This document shows, piece by piece, positions 1 through 59,379 of a stretch of DNA of 59,379 bases. This DNA comes from ANME-2 cluster archaeon (GTDB lineage: Archaea; Halobacteriota; Methanosarcinia; Methanosarcinales; Methanocomedenaceae), in the NCBI GenBank assembly GCA_014237145.1, contig JAAXOC010000003.1, positions 1 through 59,379 of the forward strand, in the 5' to 3' direction. The notes beneath the pieces are model-generated. The model did not search any database, was not told where the DNA came from, and was given only the letters and a program-made list of their open reading frames with translations. Made by a program: the position numbers and the translations under genes. Every line of letters begins with the position of its first letter. Position 1 is the first letter of the stretch.

Positions 1-186
1 CTGAAATGGTTGTAGTTCCGGATTTGTATACGGCTTTCTTTTATACGCTGGTGGATCTTCTGATCGTAGCGCATTTTTCACAGTGTTTCTCGATAAATCG
101 AGTTGCTTTGCAATTGACCTTGTTCCCATTTTGGGATTTCGCTTCTTTAGGTTCTTTATTGTTATCCAATCTTCCATTGAGATCAC
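1..186 (-). CDS. IS21-family transposase IstA, N-terminal part (runs off the left edge)
   Basis: Reading the minus strand from a GTG at 186 (or ATG at 177) gives a protein starting MEDWITIKNLKKRNPKMGTR and continuing SIAKQLDLSRNTVKNALRS. This is the N-terminal helix-turn-helix characteristic of IstA transposases of IS21 elements. An AGGAGG ribosome binding site at 198-193 lies 6 bases before the GTG, which favours GTG186 over ATG177. The frame stays open to base 1, so only about 60 residues are visible and the DDE domain and the IstB ATPase partner lie outside the window. The family assignment is from the N-terminus only, but the match is characteristic. Confidence 0.8.
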   Translation of the reverse strand, partial: MISMEDWITIKNLKKRNPKMGTRSIAKQLDLSRNTVKNALRSEDPPAYKRKPYTNPELQPFQ

Positions 187-335
187 CCAAAACCTCCTGC
201 AATAAAACATGAGGATTTTAGTATATAGGGTGGGTCAATTTTCAATGGGAAAAGTGGGGCAATTTTAGGTGGGAATTTTCATCCCTGATACTGATGGGGA
301 AGAATGGTTGATGAGAGGGGCAATTCCGCACAGAT
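187..335. mobile_element. Terminal region of the IS21-like element
   Basis: Between the transposase start and the next gene the motif GGGTCAATT or GGGGCAATT recurs near 233, 256 and 317, twice followed by a TGGGAA- or GTGGGA-like stretch. IS21 elements carry such multiple terminal repeats upstream of istA, so this is probably the end of the element. The tip is placed near 333 (ending CGCACA) by inference; the other end and any target duplication are outside the window. Confidence 0.6.
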
Positions 336-416
336 ACTATTATTTAATCTTGTCATGATGAGATACCCCCCAAGGGGACTTGAGAGATTTGAGGTATGAT
401 TGTACTTAGGAGAGGT

Positions 417-2501
417 TTAGATAAGCGCTTGTCTCAAATCATCTAAATTTGTGATTGGAGTCTTGCATGTGAAGTTTTCACAAATATACACAGTTGGATT
501 ACCCTGGATGGCTACCCTGTTTCTAATTAATGGTATCATATCCAAAAGTTCATCCAAAGTAACATCAGAATCTATTAAGATGAGGATTCTATTTGGCATA
601 AAATGACGGTTGATCTCAGCCACAAATGCATCGGCCTCTTTAGTGGTTTGACTTACTACCACAATTTGCAAAGGGCTGCTTAGATAAAAATCAACCCCAC
701 AAAGCATTTGTGTGTGTGCCAGTGGATTTTGCTCAAGTTCCATACCAAAGGCCCGAAAAATTTTTTCAGCATATGTTGTCAGCTCCTCATTGACAGTTAT
801 TGCTGCAAGTCTAAGCAGGTTGTGTGCGGCAATTGAATTACCGGAAGGAGTTGGTCCATCATAAGCTTCCTTTATAGATACAATAAGTTCAGTTTCACCA
901 TAGGCATTGAAATAGAATCCTCCATCAGCTTTATCCCAGAACATCTCAATCATACTTTCATTTAATTGGATTGCTTTTTTCAGCCATTGCGAATCGAAAC
1001 TGGCCTCATACAGATCAAGCAGTGCTGCAATAAAAAAAGTGTAATCTTCCAGATTTGCAGGAATCGCAACTTCGTGATCCCTATAGCGTCTATATAATTG
1101 TCCTTCATTTAAGAGATTGTCAAGGATGAACCGAGCTGCTGAAGTTGCCATTTCTAAAAAGCGTTTATCATGCAATACCTGATATCCTGCTGAAAAAGCA
1201 CTGATCATCAGACCGTTCAATCCGGTAATGATCTTATCATCGGTTGCCGGTCGTACCCTTTGATTACGTGCATTGAGAAGCTGCTGCATGGCCTTAATTG
1301 TAGCATCCGGATAGTTCACATCACTAACTGTTTTGGTTATATGAAATACGCTGCTGCCTCCTTCAAAGTTCCCTTGTTGAGTTATTCCGAAGTATTGGCA
1401 GATGGTTTCGCTTAGCTCTTTATCAAGAACTGAATTTATTTCAGTATGTGACCATACATAGAATGCACCTTCACTACCTTCGCTATCAGCATCCAATGCT
1501 GAGTAAAAACCTCCGTCTGGGCTGGTCATCTCTTGTATTACCCAATCCAGTGTCCGTTTACCTATCTGCGAAAAAAATGAGTCACCTGTAATCTGGTATG
1601 CCTCAAAATATACTCTCGATAACAGTGCATTGTCATAGAGCATTTTTTCAAAATGCGGTATAAGCCATTGGTTATCAGTAGAATATCGATGAAAACCTCC
1701 ACCTAAATAATCAAAAATTCCACCTTCTGCCATTGCATACAGTGTTTTCTCCACCATTGTTAATGCTGATTTCTCTTTGGTACGATGGTAATACCGAAGC
1801 AAAAAAGAAAGAAAACCAGGCTGTGGGAACTTTGGTATTTTCACAAGACCATACCTTATATCCGTACCAAATCCTCCATAGTCAGAATCGAACTGAAGTA
1901 TGAGTTGTTCATAAGCATTATCAAGCAGATCGCTTGAGATTGTTTCAGTCCTTATCTCAGGTTTATGGAGATAGGAATTGTTTAAAAGCTGTAAGATATG
2001 TTTGGAATTCTGCTTGATCTGTTCTCGATCATCTCGCCAGATTTGCATAATTGTCTGTAAAAGATCGTTAAAGGCAGGTAAACCATGTCGTGGTTCAGGT
2101 GGAAAATATGTTCCGCCATAGAATGGGGTTTTATCAGGTGTGAGAAAAACAGATAGAGGCCAGCCGCCAGTACCTGCAAGCATCTGTACGGACCTCATAT
2201 AAATTTCATCCAGGTCCGGGCGCTCTTCACGATCAACTTTTATACATATGAAATTTGCATTTAGGATATCAGCTGTTTGTGTGTTTTCAAATGATTCTCG
2301 TGCCATCACATGACACCAGTGGCAGGTGGAATATCCAATACTTATAAAGATGGGTTTATCTTCATTTCTGGCACGTGATAGTGCTTCTTTCCCCCATGGA
2401 AACCAATCGACCGGATTATAGGCATGCTGTAATAAATATGGACTTTTTTCATTTATTAGAGCATTTGGAGTCCATTTACTTACTTTATTGCCACCTGGCA
2501 T
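417..2501 (-). CDS. Thioredoxin domain-containing protein (DUF255, YyaL/SPATA20 family)
   Basis: The 694-residue protein opens with the DUF255 signature: [18 protein letters not shown] near residue 20 and [16 protein letters not shown] near residue 60, a thioredoxin-like fold with a CHWC redox motif. It continues into a long (alpha/alpha)6-barrel-like region ([23 protein letters not shown]) typical of the family. The length is normal. The precise reaction is unknown; relatives are proposed to act in redox or sugar-epimerase-like chemistry. The ATG at 2501 has no strong Shine-Dalgarno sequence but is the only suitable start. It sits at the end of a redox-defence island on the same strand, so a thiol-redox role is a reasonable inference. 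It is cytoplasmic, with no signal peptide. Confidence 0.9.
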
Positions 2502-2645
2502 GATAATAACATTGTTTTGGGGAGAGGTTATGCAATTTTAGCCTATTTAGCACTTTCTTAATAGTTAAACCTCTGGCACTGCATTCTTTATTACCGGAAG
2601 ATATCCAGAATGATCCATTCTGTATTATACCATCTAATATACCAT

Positions 2646-2858
2646 CTAATCGGTTTTTTTCTTAAAAGTATTGATTCCAATAACAGTGTATAATCCACAG
2701 TGTCCAATTATTCCAGTTATCAACATGATAAGTCCTATCAGCACCACAATATAGGCAAGTGCACCAGACAAATCCATTTGTATAGCTCCTGTATATATCA
2801 GTATGGATCCGAGAATTACTCAAATAATCCGGTCAACCGTACCTTCATTTGTCTCCAT
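2646..2858 (-). pseudogene. DUF2892 (YgaP-type inner membrane domain) gene with internal TGA
   Basis: The minus strand encodes METNEGTVDRII, then a TGA stop at 2822-2820, then VILGSILIYTGAIQMDLSG and a hydrophobic hairpin ending GLYTVIGINTFKKKTD. The pattern DRIIR-VILG plus two membrane helices and a GINT..KK tail is the DUF2892 family, and the TGA stands where the family has Arg (CGA to TGA). The frame is otherwise intact for 70 residues, so one nonsense mutation has inactivated it. It lies downstream of TusA-like and desulforedoxin-like relics, a combination usual in sulfur-trafficking clusters. Confidence 0.72.
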
Positions 2859-2900
2859 TTATTTACCTCATATTCGTGTAAGTATGATAACCTCAATTTT

Positions 2901-3020
2901 TTATATGCGTCGTATGCCACAATTGCACCCTGTGGCATTGAAGATGGGCATGGGACAGAATAACCCGATACAATCCAGTGTCTCATCAACATGTATTTCT
3001 GAATTATTACCCTGCGTCAT
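2901..3020 (-). pseudogene. Truncated TusA-like sulfurtransferase
   Basis: From an ATG at 3020, preceded by GGTGA, the minus strand encodes 39 residues beginning MTQGNNSEIHVDETLDC. It includes VDETLDCIGLFCPMPIFNA, which matches the N-terminal sulfur-carrier motif (D-x-RG-x-x-CPxP) of TusA/SirA proteins. The conserved RG is IG here. After IFNA the homology is lost and the frame ends at 2901, where TusA proteins usually run to about 75-80 residues. It is a relic between two other damaged genes, most likely once a small persulfide carrier. Confidence 0.65.
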
Positions 3021-3025
3021 AATAT

Positions 3026-3187
3026 TCACCCAAGATAAAAGTTTTTAGCCTCAACATAACAAAACAATCCCATCAATTTCATATCTTCTCCGCAGCAGAC
3101 CAGGGTACCTCCCCCAACCTGTGTTAACTTCACCTCATTTCCACAGATGGTGCATGTGTATTTTTCTTCCGTTTTATTGACAGCCTT
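3026..3187 (-). pseudogene. Desulforedoxin-like (Dfx N-terminal domain) gene lacking a start
   Basis: The minus strand reads TEEKYTCTICGNEVKLTQV, then GGGTLVCCGEDMKLM and a short tail to a TGA at 3028-3026. The CxxC...CC spacing is the iron-binding signature of desulforedoxin and of the N-terminal domain of desulfoferrodoxin. A TGA at 3190-3188 lies just upstream in frame and no ATG, GTG or TTG follows before the domain. A different frame upstream reads VDTCDLKGCQ, resembling a normal N-terminus, so a frameshift near 3175-3185 is likely. It appears non-functional or mis-sequenced. Confidence 0.6.
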
Positions 3188-3348
3188 TCAGATCACACGT
3201 ATCCACTTCAAATTTGTTGGGAATACCACATAGTAACGACACACATCATCAGTCAATGATAGCTACTGATGTTGTAATCTACAATTTGGTATGATTGTAT
3301 TTTTCCAATTTATCATTAGATTTGAAATGGATACGACCACACTCATTC
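3188..3348. other. Intergenic stretch without recognisable gene
   Basis: AT-rich sequence between the desulforedoxin relic and the DUF2180 pair. The minus-strand upstream region of the relic contains no clear promoter. Confidence 0.4.
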
Positions 3349-3567
3349 TTAATCTGTTGCAATATATGTTGCTTCTATGCAATACTCACATAAGAACCTG
3401 GGCAGGTCTTTTTCCATTGTTTTCACAGGCATAGGGTAGTGACCTTCCCATATCTCCAGGTCTGCCCTTCGAGCATGTTCCATGCATAATCCCATGCCGC
3501 AGACTATGCAGATACTAACAGCTTCTTCTGTCTTATTTTTTTCATCACACATAAAACATTTTAGCAT
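3349..3567 (-). CDS. DUF2180 family zinc-finger-like protein (second copy)
   Basis: This 72-residue protein starts MLKCFMCDEKNKTEEAVSIC and has paired CxxC motifs (CFMC, CIVCGMGLC), a conserved MEH and a C-terminal CEYC. It has the layout of the archaeal DUF2180 family, small proteins that probably bind zinc. The ATG at 3567 is preferred over an upstream GTG because GGTGGTG precedes it at proper distance. It follows a paralogue at 3581-3793 by a few bases, so the two are translated together. The function is unknown; the family is common in methanogens and here sits in an oxidative-stress island. Confidence 0.8.
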   Translation of the reverse strand: MLKCFMCDEKNKTEEAVSICIVCGMGLCMEHARRADLEIWEGHYPMPVKTMEKDLPRFLCEYCIEATYIATD

Positions 3568-3580
3568 ATCTTTCACCACC

Positions 3581-3793
3581 TTAAATATTTTCCTTTAATG
3601 CCGCATGGCATGGCGGGCAGATTATTCGTTTAACATGTTCCAGATCCGTTTTTAATCTTACAGGATATGTTCCATCCCATACAGGTGTTTCCTCCCTGAT
3701 CATGTGTTCACGGCATACTGCCATTCCACAGACAATACATACTCCCACTGCATCGGTATGTTTTCCTTGTTCTGCACAGATATAACATTTCAT
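3581..3793 (-). CDS. DUF2180 family zinc-finger-like protein (first copy)
   Basis: A 70-residue protein starting MKCYICAEQGKHTDAVGVC, with CYIC, CIVCGMAVC, a REH motif and a C-terminal CPPC, giving four Cys pairs able to hold zinc. It is clearly paralogous to the next gene: both share VCIVCGM, an EH motif and W-x-G-x-YP. It lies between the rubredoxin-like gene and the second DUF2180 gene in a tight minus-strand run. The biochemical role is not known for the family; metal or redox sensing is only a guess from context. Confidence 0.82.
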   Translation of the reverse strand: MKCYICAEQGKHTDAVGVCIVCGMAVCREHMIREETPVWDGTYPVRLKTDLEHVKRIICPPCHAALKENI

Positions 3794-3811
3794 AGTATTT
3801 TCACCTCTTTA

Positions 3812-3967
3812 TTATAGCCTATCATCAACTCCAGTACCGGTGTCACACTCTGGAATGTAGCAGCTGACATCAATAAATTCGCATTTCTCGTGACATGAAG
3901 GACATTGATCCGGCGGTACATCAGCTTCCAATGTATATCCACAGTTCGAACATTTCCAATTGACCAT
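3812..3967 (-). CDS. Rubredoxin-like small metal protein
   Basis: From ATG 3967, with a GGAGGT ribosome binding site 6 bases upstream, the protein is 51 residues beginning [20 protein letters not shown] and continuing [17 protein letters not shown] and CPSC form a rubredoxin-type Fe(SCys)4 site like the small domain at the end of rubrerythrins. Two further cysteines follow (SCYIPEC). A longer upstream extension ([12 protein letters not shown]) is rejected because it would cover the ribosome binding site. It probably donates electrons to neighbouring peroxide- or oxygen-reducing proteins such as FprA or rubrerythrin. Confidence 0.82.
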
Positions 3968-4013
3968 ATTATACCTCCTTTTTCTTTCCAGATACGATTC
4001 CATTAAAAGAAGA

Positions 4014-4289
4014 TCATTTCACATACAGTGCACATTTACATGCTCCTTTTCGATCCATATCCCTGCTGCGATATGCACACGGACAGATGATCTTCCTATC
4101 TTTTTCTTTATCACCTGTAATTACCCTGCAGCTACAGTACACTTCTCCATATTTTTTCTTATTGTTGGCAAGACCTTTTATGGCTGTCATTACAATGTCA
4201 TAATCAGGATTCAATTTGTACCCTGATTCTGACGCATTCGCTTTAGCCCACTCATACATTTCAGTTTCTAAATCTTTGGATTGTGCCAT
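4014..4289 (-). CDS. Ferredoxin:thioredoxin reductase, catalytic subunit-like
   Basis: This 91-residue protein carries the FTR catalytic signature YCSCR...IICPCAYR...GACKCALYV: the CxC, CPC and CxC cysteines that bind a [4Fe-4S] cluster beside a redox-active disulfide. It passes electrons from ferredoxin to thioredoxin-like partners. Stand-alone catalytic subunits of this size are found in methanogens. It is cytoplasmic. It is the first gene of a minus-strand run with rubredoxin-like and DUF2180 proteins, fitting a thiol-repair role in the redox island. An AT-rich upstream region (4300-4340) probably holds its promoter. Confidence 0.9.
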
Positions 4290-4412
4290 TATATATCACT
4301 CCTTCATTATATATTCTTATCTTTTCTGTATATAAAGTATGACTATGTACACTCAAGTAAATCCAACCGAAGGGAGGATTTTCTTGCTCAATTTCTATAA
4401 CAGTTAATGTCA

Positions 4413-5609
4413 TTATACAAACCCGGCTATCCGTTCACCCAGTTGCCGGCAGGCTGCTATTCCCTCCTCATCGGGCCGATATCGTATCTGCATCCCTGGC
4501 TCGATCAACTTAAATCCAGCCATTTCCAGTTCCTTTTCCATTGCTTTTACAGCACCGCCGCCCCAGCCATATGATCCGAAGGCCACAGCTTGCCTGCCCT
4601 TGGGGTGCAATCCTTTAAGGTAGGTCAAGAATCCGCTAACAGACGGAAATATCCCATTGTTCAGGGTAGGAGAACCCACAATGATCACAGGTGCTTCCAG
4701 TACCTCTGTTATTATACCGCTCAGATCGATCTTTCTAATGTTTATAAGTTTTACTTCTACTCCGGCCGCTTTTATACCATCCAGTATTGATTTTGCCATG
4801 GTATGGGTACTGCCCCACATGGTATCATAGATGATCAGCACTTTTTTAGTAGTCTCACTTCTGGCCCAGCGCCCGTAGGCTGCTATTATCTTTGCCGGAT
4901 CCTGCCTCCAGATAATGCCGTGACCAGGTGCGATCATGTTGATGTCAATGCCCAGTTCTTTCACAGTGTCAATGTATTTTAGGATGATCCGGCCAAATGG
5001 CATCAGGATATTTGCATAATATTCAGCAGCTTCTGCCATTACGTCTCCAACTTCATCATCAAAAGGCTTTGAAGTTGCAATATGCTGACCGAAAGCATCA
5101 TTTGACAGCAGTATCTTATCTTCTTTAATATAGGTGTGCATACTATCGGGCCAGTGCAGCATGGTTGCTTCGATAAACATCAGGGTCTTGCTGCCCAGGC
5201 TTAATTCAGAGCCTGTTTTAACGACCTCGATGGCCCAGTCCTCGCAGCCGTCTGCCTTATAGTGCAGATGCAGACCATCCTTACCATTCTTTGAGCAGTA
5301 TATCGTTGCGTCTGGCGCTGCTTTCATAATTGTCGGAAGTGATCCTGAATGGTCCATTTCAACATGGTTTACAATTACATAGTCGATCTTTGCGGGATCT
5401 ACTATCTGGCTTATTCGTTTGAGCATCTCGGCTGAGAACTCAGCTTTTACCGTATCCACAAGCGTAATTTTATCATCCACTACCAGATATGCATTATACG
5501 TGGTCCCTTTTGGGGTTACATAGCCATGAAAATCCCTTAAGTTCCAGTCTATTACGCCCACCCAGTATACACCCCGGGCCAATGCCAGCGGTTCTACTTC
5601 ATCTGTCAA
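4413..5609 (-). CDS. fprA: F420H2 oxidase / A-type flavoprotein FprA
   Basis: The 398-residue protein has an N-terminal metallo-beta-lactamase diiron domain (NHVEMDHSGSLP near residue 80, MLHWPDSM, LSNDAF, APGHG) and a C-terminal flavodoxin domain (IYDTMWGSTHTMAKSI). This is the layout of FprA, which reduces O2 to water with F420H2 in methanogenic archaea. The diiron ligands His, Glu, Asp and His are visible. The start is a TTG at 5609, since no in-frame ATG precedes the conserved ARGVYWVG. It follows the ferritin-like gene by 17 bases, so the two are probably co-transcribed. It is cytosolic and a central oxygen-detoxifying enzyme of the island. Confidence 0.92.
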   Translation of the reverse strand: MTDEVEPLALARGVYWVGVIDWNLRDFHGYVTPKGTTYNAYLVVDDKITLVDTVKAEFSAEMLKRISQIVDPAKIDYVIVNHVEMDHSGSLPTIMKAAPDATIYCSKNGKDGLHLHYKADGCEDWAIEVVKTGSELSLGSKTLMFIEATMLHWPDSMHTYIKEDKILLSNDAFGQHIATSKPFDDEVGDVMAEAAEYYANILMPFGRIILKYIDTVKELGIDINMIAPGHGIIWRQDPAKIIAAYGRWARSETTKKVLIIYDTMWGSTHTMAKSILDGIKAAGVEVKLINIRKIDLSGIITEVLEAPVIIVGSPTLNNGIFPSVSGFLTYLKGLHPKGRQAVAFGSYGWGGGAVKAMEKELEMAGFKLIEPGMQIRYRPDEEGIAACRQLGERIAGFV

Positions 5610-5626
5610 TTATAACGCCCCGTATT

Positions 5627-6121
5627 CTACGTTTCCATTCGAAACTGTGTTGCAGCATCGATAAAGCCGTCAATGAGTTCCACATGTCCGTGTTCAAAAG
5701 ATGCCATCATATCAAAGAACTCCTTCTGTTCAAAATTGTGTGTCCATACTGCAAGTTCTTTGTAAAAATTCTCGTTCTTTTGCTCAAACCGTAGAGCACT
5801 CATCAATACATCCAGCTCACCCGGTTTTTCTTCTGTAAACTCACTGGCAAAAGACCGAGTAAAATCCGGTGGAGCAGCCTCATTTAAAACAGATAAATGC
5901 CCTGTTTTCAGAAAATCATTGAGATATTCTATATGCCTGCCCTCTTCTGCTGCCAGGTATTCGAATAGACCTTTTGCAGCTATACCAGTTGAAGTCCCTG
6001 CTTTATCAAGATAAAACTTATGTCCCTGCTGTTCAATCGTAAGTGCGGTATTCACTGCATCTTCAAGGGATGCAATATTATCAATTGATCCTTCAAACTC
6101 TATCATTATATCTTTCGACAT
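5627..6121 (-). CDS. Ferritin-like / rubrerythrin-family diiron protein
   Basis: A four-helix-bundle protein of 164 residues from ATG 6121 (GGGTGAT upstream; a GTG three codons earlier is possible). The two diiron half-motifs are visible: ALTIEQQGHKFYLDKAG and AAEEGRHIEYLNDF, then ALRFEQKNENFYKEL and ASFEHGHVELIDGF. There is no C-terminal rubredoxin domain, so it would need an external donor such as the rubredoxin-like protein nearby. The likely role is peroxide reduction or iron handling. It sits directly upstream of fprA. Confidence 0.85.
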   Translation of the reverse strand: MSKDIMIEFEGSIDNIASLEDAVNTALTIEQQGHKFYLDKAGTSTGIAAKGLFEYLAAEEGRHIEYLNDFLKTGHLSVLNEAAPPDFTRSFASEFTEEKPGELDVLMSALRFEQKNENFYKELAVWTHNFEQKEFFDMMASFEHGHVELIDGFIDAATQFRMET

Positions 6122-6159
6122 GTTTATCACCCGATTATTACCTGATTATCACTTAATTA

Positions 6160-6300
6160 TCAACAATACTTTTCCGGATTGTTATCGAATTCCTTTTTGC
6201 AGCCAGGGGCACAGAAATAATATTTCTTTCCCTTGTATTCTGAAGTGTGCTGTGCTGTTGATTCATCCACTTCCATTTTACATATGGGATCTATTGCCAT
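6160..6300 (-). CDS. YHS domain protein (46 residues)
   Basis: A very short gene reading MAIDPICKMEVDESTAQHTS then EYKGKKYYFCAPGCKKEFDN and ending EKYC. This is a complete YHS domain, with the D-P-[IV]-C-x-M motif and YYFC..GCKKEF, found alone or fused to heavy-metal ATPases and thought to bind metal. A GAGGTG ribosome binding site lies 7 bases before the ATG at 6300. It is between afpA and the ferritin-like gene on the same strand. A role in metal delivery within the redox island is an inference. Confidence 0.85.
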   Translation of the reverse strand: MAIDPICKMEVDESTAQHTSEYKGKKYYFCAPGCKKEFDNNPEKYC

Positions 6301-6332
6301 TTCATATCACCTCTATAGTTTAACTACTCACT

Positions 6333-6869
6333 CTATATTCCTATTACCTCATAGATTTCCTCAGGACTTTTCAATACTGTGATATTCTCCATCTGCGCAA
6401 GTTTTTCGGAATTTGATACATCTACATTGCGCATCTTGAGCTCAAGCGTCTTTCCGGTAGGAGTTATTGTTTTGACAGTACCCCTGACCTGGTCGACCGG
6501 CAGTATATAGATAGGAGTATCTCCTTTTGCGGTCTGGGACACAACATTTGTGACCAGGCTGTCCGCAATTCCATTGACGATCTTTGCCACAGTATTTGCT
6601 GTTGCAGGTGCGATAAGCAGCAGGTCGTAGAACCCTACCTGAAGCGGACCTGCAATGAAAGGCGAATTGGGCCCGGCATCTGTCTTGAAGTTGTTAAAAT
6701 CACGCTGGATATCATTCCACATGCGGTACCATTTCAATACAGTTTCACCTTCTTTTGACAGGAATACCATGAATTCAAGGTCTGTCTTTTTCTTTATATT
6801 GACCATGACATCATATGTTTCCTGTATCATGTCACCTGAACCGGTAATTCCCCATGCTATCCTTTTCAT
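6333..6869 (-). CDS. afpA: Archaeoflavoprotein AfpA
   Basis: This 178-residue protein starts MKRIAWGITGSGDMIQETYD, with a flavoprotein (UbiX/Dfp-like) fold: ITGSGDMI for FMN phosphate and APATANTVAKIVNGIADSL as second signature. The architecture and length match AfpA, an archaeal FMN protein that accepts electrons from ferredoxin. ATG 6869 has GGTGGGG just upstream and is preferred over a TTG five codons earlier. It ends close to the YHS gene and starts close behind rubrerythrin, so it belongs to the same transcription unit. It probably shuttles electrons into the oxygen-defence proteins. Confidence 0.85.
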   Translation of the reverse strand: MKRIAWGITGSGDMIQETYDVMVNIKKKTDLEFMVFLSKEGETVLKWYRMWNDIQRDFNNFKTDAGPNSPFIAGPLQVGFYDLLLIAPATANTVAKIVNGIADSLVTNVVSQTAKGDTPIYILPVDQVRGTVKTITPTGKTLELKMRNVDVSNSEKLAQMENITVLKSPEEIYEVIGI

Positions 6870-6884
6870 GTCCCCACCTGTCAA

Positions 6885-7467
6885 TTAATAATTCTTCGCC
6901 CACAACTCGAAATATGCCCTTGCATGAGCACATGCCGGACACTCTCCAGGTGCTTCTGTACCTTCATGGATGTATCCGCAGTTACGGCATTTCCATTTTA
7001 CGACAGTGTCCCGCTTGAATACCATGTTATTTTTAATATTCTCGATCAGTGCACGGTAGCGTTCTTCGTGTGCCTTTTCAGCCACTGCGATATTTCTAAA
7101 CACTTCTGCAATTTCAGAAAAACCTTCTTTTTGGGCCACTTCAGCAAATTGTGGATACATCGTTGTATGTTCATGATTCTCGCCATCGGCTGCGGCTTCA
7201 AGATTTGATGCTGTATCACCTATTATACCTGCTGGAAATGAACCGGTAATTTCTACTTCGCCGCCTTCGAGGAATTTGAATAATCTTTCAGCATGTTCTT
7301 TTTCATTATCAGCAGTCTCTATGAAGATGGCTGATATCTGTTCATACCCGGCTTTTTTCGCTGCTGATGCGAAAAATGTATAGCGGTTTCTTGCCTGCGA
7401 TTCTCCCGCAAAAGCGGTCAATAGGTTCTTTTCCGTCTGCGTTGTTTTTACGCTTGTAATAATTCAT
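6885..7467 (-). CDS. Rubrerythrin, reading frame broken near the N-terminus
   Basis: From 7421 down the frame reads [20 protein letters not shown], the start of a rubrerythrin four-helix bundle with diiron motifs ([28 protein letters not shown]). It ends in a rubredoxin domain ([20 protein letters not shown]). It reduces peroxide using electrons from rubredoxin or a flavoprotein. In this frame no good start exists: only a TTG within the conserved region. An ATG at 7467 with GGGAGG is in another frame; removing one base from the T5 run at 7445-7449 (A5 in the gene) would give [20 protein letters not shown]. So there is either a real frameshift or a homopolymer error. Confidence 0.85.
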
Positions 7468-7863
7468 ACCTCCCGTGTATATTCTAATTAATGATTGTTG
7501 TCTAAACCTAATATAATCTTATTTGTAATTAATATTGCTTATAATTCATGTGTCATCGGTTAAGAGTAATATTGTGATAGAACACGGATGACACGGATGC
7601 GCGCGGATACGAAAATAAATCCGTCTAATCCGTGTCATCTGTGTTCCATTCAAACTAAATTGGTTAATCATAAAAAATCATTGGTTATTTGAAAAATAAT
7701 ACAAATCGAGCCAGTCAAACTCCTTAACCGATGACTAATGGCTTATAATTTACATGAACAAAATCCTCCTTTCGGCAGATCAACTTGAGTATATAATCCA
7801 ATACTTTATATATTACCAGAAAATATTAAATAAATCCGGTTACTCTTATTAATTGGTGAAATT
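7468..7863. other. Intergenic region with divergent promoters and one hairpin repeat
   Basis: About 400 bases separate the minus-strand redox island from the plus-strand gene at 7864. The only structure seen is the dyad repeat at 7579-7647; AT-rich tracts at 7480-7560 and 7795-7850 are suitable for promoters in both directions. Confidence 0.45.
7579..7647. repeat. Long dyad-symmetric repeat (ACACGGATGACACGGAT type)
   Basis: The left arm AGAACACGGATGACACGGAT (7579-7598) pairs with the right arm AATCCGTGTCATCTGTGTTCC-like sequence (7627-7647) around a 28-base loop, with few mismatches. Each arm contains the internal echo ACACGGATGACACGGAT. Similar hairpin elements occur elsewhere in this window with different arm sequences (12656, 24163, 33931). 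Confidence 0.8.
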
Positions 7864-8139
7864 ATGAAGGATGATATATACGATATTGATTACCCCTGTA
7901 AACGTCTGAGAGTGATCTTGGACCAGCTCGTGCCTGATATTGTGCTGAGGTGGAAAGAGATTAAGATGGATAAGGATGAGATCAATAAAAACTTTGGCAA
8001 CAGGCGCAGGCGGGCATACGAACTGCTGGAAAAGTGCCCATCGGATGATTATACCCCGGAAGTTATCGAGGAAAAATTCAAATGGGCCTATAAGGAATTG
8101 AAACTGGAATATCCGTTTTCTGAAGAGCTTCAGGATTGA
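7864..8139 (+). CDS. Hypothetical protein, 91 residues
   Basis: An acidic and basic-rich, helical small protein (MKDDIYDIDYPCKRLRVILD at the start) with no membrane segment and a single cysteine. GGTGA lies about 5 bases before the ATG, and an AT-rich promoter-like stretch precedes it, so it is likely real. The NRRRRAYELLEKCP segment and the following helix could bind nucleic acid, but no family is recognised. It is transcribed divergently from the rubrerythrin gene and followed by an IS200-type relic. Confidence 0.6.
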   Translation: MKDDIYDIDYPCKRLRVILDQLVPDIVLRWKEIKMDKDEINKNFGNRRRRAYELLEKCPSDDYTPEVIEEKFKWAYKELKLEYPFSEELQD

Positions 8140-8162
8140 CGGGCAGTGTAAAATATTGGTGG

Positions 8163-8245
8163 TTAAGAGAGAAAATCTTGATGTCGAGTATTATTTACAG
8201 GTCTCGGCAATTAAAGTCCGGGGTCTGGTGGCTGAAGTATCCTGT
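8163..8245 (+). repeat. Relic of an IS200/IS605-type right end
   Basis: The stretch with GTCGAGTATTATTTACAGG, then AATTAAAGTCCGGGGTCTGG, is similar to the right end of the IS200 relic at 45250-45310 (GCGGAGTATTATAAACAGG ... ACTTAAGTCCGGGGTATAGG) and to 28250-28312. It is a non-coding remnant. Confidence 0.5.
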
Positions 8246-8404
8246 TAATGCGCATACTTAAAAAATAGCTTATTCAAGTCTTAATTAGAAAATATTTCTT
8301 TATTCGATTAATGTCATGATTTTCTTTTTTTTTTTATGATAAATTTCTAAAAACGTTATTTTAGCACCATTATCTGCAAAAATTATACGTATTCCACTTC
8401 TGAC

Positions 8405-8604
8405 TCATATTTCGCACCCCTCTTTTGTAATATTTACCTTTTTTCCACCAACAGCCCATTCTCCTTGATATATATCAACATCAAAGCCGGATAGTTCTAT
8501 GACCCGTTGTCTATTTCGTGAGAGTGGTTTCGGAAGCCAGATGCGTAATTTATTACCTATTCGTTGTGACAGGACAAGTATTGGATTCAACACCACTTCA
8601 AGTG
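8405..8604 (-). pseudogene. 3' fragment of an unidentified gene beside the insertion sequence
   Basis: An open minus-strand frame ends at 8405 and reads upstream into the insertion-sequence end, with interior IGNKLRIWLPKPLSRNRQRV and terminus KKVNITKEGCEI. The composition looks coding, but no start codon with ribosome binding site precedes the element tip, and no continuation was found beyond 10073. I do not recognise the family. It is probably the C-terminal part of a gene truncated by the insertion. Confidence 0.35.
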
Positions 8605-10073
8605 CATAAGTGGAATGGCTCAACACATCGGCTACACTTTTTCAAGTGCTCACTAGGTTCAACACATCGAGTACAGTTGTGAAATTTCAGAGTAAAAAAA
8701 CATAGTGCATCTGATGATGTGTTATGGTAAAACCAACTGAAACATATACAGAAAAGGAACAGGAGCGTATTGATGCGGTCAATCGATATCAAAGGGGCGA
8801 ACGCCCCTCCAAAATCTGCAAAAGTCTTGGCAGGTCAAGATCATGGTTGCAAAAATGGGTTGGGAGATACAACAGCCTCAATAAAAGCCATGAGAAGGAG
8901 TGGTTCAAAGAAGAATCCAGAGCACCGAAGAATGTTCACCGGAAAACGGACTCGGAGATAGAACAGCTTGTGGTGAACGTGCGAAAGTCACTCTTGGAAG
9001 GGGCAACCGAAGACACAAAGTATCGCTGTATCGGAGCCGTTGAGATACAATTTCGTATGCACGAGCTTGGTTACTCAGAAGATGTGACCCCAAGCCTGTC
9101 AACAATCAAACGCATCATCAAAAGGAACGGCCTGATAGTCCAAAAGAGGAAGCGATACATCAGATGCAAGTCCAAGAAACGGTACACTCTGTTAAATCCT
9201 ACTAAAGCTAACGATGTCCATCAGATGGACTTTGTGGGACCGCGACACATCAAGGGCTATGGGAGGATCTCGTCCCTGAATTTGATTGATGTTGTTAGCA
9301 GCAAGGCACACATCCAGCAGTACGCAGGGCAGACTATGGATGACGTAATCGAGTTCTTGTTCGATTGCTGGACTAAAAATGCGAGTCCTAATTATCTTCA
9401 AATGGATAATGGCGCCTCTTTTATCTGTGATTTAATACATTCAAGGCATTTCAGTCGTGTCGTGAGGTTGTGCCTCCATCTCGGTGTCGAGCCCGTGTTT
9501 ATCGCACCAAGCAAGCCATGGATGAACGGTACAATAGAAGACTTAAATGGGGATTTTGGAGAGAAATTGTGGGAACGAGAACAATGGACAGATCTGGAAC
9601 ACATTCGGAGCGAGGCGAAAACTTTCCTGATGCGGCACAATAATCACCAGGACTGGAAGTATCGGATGACTGATTTGGAGGCTATACCGCACCGCAAACT
9701 TCCAGAGGATTTCGAGATTGGTGTGGATAGTCTGCCAATCACAGAGGGAAAAGTGCACTTTATCCGACAGGTGAAGGGAGATGGAACAATCAGTGTGCTG
9801 AATGAGGACTTTGATGTCGGTGAATCGTTGGCTTATGAATATGTCTGGGCTACTATCGACACAAAACAGGAACAATTAAAGGTATACTATCGGGACAAGA
9901 ACGCAGAAGAGGCGAGTCTTATCAAGATTTATGAGTACAAGATTGGTGAAAATATAAAAAGATTTGAATAGAAGTTCTGAACGTGAAAAGTGTACACGAT
10001 GTTATGGACCTAACATGCACTTGAGGTGTACTCGATGTGTTGAGCCTTTTTGTGTACACGATGTTATGAGCCT
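8590..10073 (+). mobile_element. Insertion sequence with DDE (rve) transposase and multi-copy terminal repeats
   Basis: One transposase gene (8724-9971) is bracketed by inverted terminal sequences sharing the core CAACACATCGAGTACA. On the left the core occurs twice (near 8620 and 8660) with CAAGTGC spacers. On the right three related inverted copies lie near 9985, 10030 and 10055. GGCTCAACACATCG at 8617-8630 mirrors CGATGTGTTGAGCC at 10033-10046. The tips cannot be fixed exactly. Multiple binding sites per end recall Mu, IS21 and related rve transposons. Confidence 0.75.
8724..9971 (+). CDS. DDE transposase, rve core (IS481-like)
   Basis: This 415-residue protein has an N-terminal helix-turn-helix (RIDAVNRYQRGERPSKICKS then LGRSRSWLQKWV), a second DNA-binding region (SLSTIKRIIKRNGL) and an integrase core. 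The catalytic triad is visible as D in HQMDFVGPRHIKGYG, D in YLQMDNGASF, and E in PWMNGTIEDLNGDF. The C-terminal 90 residues form a beta-rich tail typical of such transposases. No ATPase partner gene is next to it, unlike IS21 or Mu. The frame is intact, so the element may be active. The IS481 assignment is tentative. Confidence 0.85.
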   Translation: MVKPTETYTEKEQERIDAVNRYQRGERPSKICKSLGRSRSWLQKWVGRYNSLNKSHEKEWFKEESRAPKNVHRKTDSEIEQLVVNVRKSLLEGATEDTKYRCIGAVEIQFRMHELGYSEDVTPSLSTIKRIIKRNGLIVQKRKRYIRCKSKKRYTLLNPTKANDVHQMDFVGPRHIKGYGRISSLNLIDVVSSKAHIQQYAGQTMDDVIEFLFDCWTKNASPNYLQMDNGASFICDLIHSRHFSRVVRLCLHLGVEPVFIAPSKPWMNGTIEDLNGDFGEKLWEREQWTDLEHIRSEAKTFLMRHNNHQDWKYRMTDLEAIPHRKLPEDFEIGVDSLPITEGKVHFIRQVKGDGTISVLNEDFDVGESLAYEYVWATIDTKQEQLKVYYRDKNAEEASLIKIYEYKIGENIKRFE

Positions 10074-10164
10074 TTCCAAATATATATTCTCCACAGACTT
10101 TACCTTCATTTCCCGTTTACAATAATTTCCATTACATCAAATATGAAATACTCCGGTTCCATAT

Positions 10165-12507
10165 TTATTTATCCAGCTCGCTCCCGATAGTCCCCATCTT
10201 TTCCAGATCCTCCACAAACCTGCTGACCTCACCTGCAAACTTCCCAGCCTCACTTGCCGCCACCCATGCAGTCCTCACACGCCCCTGGTCGATCCCAAGT
10301 TCAGCCAGCACATCCCTGAGTACATCCATCCGCTGCTGGGCCCGGGCGTTCCCTGAAATATAATGGCATTCATCCAACCTGCACCCTGCCACCAGCACGC
10401 CGTCCGCACCGCCCTTCAATGCCTCCAGCACAAAAGACGGGTTCACCCTTCCCGCACACATCACACGGATGTTCCTGATATTTGTCGGATAGGATACACC
10501 CTGCGTCCCTGCCAGGTCTGCCGCCGCATAACTGCACCAGTTGCACAAAAACCCAATGATCAATGGAGTCTCCCTGATATCCTCTGTAGCAGCCCGAACC
10601 TGGGCCAGTATCTGCTCATCAGTAGAATGCCTGGTCTGCAGGGCTCCCCGTGGACATGCCGCTGCACAGGTACCGCACCCGCCGCAGGTCAGCTCATCCA
10701 CAACAGCCTTGCCGTCAATAACTTTGATCCTGCCGTAAGTACATACTTCCTCGCACAACCGGCAGCCATTGCACAGTTCGTCTACTAACCTTACACCCAT
10801 CACATCTTTTTGGATACTACCGCTGCTAAGCAGTCCCTGTGCCCTGGCAGATGCCGCCATTCCCTGTGCAATAGATACCTGTATCTCTTTTGGTCCCGAA
10901 GCACAGCCAGCCACGAACACGCCCCTGGTATGGGTATCCACGGGCCGCATTTTAGGATGGGCTACCTGAATGAACCTATCGGGCCGCCGGCTCAGGTTCA
11001 GGTAATCCACAATGCTGTCTGCATTAGTATTTGGCTCCAGGCCCACAGAGAGCACGACCAGGTCAACAGTACTGTCCACTATCTCACCTGTCATGGTATC
11101 CTCGTAGGTGATCACAGCCTCACCGTCCACCTCCTTTACCGATGCCACTCTGCCCCTTATGAACTCAACACCTTTCTCCTGCTGCTTGATATAATATTCC
11201 TCATAGTTCTCTCCGCCCGCCCTGATATCTATATAATGAACAGTCACATGATTTTCAGGGTTCCTGTTCATAATAAGTCCGGCATTTTTTATAGCAGCCA
11301 TACAGCACACTCTTGAACAGTACGGGTTGCCCACAGTCTCATCCCTGGAACCTACACACTGGATGAAGGCCACCCGTTTTGCCTCGCGTCCGTCCGAAGG
11401 ACGGACCAATCGTCCCTGTGTCGGACCCGATGCGTTAAGCATCTGTTCCAGTTCCATGCTGGTAATGACGTTTTTCACAATGCCATATCCGTACTCGGGC
11501 TTCCTGGATGCATCAAAAAGATGGTAGCCTGTAGCAACTATAATAGCACCCACATCAAACACCACAAATTCTTCTTTCTGGTCAATATCAATGGCTTCAG
11601 GTTCACAGGCCTTCACGCACAGCCCGCAGCCTACACAGTGTTTCGGGTCCACAACTGCCACAAATGGCACTGCCTGGGACATGGGCAGGTAGATAGCCTT
11701 ACGCAGGCTGAGCCCCCCATCCACTTCCACTGGTACCTCTATAGGACATACGGATCCACACAGTTCGATGCAGCCTTTGCATTTGGATACATCCACATAC
11801 CTTGGCTTATGCACTACCGATACATGGAAATTCCCTATATGGCCGATGATATCCTGGATTTCAGAATAAGTATGCAGGGTAATGTTCGGATGGTCTGCTG
11901 CTTCTGTCATCTTTGGCGCCAGCACGCACATGGAACAGTCATTTGTGGGGAAAACATCATTGAGACGTGCCATCCAGCCGCCAATGGTGGAATCCTGCTC
12001 AACAAGGTGGACCTTTATCCCGCTGTCTGCCAGGTTAAGGGCCGCCTGGATGCCTGTCACTCCACCCCCTATCACCAGCACATCCCTGTTGGCGGGTACG
12101 CTTTCAACGTTCAGTGGATTAAGCAGCCTTGCCCTTGCAACTCCCATGGCCACCAGGTCCTTGGCTTTTTGGGTGGCATAATGATATGCATCCCTATGCA
12201 CCCATGAGCACTGCTCCCTGATGTTGACCATCTCGACCAGGTATGGGTTCAGTCCGGCTGCCTGTGCCATTCGCCTGAATGTCACTTCATGCAGCCTTGG
12301 TGAACAAGCAGCTACTACAATACGGTCAAGGTCCAGTTCTTGAATATCCTTCTTGATCTCATCCTGCCCCTGGTCACCGCAAGCATAGTTGATATCCTTT
12401 GAAACTACAACGTCGGACAGGTTGCCGGCAAATTCGCGGACTGACTCAACATCCAGGTTTCCTGCGATATTGCTGCCGCAGTGGCAAATATAGACTCCTA
12501 TGCGCAC
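10165..12507 (-). CDS. hdrA: Heterodisulfide reductase subunit A fused to MvhD (HdrA2 type)
   Basis: The 780-residue protein starts from GTG 12507 with GGAGG 8 bases upstream. In order: a Cys-containing N-terminal domain (ICHCGSNIAG), FAD-binding Rossmann motif VLVIGGGVTGIQAALNLA near residue 143, cluster cysteines DCSMCVLAP, ferredoxin-type clusters (CKGCIELCGSVCP and CVGCGLCVKACEP near 250-300; CNGCRLCEEVC and CGGCGTCAAACP near 580-620), and a C-terminal MvhD domain (FLCNWCSYAAADLAG, MCAGRV, GCRLDECHY). HdrA-MvhD fusions such as HdrA2 of Methanosarcina bifurcate electrons between F420H2 or hydrogenase, ferredoxin and a disulfide via HdrBC. No hdrB or hdrC is adjacent, so the partner subunits must be encoded elsewhere. 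Confidence 0.93.
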   Translation of the reverse strand: MRIGVYICHCGSNIAGNLDVESVREFAGNLSDVVVSKDINYACGDQGQDEIKKDIQELDLDRIVVAACSPRLHEVTFRRMAQAAGLNPYLVEMVNIREQCSWVHRDAYHYATQKAKDLVAMGVARARLLNPLNVESVPANRDVLVIGGGVTGIQAALNLADSGIKVHLVEQDSTIGGWMARLNDVFPTNDCSMCVLAPKMTEAADHPNITLHTYSEIQDIIGHIGNFHVSVVHKPRYVDVSKCKGCIELCGSVCPIEVPVEVDGGLSLRKAIYLPMSQAVPFVAVVDPKHCVGCGLCVKACEPEAIDIDQKEEFVVFDVGAIIVATGYHLFDASRKPEYGYGIVKNVITSMELEQMLNASGPTQGRLVRPSDGREAKRVAFIQCVGSRDETVGNPYCSRVCCMAAIKNAGLIMNRNPENHVTVHYIDIRAGGENYEEYYIKQQEKGVEFIRGRVASVKEVDGEAVITYEDTMTGEIVDSTVDLVVLSVGLEPNTNADSIVDYLNLSRRPDRFIQVAHPKMRPVDTHTRGVFVAGCASGPKEIQVSIAQGMAASARAQGLLSSGSIQKDVMGVRLVDELCNGCRLCEEVCTYGRIKVIDGKAVVDELTCGGCGTCAAACPRGALQTRHSTDEQILAQVRAATEDIRETPLIIGFLCNWCSYAAADLAGTQGVSYPTNIRNIRVMCAGRVNPSFVLEALKGGADGVLVAGCRLDECHYISGNARAQQRMDVLRDVLAELGIDQGRVRTAWVAASEAGKFAGEVSRFVEDLEKMGTIGSELDK

Positions 12508-12655
12508 CAGAGCATCCTCCGTTTCTATTTAAGGTAATTGTAGTCAAGAACCTAATATTTGGTAGATAACTTGGACAGAAGTTATCGGTAGTGACTTCAA
12601 TAGAAATCATCGATACTAATGTCTTGACACTTTGATCTTCAGATAATTATAATTT

Positions 12656-12711
12656 AACCACAGAGAACACAGAGCTTGTATCTGATTTCACTCTCTGTGC
12701 CCTCTGTGGTT
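12656..12711. repeat. Dyad-symmetric repeat (AACCACAGAG type)
   Basis: AACCACAGAGAACACAGAG at 12656-12674 faces CTCTGTGCCCTCTGTGGTT at 12693-12711, nearly perfect complements around an 18-base loop. It lies alone in the 278-base gap between hdrA and wtpC, both minus-strand genes. Its position after hdrA's promoter region and wtpC's stop suggests it could also act as a transcript-end hairpin. Confidence 0.8.
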
Positions 12712-12785
12712 TATTGCTTTTTACTTGTTGGAATTTGCATTTTATTAGTAAATATTATTTGGTTTATAACTATATTTATCGCAGC

Positions 12786-13829
12786 TTAGACTACATGAAC
12801 GGCTGTTGCTTTAAATGATACGGTCACACGCTTACCCAGCCCAAGCCCCAACTCCAGTGCCGACTGTTTTGTTATGAACGAATTTACCACAAAGCCGCAA
12901 TCCACCTTTACCCTCAAAAGCGCACCCATCGGTTCAATTTCGATCACCACTCCTTCAAACGCATTCCTGGCACTGCTTTTAACAGGCACTACACTAATTG
13001 TCACATTCTCAGGTCGCAGGCACGCATGTACTGTTTCACCAACCGCACACCTTGACACCGCCTCGATCTCACAGCTATCCAGGGCAATATTAGTAAGTCC
13101 TTCACTGTTAGAAGTGACTGTTCCTTTCAGCACATTTTCAACCCCCATAAAATGAGCGATACGGTCATTAAGCGGTCTGTCAAACACCTCGTTTGCTGCT
13201 GCAACTTGCACTATCCTGCCATCCATCATAACTGCAATGCGATCAGCCAGTATCTGTGCTTCTGTCTGGTTGTGAGTAACATGGATAACCATCAGGTCGG
13301 ACATGCTGTGTATTTTTTTCAGCAATCGCCTGGTCGTATCCTGGGTCCCGGGGTCAAGGGCGCTAAGCGGCTCATCCAGCAGCAGCACATTCGGTTCAAT
13401 GAGAAGCACGCGCGCAAGCGCAACCCGCTGCTGCTCACCACCTGAAAGTGTCAGCGGATATCTATGCAGAAGGTGTGAGATGTTCAGGTTCTCAGCCATC
13501 CTTTCAACCCTGCTGCGATCCCTGATACCTCTCATGCGCAGTCCGAACTCGATATTCTTCCTGACATCCAGGTGCGGGAAAAGGGAATAGTCCTGGTAAA
13601 CAAAACCAATATTGCGCTTTTCAGGTGGCAGTCCTGTGACGTTTTTCTCATTAATAAATATCTCACCGCTGTCCGGTGCATGAAATCCTGCAATAAGTTC
13701 AAGCAGGAGCGTCTTCCCGGCACCTGTAGGACCAAGTATTACGAAATATTCACCATCCTGCACTTCAAGGTCTAATCCCTTAAGCGCAAATTCTTTCCAG
13801 TTCCGGTGCAGACCTTCAATCCTTATCAT
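12786..13829 (-). CDS. wtpC: Tungstate/molybdate ABC transporter ATPase WtpC
   Basis: A 347-residue ABC ATPase with Walker A GPTGAGKTLLLELIAG near residue 34, Q-loop FVYQDYSLFPHLDV, signature LSGGEQQRVALARVL, Walker B NVLLLDEPLSALD and a switch His in VIHVTHNQTEA. The last 120 residues form a TOBE/MOP-like regulatory domain (ACLRPENVTIS) that in such transporters can sense the oxyanion. Its start overlaps the end of wtpB by 14 bases, showing translational coupling. It powers import of tungstate or molybdate needed for formylmethanofuran dehydrogenase-type enzymes. Confidence 0.9.
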   Translation of the reverse strand: MIRIEGLHRNWKEFALKGLDLEVQDGEYFVILGPTGAGKTLLLELIAGFHAPDSGEIFINEKNVTGLPPEKRNIGFVYQDYSLFPHLDVRKNIEFGLRMRGIRDRSRVERMAENLNISHLLHRYPLTLSGGEQQRVALARVLLIEPNVLLLDEPLSALDPGTQDTTRRLLKKIHSMSDLMVIHVTHNQTEAQILADRIAVMMDGRIVQVAAANEVFDRPLNDRIAHFMGVENVLKGTVTSNSEGLTNIALDSCEIEAVSRCAVGETVHACLRPENVTISVVPVKSSARNAFEGVVIEIEPMGALLRVKVDCGFVVNSFITKQSALELGLGLGKRVTVSFKATAVHVV

Positions 13830-14652
13830 ATATACGCCAGCCCGCGGATAGAAGCCTTACCGCTATGAATATTGTAAGAGTAACCAGTATCAGCAGAACC
13901 GCAATAGGTCTTGACGCTGACAGGCCGTAAGACAGATACCTGTCATACACAAGTGTCGGACCGATCATCGGATAATATGCTATGATCACGACAGCACCAA
14001 ACTCACTTATCGCCCGGGCCCAGCACATGATCGAACCTGCCATTATGTGGCGTGCAGCAAGCGGTAGTGTGACAAATAAAAACGCTTTCCACATAGGAGC
14101 ACCAAGCGAACGGGCTGTGTTCTCAAGTCTGGGGTCTATATTCTGGAACCCCTCACGCACCGAGTTGGTTAAAAAGGGCGCAGATACAAAGAGCATGGCA
14201 ATGACAATACCGGCAAATGCGTCTCTGAACTGGATATATGACTCAAGCGGAGCGCCAAGCAAGCCGTTCGCACCAAAGATCGTGAGAAGTGCTATGCCAG
14301 CTACCGTATGCGGGACCACAACAGGTATATCCAGCACACTTTCAACAAAACCTTTTGCAAAAAAGTCCTTACGTGCAAGGATATATGCCGCAGGTATCCC
14401 AAGTACCAGGGATATCAAAGTTGCAACGAGCCCGGCATACATGGATAATGATATGGACTTGATAACAGACTTTTCGCAAGCCGCATTTATAAGTGCAGGT
14501 AGGTCAGTGACTACTTGCTCTATCACCATGTTGGCAAGCGTTACAGCTACAAATAACAGCAGCACCAGAGCCAGGAAAAGAAATACAAGCATAAGTGGCT
14601 CAGGTGCTTTTCGGCTTGTGAGCATGGGTCTGGTCTGCTTTTTCTTCAACAT
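13816..14652 (-). CDS. wtpB: Tungstate/molybdate ABC transporter permease WtpB
   Basis: A 278-residue membrane protein with about six hydrophobic helices and the binding-protein-dependent permease EAA-like loop (TARSLGAPMWKAFLFVTLPL, near residue 185) that docks on the ATPase. Helix one is PLMLVFLFLALVLLLFVAVT. Related permeases (ModB, WtpB, CysT) are similar; the neighbouring WtpA decides the substrate. It lies between wtpA (87-base gap) and wtpC (overlap) in one minus-strand operon. Confidence 0.9.
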   Translation of the reverse strand: MLKKKQTRPMLTSRKAPEPLMLVFLFLALVLLLFVAVTLANMVIEQVVTDLPALINAACEKSVIKSISLSMYAGLVATLISLVLGIPAAYILARKDFFAKGFVESVLDIPVVVPHTVAGIALLTIFGANGLLGAPLESYIQFRDAFAGIVIAMLFVSAPFLTNSVREGFQNIDPRLENTARSLGAPMWKAFLFVTLPLAARHIMAGSIMCWARAISEFGAVVIIAYYPMIGPTLVYDRYLSYGLSASRPIAVLLILVTLTIFIAVRLLSAGWRIYDKD

Positions 14653-14739
14653 ACAGATGTTGTTATCGAATTCTTATTATATTAAATTTAACTCTACCAA
14701 TGAAATTTAACCCCCACTCCCCGTGGTAGAGTCGCCTGT

Positions 14740-15853
<1,114 letters not shown>

Positions 15854-15929
15854 TGGTTGTTAAAGATTGTTATTTTAATTTTGGTTCTTCCTGTGTTTTT
15901 AGTACATCTCAGCGCAAGTTTAATCACCG

Positions 15930-16110
15930 TCAAGCAGCCATTACTTTGCCTTTGTAAGTCCATTTGAAGAGTTTAGCCATCGTGCAGCTAAAGTAGTAGA
16001 TTAACTCCAGTAGACGAGTTTTAAGGTCTTCTTTGCTCATGAAGCTCGCTCTTTTGAGCAATTTTCTTACCCCTGAAAGCCAGCCTCCCGGATCAGTGCA
16101 TAAAAACCGG
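15930..16110 (-). pseudogene. C-terminal relic of an IS630-family transposase
   Basis: Read on the minus strand, GWLSGVRKLLKRASFMSKED continues into LKTRLLELIYYFSCTMAKLF and ends KWTYKGKVMAA at a TGA (15932-15930). The ending MAKxFKWTYKGK is the hallmark C-terminus of IS630 transposases, as is RKLLKRxSF. Upstream of about 16110 the similarity stops, so only some 55 residues survive. Confidence 0.7.
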
Positions 16111-16185
16111 AGAGTAGTATCAGATGAAAGAGGGTGATGTACTCGAGAGTAACTTAAAAAAAGTCTTTTAACTCGGATACATCTT

Positions 16186-16229
16186 GCACCCTGAAAATAT
16201 CTGAGGGGATATGGATTCTATCAGGGTGC
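16186..16229. repeat. Hairpin with perfect 9-base arms
   Basis: GCACCCTGA (16186-16194) and TCAGGGTGC (16221-16229) are exact complements around a 26-base loop. A weaker dyad (AGGGTGATGTACTCGAG / GGATACATCTTGCACCCT) lies just to the left, sharing the GCACCCT arm. It sits between the IS630 relic and the first 170-base repeat and may be an insertion-sequence end. Confidence 0.55.
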
Positions 16230-16284
16230 AAAGTAGTAAATTATATGATAGGGATTTAAAATTTGCTATATTGCGACGCACCCA

Positions 16285-16457
16285 CCCGCCGGCAGCTCCC
16301 CGATTAACCGAAAGCCGGACATGCAGCACACACCTTGAAGCCTGGCAGCCTCAATATCCAGCTGGAACTCCTACCAGACAGGTATGCCAGTATCTGGAAA
16401 TCCCTGAAGGCCAGCCCCGGGTCAGCGCATATAGCCAGGCAGAGGGCAGTACATCCT
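16285..16457 (+). repeat. 170-base direct repeat, copy A
   Basis: This stretch, containing ACACACCTTGAAGCCTGGCA followed by GCCTCAATATCC, recurs at 17068-17250 in the same orientation with roughly 80 percent identity and small indels. Substitutions do not cluster at third codon positions, so the repeat is probably non-coding. It lies downstream of the minus-strand DUF3795 gene. Confidence 0.75.
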
Positions 16458-16538
16458 AACCTTTCTTTGGTGTGCTGGCCTCTCTACCACCTGTTCCCAG
16501 GACGTAGACGAGTTTTCCTTCCTTGTGTTGGATGTGTG

Positions 16539-17003
16539 TTATTCCTTAGCTTTGGTGTACCAGTCGTGTTTTCCAGCTATGAATTCGTTTTTGCCGCCTT
16601 TCTTAAGTCGCTTTAGGTTTTTCTTATGGGCATCTCCGTGGACTGGCTTAAGGGAGTCTAGTTTTTCACACGTTTCAAATTCCGAACATTCCCAGCAGCC
16701 GTCCAGTTCTTTTTTCTGAACACACCTTCTTATTTTGCAGGATGGATTGCCTCCGCCTTTTCGGCAGCCTCTTTTACAGCGAAATTTTACCATCTGGCCT
16801 AAGACTTCATAGCATTCATCATAATGTTTGTAGCTTTTACCATAGGGAGAGCTGGCCATCTCTTTTGCAAATAGATCATACCGTGTCTGCCTGAGCTCCT
16901 TTCGCAGGTCCCTGGCCAGATCAGCTACACGGCCAGTATACCCATGACAATCTCCACAGTACAAACCGCAATATGCCACCAAATCCTCACTTTCTTCAGT
17001 CAT
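16539..17003 (-). CDS. DUF3795 domain-containing cysteine-rich protein
   Basis: The 154-residue protein shows the DUF3795 start VAYCGLYCGDCHGYTGRVAD, then a Cys-rich middle (FRCKRGCRKGGGNPSCKIRR, CVQKKELDGCWECSEFETC) and a basic tail (DAHKKNLKRLKKGG). The family occurs widely in anaerobes and methanogens and probably binds zinc or an iron-sulfur cluster; the function is unknown. The gene is framed by the two copies of the 170-base direct repeat, so gene plus repeats could have moved or duplicated as a unit. Confidence 0.85.
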   Translation of the reverse strand: MTEESEDLVAYCGLYCGDCHGYTGRVADLARDLRKELRQTRYDLFAKEMASSPYGKSYKHYDECYEVLGQMVKFRCKRGCRKGGGNPSCKIRRCVQKKELDGCWECSEFETCEKLDSLKPVHGDAHKKNLKRLKKGGKNEFIAGKHDWYTKAKE

Positions 17004-17067
17004 AGCATATACACATCCACCTTTACTAATAAACCGGTCGCTTCTTTAATTTATGGTTTACCCCTGC

Positions 17068-17250
17068 CCGCTACCGGCAGCAGCACTCCCGATCAAACGA
17101 AGGCCGGACCAGCAACACACACCTTGAAGCCTGGCAGCCTCAATATCCGGTCGAAGCTCCTACCAGGCAGATATGCCAATATCCAGATATCTCCAAAGGC
17201 CAGCCCAAAATCAGCGCATACTGCCAGGCAGAGGGCAGCCAGACCCACAA
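17068..17250 (+). repeat. 170-base direct repeat, copy B
   Basis: Matches 16285-16457, including ACACACCTTGAAGCCTGGCA, CTCCTACCAG and the closing GCCAGGCAGAGGGCAG. It lies upstream of the DUF3795 start. Confidence 0.75.
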
Positions 17251-17368
17251 AACTCCATCAGACCACACGCCCAATCTGACCTAAGACATACACTCGCAAA
17301 ATTATAGTAAATATAATTAAGTGTATCTTACATAGTCTACCATGATGTCCAGATATGAAATGAAATAA

Positions 17369-17565
17369 AAAGCACAGCACGACAAACTTGTTTCTATGGT
17401 GGATAACATGCTCGAACTCCAGAAGAAATACCACGGGGTGAGAATGGAGCAAGATAAAGAGATTTATGAGCAGCAGATAAAGATTATTAATGAACAGATT
17501 GACAGGCTGGTTTATGATTTTATGGCCTAACAAAAGAGGAGATAAAGGTAGTAGAAGAAAAATGA
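17369..17565 (+). pseudogene. C-terminal relic of a type IIG/Eco57I-like DNA methylase
   Basis: The plus strand reads KAQHDKLVSMVDNMLELQKK, YHGVRMEQDKEIYEQQIKII and NEQIDRLVYDF. After a one-base frameshift near 17517-17522 it continues YGLTKEEIKVVEEK and a stop at 17565. The coiled coil ending QIDRLVYxLYGLTxEEIxxVE is the typical tail of Eco57I/TaqI-like restriction-modification methylases. A TAA precedes it directly in frame, so it is dead remnant DNA. Confidence 0.65.
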
Positions 17566-17621
17566 AACGACAATACTGGAAAGATTAGATCAATACGCAT
17601 AAAATCGGAGAGAAAAACAAA

Positions 17622-17876
17622 ATGCAAACCGCAACAAAAGCTATCGAAACAACAGGAACGATTGACGCCCAGCACCATCTTGTTCTGGATGGGGCGCTGC
17701 CCATCACCGGACCGACTCGTGTCCGTGTAATCATCCTGGTGCCTGAAGAAACTGACATAAATGAGACAGAATGGCTTCAGGCAGCAGCCGCGAACCCAGC
17801 CTTCTATTTCCTGAAAGATACTGAAGAGGACATCTACACACTTTCTGATGGGAGACCGTTCTATGATGAAGGGTAA
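17622..17876 (+). CDS. Antitoxin of a MazEF/PemIK-type module
   Basis: The 84-residue protein has a short beta-rich N-terminal half (AIETTGTIDAQHHLVLDGAL, TRVRVIILVPEE) and an acidic C-terminal half (FYFLKDTEEDIYTLSDGRPF). This is the usual antitoxin layout: a DNA-binding dimer domain, then a toxin-wrapping tail. The tail motif EEDIYTLSDG..YDEG resembles antitoxins paired with PemK- or PIN-type toxins. Its end overlaps the toxin start by 14 bases, which ensures coupled translation and autoregulation of the pair. Confidence 0.8.
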   Translation: MQTATKAIETTGTIDAQHHLVLDGALPITGPTRVRVIILVPEETDINETEWLQAAAANPAFYFLKDTEEDIYTLSDGRPFYDEG

Positions 17877-18207
17877 AGTCGTTCTGGTGCCTTTTCCGTT
17901 CGATGATCTTTCGACGACCAAAGTACGACCAGCGGTCTGCCTGACAGACGCCGTCGGTCCACATCGCCATGTTATTATGGCTTTTATCAGCAGCCGGATG
18001 CCAGTTGATCAACTGGAAACGGATCTGATACTAAATTCAGGGGATGCAGACTTCGCCATGACCGGGTTACTAGTGACATCAACACTCCGGCTGCACCGTC
18101 TGATGACGGTCACGACAGCACTTATCAAACGGGAATTGGGAGAATTATCGCCCAAAATGCAGGATGAAGTAGCGAACAAACTGCAAAAACTATTTGGTCT
18201 GGCATAA
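17863..18207 (+). CDS. MazF/PemK-family endoribonuclease toxin
   Basis: The 114-residue protein begins MMKGKVVLVPFPFDDLSTTK with the MazF/PemK signature (G-x-V-x-L-V-P-F-P-F-D, then VRPAVCL). It ends with the usual helical tail (ALIKRELGELSPKMQDEVAN). MazF toxins cut mRNA at short sequences. Start ATG 17863 lies inside the last codons of the antitoxin gene. The module is intact and surrounded by relics of other mobile genes, typical for a mobile stabilisation or defence module. Confidence 0.9.
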   Translation: MMKGKVVLVPFPFDDLSTTKVRPAVCLTDAVGPHRHVIMAFISSRMPVDQLETDLILNSGDADFAMTGLLVTSTLRLHRLMTVTTALIKRELGELSPKMQDEVANKLQKLFGLA

Positions 18208-18246
18208 AATCGATCTTAAAAAACCTAAACACCAAGCGAGATAAAC

Positions 18247-19863
18247 ATGACAGGGGCTAAAACAACAAACAAAAGACCATTTTTTAAGGAGCCGGACTTT
18301 GTCATCTTTACTATTATAGTAATAGCAGCCACGGCCCTGCGCCTGTACCAGCTTGATGTTCGCCCCTTCCACCATGATGAGGCTGCTGTAGGCTCATTTG
18401 CCTACAAATTGTTCACAAACGGCAATTATGAATACAACCCGGTATTTCACGGTCCGTTTTTGTATTTCCTCACAGTAAGTATATTCAACATCATAGGGGA
18501 TACCGATTTTGCAGCCCGTGTGGTCCCTGCACTGACCGGCGTTGGTATGGTACTCCTGGTATATCCTTTCAGGCATTACCTCGGCCGCCCGGGCTGGCTT
18601 ATCACGGCAGCGTTCTTCGCCTTCTCACCCTCTTTCCTATACTACTCCCGTTTCTTCCGTAATGATATATTCATCACCTTCTTCACGCTGGCAGCCGTGG
18701 TGTGTGCGGTAAAATATCTTGAGCAACGAAATAATCCCAACCGGCTAATTTATGTAGCACTGGGCTCTGCCGCACTGGCATTTTCAGTCACTGCAAAAGA
18801 GAATGCATACGTTACCATTGCACTGCTTGGCTTTCCTGTCGGAATGTATGCATTGTACATGATATGGCTTTTCTATCGGACCCGACACCAGCAGCATGAC
18901 ATAATCGCATCACTTGAAAAGAACATGTTCAGGATATTGATGGATACCGGTCTGTTCATAGTAGTGTTCCTTGCTATTTACGTGACATTCTACTCTTACT
19001 TCTTTAAAGACTTTGAAGCTTTAAAGGGTGCCACTTTCAGTGCCTTTTCCCACTGGTATGAAATGCATGAGATAGAACGTATCGGAGGGCCGCTGTATTA
19101 CTATATCCCCTTGCTTTTCCTGTATGAACTTCCTGTAGCCTTGTTTGCCTTTATAGGAAGTATAGACTATATTAAACGGTTTATTAAAAGCAGGGAAAAT
19201 CCAGTGATGGTCTTTCTGGTCTACTGGCTGGCTGCCAGTCTTGCAGCCTATGCCTATATCGGTGAGAAGGTACCCTGGCTGATACTGCATCCTCTTCTTC
19301 CGGCAGTACTGATCGCAGGTGCATATCTGGGCGAGGTCGTGCCTTCCCTGAAACAGCGGCCAAGATGGGCTGAGGCCACCTTTGTGGTCATACTGGTATT
19401 ATGTTTCGCTTTTTTCCTGTATACCAGCTATAACCTGAACTACAAGAACTTTTCAGACCCTGCCGAACCATTGATACAGGCCAGCCAGCCGCCACAGAAA
19501 TTCCAGCACTTCATGGTCACCCTGCATGAAACTGCCGATAGGCACAAAGGCTTTTATACTGAGATACAGGTCACGGATAATGAAATGGATACGCAGTTTT
19601 TATGGCAGATACGCCATTATAAAAATGTAAAATGGAGGGTGAACCTGGAAAATGATCCTGCACTGGATGCACCTATCGTGGTAGCTCATGACGAGGATGC
19701 TGATTATGTGGAGAAGGTAGTGGGTGATGACTACCACCGGCTGGACAGTGCAAAGATGGCATGGTATTGGTTTAAGCCTGGTGATATCAATTACAGGTTC
19801 ATTATGTACCGCCAGCTTGACAGGCCCCAGAGTGAATATGGAGTGGTGCTTTTCTACAGATAA
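18247..19863 (+). CDS. Agl23-like membrane glycosyltransferase (TIGR03663 family)
   Basis: A 538-residue polytopic membrane protein with about ten hydrophobic helices. The acidic GT-C-type motif VRPFHHDEAAVGSFAYKL lies near residue 35 in the first outer loop, followed by NPVFHGPFLYFLT and YYSRFFRNDIFITFF. This architecture and length match the TIGR03663 / flippase-associated Agl23 family of archaea, linked to surface glycan assembly. The C-terminal 120 residues form a soluble domain. The next gene, an FAD oxidoreductase, follows after 39 bases and is probably co-transcribed. Confidence 0.82.
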   Translation: MTGAKTTNKRPFFKEPDFVIFTIIVIAATALRLYQLDVRPFHHDEAAVGSFAYKLFTNGNYEYNPVFHGPFLYFLTVSIFNIIGDTDFAARVVPALTGVGMVLLVYPFRHYLGRPGWLITAAFFAFSPSFLYYSRFFRNDIFITFFTLAAVVCAVKYLEQRNNPNRLIYVALGSAALAFSVTAKENAYVTIALLGFPVGMYALYMIWLFYRTRHQQHDIIASLEKNMFRILMDTGLFIVVFLAIYVTFYSYFFKDFEALKGATFSAFSHWYEMHEIERIGGPLYYYIPLLFLYELPVALFAFIGSIDYIKRFIKSRENPVMVFLVYWLAASLAAYAYIGEKVPWLILHPLLPAVLIAGAYLGEVVPSLKQRPRWAEATFVVILVLCFAFFLYTSYNLNYKNFSDPAEPLIQASQPPQKFQHFMVTLHETADRHKGFYTEIQVTDNEMDTQFLWQIRHYKNVKWRVNLENDPALDAPIVVAHDEDADYVEKVVGDDYHRLDSAKMAWYWFKPGDINYRFIMYRQLDRPQSEYGVVLFYR

Positions 19864-19902
19864 TAATGAATAAGGTAATTAATAAGGGCTGGATGTGAAA
19901 AC

Positions 19903-21234
19903 ATGAGCAAGATTGTAATAATTGGCGGCGGTCTGGCCGGACTTGCAGCGGCATACAGGCTCTCAGATGAACATCAGGTAACCGTGGTAGAAAAGGACGA
20001 TGCACTGGGTGGTATGGCACAGAGTTACCACATTGATGACCATACTGATGGTCACGTTGATGACCACACTGATGATTATTATATCGAGAAATATTACCAT
20101 CATTTTTTTTCCAGCGATACCGAACTGATTGGACTAATTGACGAACTGGGCCTGGCAGAGCGCTTGCAGTGGGTCAAGGGTACCACAGGCTATTACTGGA
20201 GCGGCAGGGCATATCCCATGAACACTCCCCTGGAAATTCTAAAGTTCCCACCTATGTCCCTGTTAGATATCTTCAGGCTGGGGCTGCTGGTATTGCGGAC
20301 AAAGCTTGTCAGGGATGTCAGGTCATACGATGACATCACGGCAGGTGAATGGATATTAAAGATAGCGGGCAGCGGGGTTTATAATAATTTTTTCCAGCCG
20401 CTACTTAACAGCAAGTTCGGATCGAACGCCGACATGGTCAGTGCTGCCTGGTTACTGGGCAGGGTCAAGATACGCTCAGACCGTGGCGCAGAAGGTGAGA
20501 GATTGGGATATATGAGGGGTGGGTTCCACCATCTGATAGCTGGGCTGGCTGATTCAATAAGGGAAAAGGGCGGGCGTATCATAACAGGTAACGGTGTGGA
20601 GGAGATATTGATGGAAGACGGCCGGGTTTCGGGTGTCAAGCTTGAAGAAGGTAGCTTGTCGTGTGATGCTGTGATATCCACAGTACCTCCTCTTACCCTG
20701 GCGTCCCTGGTAGAACCGGGTATTCCTGGATTTGACCCGAGCGCCATCCATTACCAGGGTACATGCTGTGCCCTGCTTAGGATGTCAAGGCCTTTGATGA
20801 CGGATGGTACTTACTGGCTGAACATCAAGGCCGATGTGCCGTTCGGGGCTTTGATCGAGCATACTAATTTTATGCCGAGCTCTGATTATGCAGGGGAGCA
20901 CCTGCTCTATATTGCTTCGTATTTCCAGGACCATGATGACCCGCTGTACACCCGGAGCGAGGAGGAAGTTATCGGGATGTTCCTGGATGGGCTTGAGAGA
21001 CTGTACCCTGATTTTGACAGGTCTGCAGTACTTTGGTGGGAACTGGGACGGGATGCACAGACTGCTCCGGTGTATGAGACTGGGTATGCTGAGCGGATAC
21101 TGCCGTATAGGACCGGTGTTGATGGGCTGTACCTTGCCGGCATGTTCTCTGAGGCTAATTATCCAGAGCGCAGCATGAACGGTTCTGTCAGGGCAGGATA
21201 TGAAGCGGCCGGTGCTGTTGCGCTGGATAGCTGA
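19903..21234 (+). CDS. NAD(P)/FAD-dependent oxidoreductase (protoporphyrinogen-oxidase-like)
   Basis: A 443-residue flavoprotein starting MSKIVIIGGGLAGLAAAYRL, a dinucleotide-binding fold, followed by VEKDDALGGMAQ. The amine-oxidase-like C-terminus LYLAGMFSEANYPERSMNGS then VRAGYEAAGAV contacts FAD. Such archaeal proteins are often encoded near glycosylation genes and may act on sugar or lipid intermediates; the true substrate is unknown. A His/Asp-rich insert (HIDDHTDGHVDDHTDDYYIE near residue 45) is unusual and might bind metal. It lies 39 bases after the Agl23-like gene, suggesting a shared surface-glycan role. Confidence 0.82.
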   Translation: MSKIVIIGGGLAGLAAAYRLSDEHQVTVVEKDDALGGMAQSYHIDDHTDGHVDDHTDDYYIEKYYHHFFSSDTELIGLIDELGLAERLQWVKGTTGYYWSGRAYPMNTPLEILKFPPMSLLDIFRLGLLVLRTKLVRDVRSYDDITAGEWILKIAGSGVYNNFFQPLLNSKFGSNADMVSAAWLLGRVKIRSDRGAEGERLGYMRGGFHHLIAGLADSIREKGGRIITGNGVEEILMEDGRVSGVKLEEGSLSCDAVISTVPPLTLASLVEPGIPGFDPSAIHYQGTCCALLRMSRPLMTDGTYWLNIKADVPFGALIEHTNFMPSSDYAGEHLLYIASYFQDHDDPLYTRSEEEVIGMFLDGLERLYPDFDRSAVLWWELGRDAQTAPVYETGYAERILPYRTGVDGLYLAGMFSEANYPERSMNGSVRAGYEAAGAVALDS

Positions 21235-21549
21235 AGAGAATGCAACTGAATCGATGACTGTTACAGCTACAGCAGCAGTACTTCTAACACACTCGCTTTA
21301 AAATCTATATGCCGAGGTATGATTTGAAGCTGGAACCTTACACCTACAGTTTGAAATAACTAGAATTCGGCTGTTTTTGGGTGGGTCTATTGATAGTGGT
21401 TTTTAGATGGTTTAGCTTTAGGTTTTTGAGTAAAATCAAATGGGTGCGGATGTTTTTTAATCTCTCAAAGTCTGTTTGGTTCATATGAACCTATGTCAAG
21501 ATAAAGCCACTAACAACACCAAGTCGTATTCAAGTCAGGGGTCCAGCAA
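21235..21549. other. Intergenic region, nothing recognised
   Basis: No coding frame or clear structure. Its last 30 bases (ATAAAGCCACTAACAACACC then AAGTCGTATTCAAG) are shared with the flanks of the other PAPS-reductase-like copies at 31697 and 22465. Confidence 0.4.
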
Positions 21550-21880
21550 CTACCCCCCCAAAATCCTGCCCACATACCGAACAGCAACACATACCCCATC
21601 GCACACCCCGCACCCATCACACTCATCTCCCACCCTGATACGCCCATCCTCAAAACTAATAGCATGTTTCGGGCAGGCCTTCTCGCATATCCCGCACCCA
21701 GTACACTTCACCGCCCTCGTCACCTACCTGGCAGCCGCTTCAAAGAGCTTCTCAGTCGTCACCCTGTCCTCCACAGTGACCTGGAAGGTACCAGCCGTGT
21801 ACAGCTTCACACTCCCATCTCCTGCCAGGACCAGCAGCACACCCAGTTTTTCCGAATAACAGACCTCACCCAGCATTCTT
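21550..21880 (-). pseudogene. C-terminal relic of the PAPS-reductase-like ferredoxin enzyme
   Basis: The minus strand reads RMLGEVCYSEKLGVLLVLAG ... TTEKLFEAAAR, then a TAG, then VTRAVKCTGCGICEKACPKH, AISFEDGRIRVGDECDGCGV and a stop. It is collinear with the last 110 residues of the intact gene at 31744-33657. The TAG replaces the CAG (Gln) present in the intact copy. The flank after the stop is also shared with the other copies. Confidence 0.85.
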
Positions 21881-21952
21881 ATTAAGATCAAAACTTTTTC
21901 ATACAGAAAGTATTTTAATTATTTAAACCAAGCCATAAAGGGTGAATAAAAA

Positions 21953-22156
21953 ATGAAATATAAAGTAGTGGTTAGTGAGGGAGAAGATGGATGGTATGTT
22001 GTGGAATGTCCTTCCATTCCAGGCTGCATATCACAGGGTAGAACTACTAAAGAGGCACTGGATAACATAAAAGATGCAATTTATGGCTGTTTGGAAGTGA
22101 TGAATGAAAGGATAAAAATTCAAGGTAATGCGAGAGTAATGGAAGTGACTGTTTAG
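21953..22156 (+). CDS. HicB-family antitoxin-like protein
   Basis: This 67-residue protein, MKYKVVVSEGEDGWYVVECP then SIPGCISQGRTTKEALDNIK, has the partial RNase H fold of HicB antitoxins (D/E-x-x-[GW]-Y-V-x-x-x-P-x-[IL]-P-G-C-x-[ST]-x-G-x-T). The ribosome binding site GGGTGA is upstream. Its stop codon overlaps a GTG by one base (TAGTG), which begins a HicA-like peptide that breaks off after 12 codons. So the antitoxin remains while the toxin is lost. Confidence 0.88.
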   Translation: MKYKVVVSEGEDGWYVVECPSIPGCISQGRTTKEALDNIKDAIYGCLEVMNERIKIQGNARVMEVTV

Positions 22157-22194
22157 TGGCAAAACTGCCTATAATTTCAGTTGTGAAAATTTAG
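22156..22194 (+). pseudogene. hicA toxin gene, reduced to its first codons
   Basis: GTG 22156 opens VAKLPIISVVKI and then a TAG. HicA toxins of this type start M-x-K-LP-x-ISG, and the one-base overlap with hicB is typical for the pair. Similarity stops after eight residues, so the toxin gene was cut off by a deletion or rearrangement. Confidence 0.55.
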
Positions 22195-22383
22195 TTTTTT
22201 TTAAAAATCATTATATTTTAAAAGTGTTATGCTTAATTCCATCTACACGTACTAACCCAAACCAGTTCTATCAATACCATCACTCCATATTTTCCCGCTG
22301 CTTATCCCGCAACCCAAGCTCCAGCCTCGTCGATGCCTCGGATTTAAGCGACGACGTCCGGCACCTGTGACTATCTAATAATC

Positions 22384-22500
22384 CAAAATCAACCGCACCC
22401 TACCTAAAACACTCAAAAATCAGGCGCACGTACACGAAAATAATGGAAGTGAAAGAACCGCACCATCAAATCGTATTCAAGCCAGTGGTGGGGTCCGTAA
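22384..22500. repeat. Non-coding repeat shared with 31182-31275
   Basis: AAAATCAACCGCA-CCTACCTAAAACACT, followed by AAAATCAGGCG and AAAATAATGGAAGTGA, recurs at 31182-31275 with about 80 percent identity. In this copy it runs directly into the 3' end of the dead PAPS-reductase-like copy. The bases 22195-22383 hold no recognisable gene. Confidence 0.65.
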
Positions 22501-23230
22501 CTACCCCTTTAAAATCCTGCCCACATACCTGACAGCAACACATACCTCATCGCACACCCTGCACCCATCACACTCATCCCCCACTCTGATGCGCCCATCC
22601 TCAAAACTAATAGCATGTTTCGGCAGGCCTTCTCGCATATCCCGCACCCCGTACACTTCAACGCCCTCGTCACCTGCCTGGCAGCCGCTTCAAAGAGCTT
22701 TTCAGTCGTCTCCCTGTCCCCCGAAGTGACCTGAAAAGTACCATCCGTGTACAGCTTCACACTCCCCACACCAGTCAGGACCACCAGCACACCCAGTTCC
22801 TCCGAATAACGGACCTCACCCCGCATTCTCATCATTTCCACAGCATCCACAGGCCTGACCCCCCTGGCAGTGCCCTCGATACTATATCCCCCGGCCTTGC
22901 ATGGAGATATACCCGAGACCACCCTTATCCGGAAAGCATCAGCTTCAGACCCTGCATCCTTTGGGATAATATCAATACCCAACTGCCGGGCCAGCAGTCG
23001 CATCTTAGGAGGATGCTCCCGCCAGCGCCAGAACCCGTGGTCAATGTAACCGCCCGGAAGTCCCATGTGCTCAGCCCAGTCTCGCAGGTATGTATCCCAC
23101 CTCTGGTACAGGTCAGGGTGCAGTTCAGGCATGCGGCGGAATTCCGCACCCAGGGCCGCCGGGCACAACCAGCAGCCCACCCGCTCGAACCCCATAGCAT
23201 ACATGGAATTGTATTCCTGGCCCCGCCTGT
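22501..23230 (-). pseudogene. 5'-truncated, frameshifted copy of the PAPS-reductase-like enzyme
   Basis: From about 23230 the minus strand encodes the second half of the enzyme: MYAMGFERVGCWLCPAALGA ... KCTGCGICEKAC. At 22621 one G is missing compared with the intact gene (TTTCGGCAGG versus TTTCGGGCAGG), and the frame then diverges from the ferredoxin end. Upstream of 23230 similarity ends abruptly at a junction with VapC-like sequence. It lacks the N-terminal domains and the PP-loop and is certainly dead. Confidence 0.9.
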
Positions 23231-23275
23231 GCTTTACATTGACCTGGAGATACTTGAGGACGGGCAGAATACTGT
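23231..23275 (+). pseudogene. Small fragment of a vapC-like gene
   Basis: CTTTACATTGACCTGGAGAT followed by ACTTGAGGACGGGCAG matches the vapC sequence at 23900-23940 and 27232-27265 (CTTTTCATTGACCAGGAGAT...). It marks the breakpoint where the truncated PAPS-reductase-like copy was joined to toxin-gene DNA. Confidence 0.55.
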
Positions 23276-23373
23276 AGCAAAATGTGTAGATATGAAGTTG
23301 AGTTATTACATATGTATAGATGGTCCTTATTGTAGTGGAAAAAGATATATTAGATAAAATTATATTTTATATT

Positions 23374-23646
23374 ATGAGCCAGAATATCAAAGTCAATGAC
23401 AAGGATAAACACCTTTTTGATATGTTACAGGCCGAGTTTACTCTCAAGGCCGGTAAAAAAATCACTCAACAGGAACTGTTCTCAAGGATAATTGAGTTCA
23501 TGGGGTCAAAAAAAGATAATTTCTTTGGTAAGCTGCTGGCACTACCTCTTCCAGAAAAAGATATCAGGAAAATAAAGGCTCTTCAGACCGATTGGGGTGT
23601 TAAAACAGAAGAGTCAGATATCGACACTACAATATACGGGGCCTGA
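23374..23646 (+). CDS. VapB-type antitoxin
   Basis: A 90-residue protein, MSQNIKVNDKDKHLFDMLQA then EFTLKAGKKITQQELFSRII, with a ribbon-helix-helix-like N-terminus and an acidic tail ending TEESDIDTTIYGA. The ATG at 23374 follows an AT-rich promoter (TTATATTTTATATT). One base separates its stop from the start of the PIN-domain toxin, so the two form a VapBC operon. The antitoxin should bind DNA at its own promoter and block the toxin. The assignment rests mainly on the partner. Confidence 0.75.
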   Translation: MSQNIKVNDKDKHLFDMLQAEFTLKAGKKITQQELFSRIIEFMGSKKDNFFGKLLALPLPEKDIRKIKALQTDWGVKTEESDIDTTIYGA

Positions 23647-23647
23647 G

Positions 23648-24076
23648 ATGAGTATTTTTATAGATACAGGCATCTTTATTGCGTACGTTAACAGGAAGGA
23701 TAAGCATCATAGTGCCGCCACGGGCCTGCTTGAGAGCATAATGAAAAACAAGTATGGTGCAGCATTTACCTCTGACTTTGTTTTTAACGAATTGATGACT
23801 TTTATACTTTACAAGACAGGCGATGTCAAAAAAGCCGCACAATTGAGGGACATGATACTTGGAAATGAAAAGAAGGATATCCCGAGATTCATAAATATGC
23901 TTTTCATTGACCTGATAATTCTTGAAAAAGGGTGGATCATTTTCGCAAAATACGCTGATAAAAAGTTGAATTTTACTGACTGCTCAATAATCGAACTGAT
24001 GAAAAATAAGGGCATAGACCACCTGGCTAGTTTTGATGGTGGATTTGATGGAATAGTGTCAAGGATAAGGTACTGA
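23648..24076 (+). CDS. VapC-type PIN-domain ribonuclease toxin
   Basis: The 142-residue PIN protein starts MSIFIDTGIFIAYVNRKDKH. The acidic residues that hold Mg2+ are visible: Asp in FIDTG, Glu in FVFNELMTF, Asp in LNFTDCSIIELM and Asp in LASFDGGFDG. PIN toxins cleave tRNA or rRNA. The gene is intact and paired with the upstream antitoxin. A truncated copy of its 3' half lies at 27133-27408, again followed by an iron-sulfur flavoprotein gene, showing segmental duplication. Confidence 0.9.
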   Translation: MSIFIDTGIFIAYVNRKDKHHSAATGLLESIMKNKYGAAFTSDFVFNELMTFILYKTGDVKKAAQLRDMILGNEKKDIPRFINMLFIDLIILEKGWIIFAKYADKKLNFTDCSIIELMKNKGIDHLASFDGGFDGIVSRIRY

Positions 24077-24162
24077 TACTGCCACTGATATTTCAATAGA
24101 AAATCTCAATCTTTATCGGCAACATCATACGCAATCAAGTAAAGGACACCGCTTAGCTTTTT

Positions 24163-24248
24163 GACCGGATTTACAGGATTTACAGGATTTACAGGATGTT
24201 GAAGTTGCATTGTATCCTGTCAATCCTGTCAATCCTGTAAATCCCGTC
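24163..24248. repeat. Dyad-symmetric repeat (GGATTTACA iterated)
   Basis: GACCGGATTTACAGGATTTA and further iterations (24163-24197) face the complementary CCTGTCAATCCTGTCAATCC and GTAAATCCCGTC (24213-24248). The arms consist of three to four 9-base units GGATTTACA or GGATTGACA. It lies between vapC and the flavoprotein pseudogene and is absent from the duplicated segment at 27408-27464, so it arrived after the duplication or was lost from the other copy. Confidence 0.85.
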
Positions 24249-24311
24249 TGAAATTTTTACACTTCTTCGATTAATCTCACATATTTCCACAATCGCAATA
24301 ACTATACATTC

Positions 24312-24932
24312 TCAACCTTTTTTCGGGATATCCACACCCCTGATCACTCCCAGCATCTTCATCATCCGGTTCATGGTCTTGCGCATGGAACGCAGCCCCT
24401 CTTCATCCTCGGCCGCGCCTTCGGCCATCCGGTCCTGAGACCAGAACGTGCCGCCCAGGTTGGCACCGAACGAACCGTCGCCGACCGGTATCATCTCGCT
24501 GATGATATAGAAGTGGTGTATGGACTGGATGGCTATCTCCTGGCCGCCCACCCTGTCGCCGCCCACTGCCAGGGCTGCACCCACCTTGTTGCGCAGGATG
24601 TCGGGGTCTTTTGCCACCACTGCCCGGCAGCGGTCCAGCATGGTCTTGGTCTGGGCGCTCAGGTTGCCCTGGTACACCGGGGTACCGATTATGATACCGT
24701 CAGCCCATTCCAGGCCATCGTAGAACTCGGGCATGTTGTCTTTGTGGATGCAGCCGCTGCGCTCACGGATGCAGTAGTCGCAGTGGATGCAGAAGTTGAG
24801 GTGTTTGCCACGGGCTGGGAAGTAGCGGGTCTATGCACCGTATGTTTCCTCAAGGTATTTGAGGGCTTCATTTACAATATAATCTGTTGAGCCCTTCCTG
24901 GGGCTTCCTGAGACTTCGAAGATCTTTATCAT
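24312..24932 (-). pseudogene. Iron-sulfur flavoprotein gene with in-frame TAG at codon 34
   Basis: Reading from ATG 24932 gives MIKIFEVSGSPRKGSTDYIV, NEALKYLEETYGA, then TAG (24833-24831), then TRYFPARGKHLNFCIHCDYC and on to the normal end at 24312. The total of 207 codons equals the intact copy at 27464-28084, where codon 34 is CAA (Gln). Apart from the TAG the frame is fully open and conserved. An internal restart would give only about 140 residues without the cluster cysteines. Either a recent pseudogene or a gene read through at an amber codon. Confidence 0.8.
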
Positions 24933-24958
24933 GGTATGACTCCATGAAAAAAACCTTT

Positions 24959-26938
24959 CTATTTTTTTATTCCACTCCGTCTTTCGTAGTTAGCTCTCCA
25001 TTTCTCATAATTCTCTTTGAATATCGGTTCATTAGGTAAGAATTCCATAGCTTTACTATAAGCATTTAGAACCTCTGTTTCAGGGGAGCGCAGCCAAACC
25101 AAAGTCCTTGCAAGATCAAACCAACACCAAGCAGTCCTAATATTATCATCGGATAATTGTATAGCTCTATGTAATAGTTCAAGAGCTTCTTTGTTTAATC
25201 GTTTTCGAACATGTCCCCGCTCTTTTGATGCTAATTTCATCTTTGTTTGTGCAAATTCATGCACAGCTTTCTGATCCTCACGAAGAATATCAAAGTTAGA
25301 AGCAAAAACCTTGTGTGCTTCTTTAAATCTTCCAGCTCTTTTATATAATATCGCTAATTCAATTAATTCATCACCAGTTGTCGGAGAGGGAATCTCTTGA
25401 AGAATTGATGAAGCTTTTGATGCATTTTGAGTATTTAAATATGCTCTGGCCATCGCAAGATAAAGCAAATGCCTATCGATTAATTCAATGTTATTTCTAT
25501 TCTCATTAAACATATGTTCAGCTGAAGATAAGTCCCCCTGACCAGCTTTATACTCTATAAGTTGACCAATAAGTGCTCCAGATGTTGGAACTTTCGATAA
25601 AGCCTGTTCTAAATTTGCAAGGGCGCTTTTTTTATCCCCGGTGGCCCACAGATGGGCGCTATTACGTATAGAATGAATTACTACATATTGTGGATGTGCA
25701 GGCAGAATAACACGGAAATATGTTTTCTCTTTATCAAATTCGAATTTCGGTTCGGGTGAGCCATTTTCTTTCATTTTTCTTCGGATTTTCGGTATTCCGG
25801 TCCCCCTTCCTTCTGCAAGATCAAGTTCTTTCAGGAACTCCCCTATTCTTCTATTTCGACTTTGGACCGGAGGAACGACTCCACCTGTTTGTAAATGATG
25901 CATTTCAATACCGGGAACTGGTCCTGGATAACTGATTATTTCCATTCGGTCAGGATATAAATATACCTTGATAGGTTCATGAATTTCATAACTTCTATGA
26001 TAAACCGCATTCATAAGGGCTTCTTCCATTGCTTCATAAGGAAATGCAACTGCCTTTTGAGCTTCAGCTCTTCCTGGAATTTTCCTAATCATTGAAGTAC
26101 TGAAACTGTTTAAATAATCAAGTGCTTGTCTTGACTGGAAATGAATCGGGCCTTTGAAAACTTTTTCTTCGATAAGGTCCCCACCTGCATCATCACCAAA
26201 TTCAACGACTTCTATCTGGGTTCCTGGAAAATACTGGTCAGGATTTTCTGTGAAAAACAGTAATGCAATATTTCTTGGAGCTTCATGACTATTCATAGGT
26301 GAAACAATCTTCATATAGCGGTACAGATCCCTATCAGGAATTAACACATTTTCAGCAACCAAATCACTCCTGATATCAGTAAGATACTTCCTGACGAGGG
26401 AAGAAGATATAATATCGACTGGAATAGAGTTGTTTCGCCGATCATCAAAAGGAATTTTTGCAGTCATTTGCATTAGCTGTGTTAAAATATCTCCTCTTGC
26501 TTGAACCGACTCACTTCCCTGGCGAACATAGTAAGCTCTGGTACCTTCTTTGAATTTTATTGGAGCCTGGTAAGGTCTTAATTCTCCACCTGGAACCCAG
26601 AGTACAAGAATTTGTTTTTCCATATAAACTTCCGGTGAAATTACTGGTTGATATTCCGGATCTATTCTCTTACAATTACCTCGTACTTGCTTTTGGATTT
26701 CGTCTAAATTCTGGTCTTCTAATCCGTATGGAGGAAGAATTGGTTGTCCATTCTTTTCTTCAATACCTATAATGATATATCCACCATTTAAATTGAAAAA
26801 ATCATTAGCAAAAGCACAAATGCTATGGATGACATTCTCTAAAACAGGTTCGGACCAGGTTTTTTTAAATTCACGTCTGACTGATTCCACGGATCGGGCA
26901 AATATCAAATCATCGAGGTTTATTGGTAATATCTTCAT
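24959..26938 (-). CDS. AlbA_2 / ATP-binding regulator with C-terminal TPR repeats
   Basis: The 659-residue protein starts with an AlbA_2 (Schlafen-like) domain (residues 15-130: ANDFFNLNGGYIIIGIEEKN). A C-terminal HATPase_c_4-like domain of the RecG-related ATP-binding family follows (EEALMNAVYHRSYEIHEPIK near 305; EGRGTGIPKIRRKMKENGSP near 375). From about residue 425 comes a helical region with TPR-like repeats (GDKKSALANLEQALSKVPTS; YKRAGRFKEAHKVFASNFDI). Relatives are transcription regulators or defence-linked proteins; the target is unknown. The gene is inserted between the two copies of the vapC-flavoprotein duplication. Confidence 0.8.
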   Translation of the reverse strand: MKILPINLDDLIFARSVESVRREFKKTWSEPVLENVIHSICAFANDFFNLNGGYIIIGIEEKNGQPILPPYGLEDQNLDEIQKQVRGNCKRIDPEYQPVISPEVYMEKQILVLWVPGGELRPYQAPIKFKEGTRAYYVRQGSESVQARGDILTQLMQMTAKIPFDDRRNNSIPVDIISSSLVRKYLTDIRSDLVAENVLIPDRDLYRYMKIVSPMNSHEAPRNIALLFFTENPDQYFPGTQIEVVEFGDDAGGDLIEEKVFKGPIHFQSRQALDYLNSFSTSMIRKIPGRAEAQKAVAFPYEAMEEALMNAVYHRSYEIHEPIKVYLYPDRMEIISYPGPVPGIEMHHLQTGGVVPPVQSRNRRIGEFLKELDLAEGRGTGIPKIRRKMKENGSPEPKFEFDKEKTYFRVILPAHPQYVVIHSIRNSAHLWATGDKKSALANLEQALSKVPTSGALIGQLIEYKAGQGDLSSAEHMFNENRNNIELIDRHLLYLAMARAYLNTQNASKASSILQEIPSPTTGDELIELAILYKRAGRFKEAHKVFASNFDILREDQKAVHEFAQTKMKLASKERGHVRKRLNKEALELLHRAIQLSDDNIRTAWCWFDLARTLVWLRSPETEVLNAYSKAMEFLPNEPIFKENYEKWRANYERRSGIKK

Positions 26939-27132
26939 TCATTCAATCCTTTACGTTACATTCTTCATCCATAACTTATTATTCCAATTTTTTCAAACTG
27001 GCATTTATATTATATCACACATTTCTCATTCAGGATGAAAATATAAAGTAACATAGAATACGCTATTTATGAAACTTTATTTAAGTTATAGTTCTTTCTA
27101 TCGATGTAATTTGTTATTACTTCAATTACAAT

Positions 27133-27408
27133 AATACTTTTGTGATAATAAAAAATATCACAAAGGCCGCATAATTGAGGGACATCATACTTTGTAATGA
27201 AAAGAAGGATATCCCGAGGTTCATAAATATGCTTTTCATTGACCAGGAGATACTTGAAAGAGGGTGGATTACTTTCGCAAAAAACGCAGACAAGAAGCTG
27301 AGTTTTACTGACTGCTCAATAATCGAACTGATGAAAAATAAGGGCATAGACCACCTGGCCAGTTTTGATGGTGGATTTGATGGAATTGTGTCAAGGATAA
27401 GGTACTGA
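27133..27408 (+). pseudogene. 3' fragment of a vapC toxin gene (second copy)
   Basis: Sequence from about 27133 matches the second half of the intact vapC (23806-24076) and ends with the identical FDGGFDGIVSRIRY. The codon CAA of the intact gene (AAQLRDMI) is TAA here. The N-terminal half with two catalytic acids and the antitoxin gene are missing, so it is inactive. Confidence 0.85.
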
Positions 27409-27463
27409 TACTGCCATTGAGCATTGTACTTCCTATGCAGTACAATCCGGCAGTTGCTGATTC

Positions 27464-28084
27464 TCAACCTTTTTTCGGCATATCCTCACCCCTAACCACT
27501 CCCAGCGCCTTCATCATCCGGTTCATGGTCTTGCGCATGGAACGCAGCCCCTCTTCATCCTCTGCCGCGCCCTCAGCCATCCTGTCCTGAGACCAGAAGG
27601 TCCCGCCCAGGTTGGCACCGAACGAACCACCGCCGACCGGTATCATCTCGCTGATGATATAGAAGTGGTGTATGGACTGGATGGCTATCTCCTGGCCGCC
27701 CACCCTGTCGCCGCCTACTGCCAGGGCTGCACCCACCTTATTGCGCAGGATGTCGGGGTCCTTAGCCACCACGGCCCGGCAGCGGTCCAGCATGGTCTTG
27801 GTCTGGGCGCTCAGGTTGCCCTGGTATACGGGGGTGCCGATGATGATGCCATCCGCCCATTCCAGGCCGTCGTAGAACTCCTGCATGTCGTCCTTGTGGA
27901 TGCAGCCGCTGCGCTCCTGGACGCAGTGGTCGCAGTGGATGCAGAAGTTGAGGTGTTTGCCACGGGCTGAGAAGTAGCGGGTTTGGACACTGTATTTTTC
28001 CTTAAGGTATTTGAGGGCTTCATTCACAATGTAATCTGTTGAGCCCTTCCTGGGGCTTCCTGAGACTCCAAAGATCTTTATCAT
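27464..28084 (-). CDS. Iron-sulfur flavoprotein (Isf-type, NADPH-dependent FMN reductase fold)
   Basis: The intact 206-residue copy begins MIKIFGVSGSPRKGSTDYIV, an FMN-binding P-loop. It then shows the Isf cluster motif FCIHCDHCVQERSGCIHKDD (compact CxxCxxC...C for a [4Fe-4S] cluster) and the flavodoxin-like core (IIIGTPVYQGNLSAQTKTML). Isf proteins of Methanosarcina transfer electrons from ferredoxin and reduce O2 or peroxide, so this would be a further redox-defence enzyme. It is followed on the other strand by the vapC fragment and has a twin with an amber codon at 24312-24932. Confidence 0.9.
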   Translation of the reverse strand: MIKIFGVSGSPRKGSTDYIVNEALKYLKEKYSVQTRYFSARGKHLNFCIHCDHCVQERSGCIHKDDMQEFYDGLEWADGIIIGTPVYQGNLSAQTKTMLDRCRAVVAKDPDILRNKVGAALAVGGDRVGGQEIAIQSIHHFYIISEMIPVGGGSFGANLGGTFWSQDRMAEGAAEDEEGLRSMRKTMNRMMKALGVVRGEDMPKKG

Positions 28085-28224
28085 GGTATGACTCCCTGAA
28101 AAATCTGTGTTTTTATTTATGGGTATAAAGGTTTATAAGTATTGATTGTGGGATGCTTTCTGAAATTGTTTAGGAAACTTTATATTTAGGTGGGTTTTAT
28201 AGCATAGTTTAGATAAAACATGAA

Positions 28225-28312
28225 AATCTATATTGACGGACAAGATGGAAAAACGGGTGGCAGGTATTATTTACAGGCCTACGGTACTTAAGTCCGAGGT
28301 ATAGTGACTCCT
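28225..28312 (+). repeat. Relic of an IS200-type transposase 3' end and right end
   Basis: GACGGACAAGATGGAAAAAC, then GGTGGCAGGTATTATTTACA and GGTACTTAAGTCCGAGGTAT, closely parallels 45231-45300 (CCGGACAAGATAGAAAATCG ... ACTTAAGTCCGGGGTATAGG). Only the last codons of tnpA and the right-end hairpin remain. Confidence 0.65.
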
Positions 28313-28396
28313 ATCCCCCCCATAGCTACATCGGACACCATTCAGCTTGCTGCACCCCTTGCATGATATATCCCCCATGCTCCGCCTTATGCATCT

Positions 28397-30991
28397 TTAA
28401 GAAGCCACGTTTTCAAAAATCAGGTGATCGTTAATTTCATCAAGAAATTTGCTTTCTCTACCTTCTTGTGTATAAATTATTGCTTCTTCTTTTGCTCTTG
28501 TTATCGCAACATAAAACAATCGCCTCTCTTCTTCCTCTTTTTCTTTTCTACTACCCTTGATAGCAGGTTCAAAAATGTCAGGATTTTCTAATTCACTGGG
28601 AAAACCATAAAGACCTTCAACAACATCAAAAATGAAAACAACCTTTGCTTGCAAACCCTTACTTTTATGAACTGACATAAAGGGAACGCTGTTGGAATAT
28701 TTTAATTCTGTGGAAATGCTTACACCCTTGGTGTTTGCATATTCAAATAATTTCTCCCTCAATCTGGGATTGCTTACGATTCTGGCAAGAATCATAATAT
28801 CCGCTGGTTCATATCCGTTTTGCCTGTATGCCTCTATTTTATTGACACAATGTTGAACCATCTGGCCGTAATAGACCATCTGGTTGGCATAATTTGATTT
28901 ATGGGTAGACTGTTGTTCAAATGAATACACTGTTACAGGTATCACACTTTCATCATTAGCCAAGGTTTTCTTTTTCAGTTGAGATGAACCATTTTGTTTT
29001 ATGATCTCTGCACCGGTGTCAACAATTGATTTAACACTTCTATAATTGACAGTTAGATCAGTTCTGGCAGGATGGTCAAAGTAATCAGAGAAATTAACAA
29101 AAAAATCAAGATCAGAACCTGCAAAACCCATAATGCTTTGCCAATCATCACCAACAGAAAATAGTTTACAATTACTATTTTTGTCCATTAATGATTTGAT
29201 AAGTTCATACCTTTGCGCACTGATATCTTGATACTCATCTATGAGAATGTGGTCTAAAATGTCTTTATATAAGGTCTCATTTTGTTTCAGTTCTTTTACA
29301 GCAAGATTAATCATATCTGAAAAATCAATTTGGTTTTTAGAACGCAAATCATTTTCATAAGTGGTGTAAATCTTAATAGCCAGATGAACAAATGCTTTCT
29401 GTTTTTGAGACCACCTTTCATTTGATAATCTTTTTTCAATATCTGCTGGCGATAAACTATATGTTTTAGCAATGGTTATGAAGGTTCCAATGTTCAAAGG
29501 CAATTTTTCTATAGATTTCCGGCAATCCTCCCACACTTTGGAAATCAGCTTTTTATAAGGCACAGGTGAGAATTTGAAATCTTTGTCAGGATACTTTTCC
29601 TTTAACGCTTCTAACATCTTATTTTGAAGATTTTGAATAAACTCCTTTTCTTTAAATTCCCAATATGTAGTTTCAACTAAAGAATATTTGTTTTGTTCAG
29701 CAAATGCTTTTTTCTTTGCGTTCATATCTCGGTTATATTTTTCAGAGGGATTGTCACCTTCAAACCATTCTGGAACCTTTCCATTTTTATCTGTGCCCCA
29801 ATGCTCTATATACAGGTCATAGTCAGGAAAGAAAAAATCTGGTCTCGGAGTATTATATTCCCCATTTTCCCCAATGTACTTCATCCATTCAGCAGGATTT
29901 TCATAAAGAATCCGTATCTTACTCTCATTTAAATCATGCGTTATGAAAAAATTAATTATTGCCCTTTCTGCCTCACTCTTTACTTTTGTACCATCAAGTG
30001 CAGTATAAGTCAAATTGCGCATATACTTGTAATATTCTTCTTTTTCTTCAAAGGCAGTTTTAGGCTTAGCTTTTTCATTATTCCCATATGATTTCATATA
30101 ATTGATAATATCATTTTGGAATTCTGCATCCTTTTGAGCATCGTTATAAGTAGAAATGATCCGACTTCGATAGCGATTCTCGAAATTGCCCCCTATTAGT
30201 TGCATGTCAGGTAAATCTCTATTTGAGTCTTTATATGACTGTTTTAAAATTTGCAAACCAAATGAATGAAAGGTTTTTACTTCTACGTCCGTATCAAATC
30301 TTTCATTTAGCCTATTTCTTATTTCCTGTGCGGCTTTATTCTGATATGCAAGAACCAGGATTCTTTTTGGATTTATTGTGTCTGGTTTTCTTTCAATAAG
30401 ATAAGCAATCCGTGTTATCAACACTTCCGTCTTTCCAGAACCAGCCCCTGCAACTACTAAATTATGCGTATCGTCAATAATTACAGCCTTTTTTTGAGAA
30501 TCGTCTAAAGGGAAAGGAGATTTCTTAAATAAATAGTCGTATTCGTTCATCCTTTTTTCAACAAAATATTCATTCGAAAAGTTTACAACATTTTTTTTGA
30601 ATACTGAAATTGCAAAAGAGGATTCAGTAACAAAGCGAATGAACGAACTTTGAAAAAATACGTTGTTTGATTTTAAAAATGAAAGCGAATCCAAACAAAA
30701 ATCACATCTTTTAATTAAGTCTCTTCGTGTATGATAGGTTAGATACGTGTCGTTTATTGACTCATGGATATCCTTTATATGCACAATCCATTTTTTTATA
30801 TCATTTTCGACATTCTCAAGGATTTCCTCTTTCAATGACGTTAAATTTCTTTTTTGTTGAGTAGCTTTTCTAATTATAAGAACACCCAACAATACAGGTA
30901 TTAAAAGAAAACCAAGTATTATCAATCGGTTTTGGTGTTTTATTTTTGAGATTATGCCTTTAAGCTCTGTGAGATTATCATCCAATGTCAT
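28397..30991 (-). CDS. Membrane-anchored UvrD/Rep-type helicase with inserted nuclease domain
   Basis: The 864-residue protein has a transmembrane helix at residues 23-40 (LIILGFLLIPVLLGVLII) and a helical linker. The superfamily 1 helicase core shows Walker A AGAGSGKT (181-188), motif Ia LVLAYQNKAAQEI, Walker B/motif II ILIDEYQDIS, motif III FSVGDDWQSIMGFAG, motif V VPFMSVHKSKGLQAKVVFIF and motif VI FYVAITRAKEEAII. Between motif Ia and motif II lies an insert (about 330-450) with E340, RPDFFFPDYDLYIEHWG (D385, E396) and K402, which fits a PD-(D/E)XK nuclease. It is likely a DNA-processing or defence helicase near the membrane. It has no partner genes. Confidence 0.82.
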   Translation of the reverse strand: MTLDDNLTELKGIISKIKHQNRLIILGFLLIPVLLGVLIIRKATQQKRNLTSLKEEILENVENDIKKWIVHIKDIHESINDTYLTYHTRRDLIKRCDFCLDSLSFLKSNNVFFQSSFIRFVTESSFAISVFKKNVVNFSNEYFVEKRMNEYDYLFKKSPFPLDDSQKKAVIIDDTHNLVVAGAGSGKTEVLITRIAYLIERKPDTINPKRILVLAYQNKAAQEIRNRLNERFDTDVEVKTFHSFGLQILKQSYKDSNRDLPDMQLIGGNFENRYRSRIISTYNDAQKDAEFQNDIINYMKSYGNNEKAKPKTAFEEKEEYYKYMRNLTYTALDGTKVKSEAERAIINFFITHDLNESKIRILYENPAEWMKYIGENGEYNTPRPDFFFPDYDLYIEHWGTDKNGKVPEWFEGDNPSEKYNRDMNAKKKAFAEQNKYSLVETTYWEFKEKEFIQNLQNKMLEALKEKYPDKDFKFSPVPYKKLISKVWEDCRKSIEKLPLNIGTFITIAKTYSLSPADIEKRLSNERWSQKQKAFVHLAIKIYTTYENDLRSKNQIDFSDMINLAVKELKQNETLYKDILDHILIDEYQDISAQRYELIKSLMDKNSNCKLFSVGDDWQSIMGFAGSDLDFFVNFSDYFDHPARTDLTVNYRSVKSIVDTGAEIIKQNGSSQLKKKTLANDESVIPVTVYSFEQQSTHKSNYANQMVYYGQMVQHCVNKIEAYRQNGYEPADIMILARIVSNPRLREKLFEYANTKGVSISTELKYSNSVPFMSVHKSKGLQAKVVFIFDVVEGLYGFPSELENPDIFEPAIKGSRKEKEEEERRLFYVAITRAKEEAIIYTQEGRESKFLDEINDHLIFENVAS

Positions 30992-31376
30992 TTTAACCTA
31001 ATTTTGTATTTAATCTTAATAACTATACCCTGCAGCTCTGCTGCGGTTGGGACAAAACGTAGTATTAACTTTAACCGAAAGTACATATTAATATGTATGG
31101 CAGAGTTAAAACATGCATGCCACTGTGTTTATAAAATTTGGTACCATATGGTTTTTTGCTACATAGCGACGATCTGACAATTCAAAATCAACCGCATCCC
31201 ACCTAAAACACTTAAAAATCAAGCGTAACTACACAAAAATAATGAACCTGCGAGAACCATGCCATCAAGTCGTATTCAACATTCAGATAGATGAATCATT
31301 AGTAAAGTTGGTATTTACTTCACTATGCAAATACTATAAATGATATAATACCTACAGGAATTATAGGCAATTAACA
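30992..31376. other. Intergenic region with a shared repeat
   Basis: Apart from the repeat at 31182-31275, only an AT-rich promoter-like region is seen before the plus-strand antitoxin gene (ATACTATAAATGATATAATA near 31330). Confidence 0.45.
31182..31275. repeat. Non-coding repeat shared with 22384-22500
   Basis: AAAATCAACCGCATCCCACC then TAAAACACTTAAAAATCAAGCG and AAAATAATGAACCTGCGAGA parallels 22384-22483. Both copies end with CCATCAA(G/A)TCGTATTCAA, which is also the flank of the PAPS-reductase-like copies. Confidence 0.65.
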
Positions 31377-31562
31377 ATGTCTGCTACAACAATAGCTGTA
31401 TCTTCGGAAACAAAAGAATTATTACGTCAATTTGGGGAAAAGGGTGAGAGCTACAACAATATAATCAGAAAGCTCATCAAAGAAGCCGGCTGGAAAAAAT
31501 TGGACAACCGATGGAACAAAATACTTGAAAATGATGAGTTCATTTCGCTGGACAAACTGTAA
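31377..31562 (+). CDS. VapB/RelB-type antitoxin, 61 residues
   Basis: The protein MSATTIAVSSETKELLRQFG then EKGESYNNIIRKLIKEAGWK has a ribbon-helix-helix-like layout (a beta strand TTIAVSSETKELL, then two helices) common in archaeal antitoxins. Its TAATG overlaps the start of a RelE-like reading frame, which is truncated. The antitoxin is complete, so it could still autoregulate or neutralise a related toxin. A TATA-like element lies about 40 bases upstream. Confidence 0.75.
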   Translation: MSATTIAVSSETKELLRQFGEKGESYNNIIRKLIKEAGWKKLDNRWNKILENDEFISLDKL

Positions 31563-31699
31563 TGTATCCTGTAATCGTTTCCCGTACTTTCCAAAAGCAA
31601 TTCCACTCCCTGCAAAAACAATTACAAAAAAGGATCAGAAATGTGCTGAAAGAGCTGGAAATATATCCTAACCAACCAAGATCAGGTGCAGATATATAA
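31562..31699 (+). pseudogene. Truncated RelE-type toxin
   Basis: ATG 31562 opens MYPVIVSRTFQKQFHSLQKQ, LQKRIRNVLKELEIYPNQPR, SGADI and a TAA. It matches the N-terminal half of RelE/ParE toxins (V-S-x-x-F-x-K-x-x-x-x-L...R-I...L...P). About 40 C-terminal residues with catalytic basic residues are missing. The break coincides with the shared flank (AAAGCCACTGACAACACCAA) that precedes the PAPS-reductase-like gene, so that segment's arrival truncated it. Confidence 0.75.
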
Positions 31700-31743
31700 A
31701 GCCACTGACAACACCAAGCCGTATTCAAGCCAGGGGTCCGTAA

Positions 31744-33657
31744 CTACCCCTCTAAAATCCTGCCCACATACCGAACAGCCACACATACCTCATCGCACAC
31801 CCCGCACCCATCACACTGCTCCGACACCCTGATGCGCCTATCCTCAAAACTAATAGCATGTTTCGGGCAGGCCTTCTCGCATATCCCGCAACCAGTACAC
31901 TTCACCGCCCTCGTCAACTGCCTGGCAGCCGCTTCAAAAAGCTTCTCAGTCGTCCCCCTGTCCCCCGCAGTGACCTGGAAAGTACCATCCGTGTACAGCT
32001 TCACACTCCCTCCACCTGTCAGGACCACCAGCACACCCAGTTCATCCGAATAACGGACCTCACCCAGCATCCGCATCATTTCCACAGCACCCACTGGCCT
32101 GGCCCCCCTGGCAGTGCCCTCAATACTGTACCCGCCGGCCTTGCATGGAGATATGCCCGAGACCACCCTTATACGGAAAGCCTCAGCCTCAGACCCTGCA
32201 TCCTTTGGGACAATATCAATACCCAACTGCCGGGCCAGCAATTTCATCTTGGGGGGATGCTCCCGCCAGCGCCAGAACCCATGGTCGATGTACCCGCCCG
32301 GGAGCCCCAGGCTCCCAGCCCAGTCACGCAGGTATGTATCCCACTTCTGGTACAGGTCAGGGTGCAGCTCAAGCATGCGCCGGAATTCCGCACCCAGGGC
32401 CGCCGGGCACAGCCAGCAGCCCACCCGCTCGAACCCCATGTCGTACAGTGGATTATATTCCAGGCCCCGCCAGTGTATGTACAGCCACACCTCAAGCGCA
32501 CGCCAGTCGCGGATGGGATACACATTCACCTGCCCCGGCACCAGTGGATTTCCCTCAGTGGCAGGGATGCGGGCACGGCTGAATGATTCGTACTTACGCT
32601 TGCCATCAATGGTCAGGTAATTTCCCTTCTCTGGTATCTCACCAGCAGGGGCCAGCTTGCAGACCTTGCAGCACCACCTGTAATCCTTGGCAGGGGGCCC
32701 GAAATCTGGCAAGTGCTGCCAGAACACATCCCCTGCATCCAGCTCATCCAGGTCAATGTCATTATCATGGCAAAACTGCCGCGCATATTCCACAGTCTCA
32801 GGGAATTCCAGGCCAGTGTTGATGAAATATGCCTTAGGGCTGTGTTTCAATGCGCTTTTGGTCAGGTCCAGCACCACCAGGCTGTCCTTACCGCCGCTGA
32901 AGGACACATACACGGGTCTACCACGGTATTCCTGCTGGTTGGCCATGCCCTTTACAGTGTTCATGGCATTTTTGCCCAGGCGTTTGATGGCAGGTGCGTT
33001 AGCCCTGACAACCTTGTCCATTATGGGAACCACATCCTTTAACCGGGCCCGGCTTTTCCCTATCTTCCTGACCCTGACCGCAGGTGTGGCGGTTAGTTTC
33101 ATCGCTTTGGCATCCAGCAGTGCAAAACCCACACCCGTCATTTTGCCCTTCCTGACAATGATATCATCACCCTGCCTGATATCATCCGAACACCACTGTA
33201 TCATATCAGAACTAACGGTCTTGCCGCTGAGATGGCCGGGAACATCTGACAGCTCAACGGTCCTGTGCCTGGTATATTGTGCCATAAGGGCAGCCCCATC
33301 CATTGAAAGGTCGAACTGCCAGTCCAGGATTTTCAGGTCAAAGCGCAGTATCCCAAACACCAGGGCGTCCACTATTACCTGGTCGGTCTTATCCTCACCA
33401 CCAATTTTATTGAGCAGGATAATACGCTCACCCAGCGGGTCAATGCCGTAGCGGGCAGTCAGGATATCATGCAGGATGCCGCGCTCGTAAGGTGAGCCAA
33501 ACTGCACATCTCCGGGCAGTCCCAGGTCAATTCTCTCGCCTGTTGAACCACATAGTGCACACTCGATACTGATAAGCGGGAGATTGCAGTTCGGGCACCA
33601 GTGAATGAATGCATCTTTTCCGGGTTTGAATTGTCTTTTATTACGTTGTTCGGTCAT
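31744..33657 (-). CDS. PAPS-reductase-family enzyme with zinc ribbon, PUA-like and ferredoxin domains
   Basis: The intact 637-residue protein has an N-terminal zinc ribbon (WCPNCNLPLISIECALCGST), a PUA-like segment near 170-215 (GDDIIVRKGKMTGVGFALLD), and a PAPS-reductase PP-loop domain (VYVSFSGGKDSLVVLDLTKS near 240) with DYRWCCKVCKLAP. It ends with two ferredoxin motifs (CTGCGICEKACPKHAISFED; CDGCGVCDEVCVA). This multi-domain form is typical of methanogens and is thought to act in sulfur assimilation or transfer; the substrate is not proven. Two dead partial copies lie at 21550 and 22501, all sharing the same downstream flank. It is the only functional copy in the window. Confidence 0.88.
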   Translation of the reverse strand: MTEQRNKRQFKPGKDAFIHWCPNCNLPLISIECALCGSTGERIDLGLPGDVQFGSPYERGILHDILTARYGIDPLGERIILLNKIGGEDKTDQVIVDALVFGILRFDLKILDWQFDLSMDGAALMAQYTRHRTVELSDVPGHLSGKTVSSDMIQWCSDDIRQGDDIIVRKGKMTGVGFALLDAKAMKLTATPAVRVRKIGKSRARLKDVVPIMDKVVRANAPAIKRLGKNAMNTVKGMANQQEYRGRPVYVSFSGGKDSLVVLDLTKSALKHSPKAYFINTGLEFPETVEYARQFCHDNDIDLDELDAGDVFWQHLPDFGPPAKDYRWCCKVCKLAPAGEIPEKGNYLTIDGKRKYESFSRARIPATEGNPLVPGQVNVYPIRDWRALEVWLYIHWRGLEYNPLYDMGFERVGCWLCPAALGAEFRRMLELHPDLYQKWDTYLRDWAGSLGLPGGYIDHGFWRWREHPPKMKLLARQLGIDIVPKDAGSEAEAFRIRVVSGISPCKAGGYSIEGTARGARPVGAVEMMRMLGEVRYSDELGVLVVLTGGGSVKLYTDGTFQVTAGDRGTTEKLFEAAARQLTRAVKCTGCGICEKACPKHAISFEDRRIRVSEQCDGCGVCDEVCVAVRYVGRILEG

Positions 33658-33821
33658 TTGGTATGTAAGTATTGCAGGTATATATCGTTAAAACTACCAT
33701 TATATCCATTACCGGATTTCATTTACGTATAGGAAAGTATATACTTTCCTGCAGGCTTAGAAAATGCGCACAAAGTGAGCATTTTCTTGAATTTTACCTG
33801 CCGATTGGAATGAACACACAA

Positions 33822-33893
33822 TGGACCCGGCGGGATTCGAACCCGCGGCCTTCACGTTGCGAACGTGACGATCTACCCCTGATCTACGAGCCC
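33822..33893 (-). tRNA. tRNA-Ala (anticodon CGC)
   Basis: On the minus strand a 72-base cloverleaf folds: acceptor GGGCTCG/CGGGTCC with wobble pairs, D-arm GATC-AGGGGTA-GATC, anticodon stem TCACG/CGTGA with loop TTCGCAA (anticodon CGC), T-arm GCGGG-TTCGAAT-CCCGC, discriminator A. CCA is not encoded. There is no intron. It lies upstream of the PAPS-reductase-like gene on the same strand. Confidence 0.93.
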
Positions 33894-33930
33894 AAAAAAG
33901 AAATTATCGGGACATTTTCCTGCTCTAAAT

Positions 33931-34072
33931 CCAGTTATAGTCAAAAACCAAACAATTCAAACCATCTTTGCGGACTTCGCGCTCTTTGCGGTGACCAAAA
34001 TCATACACCGCAAAGGACGGTAAAGAGCAAAATGTTCAGGATTTATGTTCCTGACTATAAACCAGTAACTGG
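33931..34072. repeat. Nested dyad-symmetric repeat (CTCTTTGCGGTG type)
   Basis: The inner arms GCTCTTTGCGGTG (33981-33993) and CACCGCAAAGGACGGTAAAG (34006-34025) are complementary, and the outer arms TATAGTCA and TGACTATA are perfect complements enclosing them. CTTTGCGG also repeats directly within the left arm. It fills the gap between tRNA-Ala and the aEF-1beta gene, both on the minus strand. Confidence 0.75.
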
Positions 34073-34085
34073 TTATCATTAAATA

Positions 34086-34352
34086 TTACAGGCGCCCCAG
34101 TTCGATCACTGAAACACTTTCAACTTCATCGACTGCTGCAAAAGCTTCTTCCACCTTATCGGTACCACCTTCGATATCACCCACGACGACAACGGCAATA
34201 ATGGCTTTCAGGCCAAAGGCTATGGGCTCCTCTGAAAAACCGTGGAGTTTTACACCCTCAGGTATAACTGCTTCCAGTCTCCCTTTCAGGGCTTCAAGGT
34301 CGGTTTCCACGCCAGCCGGCATTATCTTGATCTTAGCTGCTACTTCGCCCAC
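34086..34352 (-). CDS. Translation elongation factor aEF-1beta
   Basis: An 88-residue protein from GTG 34352 (GAGGTGA 6 bases upstream): MGEVAAKIKIMPAGVETDLE ... PIAFGLKAIIAVVVVGDIEG ... VESVSVIELGRL. It has the alpha-beta sandwich of the EF-1beta guanine-exchange domain; archaeal forms consist of just this domain and recharge aEF-1alpha with GTP. A longer frame upstream is not used because it overlaps the zinc-finger gene. It is directly downstream of that zinc finger gene, a pairing conserved in archaea, so both are in one operon. Confidence 0.92.
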   Translation of the reverse strand: MGEVAAKIKIMPAGVETDLEALKGRLEAVIPEGVKLHGFSEEPIAFGLKAIIAVVVVGDIEGGTDKVEEAFAAVDEVESVSVIELGRL

Positions 34353-34362
34353 AGTATTCACC

Positions 34363-34530
34363 TCAGGGTCCCTGGAACTGGCATCCCGGACACGTATACG
34401 GGTTACTCTGGTGCCTACACATTGCACATCTTCCAATTTCCCTGCCACATGATGGGCACGGGAAACGCACATACCCTTTCTCGATAAGTTTTACTCCACA
34501 TGAAATACAGTACTCTGCTTTCTGGGTCAT
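34363..34530 (-). CDS. Small zinc finger protein (HVO_2753-like), upstream of aEF-1beta
   Basis: A 55-residue protein: [20 protein letters not shown] then [20 protein letters not shown] and ending [11 protein letters not shown]. The paired CxxCG motifs (CISCG, CPSCG, CAMC, CPGC) form two zinc sites as in the archaeal DUF1610/HVO_2753-type proteins. It ends 10 bases before the aEF-1beta start. The family is nearly always beside this gene and is inferred to act with the ribosome or translation factors. Confidence 0.88.
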
Positions 34531-34579
34531 CCTTGTTAATTCTCCTATTAGATTTCGGTATTAGTATGATTATACTGAC

Positions 34580-35239
34580 TTAAAACTTGCTCTTGCCATA
34601 TATCAATGTGCCTCCGGTAACACCGCCTTTCAACGCTTCGATAACTCTATCAAAGTACCTGCCGTTTATCACCATACAATCCATTCCATGTGTCATAAGG
34701 AAAGCGGGCAGCCCCTTATCTACACAGGTCTCCTCACTGCCAGCCAAATCGTCGGCATATATCTGCTGCACCAGTTCACCATCCAGGTAAATACCATCTA
34801 CATCTGTGACCTTTATCAGTATGCTGCCGGTCCTTTGTGCAACCCAGGCCGAAATGGTATCTGATGTCACATCCCATGAGTGTTCCAGGCCGCTGTCGTA
34901 ATAGCGTAATATTGTATATGGCAGCAAAATATTTAAACCCGGTTCGTGCATCTCCAGGTCATTAGTAAGTGGTACGCCTGAGATGTCTGACAGGTAATAG
35001 GCATACTGTTCCATGGCAAGTATTGCCATCCAGTGTGCCGCATCCCCTGAAATACCAGATATCTCCTGGAAATTCCTTACATTGTCTGCGAATACGGACC
35101 CACCTGGAATAATAAGGACTGATTGTAGGTTCTGGCAGATTATATCATTGACCGTCCTGATAAGTGGGGAGGCACAGTCCATCAGGCTGCCACCCAGTTT
35201 TATTACTACCCTGGAGTTATCAGTCATTATGGTGGTCAT
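34580..35239 (-). CDS. mfnE: Methanofuran-biosynthesis kinase MfnE-like (amino acid kinase fold)
   Basis: The 219-residue protein has the amino acid kinase fold: VVIKLGGSLMDCASPLIRTV at the N-terminus, IIPGGSVFADNVRNF, DAAHWMAILAMEQYAYYLSD, and GSILIKVTDVDGIYLDGELV for nucleotide binding. Its length and lack of an extra regulatory domain match the 5-(aminomethyl)-3-furanmethanol phosphate kinase MfnE, which acts in making methanofuran, the C1 carrier of methanogenesis. The assignment is by resemblance; another small kinase of this fold is possible. It starts alone, with a gap to the mmp cluster upstream. Confidence 0.75.
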   Translation of the reverse strand: MTTIMTDNSRVVIKLGGSLMDCASPLIRTVNDIICQNLQSVLIIPGGSVFADNVRNFQEISGISGDAAHWMAILAMEQYAYYLSDISGVPLTNDLEMHEPGLNILLPYTILRYYDSGLEHSWDVTSDTISAWVAQRTGSILIKVTDVDGIYLDGELVQQIYADDLAGSEETCVDKGLPAFLMTHGMDCMVINGRYFDRVIEALKGGVTGGTLIYGKSKF

Positions 35240-35456
35240 TGGTGGGCTAACATATATATGCTGTCAATATTCACGATGTACAGGCATGTCTTATTATTTA
35301 CTTCAATTTCCATCACAGCTGTTCAATTTGCACACACACCTGCTAATCCCCAGCGCCGGCGTTGGGCAGGCAAGAAAATCCCCCCTATGATGGACTAACT
35401 TGAGTATACAAATTCATACATTGATCACAAAAAATATCCGAACATGAAAAACCGTT

Positions 35457-36383
35457 TTATATCAAGAACCCGGTTTCGCTCTTAGTCTTGATATCCACCA
35501 GGATAAAATTCTTCATATTACTGCGCCTGATATCAGCAATATCCTTCAACTTGACACCTTCCACAAATGAAACTTCACCGACCTGCTCATGGAACTCATC
35601 AAAATCCAGCTTGACCTTTAAACCTCTCAATCTAAGTGTAATAGGCAAAGGAGACAATACTTCATTGATCGCAGACACCTGGTCTTCTATTTCTTTTTTC
35701 ACCCTTGGTGGCATAACAGAAAGTAAGTCCTTACCAATCTCTTCCCGTTCTTTATCAAATATCTCGCCAACAACATCTACCACCCGGTCCATGGCAAACA
35801 TCTCTTCCCCTTTTCGCAGCCTGTGGGCAATACGGCCCAGGTTACTCACATAAACATCCCCATTAGGTATATCTGCAATATCTATCTCTGGAGCCCCTGT
35901 TACCACTATGGGAATATCGATACCTTCGAACAACTTTGGCTTGCTATCTGTGATACAGTGTTTGAAATTACCAAAAACATATACTGCCACATCATGCTCA
36001 TTGATCAGTTCACGCTCATGTGCAGATATCTGGCACGTCCTAGCGCCCACGCCCCGGGCCAGCCCTACCATATTGGTCTTTGCACCTTTGCGGCGCAAAA
36101 ACTCGGCAATATCACAGTCCGGGTGTGGCAGGTGATGGTATGCAAGTGTTGGTGCCACAACAGCGATCTCTGTACCGGATAGAGGTGCACGGGTTAACAC
36201 ACCCAGCAATTTCTTTGTCATATCCTCAACAAGCCCGGTATCCTTGATCGGAACCAGCATTATGATGACAACTTCAGTCTGCATTATATTCTTCTGGAGA
36301 ATATAACCCCCCAGGTCCTCTACCAGCTCTTCGATCAGGTTATGTTTATAGACCCCACCTTCATACATCATTGGTTCAAGCAT
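35457..36383 (-). CDS. Methanogenesis marker protein 7 (MCR activation complex)
   Basis: A 308-residue protein, from ATG 36383 with GAGGTGGGG just upstream (a start five codons earlier is less likely). Segments such as VGLARGVGARTCQISAHERE and VFGNFKHCITDSK carry conserved cysteines. It is found only in organisms with MCR, and Mmp7 is a component of the complex that reductively activates MCR together with McrC, Mmp17, Mmp3 and A2, where complex metal-sulfur clusters are bound. It overlaps mmp17 by 8 bases and is the last gene of the operon. Confidence 0.9.
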   Translation of the reverse strand: MLEPMMYEGGVYKHNLIEELVEDLGGYILQKNIMQTEVVIIMLVPIKDTGLVEDMTKKLLGVLTRAPLSGTEIAVVAPTLAYHHLPHPDCDIAEFLRRKGAKTNMVGLARGVGARTCQISAHERELINEHDVAVYVFGNFKHCITDSKPKLFEGIDIPIVVTGAPEIDIADIPNGDVYVSNLGRIAHRLRKGEEMFAMDRVVDVVGEIFDKEREEIGKDLLSVMPPRVKKEIEDQVSAINEVLSPLPITLRLRGLKVKLDFDEFHEQVGEVSFVEGVKLKDIADIRRSNMKNFILVDIKTKSETGFLI

Positions 36384-36981
36384 TGAGCCCCACCTCATGC
36401 AGCAATTGATCGCGCATACTTACAGCCCTGTCCTTCCAATCCTGTTTAATTGGATCCTCGGAAGCCACGAAAAGAATATATTCATCTGTCAGTTGATGGT
36501 ACCTGACCCTGAAACCCTCCGGAATGATCCTCAACATTGCATCAACGATCCTGTCATTGATCTCCTGAACTTTTTCATCAATCACCATGTCTCCAAGCAA
36601 ATCAACCTCAGTCATATAATCCGGAGTTTCCACAACGATCGTCGTTCTTTCCTCTTGTGAGATATTGCCCCTGCCATAGCGTTCCCACAATTTATTCAGC
36701 AGTTGAGGTATATAAGCTTCCTTGTGAAGGAAAATTAACACTTCAGATTTACCGTATCCGCCAATCTCCAGGTCAGCGAAATCACTAATTTTAACAGACG
36801 GTATTCCTTTCTTGCGCAGACCAAGGAAAATGAATACGGGTTCGGTCACATCCACAAAAGCCCTGACCTTCAAAAGAACTCTGCCCAGCGCCAGGTCGGA
36901 CAGTACATCTATTATCACTCTCCTATAGATATCTGCACCTACTTCTTCCGGTGATTCCACGGTTATTGTATCATCTTCCAT
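36376..36981 (-). CDS. Methanogenesis marker protein 17 (MCR activation complex)
   Basis: A 201-residue soluble protein with no cysteine at all. It begins MEDDTITVESPEEVGADIYR and contains GGYGKSEVLIFLHKEAYIPQ. It matches the marker 17 family by content and order in the conserved block mmp3-6-5-15-17-7. Mmp17 is part of the MCR activation complex with Mmp7, Mmp3, McrC and A2. Without cysteines it cannot itself hold an iron-sulfur cluster by thiolates, so a structural role is likely. It follows mmp15 by 21 bases and overlaps mmp7. Confidence 0.9.
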   Translation of the reverse strand: MEDDTITVESPEEVGADIYRRVIIDVLSDLALGRVLLKVRAFVDVTEPVFIFLGLRKKGIPSVKISDFADLEIGGYGKSEVLIFLHKEAYIPQLLNKLWERYGRGNISQEERTTIVVETPDYMTEVDLLGDMVIDEKVQEINDRIVDAMLRIIPEGFRVRYHQLTDEYILFVASEDPIKQDWKDRAVSMRDQLLHEVGLNA

Positions 36982-37002
36982 CTATATGACTCCCCGGCGG
37001 GT

Positions 37003-38244
37003 CTATTTATCAATAAAACCTGAAACCAGTAATGCCGCACCCACAGCACCGATGTACTGGGAATGCGGTGGTACCGTAACCTTGATCTTTAGCAGTTCCT
37101 CCATGGCCTTGGGTACACCCTCGATAAGCGATGACCCGCCTACCATTATCAACGGTTCCTTTACGTCGATCTCCTGCAATTGCTGCTCAAATACCTGTTC
37201 CACTACACTATAACAGGCGGCCGCTGCCACATCCTCCTGGGCTGAGCCTTTTGCAAGGGAATTGACCAGGCTCTGTATGCCGAACACTATGCAGTAACTG
37301 TTCATTTCCACATTCTGCTGCATTCCCTTAACAGCCAGATCGCCCAGTTCTGTTATATCCACACCCAGTCGCTTTGAAGTCATCTCCAGGAACCGGCCTG
37401 ATGCCCCGGCACAAATACCGCCCATAGTGAACATACCAGGGATACCATCCTGCACGGCGATGGCCTTATTGTCCATACCTCCAATATCTATGACAGTGGA
37501 CGGTCCATGCTGACTGTTGGCAAGATAGACCGCTCCTTTTGAGTTGACAGTGATCTCTTCCTGGACCAGGTCTGCATTGAACTCTTCGCTCAGCAGGAAC
37601 CTTCCGTAACCGGTAACACCTATGGCCTGTATCTCATCCCTGGTAATACCCGCCTCAACCAGGGCTTTGTCAAGTGCCTCACTGGCGCTTTCCACCACCT
37701 TGATGGTGGGAACCCAACCTGTGCCTATAATCTGATCATCCTTCATTATCACGGCCTTGGTGGTAGTCGACCCCGAATCGATGCCAGCGGTCAAACCTTC
37801 CTGCTTCTCCCTGGCAAGCAAGCTGCGACGCCTGGCAGTAGTGGTCAGTGCTTCCAGTCTGGTAAGTAGGGTACTTGACGTTGTACGTTCAGTAAACGAA
37901 TAACTGATGACAGGAATCTTCGAGTTGGCATAAATATACCTGCGAATCTCATTTCGCACCAGGGCACCTTCGGCACACCTGAAGCATGAAGCGATCAATA
38001 CGGCATCAGCCATGGTCTTTCCTTCCACAATTGATTTTGCCCTTGCCATCATCAATTTCAGGTCAGGGCTTGCCACCTTGAACCCGAAATTTTCCTCAAC
38101 ATTCTGGACGTCCTCTATGGATATCTCAGGAAAGAAGATTTCAGCATTGACTACATTAGCAGCAGTATCTATCTCTTTCTGGATACCACTGTATTCACTA
38201 CCACAGGAAAGCTGGGCAATCTTGACAAGATTTTCTTTTGCCAT
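37003..38244 (-). CDS. Methanogenesis marker protein 15 (activase-like ATPase)
   Basis: A 413-residue protein from ATG 38244 (GGGGGAT upstream; 1 base after the mmp5 stop). Residues 1-125 are a unique domain ([36 protein letters not shown]). Then comes an ASKHA-fold ATPase of the BcrA/BadF/HgdC activase type: [49 protein letters not shown] and [18 protein letters not shown]. In activases the two conserved cysteines of a homodimer hold one [4Fe-4S] cluster and ATP hydrolysis drives low-potential electron transfer; both positions have Cys here. It probably contributes ATP-driven reduction to MCR maturation, but is not an established part of the activation complex. Confidence 0.9.
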
Positions 38245-38245
38245 A

Positions 38246-38695
38246 TCACTTATCCCCCTTTCCAAGTCCGTCTGTAAAATCATGTATCATATGCACAAAT
38301 GCCTTTGCATCCTCTTCAGTGCGGGGATAATTCAGTTCCAGTATGGGTATATTCTTTGTCCTGACCAAAAAGTTTACAAGCTCATTGGTGCGGGCGCAGC
38401 CCATACATCCGAAGGCTATGTCTGGCTCCATGACAATAACGGCTGCCTCGGCCTCCTCGAGCAATGGACCAAGCAGCGCCATCCTGCCCCTTACACCGGA
38501 AGGTACTTCAACAGCAGCATATTTCAGTCCGATCTTCGGGTCTTCGGGTGTAATATTAATTGGCGGCGAATCCAGTCCTGCCGTACGGATTTTTTTCCCG
38601 ACCTCCCGCATTACAGCAAGAGGTTCATGACCGAACCTGTCTATAAGGTCTGATAAAATCAGACTGTTGCTGGGGTAAATAAAAACCTTAACCAT
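38246..38695 (-). CDS. Methanogenesis marker protein 5
   Basis: From ATG 38695 (GAGGTTATC upstream) a 149-residue protein: [20 protein letters not shown] ... [20 protein letters not shown] ... [15 protein letters not shown]. The [10 protein letters not shown] motif suggests a metal or iron-sulfur ligand set. An upstream extension into MKKRLHSPNEVIK is rejected because it overlaps the mmp6 end. The function is unknown; it is restricted to MCR-bearing archaea and lies between mmp6 and mmp15 with hardly any gap, so it is likely needed with them. Confidence 0.9.
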
Positions 38696-38705
38696 CTTGA
38701 TAACC

Positions 38706-39149
38706 TCATTTGGACTGTGCAACCTCTTTTTCAATAATGTCTTTGAATGTTTCTATGTGTATGGGTAAAGACCTGGTCATTTTCGTTCCCTTGCCCTCCC
38801 CTCTCTCGATCTCTTCAAGTGCTGAAGTAATATATGGCAAAAACGGAAATTCAAGCTCGTGCTGATGGAACCCGGGTTTGGGTCCACCTCCCCGCCCGAC
38901 CCTGCAGCGGTACGGATCGCCAGGCGGCACACCCCTTTCCTTAATAAATATCCGGTTGGGGTCAAGACTCCGCATCTCCCTGGCAACTTCATCTACTACA
39001 GACCTTTTTCCCTCGATAATAAGACCAAAACAAGTCTCTTTTACTGTGATATCAGCCTTGCTTTCATATATCCTGATAACAAGATCGCTGGGAAGGGTAA
39101 AGGTGGAGTGCAGGACTATCATTTTACTTATAATATCATCATCGTTCAT
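38706..39149 (-). CDS. Methanogenesis marker protein 6
   Basis: The 147-residue protein (MNDDDIISKMIVLHSTFTLP ... FIKERGVPPGDPYRCRVGRG ... IHIETFKDIIEKEVAQSK) matches the marker 6 family in size and position. A glycine/proline-rich loop (GRGGGPKPGFHQHELEFPFL) with one conserved Cys and His pair is the most striking segment. It is unique to MCR-containing archaea and of unknown role. Its start overlaps the end of mmp3 by 11 bases, indicating translational coupling. Confidence 0.9.
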   Translation of the reverse strand: MNDDDIISKMIVLHSTFTLPSDLVIRIYESKADITVKETCFGLIIEGKRSVVDEVAREMRSLDPNRIFIKERGVPPGDPYRCRVGRGGGPKPGFHQHELEFPFLPYITSALEEIERGEGKGTKMTRSLPIHIETFKDIIEKEVAQSK

Positions 39150-40689
39150 CCTTTTCTACCTCCGTGACATATATCACATCTCCCTGTTTGACCCCATCCA
39201 GTTTTTCAATATCCCGGACAATTCCAATTATATTAGTAGCATGGAACTTCTCGCCAGTGGGACCATACCGATTATCATCAAAGGATTTTGTACCGATCAG
39301 ACCGTACTGATTTGACGCCTGGTTGGTCACGCCAACTTCACCTGACAGAACCACATCCTTTGGAGTATTTTCAGGCATGATCTCCTTGTATCCCTCTACC
39401 CTTTTGATGGTCTTGAAAATAGTAGTATTCTCATATGTGAAATGTACAGGCAAAGGTGCTATCGGACGATCTTTCAACCTGAGTGCATGTTGGAAATATT
39501 CAATGGTGATCGGTGCCTTATCTTGGTAAAAATTGATGTGTAACAATTGTTTGGGTGGAATACATAACACAGAAACTTTTTTCGCTTCAATAATTTGCAT
39601 TGTGGTAAAGGGTAGTTGTTCAACAACAATGGCATCCTCAGCCATATAACCATCAAATGTGATCTCAAGTCCTTTTTGCTCTGCCAGTGCTTTTGCTTCA
39701 TCGATCTTCATGCCCTGGAACATGATCCTTTCAGGCGAGACCCTTACTTCCAGTTTGTTCCCTTTTTCTGCCAGCTTGATAAGCTGGATTCCCTTATTGA
39801 CGTTTCCCACGATCGAATGCACCATACTACTGGGCCGGTCCTCCTTATAAATAAAAATACGTCCCAATCCCGAACCCTTGTTTCGCACTGCAACAGCACC
39901 TTCAGACCTGGAATCTAGGGACTCGAAGGGACAATCTTCACCATTTAATAGGTTGTCTACTACGTAGGAACTGGAGATGTCGTCCACTTTGATTATTCCG
40001 TCACCCATCAGTCCAAGGAAATGTTCAGCACCATAAGGTGCATCCTTCCTGAGTTCGATTGAAAGGTAGGTGAATATCTTCATCCCATTTTCGAGAGGAG
40101 TATTCATGTCGGTGGTGGTAATCTTATCAGTTAGTGTTTCCCACCGTATGACAGGCTCTATCTTGTTGATTGTGTCCCCCTGTTCCAGTTTCGCAATTAT
40201 ATTCTTGCCACTTATAACCCTTGCAAAGACACCTCCGTCAGCTGGTGAACCATGGGATGCAGTATGACGGTTCTTTGATACTACTATATATGTATTTTTT
40301 GCATCATATCCCCCTGCCCCGAATACCAGGTCATATCTCTGGTAATCAAAGGTTCCCCTATCCGGTGTGATATTGGTAGGAATGGGGCCAAAAGCCAGTG
40401 CATCGATAGTGGCCCAGTGGGCACGTAATTGTTTTCCTACAATTTGACTAAGCCAGGTGGACACCAGTTCAGGTTTTTCAGGGTCTACCTCTATCTTGAA
40501 TTCGCCTTTGTTTGTCTGGACACTGTACTCGGTGGTCTGTTCCTCTTTCTCTTCGCCACCTTTTACAATGCCTATCGTTGCCCTGCTAATGCAGGAAGTT
40601 TGTGTTTTAGTGAGAAGACCGCCAAGAGATGCCCCTTCTTCTATTTCAACAGAGACCTCGTTCAGTTCTACAGTGATAGTGCTTGTCAA
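39139..40689 (-). CDS. Methanogenesis marker protein 3 (MCR activation complex)
   Basis: A 516-residue protein starting from TTG 40689, with a very strong GGAGGAGG 4 bases upstream that decides this start (MTSTITVELNEVSVEIEEGA). Middle segments FAGGYDAKNT-like FGAGGYDAKNTYIVVSKNRH and TASHGSPADGGVFARVISG resemble cyclophilin-like folds, and the C-terminus ends with TGEKFHATNIIGIVRDIEKL. Mmp3 belongs to the MCR activation complex with Mmp7, Mmp17, McrC and A2. It is the first gene of the mmp3-6-5-15-17-7 operon. Confidence 0.9.
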   Translation of the reverse strand: MTSTITVELNEVSVEIEEGASLGGLLTKTQTSCISRATIGIVKGGEEKEEQTTEYSVQTNKGEFKIEVDPEKPELVSTWLSQIVGKQLRAHWATIDALAFGPIPTNITPDRGTFDYQRYDLVFGAGGYDAKNTYIVVSKNRHTASHGSPADGGVFARVISGKNIIAKLEQGDTINKIEPVIRWETLTDKITTTDMNTPLENGMKIFTYLSIELRKDAPYGAEHFLGLMGDGIIKVDDISSSYVVDNLLNGEDCPFESLDSRSEGAVAVRNKGSGLGRIFIYKEDRPSSMVHSIVGNVNKGIQLIKLAEKGNKLEVRVSPERIMFQGMKIDEAKALAEQKGLEITFDGYMAEDAIVVEQLPFTTMQIIEAKKVSVLCIPPKQLLHINFYQDKAPITIEYFQHALRLKDRPIAPLPVHFTYENTTIFKTIKRVEGYKEIMPENTPKDVVLSGEVGVTNQASNQYGLIGTKSFDDNRYGPTGEKFHATNIIGIVRDIEKLDGVKQGDVIYVTEVEKDER

Positions 40690-40740
40690 TAATCCTCCTC
40701 CATGTGAAACATCTACTGTATAATGTTAATGAGTAATACT

Positions 40741-40750
40741 ACTTAAATAA
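40741..40750 (-). promoter_or_regulatory. Candidate TATA box of the mmp operon
   Basis: On the minus strand, TTATTTAAGT lies about 52 bases upstream of the mmp3 start, in a 128-base gap between atwA and mmp3. It resembles an archaeal TATA box; the transcription start is not known. Confidence 0.45.
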
Positions 40751-40817
40751 TGCAACAGGACAATACTACAGTAGAATCACCCTGATTACCAATATTATTC
40801 GTATTTGTTTGAACAAA

Positions 40818-42440
40818 CTATAAATCTTTTGATATCCCTTCAAGTGCCTCTTCTCTTTCATCTCTTGTCAGATGGCTCAGCACCTCTGAAGTTTCACCGA
40901 TATCTACTATCTTGCCGAGTCTCATAAGTGCTGCCCTGTCGCATACCTCGGCAACGAAATCCATATCATGGGATACAATAACAAAAGTCTCACCCAATGT
41001 TTCCCTTGCGTGTAGAATGGATTTGGAAACCTCAATCTTTGTAATAGGGTCCATGGTACCTGTGGGTTCATCAAATACCAGTATTCTGGGCTCCTTCATT
41101 AATACTTGTGCCATCGCTACCCTGTGATTCTCACCTTCACTGAGTTCGTTAGGCATTTTTTGCAGTATGTCAGTGGCTTTATTCTCAGAAAATCCTGCAG
41201 TCATCAGGGTTTGGATAGCCTTGCGTTCTCCCAGTTCGTGTGGAAGTTCAAGACCAATTGACTCGGTCAGGTTATCCACTACATTCCTGTGAGGATACAG
41301 GCTGTATTCCTGGTGAAGCATACCAACATATTTGGTGGCCCTTCCCTTACCATTTGGACCCAATACAGTCATATCCACCCAATCATCTCCTATCTTGATG
41401 TGTATATCACCAGTAGTGGGTTGTAAAAGACCTGTAATTATCTTGGATGTGGTAGTCTTGCCTGCGCCGCTTACTCCTATCAGGCCAAAAATCTCTCCTT
41501 CCCTTACCTCAAAGTCTATATCATTAACAGCATTGACTACACCTCTATCAAGTGAGAAATATTTCATCTTGAGGCCTTTAGCCTTGATAATTAAATCCCC
41601 CAAAGCGTAATCATGTTTCTCGATTACAGAGGCTTCTTTCATGAATGTGGAACAAACCTCTTTTGGATCACCCTGGGCTACTATCTCCCCATCTTCTAAG
41701 AGTATTGCCGTATCTGACAGCTCTTCAATAACGTGGGGCCAGTGTGAAGTAATGATAAGGGACATATTATACTGTTTCACAGAGTTCATTATACTATTAT
41801 GAACAAGTTCGGCTGTTTTCGGGTCAAGTGTACCTGTAGGTTCATCGGCCAGTAGCATCATGGGATCCTTGACAAGCTGTCTTGCCAGTACTACCCGCTG
41901 TTTCTCACCACCGCTTAACTCCCTGGCAATATGCATCATACGGTGAGACAGGTTTACCTGATCCAGCAGGTCGGCAGCTTTATGAATAGCTGAAGGCCCT
42001 TTTTCCCCGATCTCGTTAAGTGCATTCATCACGTTTACTATGACCCTGTCATCGCCGTATAGTGCAAATGTACGCTGCAGCATAATAGCAAGCCGCCGGG
42101 ATATGTCTCTTCTGACGGGATCGTGGAGTGGAAGTGTTACAAAATCTGCAACTATTTCTTTCAGTTCACTATCACATTTTTTGCAGGAATTGCCTGCATG
42201 ACTTGCGGGTTCGATCTGGCCGCAGGATTCGCAACGGGCTACATGGTATAGTAGCTGTCCTGAGATACGGTCGAATTTTTCCACACCTCTCAGGACGTGC
42301 ATCAGGATTGATTTCCCTGAACCGCTTTTTCCAAGTACTCCAATAGCTTCGCCTTCATTGATCGTCAGATTTATATTTTTCAATACATCAACATCATCAA
42401 AGCCTACCGATAAGTCCTTAATTTCAATAAAAACTGACAT
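40818..42440 (-). CDS. atwA: MCR system component A2 (AtwA), double ABC ATPase
   Basis: A 540-residue protein with two ABC ATPase domains. Domain 1: Walker [20 protein letters not shown], signature [15 protein letters not shown], Walker [14 protein letters not shown]. Domain 2: [52 protein letters not shown] zinc ribbon ([20 protein letters not shown]) is inserted early in domain 1, as in the family. A2 hydrolyses ATP to drive activation of the Ni(I) cofactor F430 of MCR. It sits just upstream of the mmp operon with its own TATA-like element, on the same strand. Confidence 0.93.
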
Positions 42441-42522
42441 TTATCTCTCCTCTTGTATAGGTTTACTAGTATGGTTATTTAACCGAATAATATAGTACAT
42501 GTCCTAAACACAACCGTAATAC

Positions 42523-42532
42523 ATTATATACA
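42523..42532 (-). promoter_or_regulatory. Candidate TATA box of atwA
   Basis: TGTATATAAT on the minus strand, about 85 bases before the atwA start, matches an archaeal TATA element, preceded by a purine-rich base set. A GAGGAG ribosome binding site lies immediately before ATG 42440. Confidence 0.5.
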
Positions 42533-42669
42533 AATCGCTTACAATTCTTTAGTACTATATAAGTGCATATATTTGTGATACTACATTGATACAATCAATA
42601 CATAAATATAACGATAATACATTAAGGTGGAAATGTTAGCAATGAAACGTATTGTACATCCCATGGATA

Positions 42670-44595
42670 TTATTTTATTGAGTTGAGTCGTGCTTCAATC
42701 TTCTCTTTGAGAAGGGCGCTGAGGACTTTCCCATCCACACTGCCCCTGAATTCCTTCATAACTTCACCCATTAACGGTCCAACTGCCCCAATACCTCGTT
42801 CTTCTACAAAGTCAATGCGTTGATTTATAATATTTTCCACTATGAGTTCAATGTCTTCAATGCGTTTTTGTCCCAAACCCATATTTTTAGCAATATCTTT
42901 TACATACATTTTCGGGTTTTGTGCAATCCCGATCAACAGATCAGGTATTACTTCTTTAGCAGCACCGCCAGAAACGAATAATTTGAAAACTTCAACATAA
43001 TGATAAGGCTCTACTTTATCTATATCAAATTCATGAGTCAATTCGCTTTCCAGTCTAAGGCTTTCCCGTCTGAGTTTGGTAAGAGTATTCACAAGTGTAC
43101 TTGCAACCAGTGTTGGATCAATACCTGGCACTTCTGCTATAATTAATTCAAATAATTCTAAATGTTTCGAAGCCACAATTCCAGCCAGTTCTTCGTTCAG
43201 TCCCAATTCTTCCATGTATCTGGCTTTCCGTTCCGGTAATAGTTCAGGCAGTTCAATGGAATCCAGCATATCCCTGGGCACCACTACAGATGGCACATCT
43301 GTCTCGGGATACATCCTGGCCGCCCCGGGCAGAGGTCTCATATATGCAGAGTTACCGTCGGGCAGTCCCCTCCTTGTCTCTTCGGGAATGGCCTCCAGTG
43401 CTAAACGTGCCCGTTCGACCACCATTTGCAGGGCACCCTGTGCCCTGTCTTTTCGGTCTGCAACTAATATAACACAGTCCCCGTCCCCGGCACCTACTGC
43501 CTCGCGCACGGTATCCACTTCCTGTTCGGTTATGCCGTATGCAGGCAGTTCATCTGTATGGAATATTCCGCCAACACCTGATTTCTTGGCATAGTCTGAG
43601 AACTCGGTACCCAGCCTTCGCCCTGGCTGTATCTCGCGGCCCACTTGCCCTGCAAAACCCGGCAGGTTCAATGCCAGTACAACACCACGCTTTATTGCTT
43701 TTTTAATGACCTTTGACTGGGTTTGGGTGAACAGGTGTGTGACATTGACAATATCCCCTGGAACCGAAGCATTACCGGATTGCAGTTTTTCCATAATGTC
43801 AAGCAGGTTCACCTGCCGCTCCACTTCCTGCTCCACAATGGTCTCGATAAGGTCCAGGGCCTGCACACCCTTGATCTCTACCCGTGCGCCCCTGGCAATG
43901 GAGATGTTCACGTCCTGCCTGATCGTTCCCAGGCCACGCTTGACCCTGCCTGTAGAGCGCAGCAGCATGCCTATGGTCTCTGCCACTTCCCTGGCATGGG
44001 CAGGTGATACAATATCGGGGTCGGTCCCGATCTCCACCAGGGGAATGCCCTGTCTGTCAAGTGAATATATTACCCTGTCCACTTTATCCTCCACCCTCTG
44101 GGCAGCATCTTCTTCAAGGCACAGTACACCGACACCCACATTTCCCTGTGTGGTCTCAATGTACCCGCCTGTGGATACCAGGGCAGTACGCTGGAATCCG
44201 GATGTATTGGAACCGTCTATAACGATCTTACGCATTGTAAAGACCTCATCGAACGGGTCCATGTTCATGAGTTTGGCGATCTGTAGTGTGAGGTTAAGTG
44301 CCTCCGGGTTCAACTCCCTGGGCGGTTCCTCGTCATTTTCTACAAGGCATGTTGTATCATAGGCTTTGTAAACGAACTGTTTTGTCAGCATGGCCTCTTC
44401 GGCCGCGGCCCGGTCTACTTCTCCCATTTCGCTGCGGGTGGGACGCAGGTACCTGAAGAACTCGAAATTGGAATCCTCTACATCTCTCAGGACTGTCGGG
44501 CAGCCGCAGAACAGTTTCTCTTTCGTGTTAAGCTGCTGGTGGATCTCAAGACCTGACATCAAGCCCAGTTGTTTATAATCATACTTGCTGCTCAT
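42670..44595 (-). CDS. gatE: Glu-tRNA(Gln) amidotransferase subunit E
   Basis: The 641-residue protein starts MSSKYDYKQLGLMSGLEIHQ followed by QLNTKEKLFCGCPTVL, the GatB/GatE cradle domain. It carries SNTSGFQRTALVSTGGYIET, an inserted AspRS-like (GAD) domain around 280-410, and a C-terminal helical plus YqeY tail (NMGLGQKRIEDIELIVENII; MKEFRGSVDGKVLSALLKEK). GatE with GatD converts Glu-tRNA(Gln) to Gln-tRNA(Gln) and is found only in archaea. GatD is not next to it here. It is cytoplasmic and essential. Confidence 0.95.
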   Translation of the reverse strand: MSSKYDYKQLGLMSGLEIHQQLNTKEKLFCGCPTVLRDVEDSNFEFFRYLRPTRSEMGEVDRAAAEEAMLTKQFVYKAYDTTCLVENDEEPPRELNPEALNLTLQIAKLMNMDPFDEVFTMRKIVIDGSNTSGFQRTALVSTGGYIETTQGNVGVGVLCLEEDAAQRVEDKVDRVIYSLDRQGIPLVEIGTDPDIVSPAHAREVAETIGMLLRSTGRVKRGLGTIRQDVNISIARGARVEIKGVQALDLIETIVEQEVERQVNLLDIMEKLQSGNASVPGDIVNVTHLFTQTQSKVIKKAIKRGVVLALNLPGFAGQVGREIQPGRRLGTEFSDYAKKSGVGGIFHTDELPAYGITEQEVDTVREAVGAGDGDCVILVADRKDRAQGALQMVVERARLALEAIPEETRRGLPDGNSAYMRPLPGAARMYPETDVPSVVVPRDMLDSIELPELLPERKARYMEELGLNEELAGIVASKHLELFELIIAEVPGIDPTLVASTLVNTLTKLRRESLRLESELTHEFDIDKVEPYHYVEVFKLFVSGGAAKEVIPDLLIGIAQNPKMYVKDIAKNMGLGQKRIEDIELIVENIINQRIDFVEERGIGAVGPLMGEVMKEFRGSVDGKVLSALLKEKIEARLNSIK

Positions 44596-44854
44596 GGGTA
44601 TCTAGCTCTCAGGGTGGTGTGTAATGTTGTATAAAACTATTGATGTAGTCGGCACAGTCCCATAATCCAGTTATGTAGTTAAAAGCAGCAATATTATCAC
44701 AGAAATCCGGCTGATGGCGTACAGGGCCGTGGATGCTGCCGGGATTGGTGTGGAGATTTACGAGGGGGTTGGGAGAGTGGGGGGTGATGAGGGCAATACT
44801 TTCACTGCACTTTTGCCATTACTTTTTATTTTACAGCCTCATAAGCAATTCAAC

Positions 44855-45312
44855 ATGCCAAAGGAATTAAGACATGACAGGCATACTGTATCGCGCTTAC
44901 GGACCACATTGTGTTTTCTCCCAAGTACAGGGGCAAGGTGCTGGTTGGCTATGTGGCCATGTTGGCTGAGGCGATTATCAGGAAGACCTGTAAGGAGCTT
45001 GATATTAAGATTATTGATATGTCAGTAAGTAGTGATCACATCCATATTTTTATTCAATATCCACCAAAGTATTCCGTAAGTTTTATTGCAAAGAGGCTCA
45101 AAGGTATAACCAGCAGGATATTGCGCCAGGAATTCCCTGAAATTAAGGAATGGTGCAAGAAGAGTTTATGGGCTCCAAGTTGCTATCGTGGAAGTGTTGG
45201 GCATGGCTGGGAAGTTGTTGAGAAATATATCGCCGGACAAGATAGAAAATCGTGATGCGGAGTATTATAAACAGGCCCTGGACTTAAGTCCGGGGTATAG
45301 GTGACTTCATAG
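44855..45312 (+). pseudogene. IS200/IS605-type transposase TnpA, frameshifted, with right end
   Basis: ATG 44855 opens MPKELRHDRHTVSRL. A missing base near 44900 shifts the frame into DHIVFSPKYRGKVLVGYVAM. The rest shows the Y1 transposase features: SSDHIHIFIQYPP (the His-x-His metal pair), and SCYRGSVGHGWEVVEKYIAG. It ends at 45255, and the right-end hairpin with ACTTAAGTCCGGGGTATAGG follows to about 45312. It is inactive unless the single-base loss is an assembly error. Confidence 0.8.
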
Positions 45313-45465
45313 GCGTTCTTATGCTCCCAGAAGGGGATAGAAAACCAAAACAATGTCTTCAAAGCTGGAAATCAGGCGCGTATAAATATATGATATAATT
45401 TTGCTAAGTTGTCCACAAAGTATTAAATAACAGGTCAATATACCTTAAATATGGGGTGAATTTTT

Positions 45466-46221
45466 ATGAAAATAAAAGTAAATGACATAGAACTATTTTA
45501 TGAGGTACATGGTAAAGGCGAGCCAATCATTTTTTCTCATGGATGGATGTGTGATTGCTCGGTATGGAGCTCTCAAATTGAGTTTTTCTCTAAAAAGTAT
45601 AAAGTGATTGCGTATGACCAAAGAGGACATGGCAAATCGGATAAACCCAAAGCCAATTATTCTATTGAAACATTATCGAATGATCTGTACTCTCTTATAC
45701 AAAAACTAAATCTTGAAAAAGTTACACTTGTTGGTCATTCGATGGGAGGTATGACAGCTATCACATTTGCATTGAATCATCCTGATAAAGTCTCTAAACT
45801 GGTATTAGTTGGCACTTCAGCAAAAATGAGTTTTTCGGGCTATATCCAAATATGGATTATGATGCATATTTTCTCTTATGAGTCATTCGCTCGTGGGATG
45901 ATTAATTTACTGTATGATCCTTCAGAACAAGTTAAGAAGGAGGCGTTTGATAGAGCTATGAATACCCCAAAGTTTGTAACCTATGATTGTGCTACAGAAT
46001 TCATGAAAAATTACGATAAAAGAGACCAAGTTTCCAAAATAAAAGTGCCAACACTAATTGTCGTTGGCGAAAAAGATAAAGCAACACCAGTGAAGATGAG
46101 TCGACATTTAAACAGAGAAATCGAAGATTCAAAATTGAAAATTATACCAGATAGCAAGCATATGGTTATAATCGACAAATCCAATGAATTAAATGAAATT
46201 ATAGACATGTTTATTGGATGA
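45466..46221 (+). CDS. Alpha/beta hydrolase
   Basis: A 251-residue alpha/beta hydrolase: MKIKVNDIELFYEVHGKGEP, oxyanion HGW motif in IIFSHGWMCDCSVW, nucleophile elbow LVGHSMGGMTA (Ser near 94), acid Asp in VVGEKDKATP and catalytic His in DSKHMVIID. The substrate cannot be read from sequence; esterase or haloperoxidase-like activities are common. It is AT-richer than its neighbours, preceded by an IS200 relic, and alone on the plus strand, suggesting lateral gain. Confidence 0.88.
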   Translation: MKIKVNDIELFYEVHGKGEPIIFSHGWMCDCSVWSSQIEFFSKKYKVIAYDQRGHGKSDKPKANYSIETLSNDLYSLIQKLNLEKVTLVGHSMGGMTAITFALNHPDKVSKLVLVGTSAKMSFSGYIQIWIMMHIFSYESFARGMINLLYDPSEQVKKEAFDRAMNTPKFVTYDCATEFMKNYDKRDQVSKIKVPTLIVVGEKDKATPVKMSRHLNREIEDSKLKIIPDSKHMVIIDKSNELNEIIDMFIG

Positions 46222-46299
46222 GATTTAGAATTCAGAAATATTATAAAATCTTAAAAGAAATACTTAATCAGTGAATCGGTAGAAATGCGAAATCCATGA

Positions 46300-46345
46300 G
46301 CATCCTCCCGATGCTTCGGTGCCTTCAGCCCGGGGTCGTTGACTT
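46300..46345. repeat. IS200-type right-end-like hairpin remnant
   Basis: CATCCTCCCGATGCTTCGGT followed by TTCAGCCCGGGGTCGTTGAC resembles the closing sequence of the other IS200 relics (ACTTAAGTCCGGGGTATAGGTGAC). No coding part remains. Confidence 0.35.
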
Positions 46346-48009
46346 CAAACTAAGATAGGAAACTTACCACAGAGTTTCATAAGGTAATTCACATCATCGC
46401 GATCCCACACCCGTATGTTGTTCTCTTCTGCGACTCGCAGTGCCTTGGTGTCAATTCCTGCGAGGGCAATTACAAGAGTACTGTCAATTGTATATCCAAC
46501 TTTGTCCAATTTCTTAACAAATCTGTTTATGTCGGCTGCAGTTATGTTTCCTGACTTCACTTCTGCTATCCAGTAGTGTTCACCATATCTTGCAATTATG
46601 TCAAATTCATTGCCACTTATGACCCGCTGCTCGACTTCGATAAACTTCGGCAGCTTAGTGTGGTGTAGTTCCAGTCCACCAAAATCCCTGAACAACTCCC
46701 TCACCCTTGATTCGCTTCCCTTCCCAAGTTCTCCCCGGTATGTGGTGATCATCTCCTCGATCTTCCTGTCAAACGCATCCAGCCGTTTTCCGTCTTTTAT
46801 GAAAGAGAGTTCCATCTGCAGGGGATATGCTGCAGAGAGCCATGTTTTAAGCATCGGGTCCGTGATGAAATATTCCAATCCGTTTCTGGTCACCAAACCG
46901 GCCTGTTCAAGAAAACGTAAAGGGCGTGATAATTCCTGCGGCATCTTTGTTGTGTATTTGGCTATTTGTGACTGTTTTGTGCTGCCGGATGCTATGGCTT
47001 TTAAAATCTCGATATGGAATCCTATGTTTCTCCGCTGGAAGGTATTTTCAAGCGAGTCTGTGAAATACACAAATATCTTTCCGTTGGTATCGAACACATC
47101 CCTGTCAAATGCATGGATTATAGCTTTTTGATTGACCTGCTTTATCGAACCGGTGTGGCAGTATTCGATAATGCGGTTAGCGAGTACAGCAAGATAATAT
47201 GGAAAACCACCACTTGCAGCTATAAGAAAATTCAATAATTTTTCACCGATTACCAATCCGCTTCTGTTCAGGTGCGTGGTTACAAAACACCTGCTCCAGT
47301 TGTAATCGAACGATCCGACCGATAAGATCTCAAAATGCCCGAACAACGGCGATTCACTGCTGGTAAGTATTCCCTGCATCATTCCAATAGCTGAACCTGC
47401 AACAACATAGTAAACACCGCGTTGTGTTTGTATCTTTTGTCTGAGTAGATCGATCATGTCGATATTGAAATTCTGCACCACCTGGAATTCATCCAGTATT
47501 ATGATCGATGTGTTCCCTGTGTGCCTGCTAAGCAGATACGGCAGATCGAGTATTCGACTTGCGATACCTGTATCGGCCTTTTTGTCCAGTTCATTTAGCA
47601 CTGCTATTAGATGAGATGCAAGTGCAGGCAGACGTTCGATGGTTTTCACAATAAGGTCATTGAGATTCTCACGGGGTTCGATTGTTGCTGATCCGGTGCC
47701 TGAGTCTTGCCCCAAATATGAATACAGCACAGCAGCAGCGTACTTGGTCAAAAAAGAACGCTCGGTCTCACTGAATAACAAATATATGTGTACTGGTATT
47801 GTATCCGGCTTTTTCAAGCGCTTTTCAAATTCATAAAGTATCGAGGTCTTACCTGATTTTCGAAGTCCGATGAGTGCATAATTCCGCCCGGTACTGAGTA
47901 GCCGTTCAAGTATTTCAGAACGGTTGAAAAACTCATCTCCGGTTACTGGTGTTTGTGTGTCGATAATTTGTAAGCACCTATGCGTATAAGCATAAGTGCT
48001 TATAATCAC
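46345..48009 (-). CDS. Archaeal-type ATPase with C-terminal nuclease-like domain (DUF234)
   Basis: The 554-residue protein has a P-loop ATPase domain (EFFNRSEILERLLSTGRNYA; Walker A GLRKSGKTSILYEFEKRL near 49; Walker B SIIILDEFQVVQNF). A winged-helix region follows (AIASGSTKQSQIAKYTTKMP; LRFLEQAGLVTRNGLEYFIT). The end is a DUF234-type PD-(D/E)XK domain (GNEFDIIARYGEHYWIAEVKSGNI: D, E-x-K). Such ATPases are abundant in archaea, often on mobile DNA; the target is unknown. Its neighbours on both sides are IS200 relics. Confidence 0.85.
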   Translation of the reverse strand: MIISTYAYTHRCLQIIDTQTPVTGDEFFNRSEILERLLSTGRNYALIGLRKSGKTSILYEFEKRLKKPDTIPVHIYLLFSETERSFLTKYAAAVLYSYLGQDSGTGSATIEPRENLNDLIVKTIERLPALASHLIAVLNELDKKADTGIASRILDLPYLLSRHTGNTSIIILDEFQVVQNFNIDMIDLLRQKIQTQRGVYYVVAGSAIGMMQGILTSSESPLFGHFEILSVGSFDYNWSRCFVTTHLNRSGLVIGEKLLNFLIAASGGFPYYLAVLANRIIEYCHTGSIKQVNQKAIIHAFDRDVFDTNGKIFVYFTDSLENTFQRRNIGFHIEILKAIASGSTKQSQIAKYTTKMPQELSRPLRFLEQAGLVTRNGLEYFITDPMLKTWLSAAYPLQMELSFIKDGKRLDAFDRKIEEMITTYRGELGKGSESRVRELFRDFGGLELHHTKLPKFIEVEQRVISGNEFDIIARYGEHYWIAEVKSGNITAADINRFVKKLDKVGYTIDSTLVIALAGIDTKALRVAEENNIRVWDRDDVNYLMKLCGKFPILV

Positions 48010-48104
48010 CCATGCTTAATAATGCTTGTGATGTGCCGGTTTAGTTTGGTTACCTTTCTATTTTGGCGATAATGTGGAAAAGATATGCCGAATATATTAT
48101 GCGG

Positions 48105-48270
48105 TGACCATCTCTGGGCTCCAAGCTGTTACCACGGCTCTGTGGGTGCTGGCTGGGATGTGGTTGAGAAATATATCTCAGCACACAATACATATGAACA
48201 TAATAGGAGGTAAATACGGAAAATCGTTATATACCGGCCCGGTATATTTCGTAAGGGGTATACCATGACT
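48105..48270 (+). pseudogene. C-terminal relic of an IS200-type TnpA
   Basis: The plus strand reads DHLWAPSCYHGSVGAGWDVV then EKYISAHNTYEHNRR and a stop at 48213. It aligns with LWAPSCYRGSVGHGWEVVEK in the relic at 44855-45312. A right-end-like hairpin (ATACCGGCCCGGTAT) follows to about 48270. Confidence 0.75.
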
Positions 48271-48342
48271 GAAATCAGGCAATTTGTCCCACTACATAAT
48301 GATACTTCTATAAAGCCACGCTTTACCGGACATGACCGGAAA

Positions 48343-49071
48343 TTAAACAATCACATTTACCTGCGGCCTGTGGTCGATAAATACGGATTCAACAGGCAGC
48401 CTTTCAACAAGTTTTAACATAGCCGGGTTCTCAGTTGCGTAGTGGGTTGCATCTATTAACGATATGTACCTGGCATACGGGATCACATCGTGACGCATCT
48501 CAGCTGAAATAAAGGCATCAGCTCCCACGTCCAGTGCCATCTCGATATACTCGCTCCGAAGTCCGCTGCCGCCCATGACCATCACAGTCTCAATTTCATG
48601 ATCTCCTATATACGTCACATGGGTATCCAGCCGCCTGGCTGTAAATCCTGCAAGTTCTTCCGTATCTGTAGGGGCAACATTTCCTATACGGCCCGAGCCG
48701 GCAGTTCTTACATCAGATAGTTCCAGTAATCCGGCAAGCACATCATTGACCCCACCGGGTGCGCTGTCATAGTTGGTATGCATCACATAGATCGATATGT
48801 CGTTGTCCAGTGCTATCTTCAGGATATCAGCCAGGGTTTTTGATATCTGGCTTACAGGTTCGTAGATTGGGGTATGGTGGGCCACCAGCAGGTTCGCACC
48901 GGCCCGGGCAGCCTCCAGCAGCACATGGTCGGTAACATCCAGGGCAGTGGCAATCTTATTGATCTCATTATCCAGGTCAAGTATTAAGCCGATCCTGCCC
49001 CTGTCCGATCCATCAGCCAGTTCGGGTGGAGCTATCTTCTCAAGGAATCCGGTTATCTCTGCAATCTTCAT
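48343..49071 (-). CDS. NIF3-family dinuclear metal-binding protein
   Basis: A 242-residue protein with the NIF3/YbgI signature: IATALDVTDHVLLEAARAGA, NLLVAHHTPIYEP, YVMHTNYDSAPGGVNDVLAG, VMVMGGSGLRSEYIEMA and ISAEMRHDVIPYARYISLID near the C-terminus. His pairs in VAHHTP and in MHTNYD bind two metal ions; the proteins form hexameric toroids. The exact enzymatic role is unsettled (hydrolase-like). The gene is conserved in methanogens. It stands alone on the minus strand with an upstream gap of about 180 bases. Confidence 0.9.
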   Translation of the reverse strand: MKIAEITGFLEKIAPPELADGSDRGRIGLILDLDNEINKIATALDVTDHVLLEAARAGANLLVAHHTPIYEPVSQISKTLADILKIALDNDISIYVMHTNYDSAPGGVNDVLAGLLELSDVRTAGSGRIGNVAPTDTEELAGFTARRLDTHVTYIGDHEIETVMVMGGSGLRSEYIEMALDVGADAFISAEMRHDVIPYARYISLIDATHYATENPAMLKLVERLPVESVFIDHRPQVNVIV

Positions 49072-49248
49072 GTTATCCTGTCCTTTCCAAGTGTTATTGA
49101 ATACAGGTAAGCATAATACTTTACGATTGTACAGTACAGATGCAACAGTTACATCCGAAATAGACAGTTGCGAAGAAGGTCTATGTTGACAAGGGATTGG
49201 ACGAATGGTTGATCCTATAATAACTCTGCTATCGAATCATTGTATCAT

Positions 49249-50433
49249 CTATAGTTTCATTAAAGCTTGATCGATATCTGCAATTATGTCTTCTGCCTCT
49301 TCTATACCTACAGAAATCCTCACCAGGTCATCGGTTATTCCAGTCTTTGTTCTTACTTCGATAGGTATATTTGCGTGAGTCATAGAAGCAGGATGCTGGA
49401 TCAGGGTATCAACAGCACCAAGACTAACTGCTAAAGAACATAATTCAACGCTGTTCATAAGTTTCTGTCCAGCTTCTATGCCCCCCTTAATTCCAAAAGA
49501 GATCATACCACTAAATCCACTCATCTGCTTTTTGGCGATTTCATATTGTGGATGACTTGGTAGTCCGGGATACCTGACCCACTTAATTTTGGGATGTGCC
49601 TCTAAGAATTCTGCTACCTTCATAGCATTGCTGGCGTGCTTTTCCATTCTAAGATGCAGCGTCTTCAATCCCCGAATACACAACCAGGCTTCATGCGGAC
49701 CCATTGTTCCTCCGGTATAATTAACAACAGATGCCATGCTTTTGATAAATTCTTTTTTTCCGACAACAACGCCACCTATAAGATCTGCGTGACCACCAAT
49801 ATATTTAGTACAACTATGAACAACAACGTCCGCACCCAATTGTAATGGTCTTTGGAAGCGGGGAGTGGCAAATGTGTTATCAACGATAGAAAGAGCATCA
49901 ATATCCCTGGCCAATTTACATATCTCTTTAATATCACTAACGATCATAGTGGGATTAGCAGGTGTTTCTAAAAAGATGAGCTTTGTATTTTTTCTTAAGT
50001 TTTTCTTCACGGTTTCGAGATCTGACATATCAATAAAACTGACTTCAATGCCAAACCTGGTTAGAATTGAGGAGAATAATCCGTATGTACCACCATAGAC
50101 CACATTGGCTGATAAAAGGTGGTCCCCAGATTTAAGCTGGGAAAGAGCAATGGCAGTTATTGCAGCCATGCCAGATGAGAAGGTTTGTCCGGTTTCACCG
50201 CCTTCAAGAGCAGCGATCTTTTTTACAAGAACTGCATGTGTGGGCGTGTTTGGCCCTACGCGGGTATATGTGTATCCTTCTTCTTCGCCGGCAAACCGTA
50301 CAGCACCTTGCTGGGCATTATCAAATACAAAGGTGGATGTTTGATATATAGGTGTTGTATGCGCTCCAAATAAAGGATCCGGTGCTTCTCCTGCATGAAC
50401 ACATTGAGTGCCAAACTTTTTTTCCTTTTTCAT
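49249..50433 (-). CDS. Cys/Met metabolism PLP enzyme (methionine gamma-lyase-like)
   Basis: The 394-residue protein belongs to the trans-sulfuration PLP family: FGTQCVHAGEAPDPLFGAHT at the N-terminus, YTRVGPNTPTHAVLVKKIAA, SSGMAAITAIALSQLKSGDH, VDNTFATPRFQRPLQLGADV and the PLP Lys in HSCTKYIGGHADLIGGVVVG, ending VRISVGIEEAEDIIADIDQA. The GVNDP-like lyase segments fit methionine gamma-lyase, but cystathionine gamma-synthase or lyase is not excluded by eye. It would release methanethiol or H2S, or make cystathionine, in a sulfur-metabolism context. It lies upstream of the tRNA-Met gene region. Confidence 0.82.
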   Translation of the reverse strand: MKKEKKFGTQCVHAGEAPDPLFGAHTTPIYQTSTFVFDNAQQGAVRFAGEEEGYTYTRVGPNTPTHAVLVKKIAALEGGETGQTFSSGMAAITAIALSQLKSGDHLLSANVVYGGTYGLFSSILTRFGIEVSFIDMSDLETVKKNLRKNTKLIFLETPANPTMIVSDIKEICKLARDIDALSIVDNTFATPRFQRPLQLGADVVVHSCTKYIGGHADLIGGVVVGKKEFIKSMASVVNYTGGTMGPHEAWLCIRGLKTLHLRMEKHASNAMKVAEFLEAHPKIKWVRYPGLPSHPQYEIAKKQMSGFSGMISFGIKGGIEAGQKLMNSVELCSLAVSLGAVDTLIQHPASMTHANIPIEVRTKTGITDDLVRISVGIEEAEDIIADIDQALMKL

Positions 50434-50560
50434 CTTCCCTGTCCTTTAAATTATTTAGGATTGATAAATTATTGGTGATGATCTACTTATCCTTTTTGAT
50501 ATTGAGGTTTTTCCAGGGTTCAGTCGTACAACCATGTATTGAAATAGAAATGAAAAAATA

Positions 50561-50671
50561 TGCCCAGGACGGGATCCGAACCCGTGACCTCCAGATTTCT
50601 CAGGAGACCATAAGACGCTCTCTGTAATTTCCCTATGAGTCTGGCGCCCTAACCGACTAGGCCACCTGGGC
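50561..50671 (-). tRNA. Elongator tRNA-Met (CAT) with a 37-base intron
   Basis: On the minus strand the acceptor GCCCAGG pairs with CCTGGGC (discriminator A). The D-arm GCCT-AGTCGGTTA-GGGC, anticodon stem CCAGA/TCTGG and T-arm ACGGG-TTCGGAT-CCCGT all fold. The anticodon loop is CTCATAA, interrupted after CTCATA by 37 bases (GGGAAATTACAGAGAGCGTC then TTATGGTCTCCTGAGAA), the canonical 37/38 intron site. Total 111 bases, mature 74. The body matches archaeal elongator tRNA-Met. Confidence 0.9.
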
Positions 50672-50731
50672 ATGAAGGTACAACCTACATTCCCTGATAC
50701 AATAAAAATATATCGCTAACAGTTGTGTTTT

Positions 50732-51172
50732 TCACATGTAGAATCTTATAGGTGAAAAACCGATATATTCATCAAACACCCTCTCGGCTACGATACCTTC
50801 CATCTCGAATATCACAATCTCTATTACCATGAAGACCTCAGTGAACTCCCTAAAGCAACCCATGACAATATCGCTGCCACTGCATGCTGATGCATGGATA
50901 TGTATCTTAGGTTTGTCGTCTTCCCAGAAAATGTTGCCCAGACCCAGTATTTCACTGGCATTGTCGACCTGTGTCCTGGTAACCTCTGGTGGTATACATT
51001 TCTCTTTTGGTCCGGTTACTACATTGGCACCGCCGGTTGCACCGAGTAAGAAAAAGAAAGCCGACCTGATATTTTCACTTACAGCCAGGTCTTCCAGTTC
51101 AGACAGCAGGTCCTCTTCGTGATCGATACGGGCAACGAAAACGCGGCCCAGTTTTCCTTGTGTATAATCCAT
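50732..51172 (-). CDS. DUF296 / PPC-domain protein
   Basis: A 146-residue single-domain protein: GRVFVARIDHEEDLLSELED near the start, SAFFFLLGATGGANVVTG, the metal-binding-like PKIHIHASACSGSDIVMGCF, and EVFMVIEIVIFEMEGIVAER. This is the PPC (plant and prokaryote conserved, DUF296) fold; family members form trimers, some of them DNA-binding as in AT-hook proteins. It lacks an AT-hook. The biological role in archaea is unknown. It is directly followed on the minus strand by tRNA-Met. Confidence 0.88.
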   Translation of the reverse strand: MDYTQGKLGRVFVARIDHEEDLLSELEDLAVSENIRSAFFFLLGATGGANVVTGPKEKCIPPEVTRTQVDNASEILGLGNIFWEDDKPKIHIHASACSGSDIVMGCFREFTEVFMVIEIVIFEMEGIVAERVFDEYIGFSPIRFYM

Positions 51173-51207
51173 GTTATTAAATTATCCTCTTATTCCACTT
51201 GATATTG

Positions 51208-51660
51208 TTATTCCATATCCTTCATCATCGCAATCTCATCGCAGTCAGGGAAACGCGGACAATTCACACACATGCTCCACAGTTTATGCGGGAGGATAGA
51301 CTTGTCCACCACATTGAATCCATAACGCTTAAAAAACTCACTTACATAGGTCAGGGTCACCACATGCCTGATCCCCAGTTGCGGAACCTCCCCGAGACAG
51401 GCTTCAAGTATCCTTGAACCGTATCCCTTTCTTGTCTTATCCGGGGTAACGGCCAGGGACAGTATCTCTGCATAATCCTCCCATGTCACATGCAGGGCGC
51501 AGCAGGCGATTATCTTGTTATCCTCCTCGATAACATAAAAATCCCTGACCAGTTCATACAGTTCCCCCATGGCCCGCGGCAGCATGACCTCCTGTCTGGC
51601 ATATATATTGATCAACTGCCTGATCTGCGGCACATCTTCGATCCGAGCCTTTCGTAACAA
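51208..51660 (-). CDS. GNAT N-acetyltransferase, amino-acid (ArgA-like)
   Basis: A 150-residue GNAT: MLRKARIEDVPQIRQLINIY, motif A EILSLAVTPDKTRKGYGSRI then LEACLGE (R-x-x-G-x-G), and motif B YVSEFFKRYGFNVVDKSILP. The residues LRKARIEDVPQIRQLIN...ARQEVMLPRAMGELYELVRD match N-acetylglutamate synthase-like acetyltransferases, which work in arginine synthesis. It ends with a Cys cluster (CVNCPRFPDC). It is cytoplasmic and close to the SRPBCC and DUF296 genes on the same strand. Confidence 0.85.
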   Translation of the reverse strand: MLRKARIEDVPQIRQLINIYARQEVMLPRAMGELYELVRDFYVIEEDNKIIACCALHVTWEDYAEILSLAVTPDKTRKGYGSRILEACLGEVPQLGIRHVVTLTYVSEFFKRYGFNVVDKSILPHKLWSMCVNCPRFPDCDEIAMMKDME

Positions 51661-51707
51661 AATCCTGGAACCACCTGAAATCTGGTATAACCTGTATTAT
51701 CTTCAAA

Positions 51708-52145
51708 TTAAATGTTCTTTTCTACATGGTACTTCACATTCTCAGCGTACTGCTTAACGTCACGTTTTAGTTTTTCCTCGATAAAAGATAACATGGATAA
51801 CAAAAAAATGCTTTTGGGTTTCAGCGTCAATTTATAGGATACACTGGTGCTGGAATTAGTATTCTCCCTGAGATCGATCTCACCGCTCATCCTGATACCC
51901 TTTGCCTTGCCCACCCATTTCCCATGGTATGGCGGGTCCAGTTCAACAGTTGTACTGCGCATCTCGATCCTTTTGATAATCGGTCCTATCTGGAACTCCA
52001 TTACCCACAGGTTAGTATTGGGTCCTGTGATCTCACATGACAGCAGCCCGGGAATACAGTGAGTACTCATTTCCGGGTCAGCCATCAGACCCCATACAGA
52101 TTCTATAGGAGCTTTCACTTCAAATTCTATCTGTGATTCTGGCAT
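51708..52145 (-). CDS. SRPBCC family protein (CoxG-like)
   Basis: A 145-residue protein with a START/Bet v1-like fold: MPESQIEFEVKAPIESVWGL MADPE, then PGLLSCEITGPNTNLWVMEF and SVSYKLTLKPKSIFLLSMLS. Length and sequence match the small SRPBCC proteins such as CoxG that bind hydrophobic ligands; the ligand is unknown. It lies between leuS and the GNAT gene, all on the minus strand, and may be part of the leuS transcription unit. Confidence 0.8.
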   Translation of the reverse strand: MPESQIEFEVKAPIESVWGLMADPEMSTHCIPGLLSCEITGPNTNLWVMEFQIGPIIKRIEMRSTTVELDPPYHGKWVGKAKGIRMSGEIDLRENTNSSTSVSYKLTLKPKSIFLLSMLSFIEEKLKRDVKQYAENVKYHVEKNI

Positions 52146-52268
52146 TTGTTCTCATATAGTATATTAGTATGTGTAGTAATTAATTGTTCGTAATCTGGCT
52201 AAGCAGGAAAGTATGCTTTGCAGAATGAACCGGTATTACAACCGGTCTCCCTGCAGCCAACCCTGGTC

Positions 52269-55049
52269 CTAATCAATCATTATTGCCGATCTGCCAGGCA
52301 TGGCATTTGCTGCTTTTTTCTCTTTAGAGTCCTCTTCCAGGTATAGTTCAACCCTGCAGCCAAAGTGTGATTCAAGTATTGGTATTGCACTTCTCAGGAA
52401 ATTATGTTCCCCCTCCTGCCCCATATCAACAGACGGTGCCAGGGCAGGGTCATCCATGTATTTGCCCAGTATCTGGTTCACCTGTTTGCCATACCGCTTC
52501 AGGTCAGTGGACATCAGGGCCTTCATGATCTGCCCCCGATCCTTGGTCTTTGCAAACTCCTGCCTGAAAATACCGGCAAGTTCGAACTTCCACCCTGCCG
52601 CAGTAACGAGCCTGATGACCCTGGGCGAGGTTATCCTGGCAACCTTGATTATCTCCTTTATATCATCAATCAGGTCCTGGAGCATGTTCCATTTAAACTC
52701 GCTTGATTTGCTGACCACGTCAGTGTCATATTCAGGCCACCGGGTCTGGCCGATAAAACCATCATGTCCGGTGAACTCCCATACTTCCTCGCACAGATGT
52801 GGGGTAATGGGGCTCAATAGCATTGTAATAGCCCTCCTGCCCTGGTCGTAGAGTTCCATATTGACAGGTGAGCGGGCATAATCAGACAGCTCATCGACAA
52901 GCTTCATGATATAGTTGATGGCATCCTTGAGTTTCAGGTCATCAAAGGCCCCGGTTGCGCCCTTTATTGTGCTGTTTATTATGAAATTGATATGATCATC
53001 ACTGGCATCTGTTGTATTCTTAACCGGACCAGGCGGTTCCACCAGCAGGCGGAAGGTCTTTTCAAGGAATTTGTGGACGCTCTCAATACCAGTATCAGAC
53101 CATTCCAGTTCACGCTCAGGGTTCGAGCCGAAAAGTATGAAGAAGCGTGAAGCATCGGCACCATACTTTTCCATAAGTACCTGTGGGTCTACCACATTAC
53201 CCAGGCTCTTGGACATCTTTGCACTCTTCATAATATATTTACCGCCGCAGGCACTGCACGAATCTCCCTCGAAATTTTCAAGGGATAAGAACCTGCTGCA
53301 CTGCTCACAATAAGGTGCTTCCTTGTTCACCATGCCCTGGGTCAGCAGCCTGGCAAAGGGTTCTTTTACATCTGTCAGACCGATATCCCTCAGTGCCTTT
53401 GTAAAGAACCTGGCATACAGCAGGTGCAGGATGGCGTGTTCGATGCCTCCGATATACTGGTCTACAGGCATCCAGTATGATGCGGCTTCCCTATCAAACG
53501 GGACATCTTCTGAATGGGGACTGCAGTATTTGAAGAAATACCAGGATGAGTCCACAAAGGTATCCATGGTGTCAGTCTCCCTGCGGGCAGCCCTGCCGCA
53601 TGTTGGACATGTGGTATCGATAAAGGTCTGTGAAGTGGCCAGCGGGTTGCCGCTGCCCGTGAATTCCACATCCTTGGGCAGGCTGACAGGCAGGTCCTTA
53701 ATAGGTACGGGCACGGTGCCGCAGTTGTCGCAGTAGATGATGGGTATAGGTGTGCCCCAGTAGCGCTGCCTGGATATGAGCCAGTCCCTGAGTTTGTAAT
53801 TGACAGTACGTCTGCCCAGGTCCATACTTTCCAGTTTGTCGCTTATTTTGGTTATGGCATCACGGTTGTTCATACCATCGAACTCGCCGCTGTTGACCAG
53901 TACCCCGTCGTCAATATAAGCTTCGGTCATCTCATAGGCATCAAGTTTCCTGTCCTCTGGCTGGATCACTACCTTGATGGGAATATCATATACTTTTGCA
54001 AACTCGAAGTCGCGCTGGTCGTGGGCGGGCACTGCCATCACAGCTCCACCGCCGTATTCGTAGATAACAAAATTGCCAACAAATACTGATATTTCCTCAC
54101 CTGTCAGCGGGTTTACAGCATACTTCCCGATGAATAATCCCTTCTTGTCCCTGTCTGCTGCTATGCGCTGGAATTTATCTTCCTGCTGCACCTCGGCAAG
54201 GAAGTCCTCAAACGGTGCCTGGTAATTTGTACCTTTCACCCATTCTTTTATTAGGGGGTGCTCGGGTGCGAATACCATGAATGTGACCCCGAACACGGTA
54301 TCGGGCCTTGTTGTGAAAATAGGAATGATCTCGCCCGTATCGGCAATGTTGAAATTGATAATGGTCCCTTCGCTGCGCCCTATCCAGTTGCGCTGCATCA
54401 GCTTGACAGATTCAGGCCAGTCAAGGCCCTCCAGGTCAGAGAGGAGTTCATCGGCATAGTCGGTTATCTTGAAGAACCATTGCTTCAACTCCTTTTGCTC
54501 AACCACTGATGAGCACCGCCAACATCTGCCGCTAATGACCTGCTCGTTGGCAAGTACGGTGTTGCAGTCGGGACACCAGTTGATGATGGCGCTCTCCCTG
54601 AGTGTCAGGCCCCGTTCGTACAGTTTCAGGAATATCCACTGGTTCCATTTGTAGTAGTCCGCATCAAGGCTCTGTATCTGCCTTGACCAGTCGTATGACA
54701 GTCCCATTTCCTGCTGCTGGGCCTTGATTGACTCGATATTGCTGCGAGTCCAGGTTTCCGGGTCTATCTTCTGCTTTATGGCTGCATTTTCTGCAGGCAG
54801 CCCGAAGGCATCGTAGCCCATTGGATAGAGCACATTGTAACCCTGCATCCGTTTATACCTTGCAATGCTGTCACCAATGGAATAATTACGCAAATGTCCC
54901 ATGTGCAGAGCTGCTGATGGGTACGGATACATCTCAAGGCAGTAGTATTTTGGCCTGGATGGGTCCTCTGTTACCTTGAAAGCGCCTGATTCTTCCCAGC
55001 GCTGCTGCCATTTTGGCTCGATTTGTTTGGGATTATAGTTGGAGTCCAT
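52269..55049 (-). CDS. leuS: Leucyl-tRNA synthetase, bacterial-type core
   Basis: A 926-residue class I synthetase: [20 protein letters not shown] at the start, HIGH motif [19 protein letters not shown] near 42-60, zinc motif CPDCNTVL...CWRC near 160-180, the CP1 editing domain ([20 protein letters not shown]), and KMSKSLGN at about residue 611. The motif [16 protein letters not shown] is the bacterial-type form, whereas archaeal/eukaryal enzymes have FHxTGTPI at this place, so this gene is of bacterial descent. The C-terminus (about 800-926) has an archaeal-looking extension. It charges tRNA-Leu. The upstream gap of 730 bases holds no clear gene. Confidence 0.93.
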
Positions 55050-55779
55050 TTAATAATCGCTCCGGCGATAAGAGATGGTAATGTGGATAATTATATAAGT
55101 ATTATATTGATATGGCGACTTCCATAGTGTGGCGTAAATATATAAAAGTTAAGCAACTAATTCATAATAAAATAGGATTGACTCTATGTGATATTTTCAA
55201 TCAGGAATGTCATAATGATAAATGATATATGTCAAAAATGAATAAAGTAAGGGTTACTATTAATGGTTTCAGAATGTAAAATATGTCACATAACATTTGG
55301 TAAAGAGCATCCACAGTTAAATGAAGCTCATTCTCGTGCATCCGTCAGTATTTCTTGAACCAGAATATCAATCATGGTGCATAGGATGGGACACCGATAA
55401 AACTACGAAAAGAAGCATCTATAGAGACGCAGGGTTTTCATAGTTATATTTGATTCTTGAGTGATGGTTCCAGTTAGACTAAAATATAAAGATGAGATTG
55501 TCGGAAAAGTCTAATTTTCGAATATTTCAGCTTAACTGTCTAAACTTGACCGGGTGTAGCATAGTGATTTAGTTTTAACAATGTTTCTGGAAGTTTAAAT
55601 TTAGGCGTTTTTCACTTACTTTTCCGAGAATTTTAAAGACAATTAAAACTTCCATATTAATAATATTTGGCAGTATGATTAATAAGCACATGATTTAAAT
55701 GATTTATGACAATAAGAATAAATGAGCAACTTTAGATGCAGATAGGTAAAATGCCCCGTCTTAAGAAAATAGGAAAAAA
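55050..55779. other. 730-base AT-rich gap between leuS and the STAND gene
   Basis: No convincing gene. Two short plus-strand frames (MVSECKICHITFGKEHPQLN from 55264; MKLILVHPSVFLEPEYQSWC at 55321-55443) have a coding look but no recognisable family and may be relics. A 10-base perfect inverted repeat lies at 55501-55510 and 55618-55627. The promoter of the following gene should lie near 55640-55760. Confidence 0.5.
55501..55627. repeat. 127-base segment bounded by perfect inverted repeats
   Basis: TCGGAAAAGT (55501-55510) and ACTTTTCCGA (55618-55627) are exact inverted copies bounding a non-coding AT-rich segment. It is miniature-transposon-like in size. No target duplication was recognised. 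Confidence 0.4.
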
Positions 55780-58104
55780 ATGATGAAAAAAAACTATCTT
55801 ATTTATTTAGATATTCTTGGATTTGAAAATTTAGCTGAAGTTATAAGTGAAAAGAAGGGAATAGAATCAAGGAAGATAAGACAGGATTTTATTAATGTAA
55901 TAAAAGAAAGAGTTGAGTCGATAGAAGAAAAGGGGAAGATAATCGGTAAGCATTATGGAAAAAAAGACGACTGGATTTTGGTTACAGACACTATTGATAA
56001 TGCATTCAGTGTTATTTATGATATTTTGAATCACAACACTGGCTATAAGGATTATGAGAGAATACCTTTTGAGATTGCTGTTGGAACAGGAGAATTTGAC
56101 AATTGGGCACGGTTTGAAGGAGAGAAACTTATAGTTGAAAACGAAATAATAAAGTTTCTGAAGTCATATATTGTCGATTATTACCGTAAATGGTATAAAA
56201 AGAATAATGATGATCAAAAAATAAAATCTACTTTTCTAATTTTTACAGAGACTGCATATGAAGAATTAGACCCATTGGACAAAAAAAAGTGCCAACAAAT
56301 TTCATATGACGACAATAAGGTAGAAGTTGTTTTTTTTGCTTTCAATGTTGATAAAATTAGCCAAATAGGTAAAACTTTTGAATTTCTAGAAAAAATTGAA
56401 TATGTGGGCAATATATGGTATGGGAGAATTGATGAATTATACGTTCCACCAATAGGATTCGAAGACATCGCTAATACGTTGAAAGAAAAAAGAATTGTTT
56501 TTATAACGGGGACTCAAGAAATAGGGAAGACATATACGGCTGTAATGCTTCTGTGGATTTACTATAAAAATGGATATGAACCTAAATGGATTAAGGGAGG
56601 AGAGTTTGTAGAAAGAGTTCAGGTTAGGAAAGCACTAGAAAATATTAGAAAAGAATTGAAGCCGGGGTGCGTTCTTTATTTTGAGAATCCTTTTGGGAAA
56701 ACTAAATATGAAAGAAGAGAAGGTTTAGAAAGAGAAATTTGGGCCATAATCGATAGTGTAGAGCATGTAAAGGATGTTTATGTAATAATAACTTCAAGGG
56801 AGGAAATCTTTAAGGAATTTGAAAAAGAAAAATTATCAGTAAGAAATCTTAGAGATTTTGAGAATAAATTGAACATAAAAAAACCATCATATGATTACGA
56901 AAGAAGGAGTCAAATAATTCTGAAGTATGCTGAAGAAATGAAATGTAAATGGTATGAAGATGATAAATTAAAAGAATTTGTATTAGAATCTATCAAACAT
57001 GAAAATATTTTACCAACTCCTCTAAGTATGAGAGATTTTGCTGGAGCAACGACCAATGTAAAAAAAGAAAAAGAGATTATTATAAAACTGGAAGAAAAAT
57101 CAAATGAGACAGCAAAGGCCTTTACAAGGGAAATTGAGAATATGACCAACGATAAGATATTATTCTTATCATTCCCGTTCATTTCAAGATATTTCGAAAT
57201 TCCATTTGTTAAAGCAATGTACGAAGATTTAGTAAGGGAATTAGGTCTAAAAGAAGTCTGGAATTTTGATACGGTCTTTAATTGGTTTAAAGATGACAAA
57301 ATTAATATTAAAAATAAGTATATAGAATTTTCTCACTCTTCGTATTCTGAAGCATTAAAATATCTACTTATTGAACACAATATATATAACGAGTTATTTA
57401 TTAAAATATTGGATAAACTTTCTGAAAGAGATGAGTCTGCAATTCATATTGCATTGTTTATTAGAGATAATTTCGATATCCTTCCTGAAAATTCAAGGCA
57501 TGAATTATTGTTACAACTATCTGAGAAAAAGGTGTGTAGTCAAGCAATTATATTAGCATTGGCAGAAAATTGCCATAAGATTTCTGCGAATTTGAGGAAC
57601 GAGTTATTTTCTAAATTAATCAAAAAAGGTGTAATTAGAAAATTAAATGTTGAAGATTGTAGCGAAGAATTTGAGTGTGGCGATGCAAGAATAGACAAAA
57701 TTCCCCTTTCATATTACTTTGAGAATCAGGAACATACAAAGGCCAAAGTCTATTGCGTTGAAGATAAAGACAAGATTTGCTCATTAATTCAATTTTATGA
57801 AAAGAAATCTTATGGATATAATGAATTGTTTTTGGATATAATTGCATCATCGCAAGGCGAGACAGGATATGCCCAATCATTGCTTAAGTTGATTTTAGGT
57901 ATTATGTTTTACGATAAATTTGATTTCATTTCTGGTTATATATTTGACAATAAGGAATTGATTGAAATGTATCAAAGTATAGGATTCAATATAATCGAGA
58001 CAGTTGAGGATCCTCTTTACGGCACATTCCATAAAATAGTATTAGTCAACGAAAATAAGAACAATAAAGAAAGCGTGATTGAAACGATTAGAGATTCTAT
58101 ATAA
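55780..58104 (+). CDS. Nucleotide-cyclase-like / STAND NTPase / GNAT-like fusion protein
   Basis: The 774-residue protein has three parts. (1) Residues 5-195 resemble a class III nucleotide-cyclase or related domain: LIYLDILGFENLAEVI (like FADIVGF), KKDDWILVTDTIDNAFSVIY, IPFEIAVGTGEFDNW. (2) Residues 215-610 form a STAND-type NTPase (nSTAND3-like): Walker A GTQEIGKT (244-251), Walker B CVLYFENPFG (about 297-306), sensor VIITSREEIF, then a helical region. (3) Residues 618-765 resemble a GNAT domain: FECGDARIDKIPLSYYFENQ, GYAQSLLKLILGIMFYD, DNKELIEMYQSIGFNII. STAND proteins sense signals, often phage components, and switch on effector domains. The gene is lone, very AT-rich, and lies between leuS and the hypusine gene. 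Family assignments are by motif only. Confidence 0.6.
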   Translation: MMKKNYLIYLDILGFENLAEVISEKKGIESRKIRQDFINVIKERVESIEEKGKIIGKHYGKKDDWILVTDTIDNAFSVIYDILNHNTGYKDYERIPFEIAVGTGEFDNWARFEGEKLIVENEIIKFLKSYIVDYYRKWYKKNNDDQKIKSTFLIFTETAYEELDPLDKKKCQQISYDDNKVEVVFFAFNVDKISQIGKTFEFLEKIEYVGNIWYGRIDELYVPPIGFEDIANTLKEKRIVFITGTQEIGKTYTAVMLLWIYYKNGYEPKWIKGGEFVERVQVRKALENIRKELKPGCVLYFENPFGKTKYERREGLEREIWAIIDSVEHVKDVYVIITSREEIFKEFEKEKLSVRNLRDFENKLNIKKPSYDYERRSQIILKYAEEMKCKWYEDDKLKEFVLESIKHENILPTPLSMRDFAGATTNVKKEKEIIIKLEEKSNETAKAFTREIENMTNDKILFLSFPFISRYFEIPFVKAMYEDLVRELGLKEVWNFDTVFNWFKDDKINIKNKYIEFSHSSYSEALKYLLIEHNIYNELFIKILDKLSERDESAIHIALFIRDNFDILPENSRHELLLQLSEKKVCSQAIILALAENCHKISANLRNELFSKLIKKGVIRKLNVEDCSEEFECGDARIDKIPLSYYFENQEHTKAKVYCVEDKDKICSLIQFYEKKSYGYNELFLDIIASSQGETGYAQSLLKLILGIMFYDKFDFISGYIFDNKELIEMYQSIGFNIIETVEDPLYGTFHKIVLVNENKNNKESVIETIRDSI

Positions 58105-58132
58105 TAAGTCTTTATTTATTTTTATCAATTGT

Positions 58133-58184
58133 AAGGACTTGAATGAGGGGGATCTAGTGGTAGAATCCACAATAGCGAGTCCTT
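58133..58184. repeat. Two-stem hairpin downstream of the STAND gene
   Basis: Outer stem AAGGACTTG (58133-58141) pairs with CGAGTCCTT (58176-58184, one G-T pair); inner stem GGAT-CTA faces TAG-A-ATCC around GTGG. The inner part TCTAGTGGTAGAATCC also resembles a tRNA D-arm. It may be a transcript terminator or a relic attachment site. Confidence 0.4.
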
Positions 58185-58234
58185 CATTGCTTTATACACT
58201 TCAAAATAACAGAAATTGTGACTGATTGATAAAT

Positions 58235-59194
58235 ATGATGCATAGTAAAAACCTCGAACACCCCATCCGCCACGCTGCCATTACCCCGAACATGTCAGTA
58301 GACCAACTGATCGACCAGATGAGCGGCTGCGCTTTCGGTGCCGGCAGGCTGGCCGAAGCCGTGGACATCTACACTGCCATGCTTGAGGATACCGAATGTA
58401 CACGGTTCTTCGGACTGGCTGGAGCAATGGTGCCGGCAGGTATGCGAAATATCGTAAGCGGGCTAATCAGTGACGGCCGCATTGACGTACTGGTGACCAC
58501 AGGTGCCAACCTGGTACATGACATTATCGAGAGCCTGGGGCTGCACCACTACAAAGGGTCTGACCAGGTGAATGACATCCAGTTGAAACATGACCAGGTG
58601 AACAGGATATATGACGTGTTTTTGCCAGAGGAGCATTTCACTAACCTGGAAGAGTTTCTGCAGTCGGTTTATTCACAACTTGATAACCAGACCATTTCCA
58701 TCAGGGAACTGCTGACCCACATCGGCAGCCGGCTGGAAGATAATGATTCCATATTAAAATCAGCATTCGATGCTGAAATTCCCATCTACTGCCCGGCAGT
58801 ACAGGATTCGATTGTGGGACTGCAGGTCTGGCTGTTCAAGCAGACCGGTAAACTTGTAGTGGATGCGTTTGCTGATATGCGTGAGTTCATGGATATCTGC
58901 TACGGAGCAGAGCGGGCCGGTGCGGTGCTTATAGGCGGCGGCGTGCCAAAGAATTATATCCTGCAGAGTATGCTGGTCACACCAAAGGATTTTGATTATG
59001 CCATCCAATTGACCACGGACCGGCCGGACTCAGGTGGACTTAGCGGTGCCACACTGGATGAGGCCCAGTCCTGGGGCAAGGTCGGTGAGGATGCAAAGGC
59101 CATGACCGTGTACGGTGATGCCACTATCACGCTGCCTATAATGGTGGCTGCTGCCATGAGCAGGCTTGGAGAAGAAGGAGAGGGAGGAAGATAG
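58235..59194 (+). CDS. dys: Deoxyhypusine synthase
   Basis: The 319-residue enzyme from ATG 58235 carries the deoxyhypusine synthase signatures: VDQLIDQMSGCAFGAGRLAE, LAGAMVPAGMRNIVSGLISD, IDVLVTTGANLVHDIIESLG, IGGGVPKNYILQSMLVTP and the active-site Lys region SGATLDEAQSWGKVGEDAKA. It transfers a butylamine group from spermidine (NAD-dependent) onto a lysine of aIF5A, an essential modification in archaea. It follows the AT-rich STAND gene with a hairpin between, and returns to the normal base composition of the chromosome. Confidence 0.94.
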   Translation: MMHSKNLEHPIRHAAITPNMSVDQLIDQMSGCAFGAGRLAEAVDIYTAMLEDTECTRFFGLAGAMVPAGMRNIVSGLISDGRIDVLVTTGANLVHDIIESLGLHHYKGSDQVNDIQLKHDQVNRIYDVFLPEEHFTNLEEFLQSVYSQLDNQTISIRELLTHIGSRLEDNDSILKSAFDAEIPIYCPAVQDSIVGLQVWLFKQTGKLVVDAFADMREFMDICYGAERAGAVLIGGGVPKNYILQSMLVTPKDFDYAIQLTTDRPDSGGLSGATLDEAQSWGKVGEDAKAMTVYGDATITLPIMVAAAMSRLGEEGEGGR

Positions 59195-59295
59195 TGACTT
59201 TTTAATTCAGGCGTAATTTTTTTCATCCTGATATGACTGCCCCGCTGCCTGAATATAACAAATCCATTCCTTTCTAAAACCTTGACGGCTTTTTT
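59195..59295. other. Convergent intergenic gap
   Basis: Contains only T-rich runs (CTTTTTAATTC, TTTTTTT) suited to terminate both the hypusine gene and the facing minus-strand gene. Confidence 0.4.
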
Positions 59296-59379
59296 TCAAG
59301 AGATAACAGGTAATCTTGCAATTTGCCCGGAACCTACTGTAATAAAGTCTTCATCTGGTTCCAGATGGAGTTCAATAGC
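59296..59379 (-). CDS. C-terminal end of an unidentified protein (runs off the right edge)
   Basis: The minus strand from the window end reads AIELHLEPDEDFITVGSGQI then ARLPVIS and a TGA at 59298-59296, with a frame open to the edge (27 residues). The composition looks coding. The fragment is too short to assign a family. Confidence 0.5.
   Translation of the reverse strand, partial: AIELHLEPDEDFITVGSGQIARLPVIS

What the first reader, a model, noticed from the sequence alone, without database searches (positions are those of the whole stretch)
28397..30991. UvrD-type helicase with a membrane anchor and a nuclease domain within the helicase core
A hydrophobic helix at residues 23-40 precedes the helicase, and residues 330-450 carry an E...PDFFFPDY..IEHWG pattern between motif Ia and motif II. 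A membrane-tethered helicase-nuclease could degrade incoming DNA at the cell envelope or act in DNA uptake. No partner genes are present.
Basis: partly seen in the sequence, partly recalled or inferred. Interest (0 to 1): 0.5.

Follow-up and report, generated by a model that had tools for sequence, protein, structure and literature searches.

The report
Membrane-anchored DNA helicase with inserted nuclease
An archaeal gene encodes a DNA-unwinding motor that carries a DNA-cutting domain inside it and probably a membrane anchor, and similar proteins occur sporadically in archaea and bacteria, so it may cut DNA close to the cell membrane.

Summary
The gene lies on the minus strand (28397-30991, 864 aa) in a methanogen-like archaeal genome. 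It is an SF1A helicase, nearest by sequence to DNA helicase IV, with intact motifs. Residues about 336-462 are an extra domain absent from E. coli HelD. Its predicted structure (pLDDT 91) has the PD-(D/E)XK fold and resembles I-Bth0305I, Vsr and TnsA. E342, E364, D385 and E396 are identical in 42 of 42 relatives. The same module also occurs at the C-terminus of a different SF1 helicase and stand-alone. The N-terminal hydrophobic helix (residues 23-41) is matched by 8 of 10,000 shuffles, and about half of 38 family members, archaeal and bacterial, have one; Lokiarchaeal members lack it. No neighbour gene recurs; the gene is sporadic, AT-rich and truncated in a close relative. Best explanation: a membrane-tethered, single-gene helicase-nuclease of the accessory genome, most likely acting on incoming DNA. 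Nuclease fold and anchor are well supported by computation; the biological role is inference, and defence-island enrichment was not shown. New variant of a known kind (SF1 helicase-nuclease fusion).

The parts
28397..30991 (-). Whole gene, 864 aa, SF1A (UvrD/Rep/helicase IV-like) helicase with inserted nuclease domain
30869..30925 (-). N-terminal hydrophobic helix, residues 23-41, predicted membrane anchor; arginine and lysine follow it
   Evidence: AlphaFold helices 2-29 and 35-79 with a break near P32
29987..30508 (-). Helicase first part, residues 162-335; Walker A GAGSGKT at 30428-30448
29606..29986 (-). Inserted Vsr-like PD-(D/E)XK domain, residues about 336-462
29837..29839 (-). D385, predicted metal ligand (PDF motif)
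   Evidence: 42 of 42
29804..29806 (-). E396, predicted metal ligand (IEHW motif)
   Evidence: 42 of 42
29966..29968 (-). E342, conserved glutamate of the first helix
   Evidence: 42 of 42
29900..29902 (-). E364, conserved glutamate (YE)
   Evidence: 42 of 42
29714..29716 (-). K426, candidate catalytic lysine on the helix after the sheet
   Evidence: K in 37 of 42, A in 5 of 42
28418..29554 (-). Rest of helicase (residues 480-858), motif II DEYQD at 29225-29239, motif VI region

Best explanation
A single-gene, membrane-tethered helicase-nuclease of the accessory genome. The N-terminal helix holds the protein at the inner face of the membrane (helicase in the cytoplasm). The helicase IV-like SF1A motor, presumably 3'-5', moves on and unwinds DNA, and the Vsr-like PD-(D/E)XK domain, inserted where UvrD-type helicases carry subdomain 1B, cuts the DNA as it passes, using D385/E396 (with E342 or E364, and K426) and a divalent metal. 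The most likely use is to destroy foreign DNA near the membrane (entering virus or plasmid DNA). Shown by computation: helicase with intact motifs, nuclease fold, conserved acidic residues, a recurrent hydrophobic N-terminal helix, sporadic distribution, no partner. Inferred: catalysis, polarity, topology, position at the duplex side, and the defence role.
For: Helicase: (UvrD, PcrA, Rep among the best folds, E about 1e-19 to 1e-16). Nuclease: insert-only model pLDDT 91.0, pTM 0.84; VIA-align Z 9.7 I-Bth0305I catalytic domain (rmsd 2.5, 98 aligned), 9.2 putative endonuclease NGO0050, 8.4 Vsr, 7.3 TnsA, 7.3 Bax1; 25 viral predicted structures at E <= 0.001, several named DUF559, VSR, homing or restriction endonucleases; PADLOC HEAT_CxxC_PD-DEXK matches the insert alone at 1.2e-7. 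E342, E364, D385, E396 in 42 of 42. Module moves: C-terminal in an AAA_11/AAA_12 helicase of 881 aa and stand-alone. Anchor: 18 of 38 members including this one reach a Kyte-Doolittle mean of 1.6 or more, 20 of 38 once two rows cut at their N-terminus (L112, L118) are replaced by the full proteins (L024, L144), against 0 of 30 SF1A control helicases. Accessory gene: 5 of 60 relatives, own genome included; 19 of 392 phylum genomes with the inserted form, own included; GC 0.330 against 0.436 for the window; truncated in a congeneric genome; 77 plasmid records with a homologue.
Against: No assay exists. Foldseek against PDB gave no match at E <= 0.001 for the insert (0 of 132); support comes from VIA-align, BFVD and the PADLOC profile. 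Fold neighbours include a FASTKD4 RAP module and mitoribosomal proteins, so the fold alone does not prove cutting. The E-x-K lysine is replaced (W398), and K426 is absent in 5 of 42. About half of the members fall below the anchor threshold; the six Lokiarchaeal members with a complete N-terminus (L009, L010, L011, L013, L014, L016) and two same-order proteins, L021 and L023, lack it. The control helicases mostly have short N-termini (29 of 30 under 65 residues), so 0 of 30 is a weak control. PADLOC hits near the gene (95 proteins, 10 loci) were not clearly more than in control stretches (124 proteins, 10 loci).
Confidence: 0.5

Rival explanations
1. A DNA repair or recombination helicase-nuclease (RecB/AddA- or UvrD-Cas4-like in action) that processes breaks or stalled forks, with the anchor only placing it at membrane-associated replication or segregation sites.
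For: SF1A helicase with nuclease is the RecB/AddA logic; AddAB and RecBCD appear among the fold matches; no defence enrichment. The Cas4 paper describes UvrD-nuclease fusions and discusses both repair and defence (passages).
Against: Sporadic, absent from most relatives, truncated in a close relative, on plasmids: unlike a housekeeping repair enzyme.
Confidence: 0.28
2. A function of mobile elements themselves (replication, host-DNA breakdown or competition between elements), not host defence.
For: 77 plasmid records hold a homologue at E <= 1e-30; five homologues covering most of the helicase in IMG/VR contigs, one beside two serine integrases, one near a replication initiation protein and one near a DNA methyltransferase.
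Against: Most archaeal copies found lie in genome contigs without a recurring mobile-element gene set.
Confidence: 0.2
3. The N-terminal helix is not a membrane anchor but an oligomerisation or coiled-coil element of a soluble helicase-nuclease.
For: AlphaFold puts it in a long helical N-terminal region; many relatives lack hydrophobicity there.
Against: Uncharged stretch from residue 23 to 40 with basic residues right after it; different hydrophobic sequences at the same place in bacteria and archaea.
Confidence: 0.15
4. The inserted domain is a degenerate, non-cutting DNA-binding relative of the nuclease fold.
For: No lysine at the canonical E-x-K place; weak Foldseek PDB scores; a RAP module shares the fold.
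Against: Four acidic residues identical in 42 of 42, over archaea and bacteria.
Confidence: 0.12

Closest known systems
E. coli DNA helicase IV (HelD; NCBIfam PRK11054)
   Same: Best NCBIfam match (1.7e-86); aligns over the helicase core
   Different: Score 291 is below the curated cut-off 543; HelD lacks the nuclease insert
Vsr / DUF559 / I-Bth0305I / TnsA group of PD-(D/E)XK nucleases
   Same: Fold; conserved D and E on neighbouring strands
   Different: IEHW in place of the usual E-x-K or (recalled) E-L-D-G; inserted in a helicase
HEAT_CxxC_PD-DEXK, PDC-S69, PDC-S68 (PADLOC candidates)
   Same: Share the nuclease module: the first two match the insert itself, PDC-S68 the stand-alone copies
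   Different: Different partner domains (by name or length); candidate status, untested here
UvrD-Cas4-like fusions, RecB, AddA
   Same: SF1 helicase plus PD-(D/E)XK nuclease on one chain (passages read)
   Different: There a Cas4/RecB-like nuclease is fused to the helicase; here the domain is inside the helicase and Vsr-like
SNIPE (PMC13190303, abstract and section 9 read)
   Same: N-terminal membrane helix of low sequence conservation plus nuclease; 59% of SNIPE homologues have one predicted membrane helix
   Different: SNIPE has GIY-YIG and DUF4041; no helicase is described in what I read
Nhi (PMC12904381, passages read)
   Same: Single-gene nuclease-helicase defence
   Different: Not among the 25 best PADLOC rows shown of 43; no membrane anchor mentioned in the passages read

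Membership tests
SF1A UvrD/Rep helicases | UvrD-helicase profile over cut-off and intact Walker A, motif II, motif VI | tested here: met
   PF00580 178.5 bits against cut-off 23; motifs
DNA helicase IV (PRK11054 equivalog) | score over curated cut-off 543 | tested here: not met
   291.2 bits
PD-(D/E)XK superfamily | core fold (helix, sheet, helix, strand) | tested here: met
PD-(D/E)XK superfamily | conserved D and D/E on adjacent strands | tested here: met
   D385 and E396 42 of 42
PD-(D/E)XK superfamily | lysine of the E-x-K motif | tested here: inconclusive
   W at E+2; K426 on the next helix in 37 of 42, Ala in 5
PD-(D/E)XK superfamily | metal-dependent DNA cleavage | not testable with these tools
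   needs an assay
SNIPE | GIY-YIG nuclease and DUF4041 | tested here: not met
   no such Pfam match at E <= 1 in the whole protein
Gabija GajB | GajA partner gene adjacent | tested here: not met
   GajB profiles match the shared helicase core; the six neighbouring window proteins scanned between 22509 and 33657 are a PAPS reductase and a fragment of it, a PIN protein, two FMN reductases and an AlbA_2/HATPase/TPR protein, no OLD-type ATPase-nuclease
Nhi | match to Nhi profile | tested here: inconclusive
   only the best 25 of 43 PADLOC families were shown; none of these is Nhi
Integral membrane protein | membrane localisation | not testable with these tools
   hydropathy only

The most novel reading that the evidence does not exclude
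A widespread, so far unnamed family of membrane-tethered helicase-nucleases, shared by archaea and bacteria, that seizes, unwinds and cuts foreign DNA as it crosses the membrane: the helicase-driven counterpart of SNIPE, with archaea among its users.
Probability: 0.3. Interest if true: 0.75.

Novelty: new variant of a known kind. Interest (0 to 1): 0.5.

Why it matters
If true, a single archaeal or bacterial gene would tell foreign from own DNA by place (the membrane) and add a motor to the nuclease. It would give archaea, where defence is poorly charted, a testable one-gene system, and it points to a nuclease module without a Pfam family of its own (only sub-threshold or unrelated matches) that has moved between two kinds of SF1 helicase.

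Tried and rejected
Plus-strand reading: rejected, full of stops. Chance hydrophobicity: 8 of 10,000 shuffles. K402 as catalytic lysine: rejected. Known defence system with partners: no recurring neighbour in 38 loci. Defence-island enrichment: PADLOC at E <= 1e-15 on 95 neighbour proteins of 10 loci (given out of 151 from 15 loci) against 124 control proteins of 10 loci (out of 192 from 15): 56 against 68 families in all, only the first 25 of each shown; near the gene Cas12f profiles (two proteins; the Halorhabdus stretch L024 has an annotated TnpB there), Csx1-, BrxD- and SngB/SngC-like proteins, in the control a type I restriction locus. Inconclusive. Pfam for the insert: Phage_endo_I in 5 of 16 members at best 0.0049, other single matches taken as chance. 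Foldseek-PDB for the insert: weak. Absence of a family from the VIA list is not taken as evidence. Papers: answered searches; none of the listings showed a paper on a helicase IV-type protein with an inserted nuclease or a membrane anchor; most were seen as listings only; passages read in PMC12904381, PMC5704561, PMC12988326, PMC4158269; abstract and section 9 of PMC13190303. Most subscription journals are not in the library.

In the family count, ORFs without a matching Walker A pattern upstream of the domain were left out of the 38-row anchor table (14 ORFs listed, among them the split L020, the truncated L035, L032, L128 and L127/L157), and identical cores were counted once. Of those left out, the full-length forms L157, L153 and L032 show no hydrophobic stretch of 1.6 (for L153 and L032 the best window was the Walker A strand). 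Several rows are close relatives, so counts are not independent events.

Full report
What is there. The finding's coordinates enclose one ORF on the minus strand, ATG to stop, 864 aa. The window is the start of contig 3 of a 2.97-Mb genome in 118 contigs; a fragment 95% identical comes from a Methanosarcinales MAG. The protein is an SF1A helicase (PF00580, 2.9e-52), nearest to DNA helicase IV (1.7e-86 but below the curated cut-off). All main helicase motifs are intact, and the full model (pLDDT 83.8, pTM 0.73) is closest to UvrD, PcrA and Rep structures.

The insert. Alignment with E. coli HelD and 15 homologues shows that residues about 316-470 hold sequence that HelD lacks. Modelled alone with an alignment of 16 sequences, the domain is confident (pLDDT 91.0, pTM 0.84). 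In BFVD 25 models match at E <= 0.001, several named DUF559, VSR, homing or restriction endonucleases. The insert alone matches the PADLOC profile HEAT_CxxC_PD-DEXK (1.2e-7). Against this stand the weak Foldseek scores in PDB (no match at E <= 0.001) and the missing lysine at E+2.

A module that moves. A profile of the insert searched in 392 phylum genomes matched 26 at E <= 1e-8. Nineteen of these, the own genome included, are strong matches in long ORFs of the inserted type. The other seven match weakly: on reading, three ORFs of 1068-1405 aa and one of 881 aa carry the domain at the C-terminus of another type of SF1 helicase (for the 881-aa one Pfam confirms AAA_11/AAA_12; the others were judged by eye), one is a 309-aa piece at a contig end, and two are short ORFs of 152 and 232 aa with cysteine pairs.

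The anchor. Residues 23-41 reach a hydropathy mean of 2.81, seen in 8 of 10,000 shuffles. Of 38 family members, 18 (this one included) have a stretch of at least 1.6 upstream of the helicase, in 17 of the 18 beginning within the first 65 residues of the open frame and in Hymenobacter at about residue 132. Two of the other 20 rows (L112, L118) were cut at their N-terminus; their full forms reach 1.66 and 3.01 (L024, L144), which makes 20 of 38. They include methanogen relatives, other archaeal families, Paenisporosarcina and Hymenobacter plasmids and IMG/VR contigs. The hydrophobic letters differ between the groups while the place is similar. In L117, L029 and L031 basic residues follow the helix, which by the positive-inside rule (established knowledge) puts the helicase in the cytoplasm; in the window protein basic residues lie on both sides. 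Six Lokiarchaeal members with a complete N-terminus, L006, L021, L023, the haloarchaeal L028 and L126, and the Acinetobacter and Polaromonas proteins lack it. Control SF1A helicases: 0 of 30, but 29 of 30 have under 65 residues before the helicase.

Spread and setting. Homologues occur in 5 of 60 relatives at E <= 1e-60, own genome included, and in 77 plasmid records at E <= 1e-30. The tree of 36 proteins joins the window protein with same-order and other archaeal copies; bacterial copies fall in another part, together with three archaeal ones (L114, L117, L128). Insert-less E. coli HelD falls beside insert-bearing bacterial proteins, but on a very long branch, so loss of the insert is only a suggestion. 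GC of the gene is 0.330 against 0.436 for the window. A congeneric genome keeps only the part from about residue 508 on, at a contig start, and L020 is split by an in-frame TGA. No neighbour family recurs in more than 4 of 38 loci. PADLOC tallies near the gene and in control stretches do not differ clearly.

Mechanism. Shown here: motor, nuclease fold, conserved acidic site, recurrent hydrophobic helix, single-gene accessory life. Inferred: the motor feeds DNA past the nuclease domain, which sits where UvrD-type helicases have subdomain 1B (recalled), and the anchor restricts action to DNA near the membrane. SNIPE is the precedent for such spatial self/non-self distinction (PMC13190303, abstract and section 9); Nhi is a precedent for single-gene nuclease-helicase defence (PMC12904381, passages). 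I put the defence reading at about one half, ahead of repair.

Novelty. Helicase-nuclease fusions are well known (UvrD-Cas4-like, RecB; PMC5704561, passages). An internal Vsr-like domain in a helicase IV-type protein with a membrane anchor was not found in my nine answered literature searches. Hence: new variant of a known kind, interest 0.5.

Noticed in passing
L137:2477-5119, L133, L134, L135: A second type of SF1 helicase with long coiled coil and cysteine pairs carries the same nuclease module at its C-terminus in several archaea; the 881-aa one also matches MkoA (PADLOC, 8.8e-79).
   Followed up: partly
window 22472-23231 and 31720-32475 (also 21501-21876): Repeated pieces of a PAPS-reductase/ferredoxin gene (about 90% identical) bracket the stretch that holds the helicase gene; the intact copy is at 31744-33657.
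   Followed up: partly
window 23823-24951 and 27155-28103: PIN and FMN-reductase segments are duplicated (91-93%) on either side of an AlbA_2/HATPase/TPR gene (24959-26938); in the sister fragment L007 a single copy follows the helicase remnant and the AlbA gene is not matched, so it looks like a recent insertion or duplication.
   Followed up: partly
window 24158-24253: Inverted repeat with 40-nt arms (88% complementary) made of short repeated units.
   Followed up: no
L020 (G056:C73): Homologue split by one in-frame TGA just before the nuclease domain; either decay or a sequencing error.
   Followed up: no
L025 (Acinetobacter pittii plasmid): Homologue lies near multiubiquitin-domain, ThiF-family and DUF6527 genes and another UvrD-type gene.
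   Followed up: no
L024 (Halorhabdus tiamatea plasmid pHTIA): Homologue of 1537 aa with a long extra N-terminal part, beside DUF5797, DEAD/DEAH helicase and SNF2 genes.
   Followed up: no
window 55780-58104: The most AT-rich of 30 ORFs measured in the window (GC 0.297).
   Followed up: no
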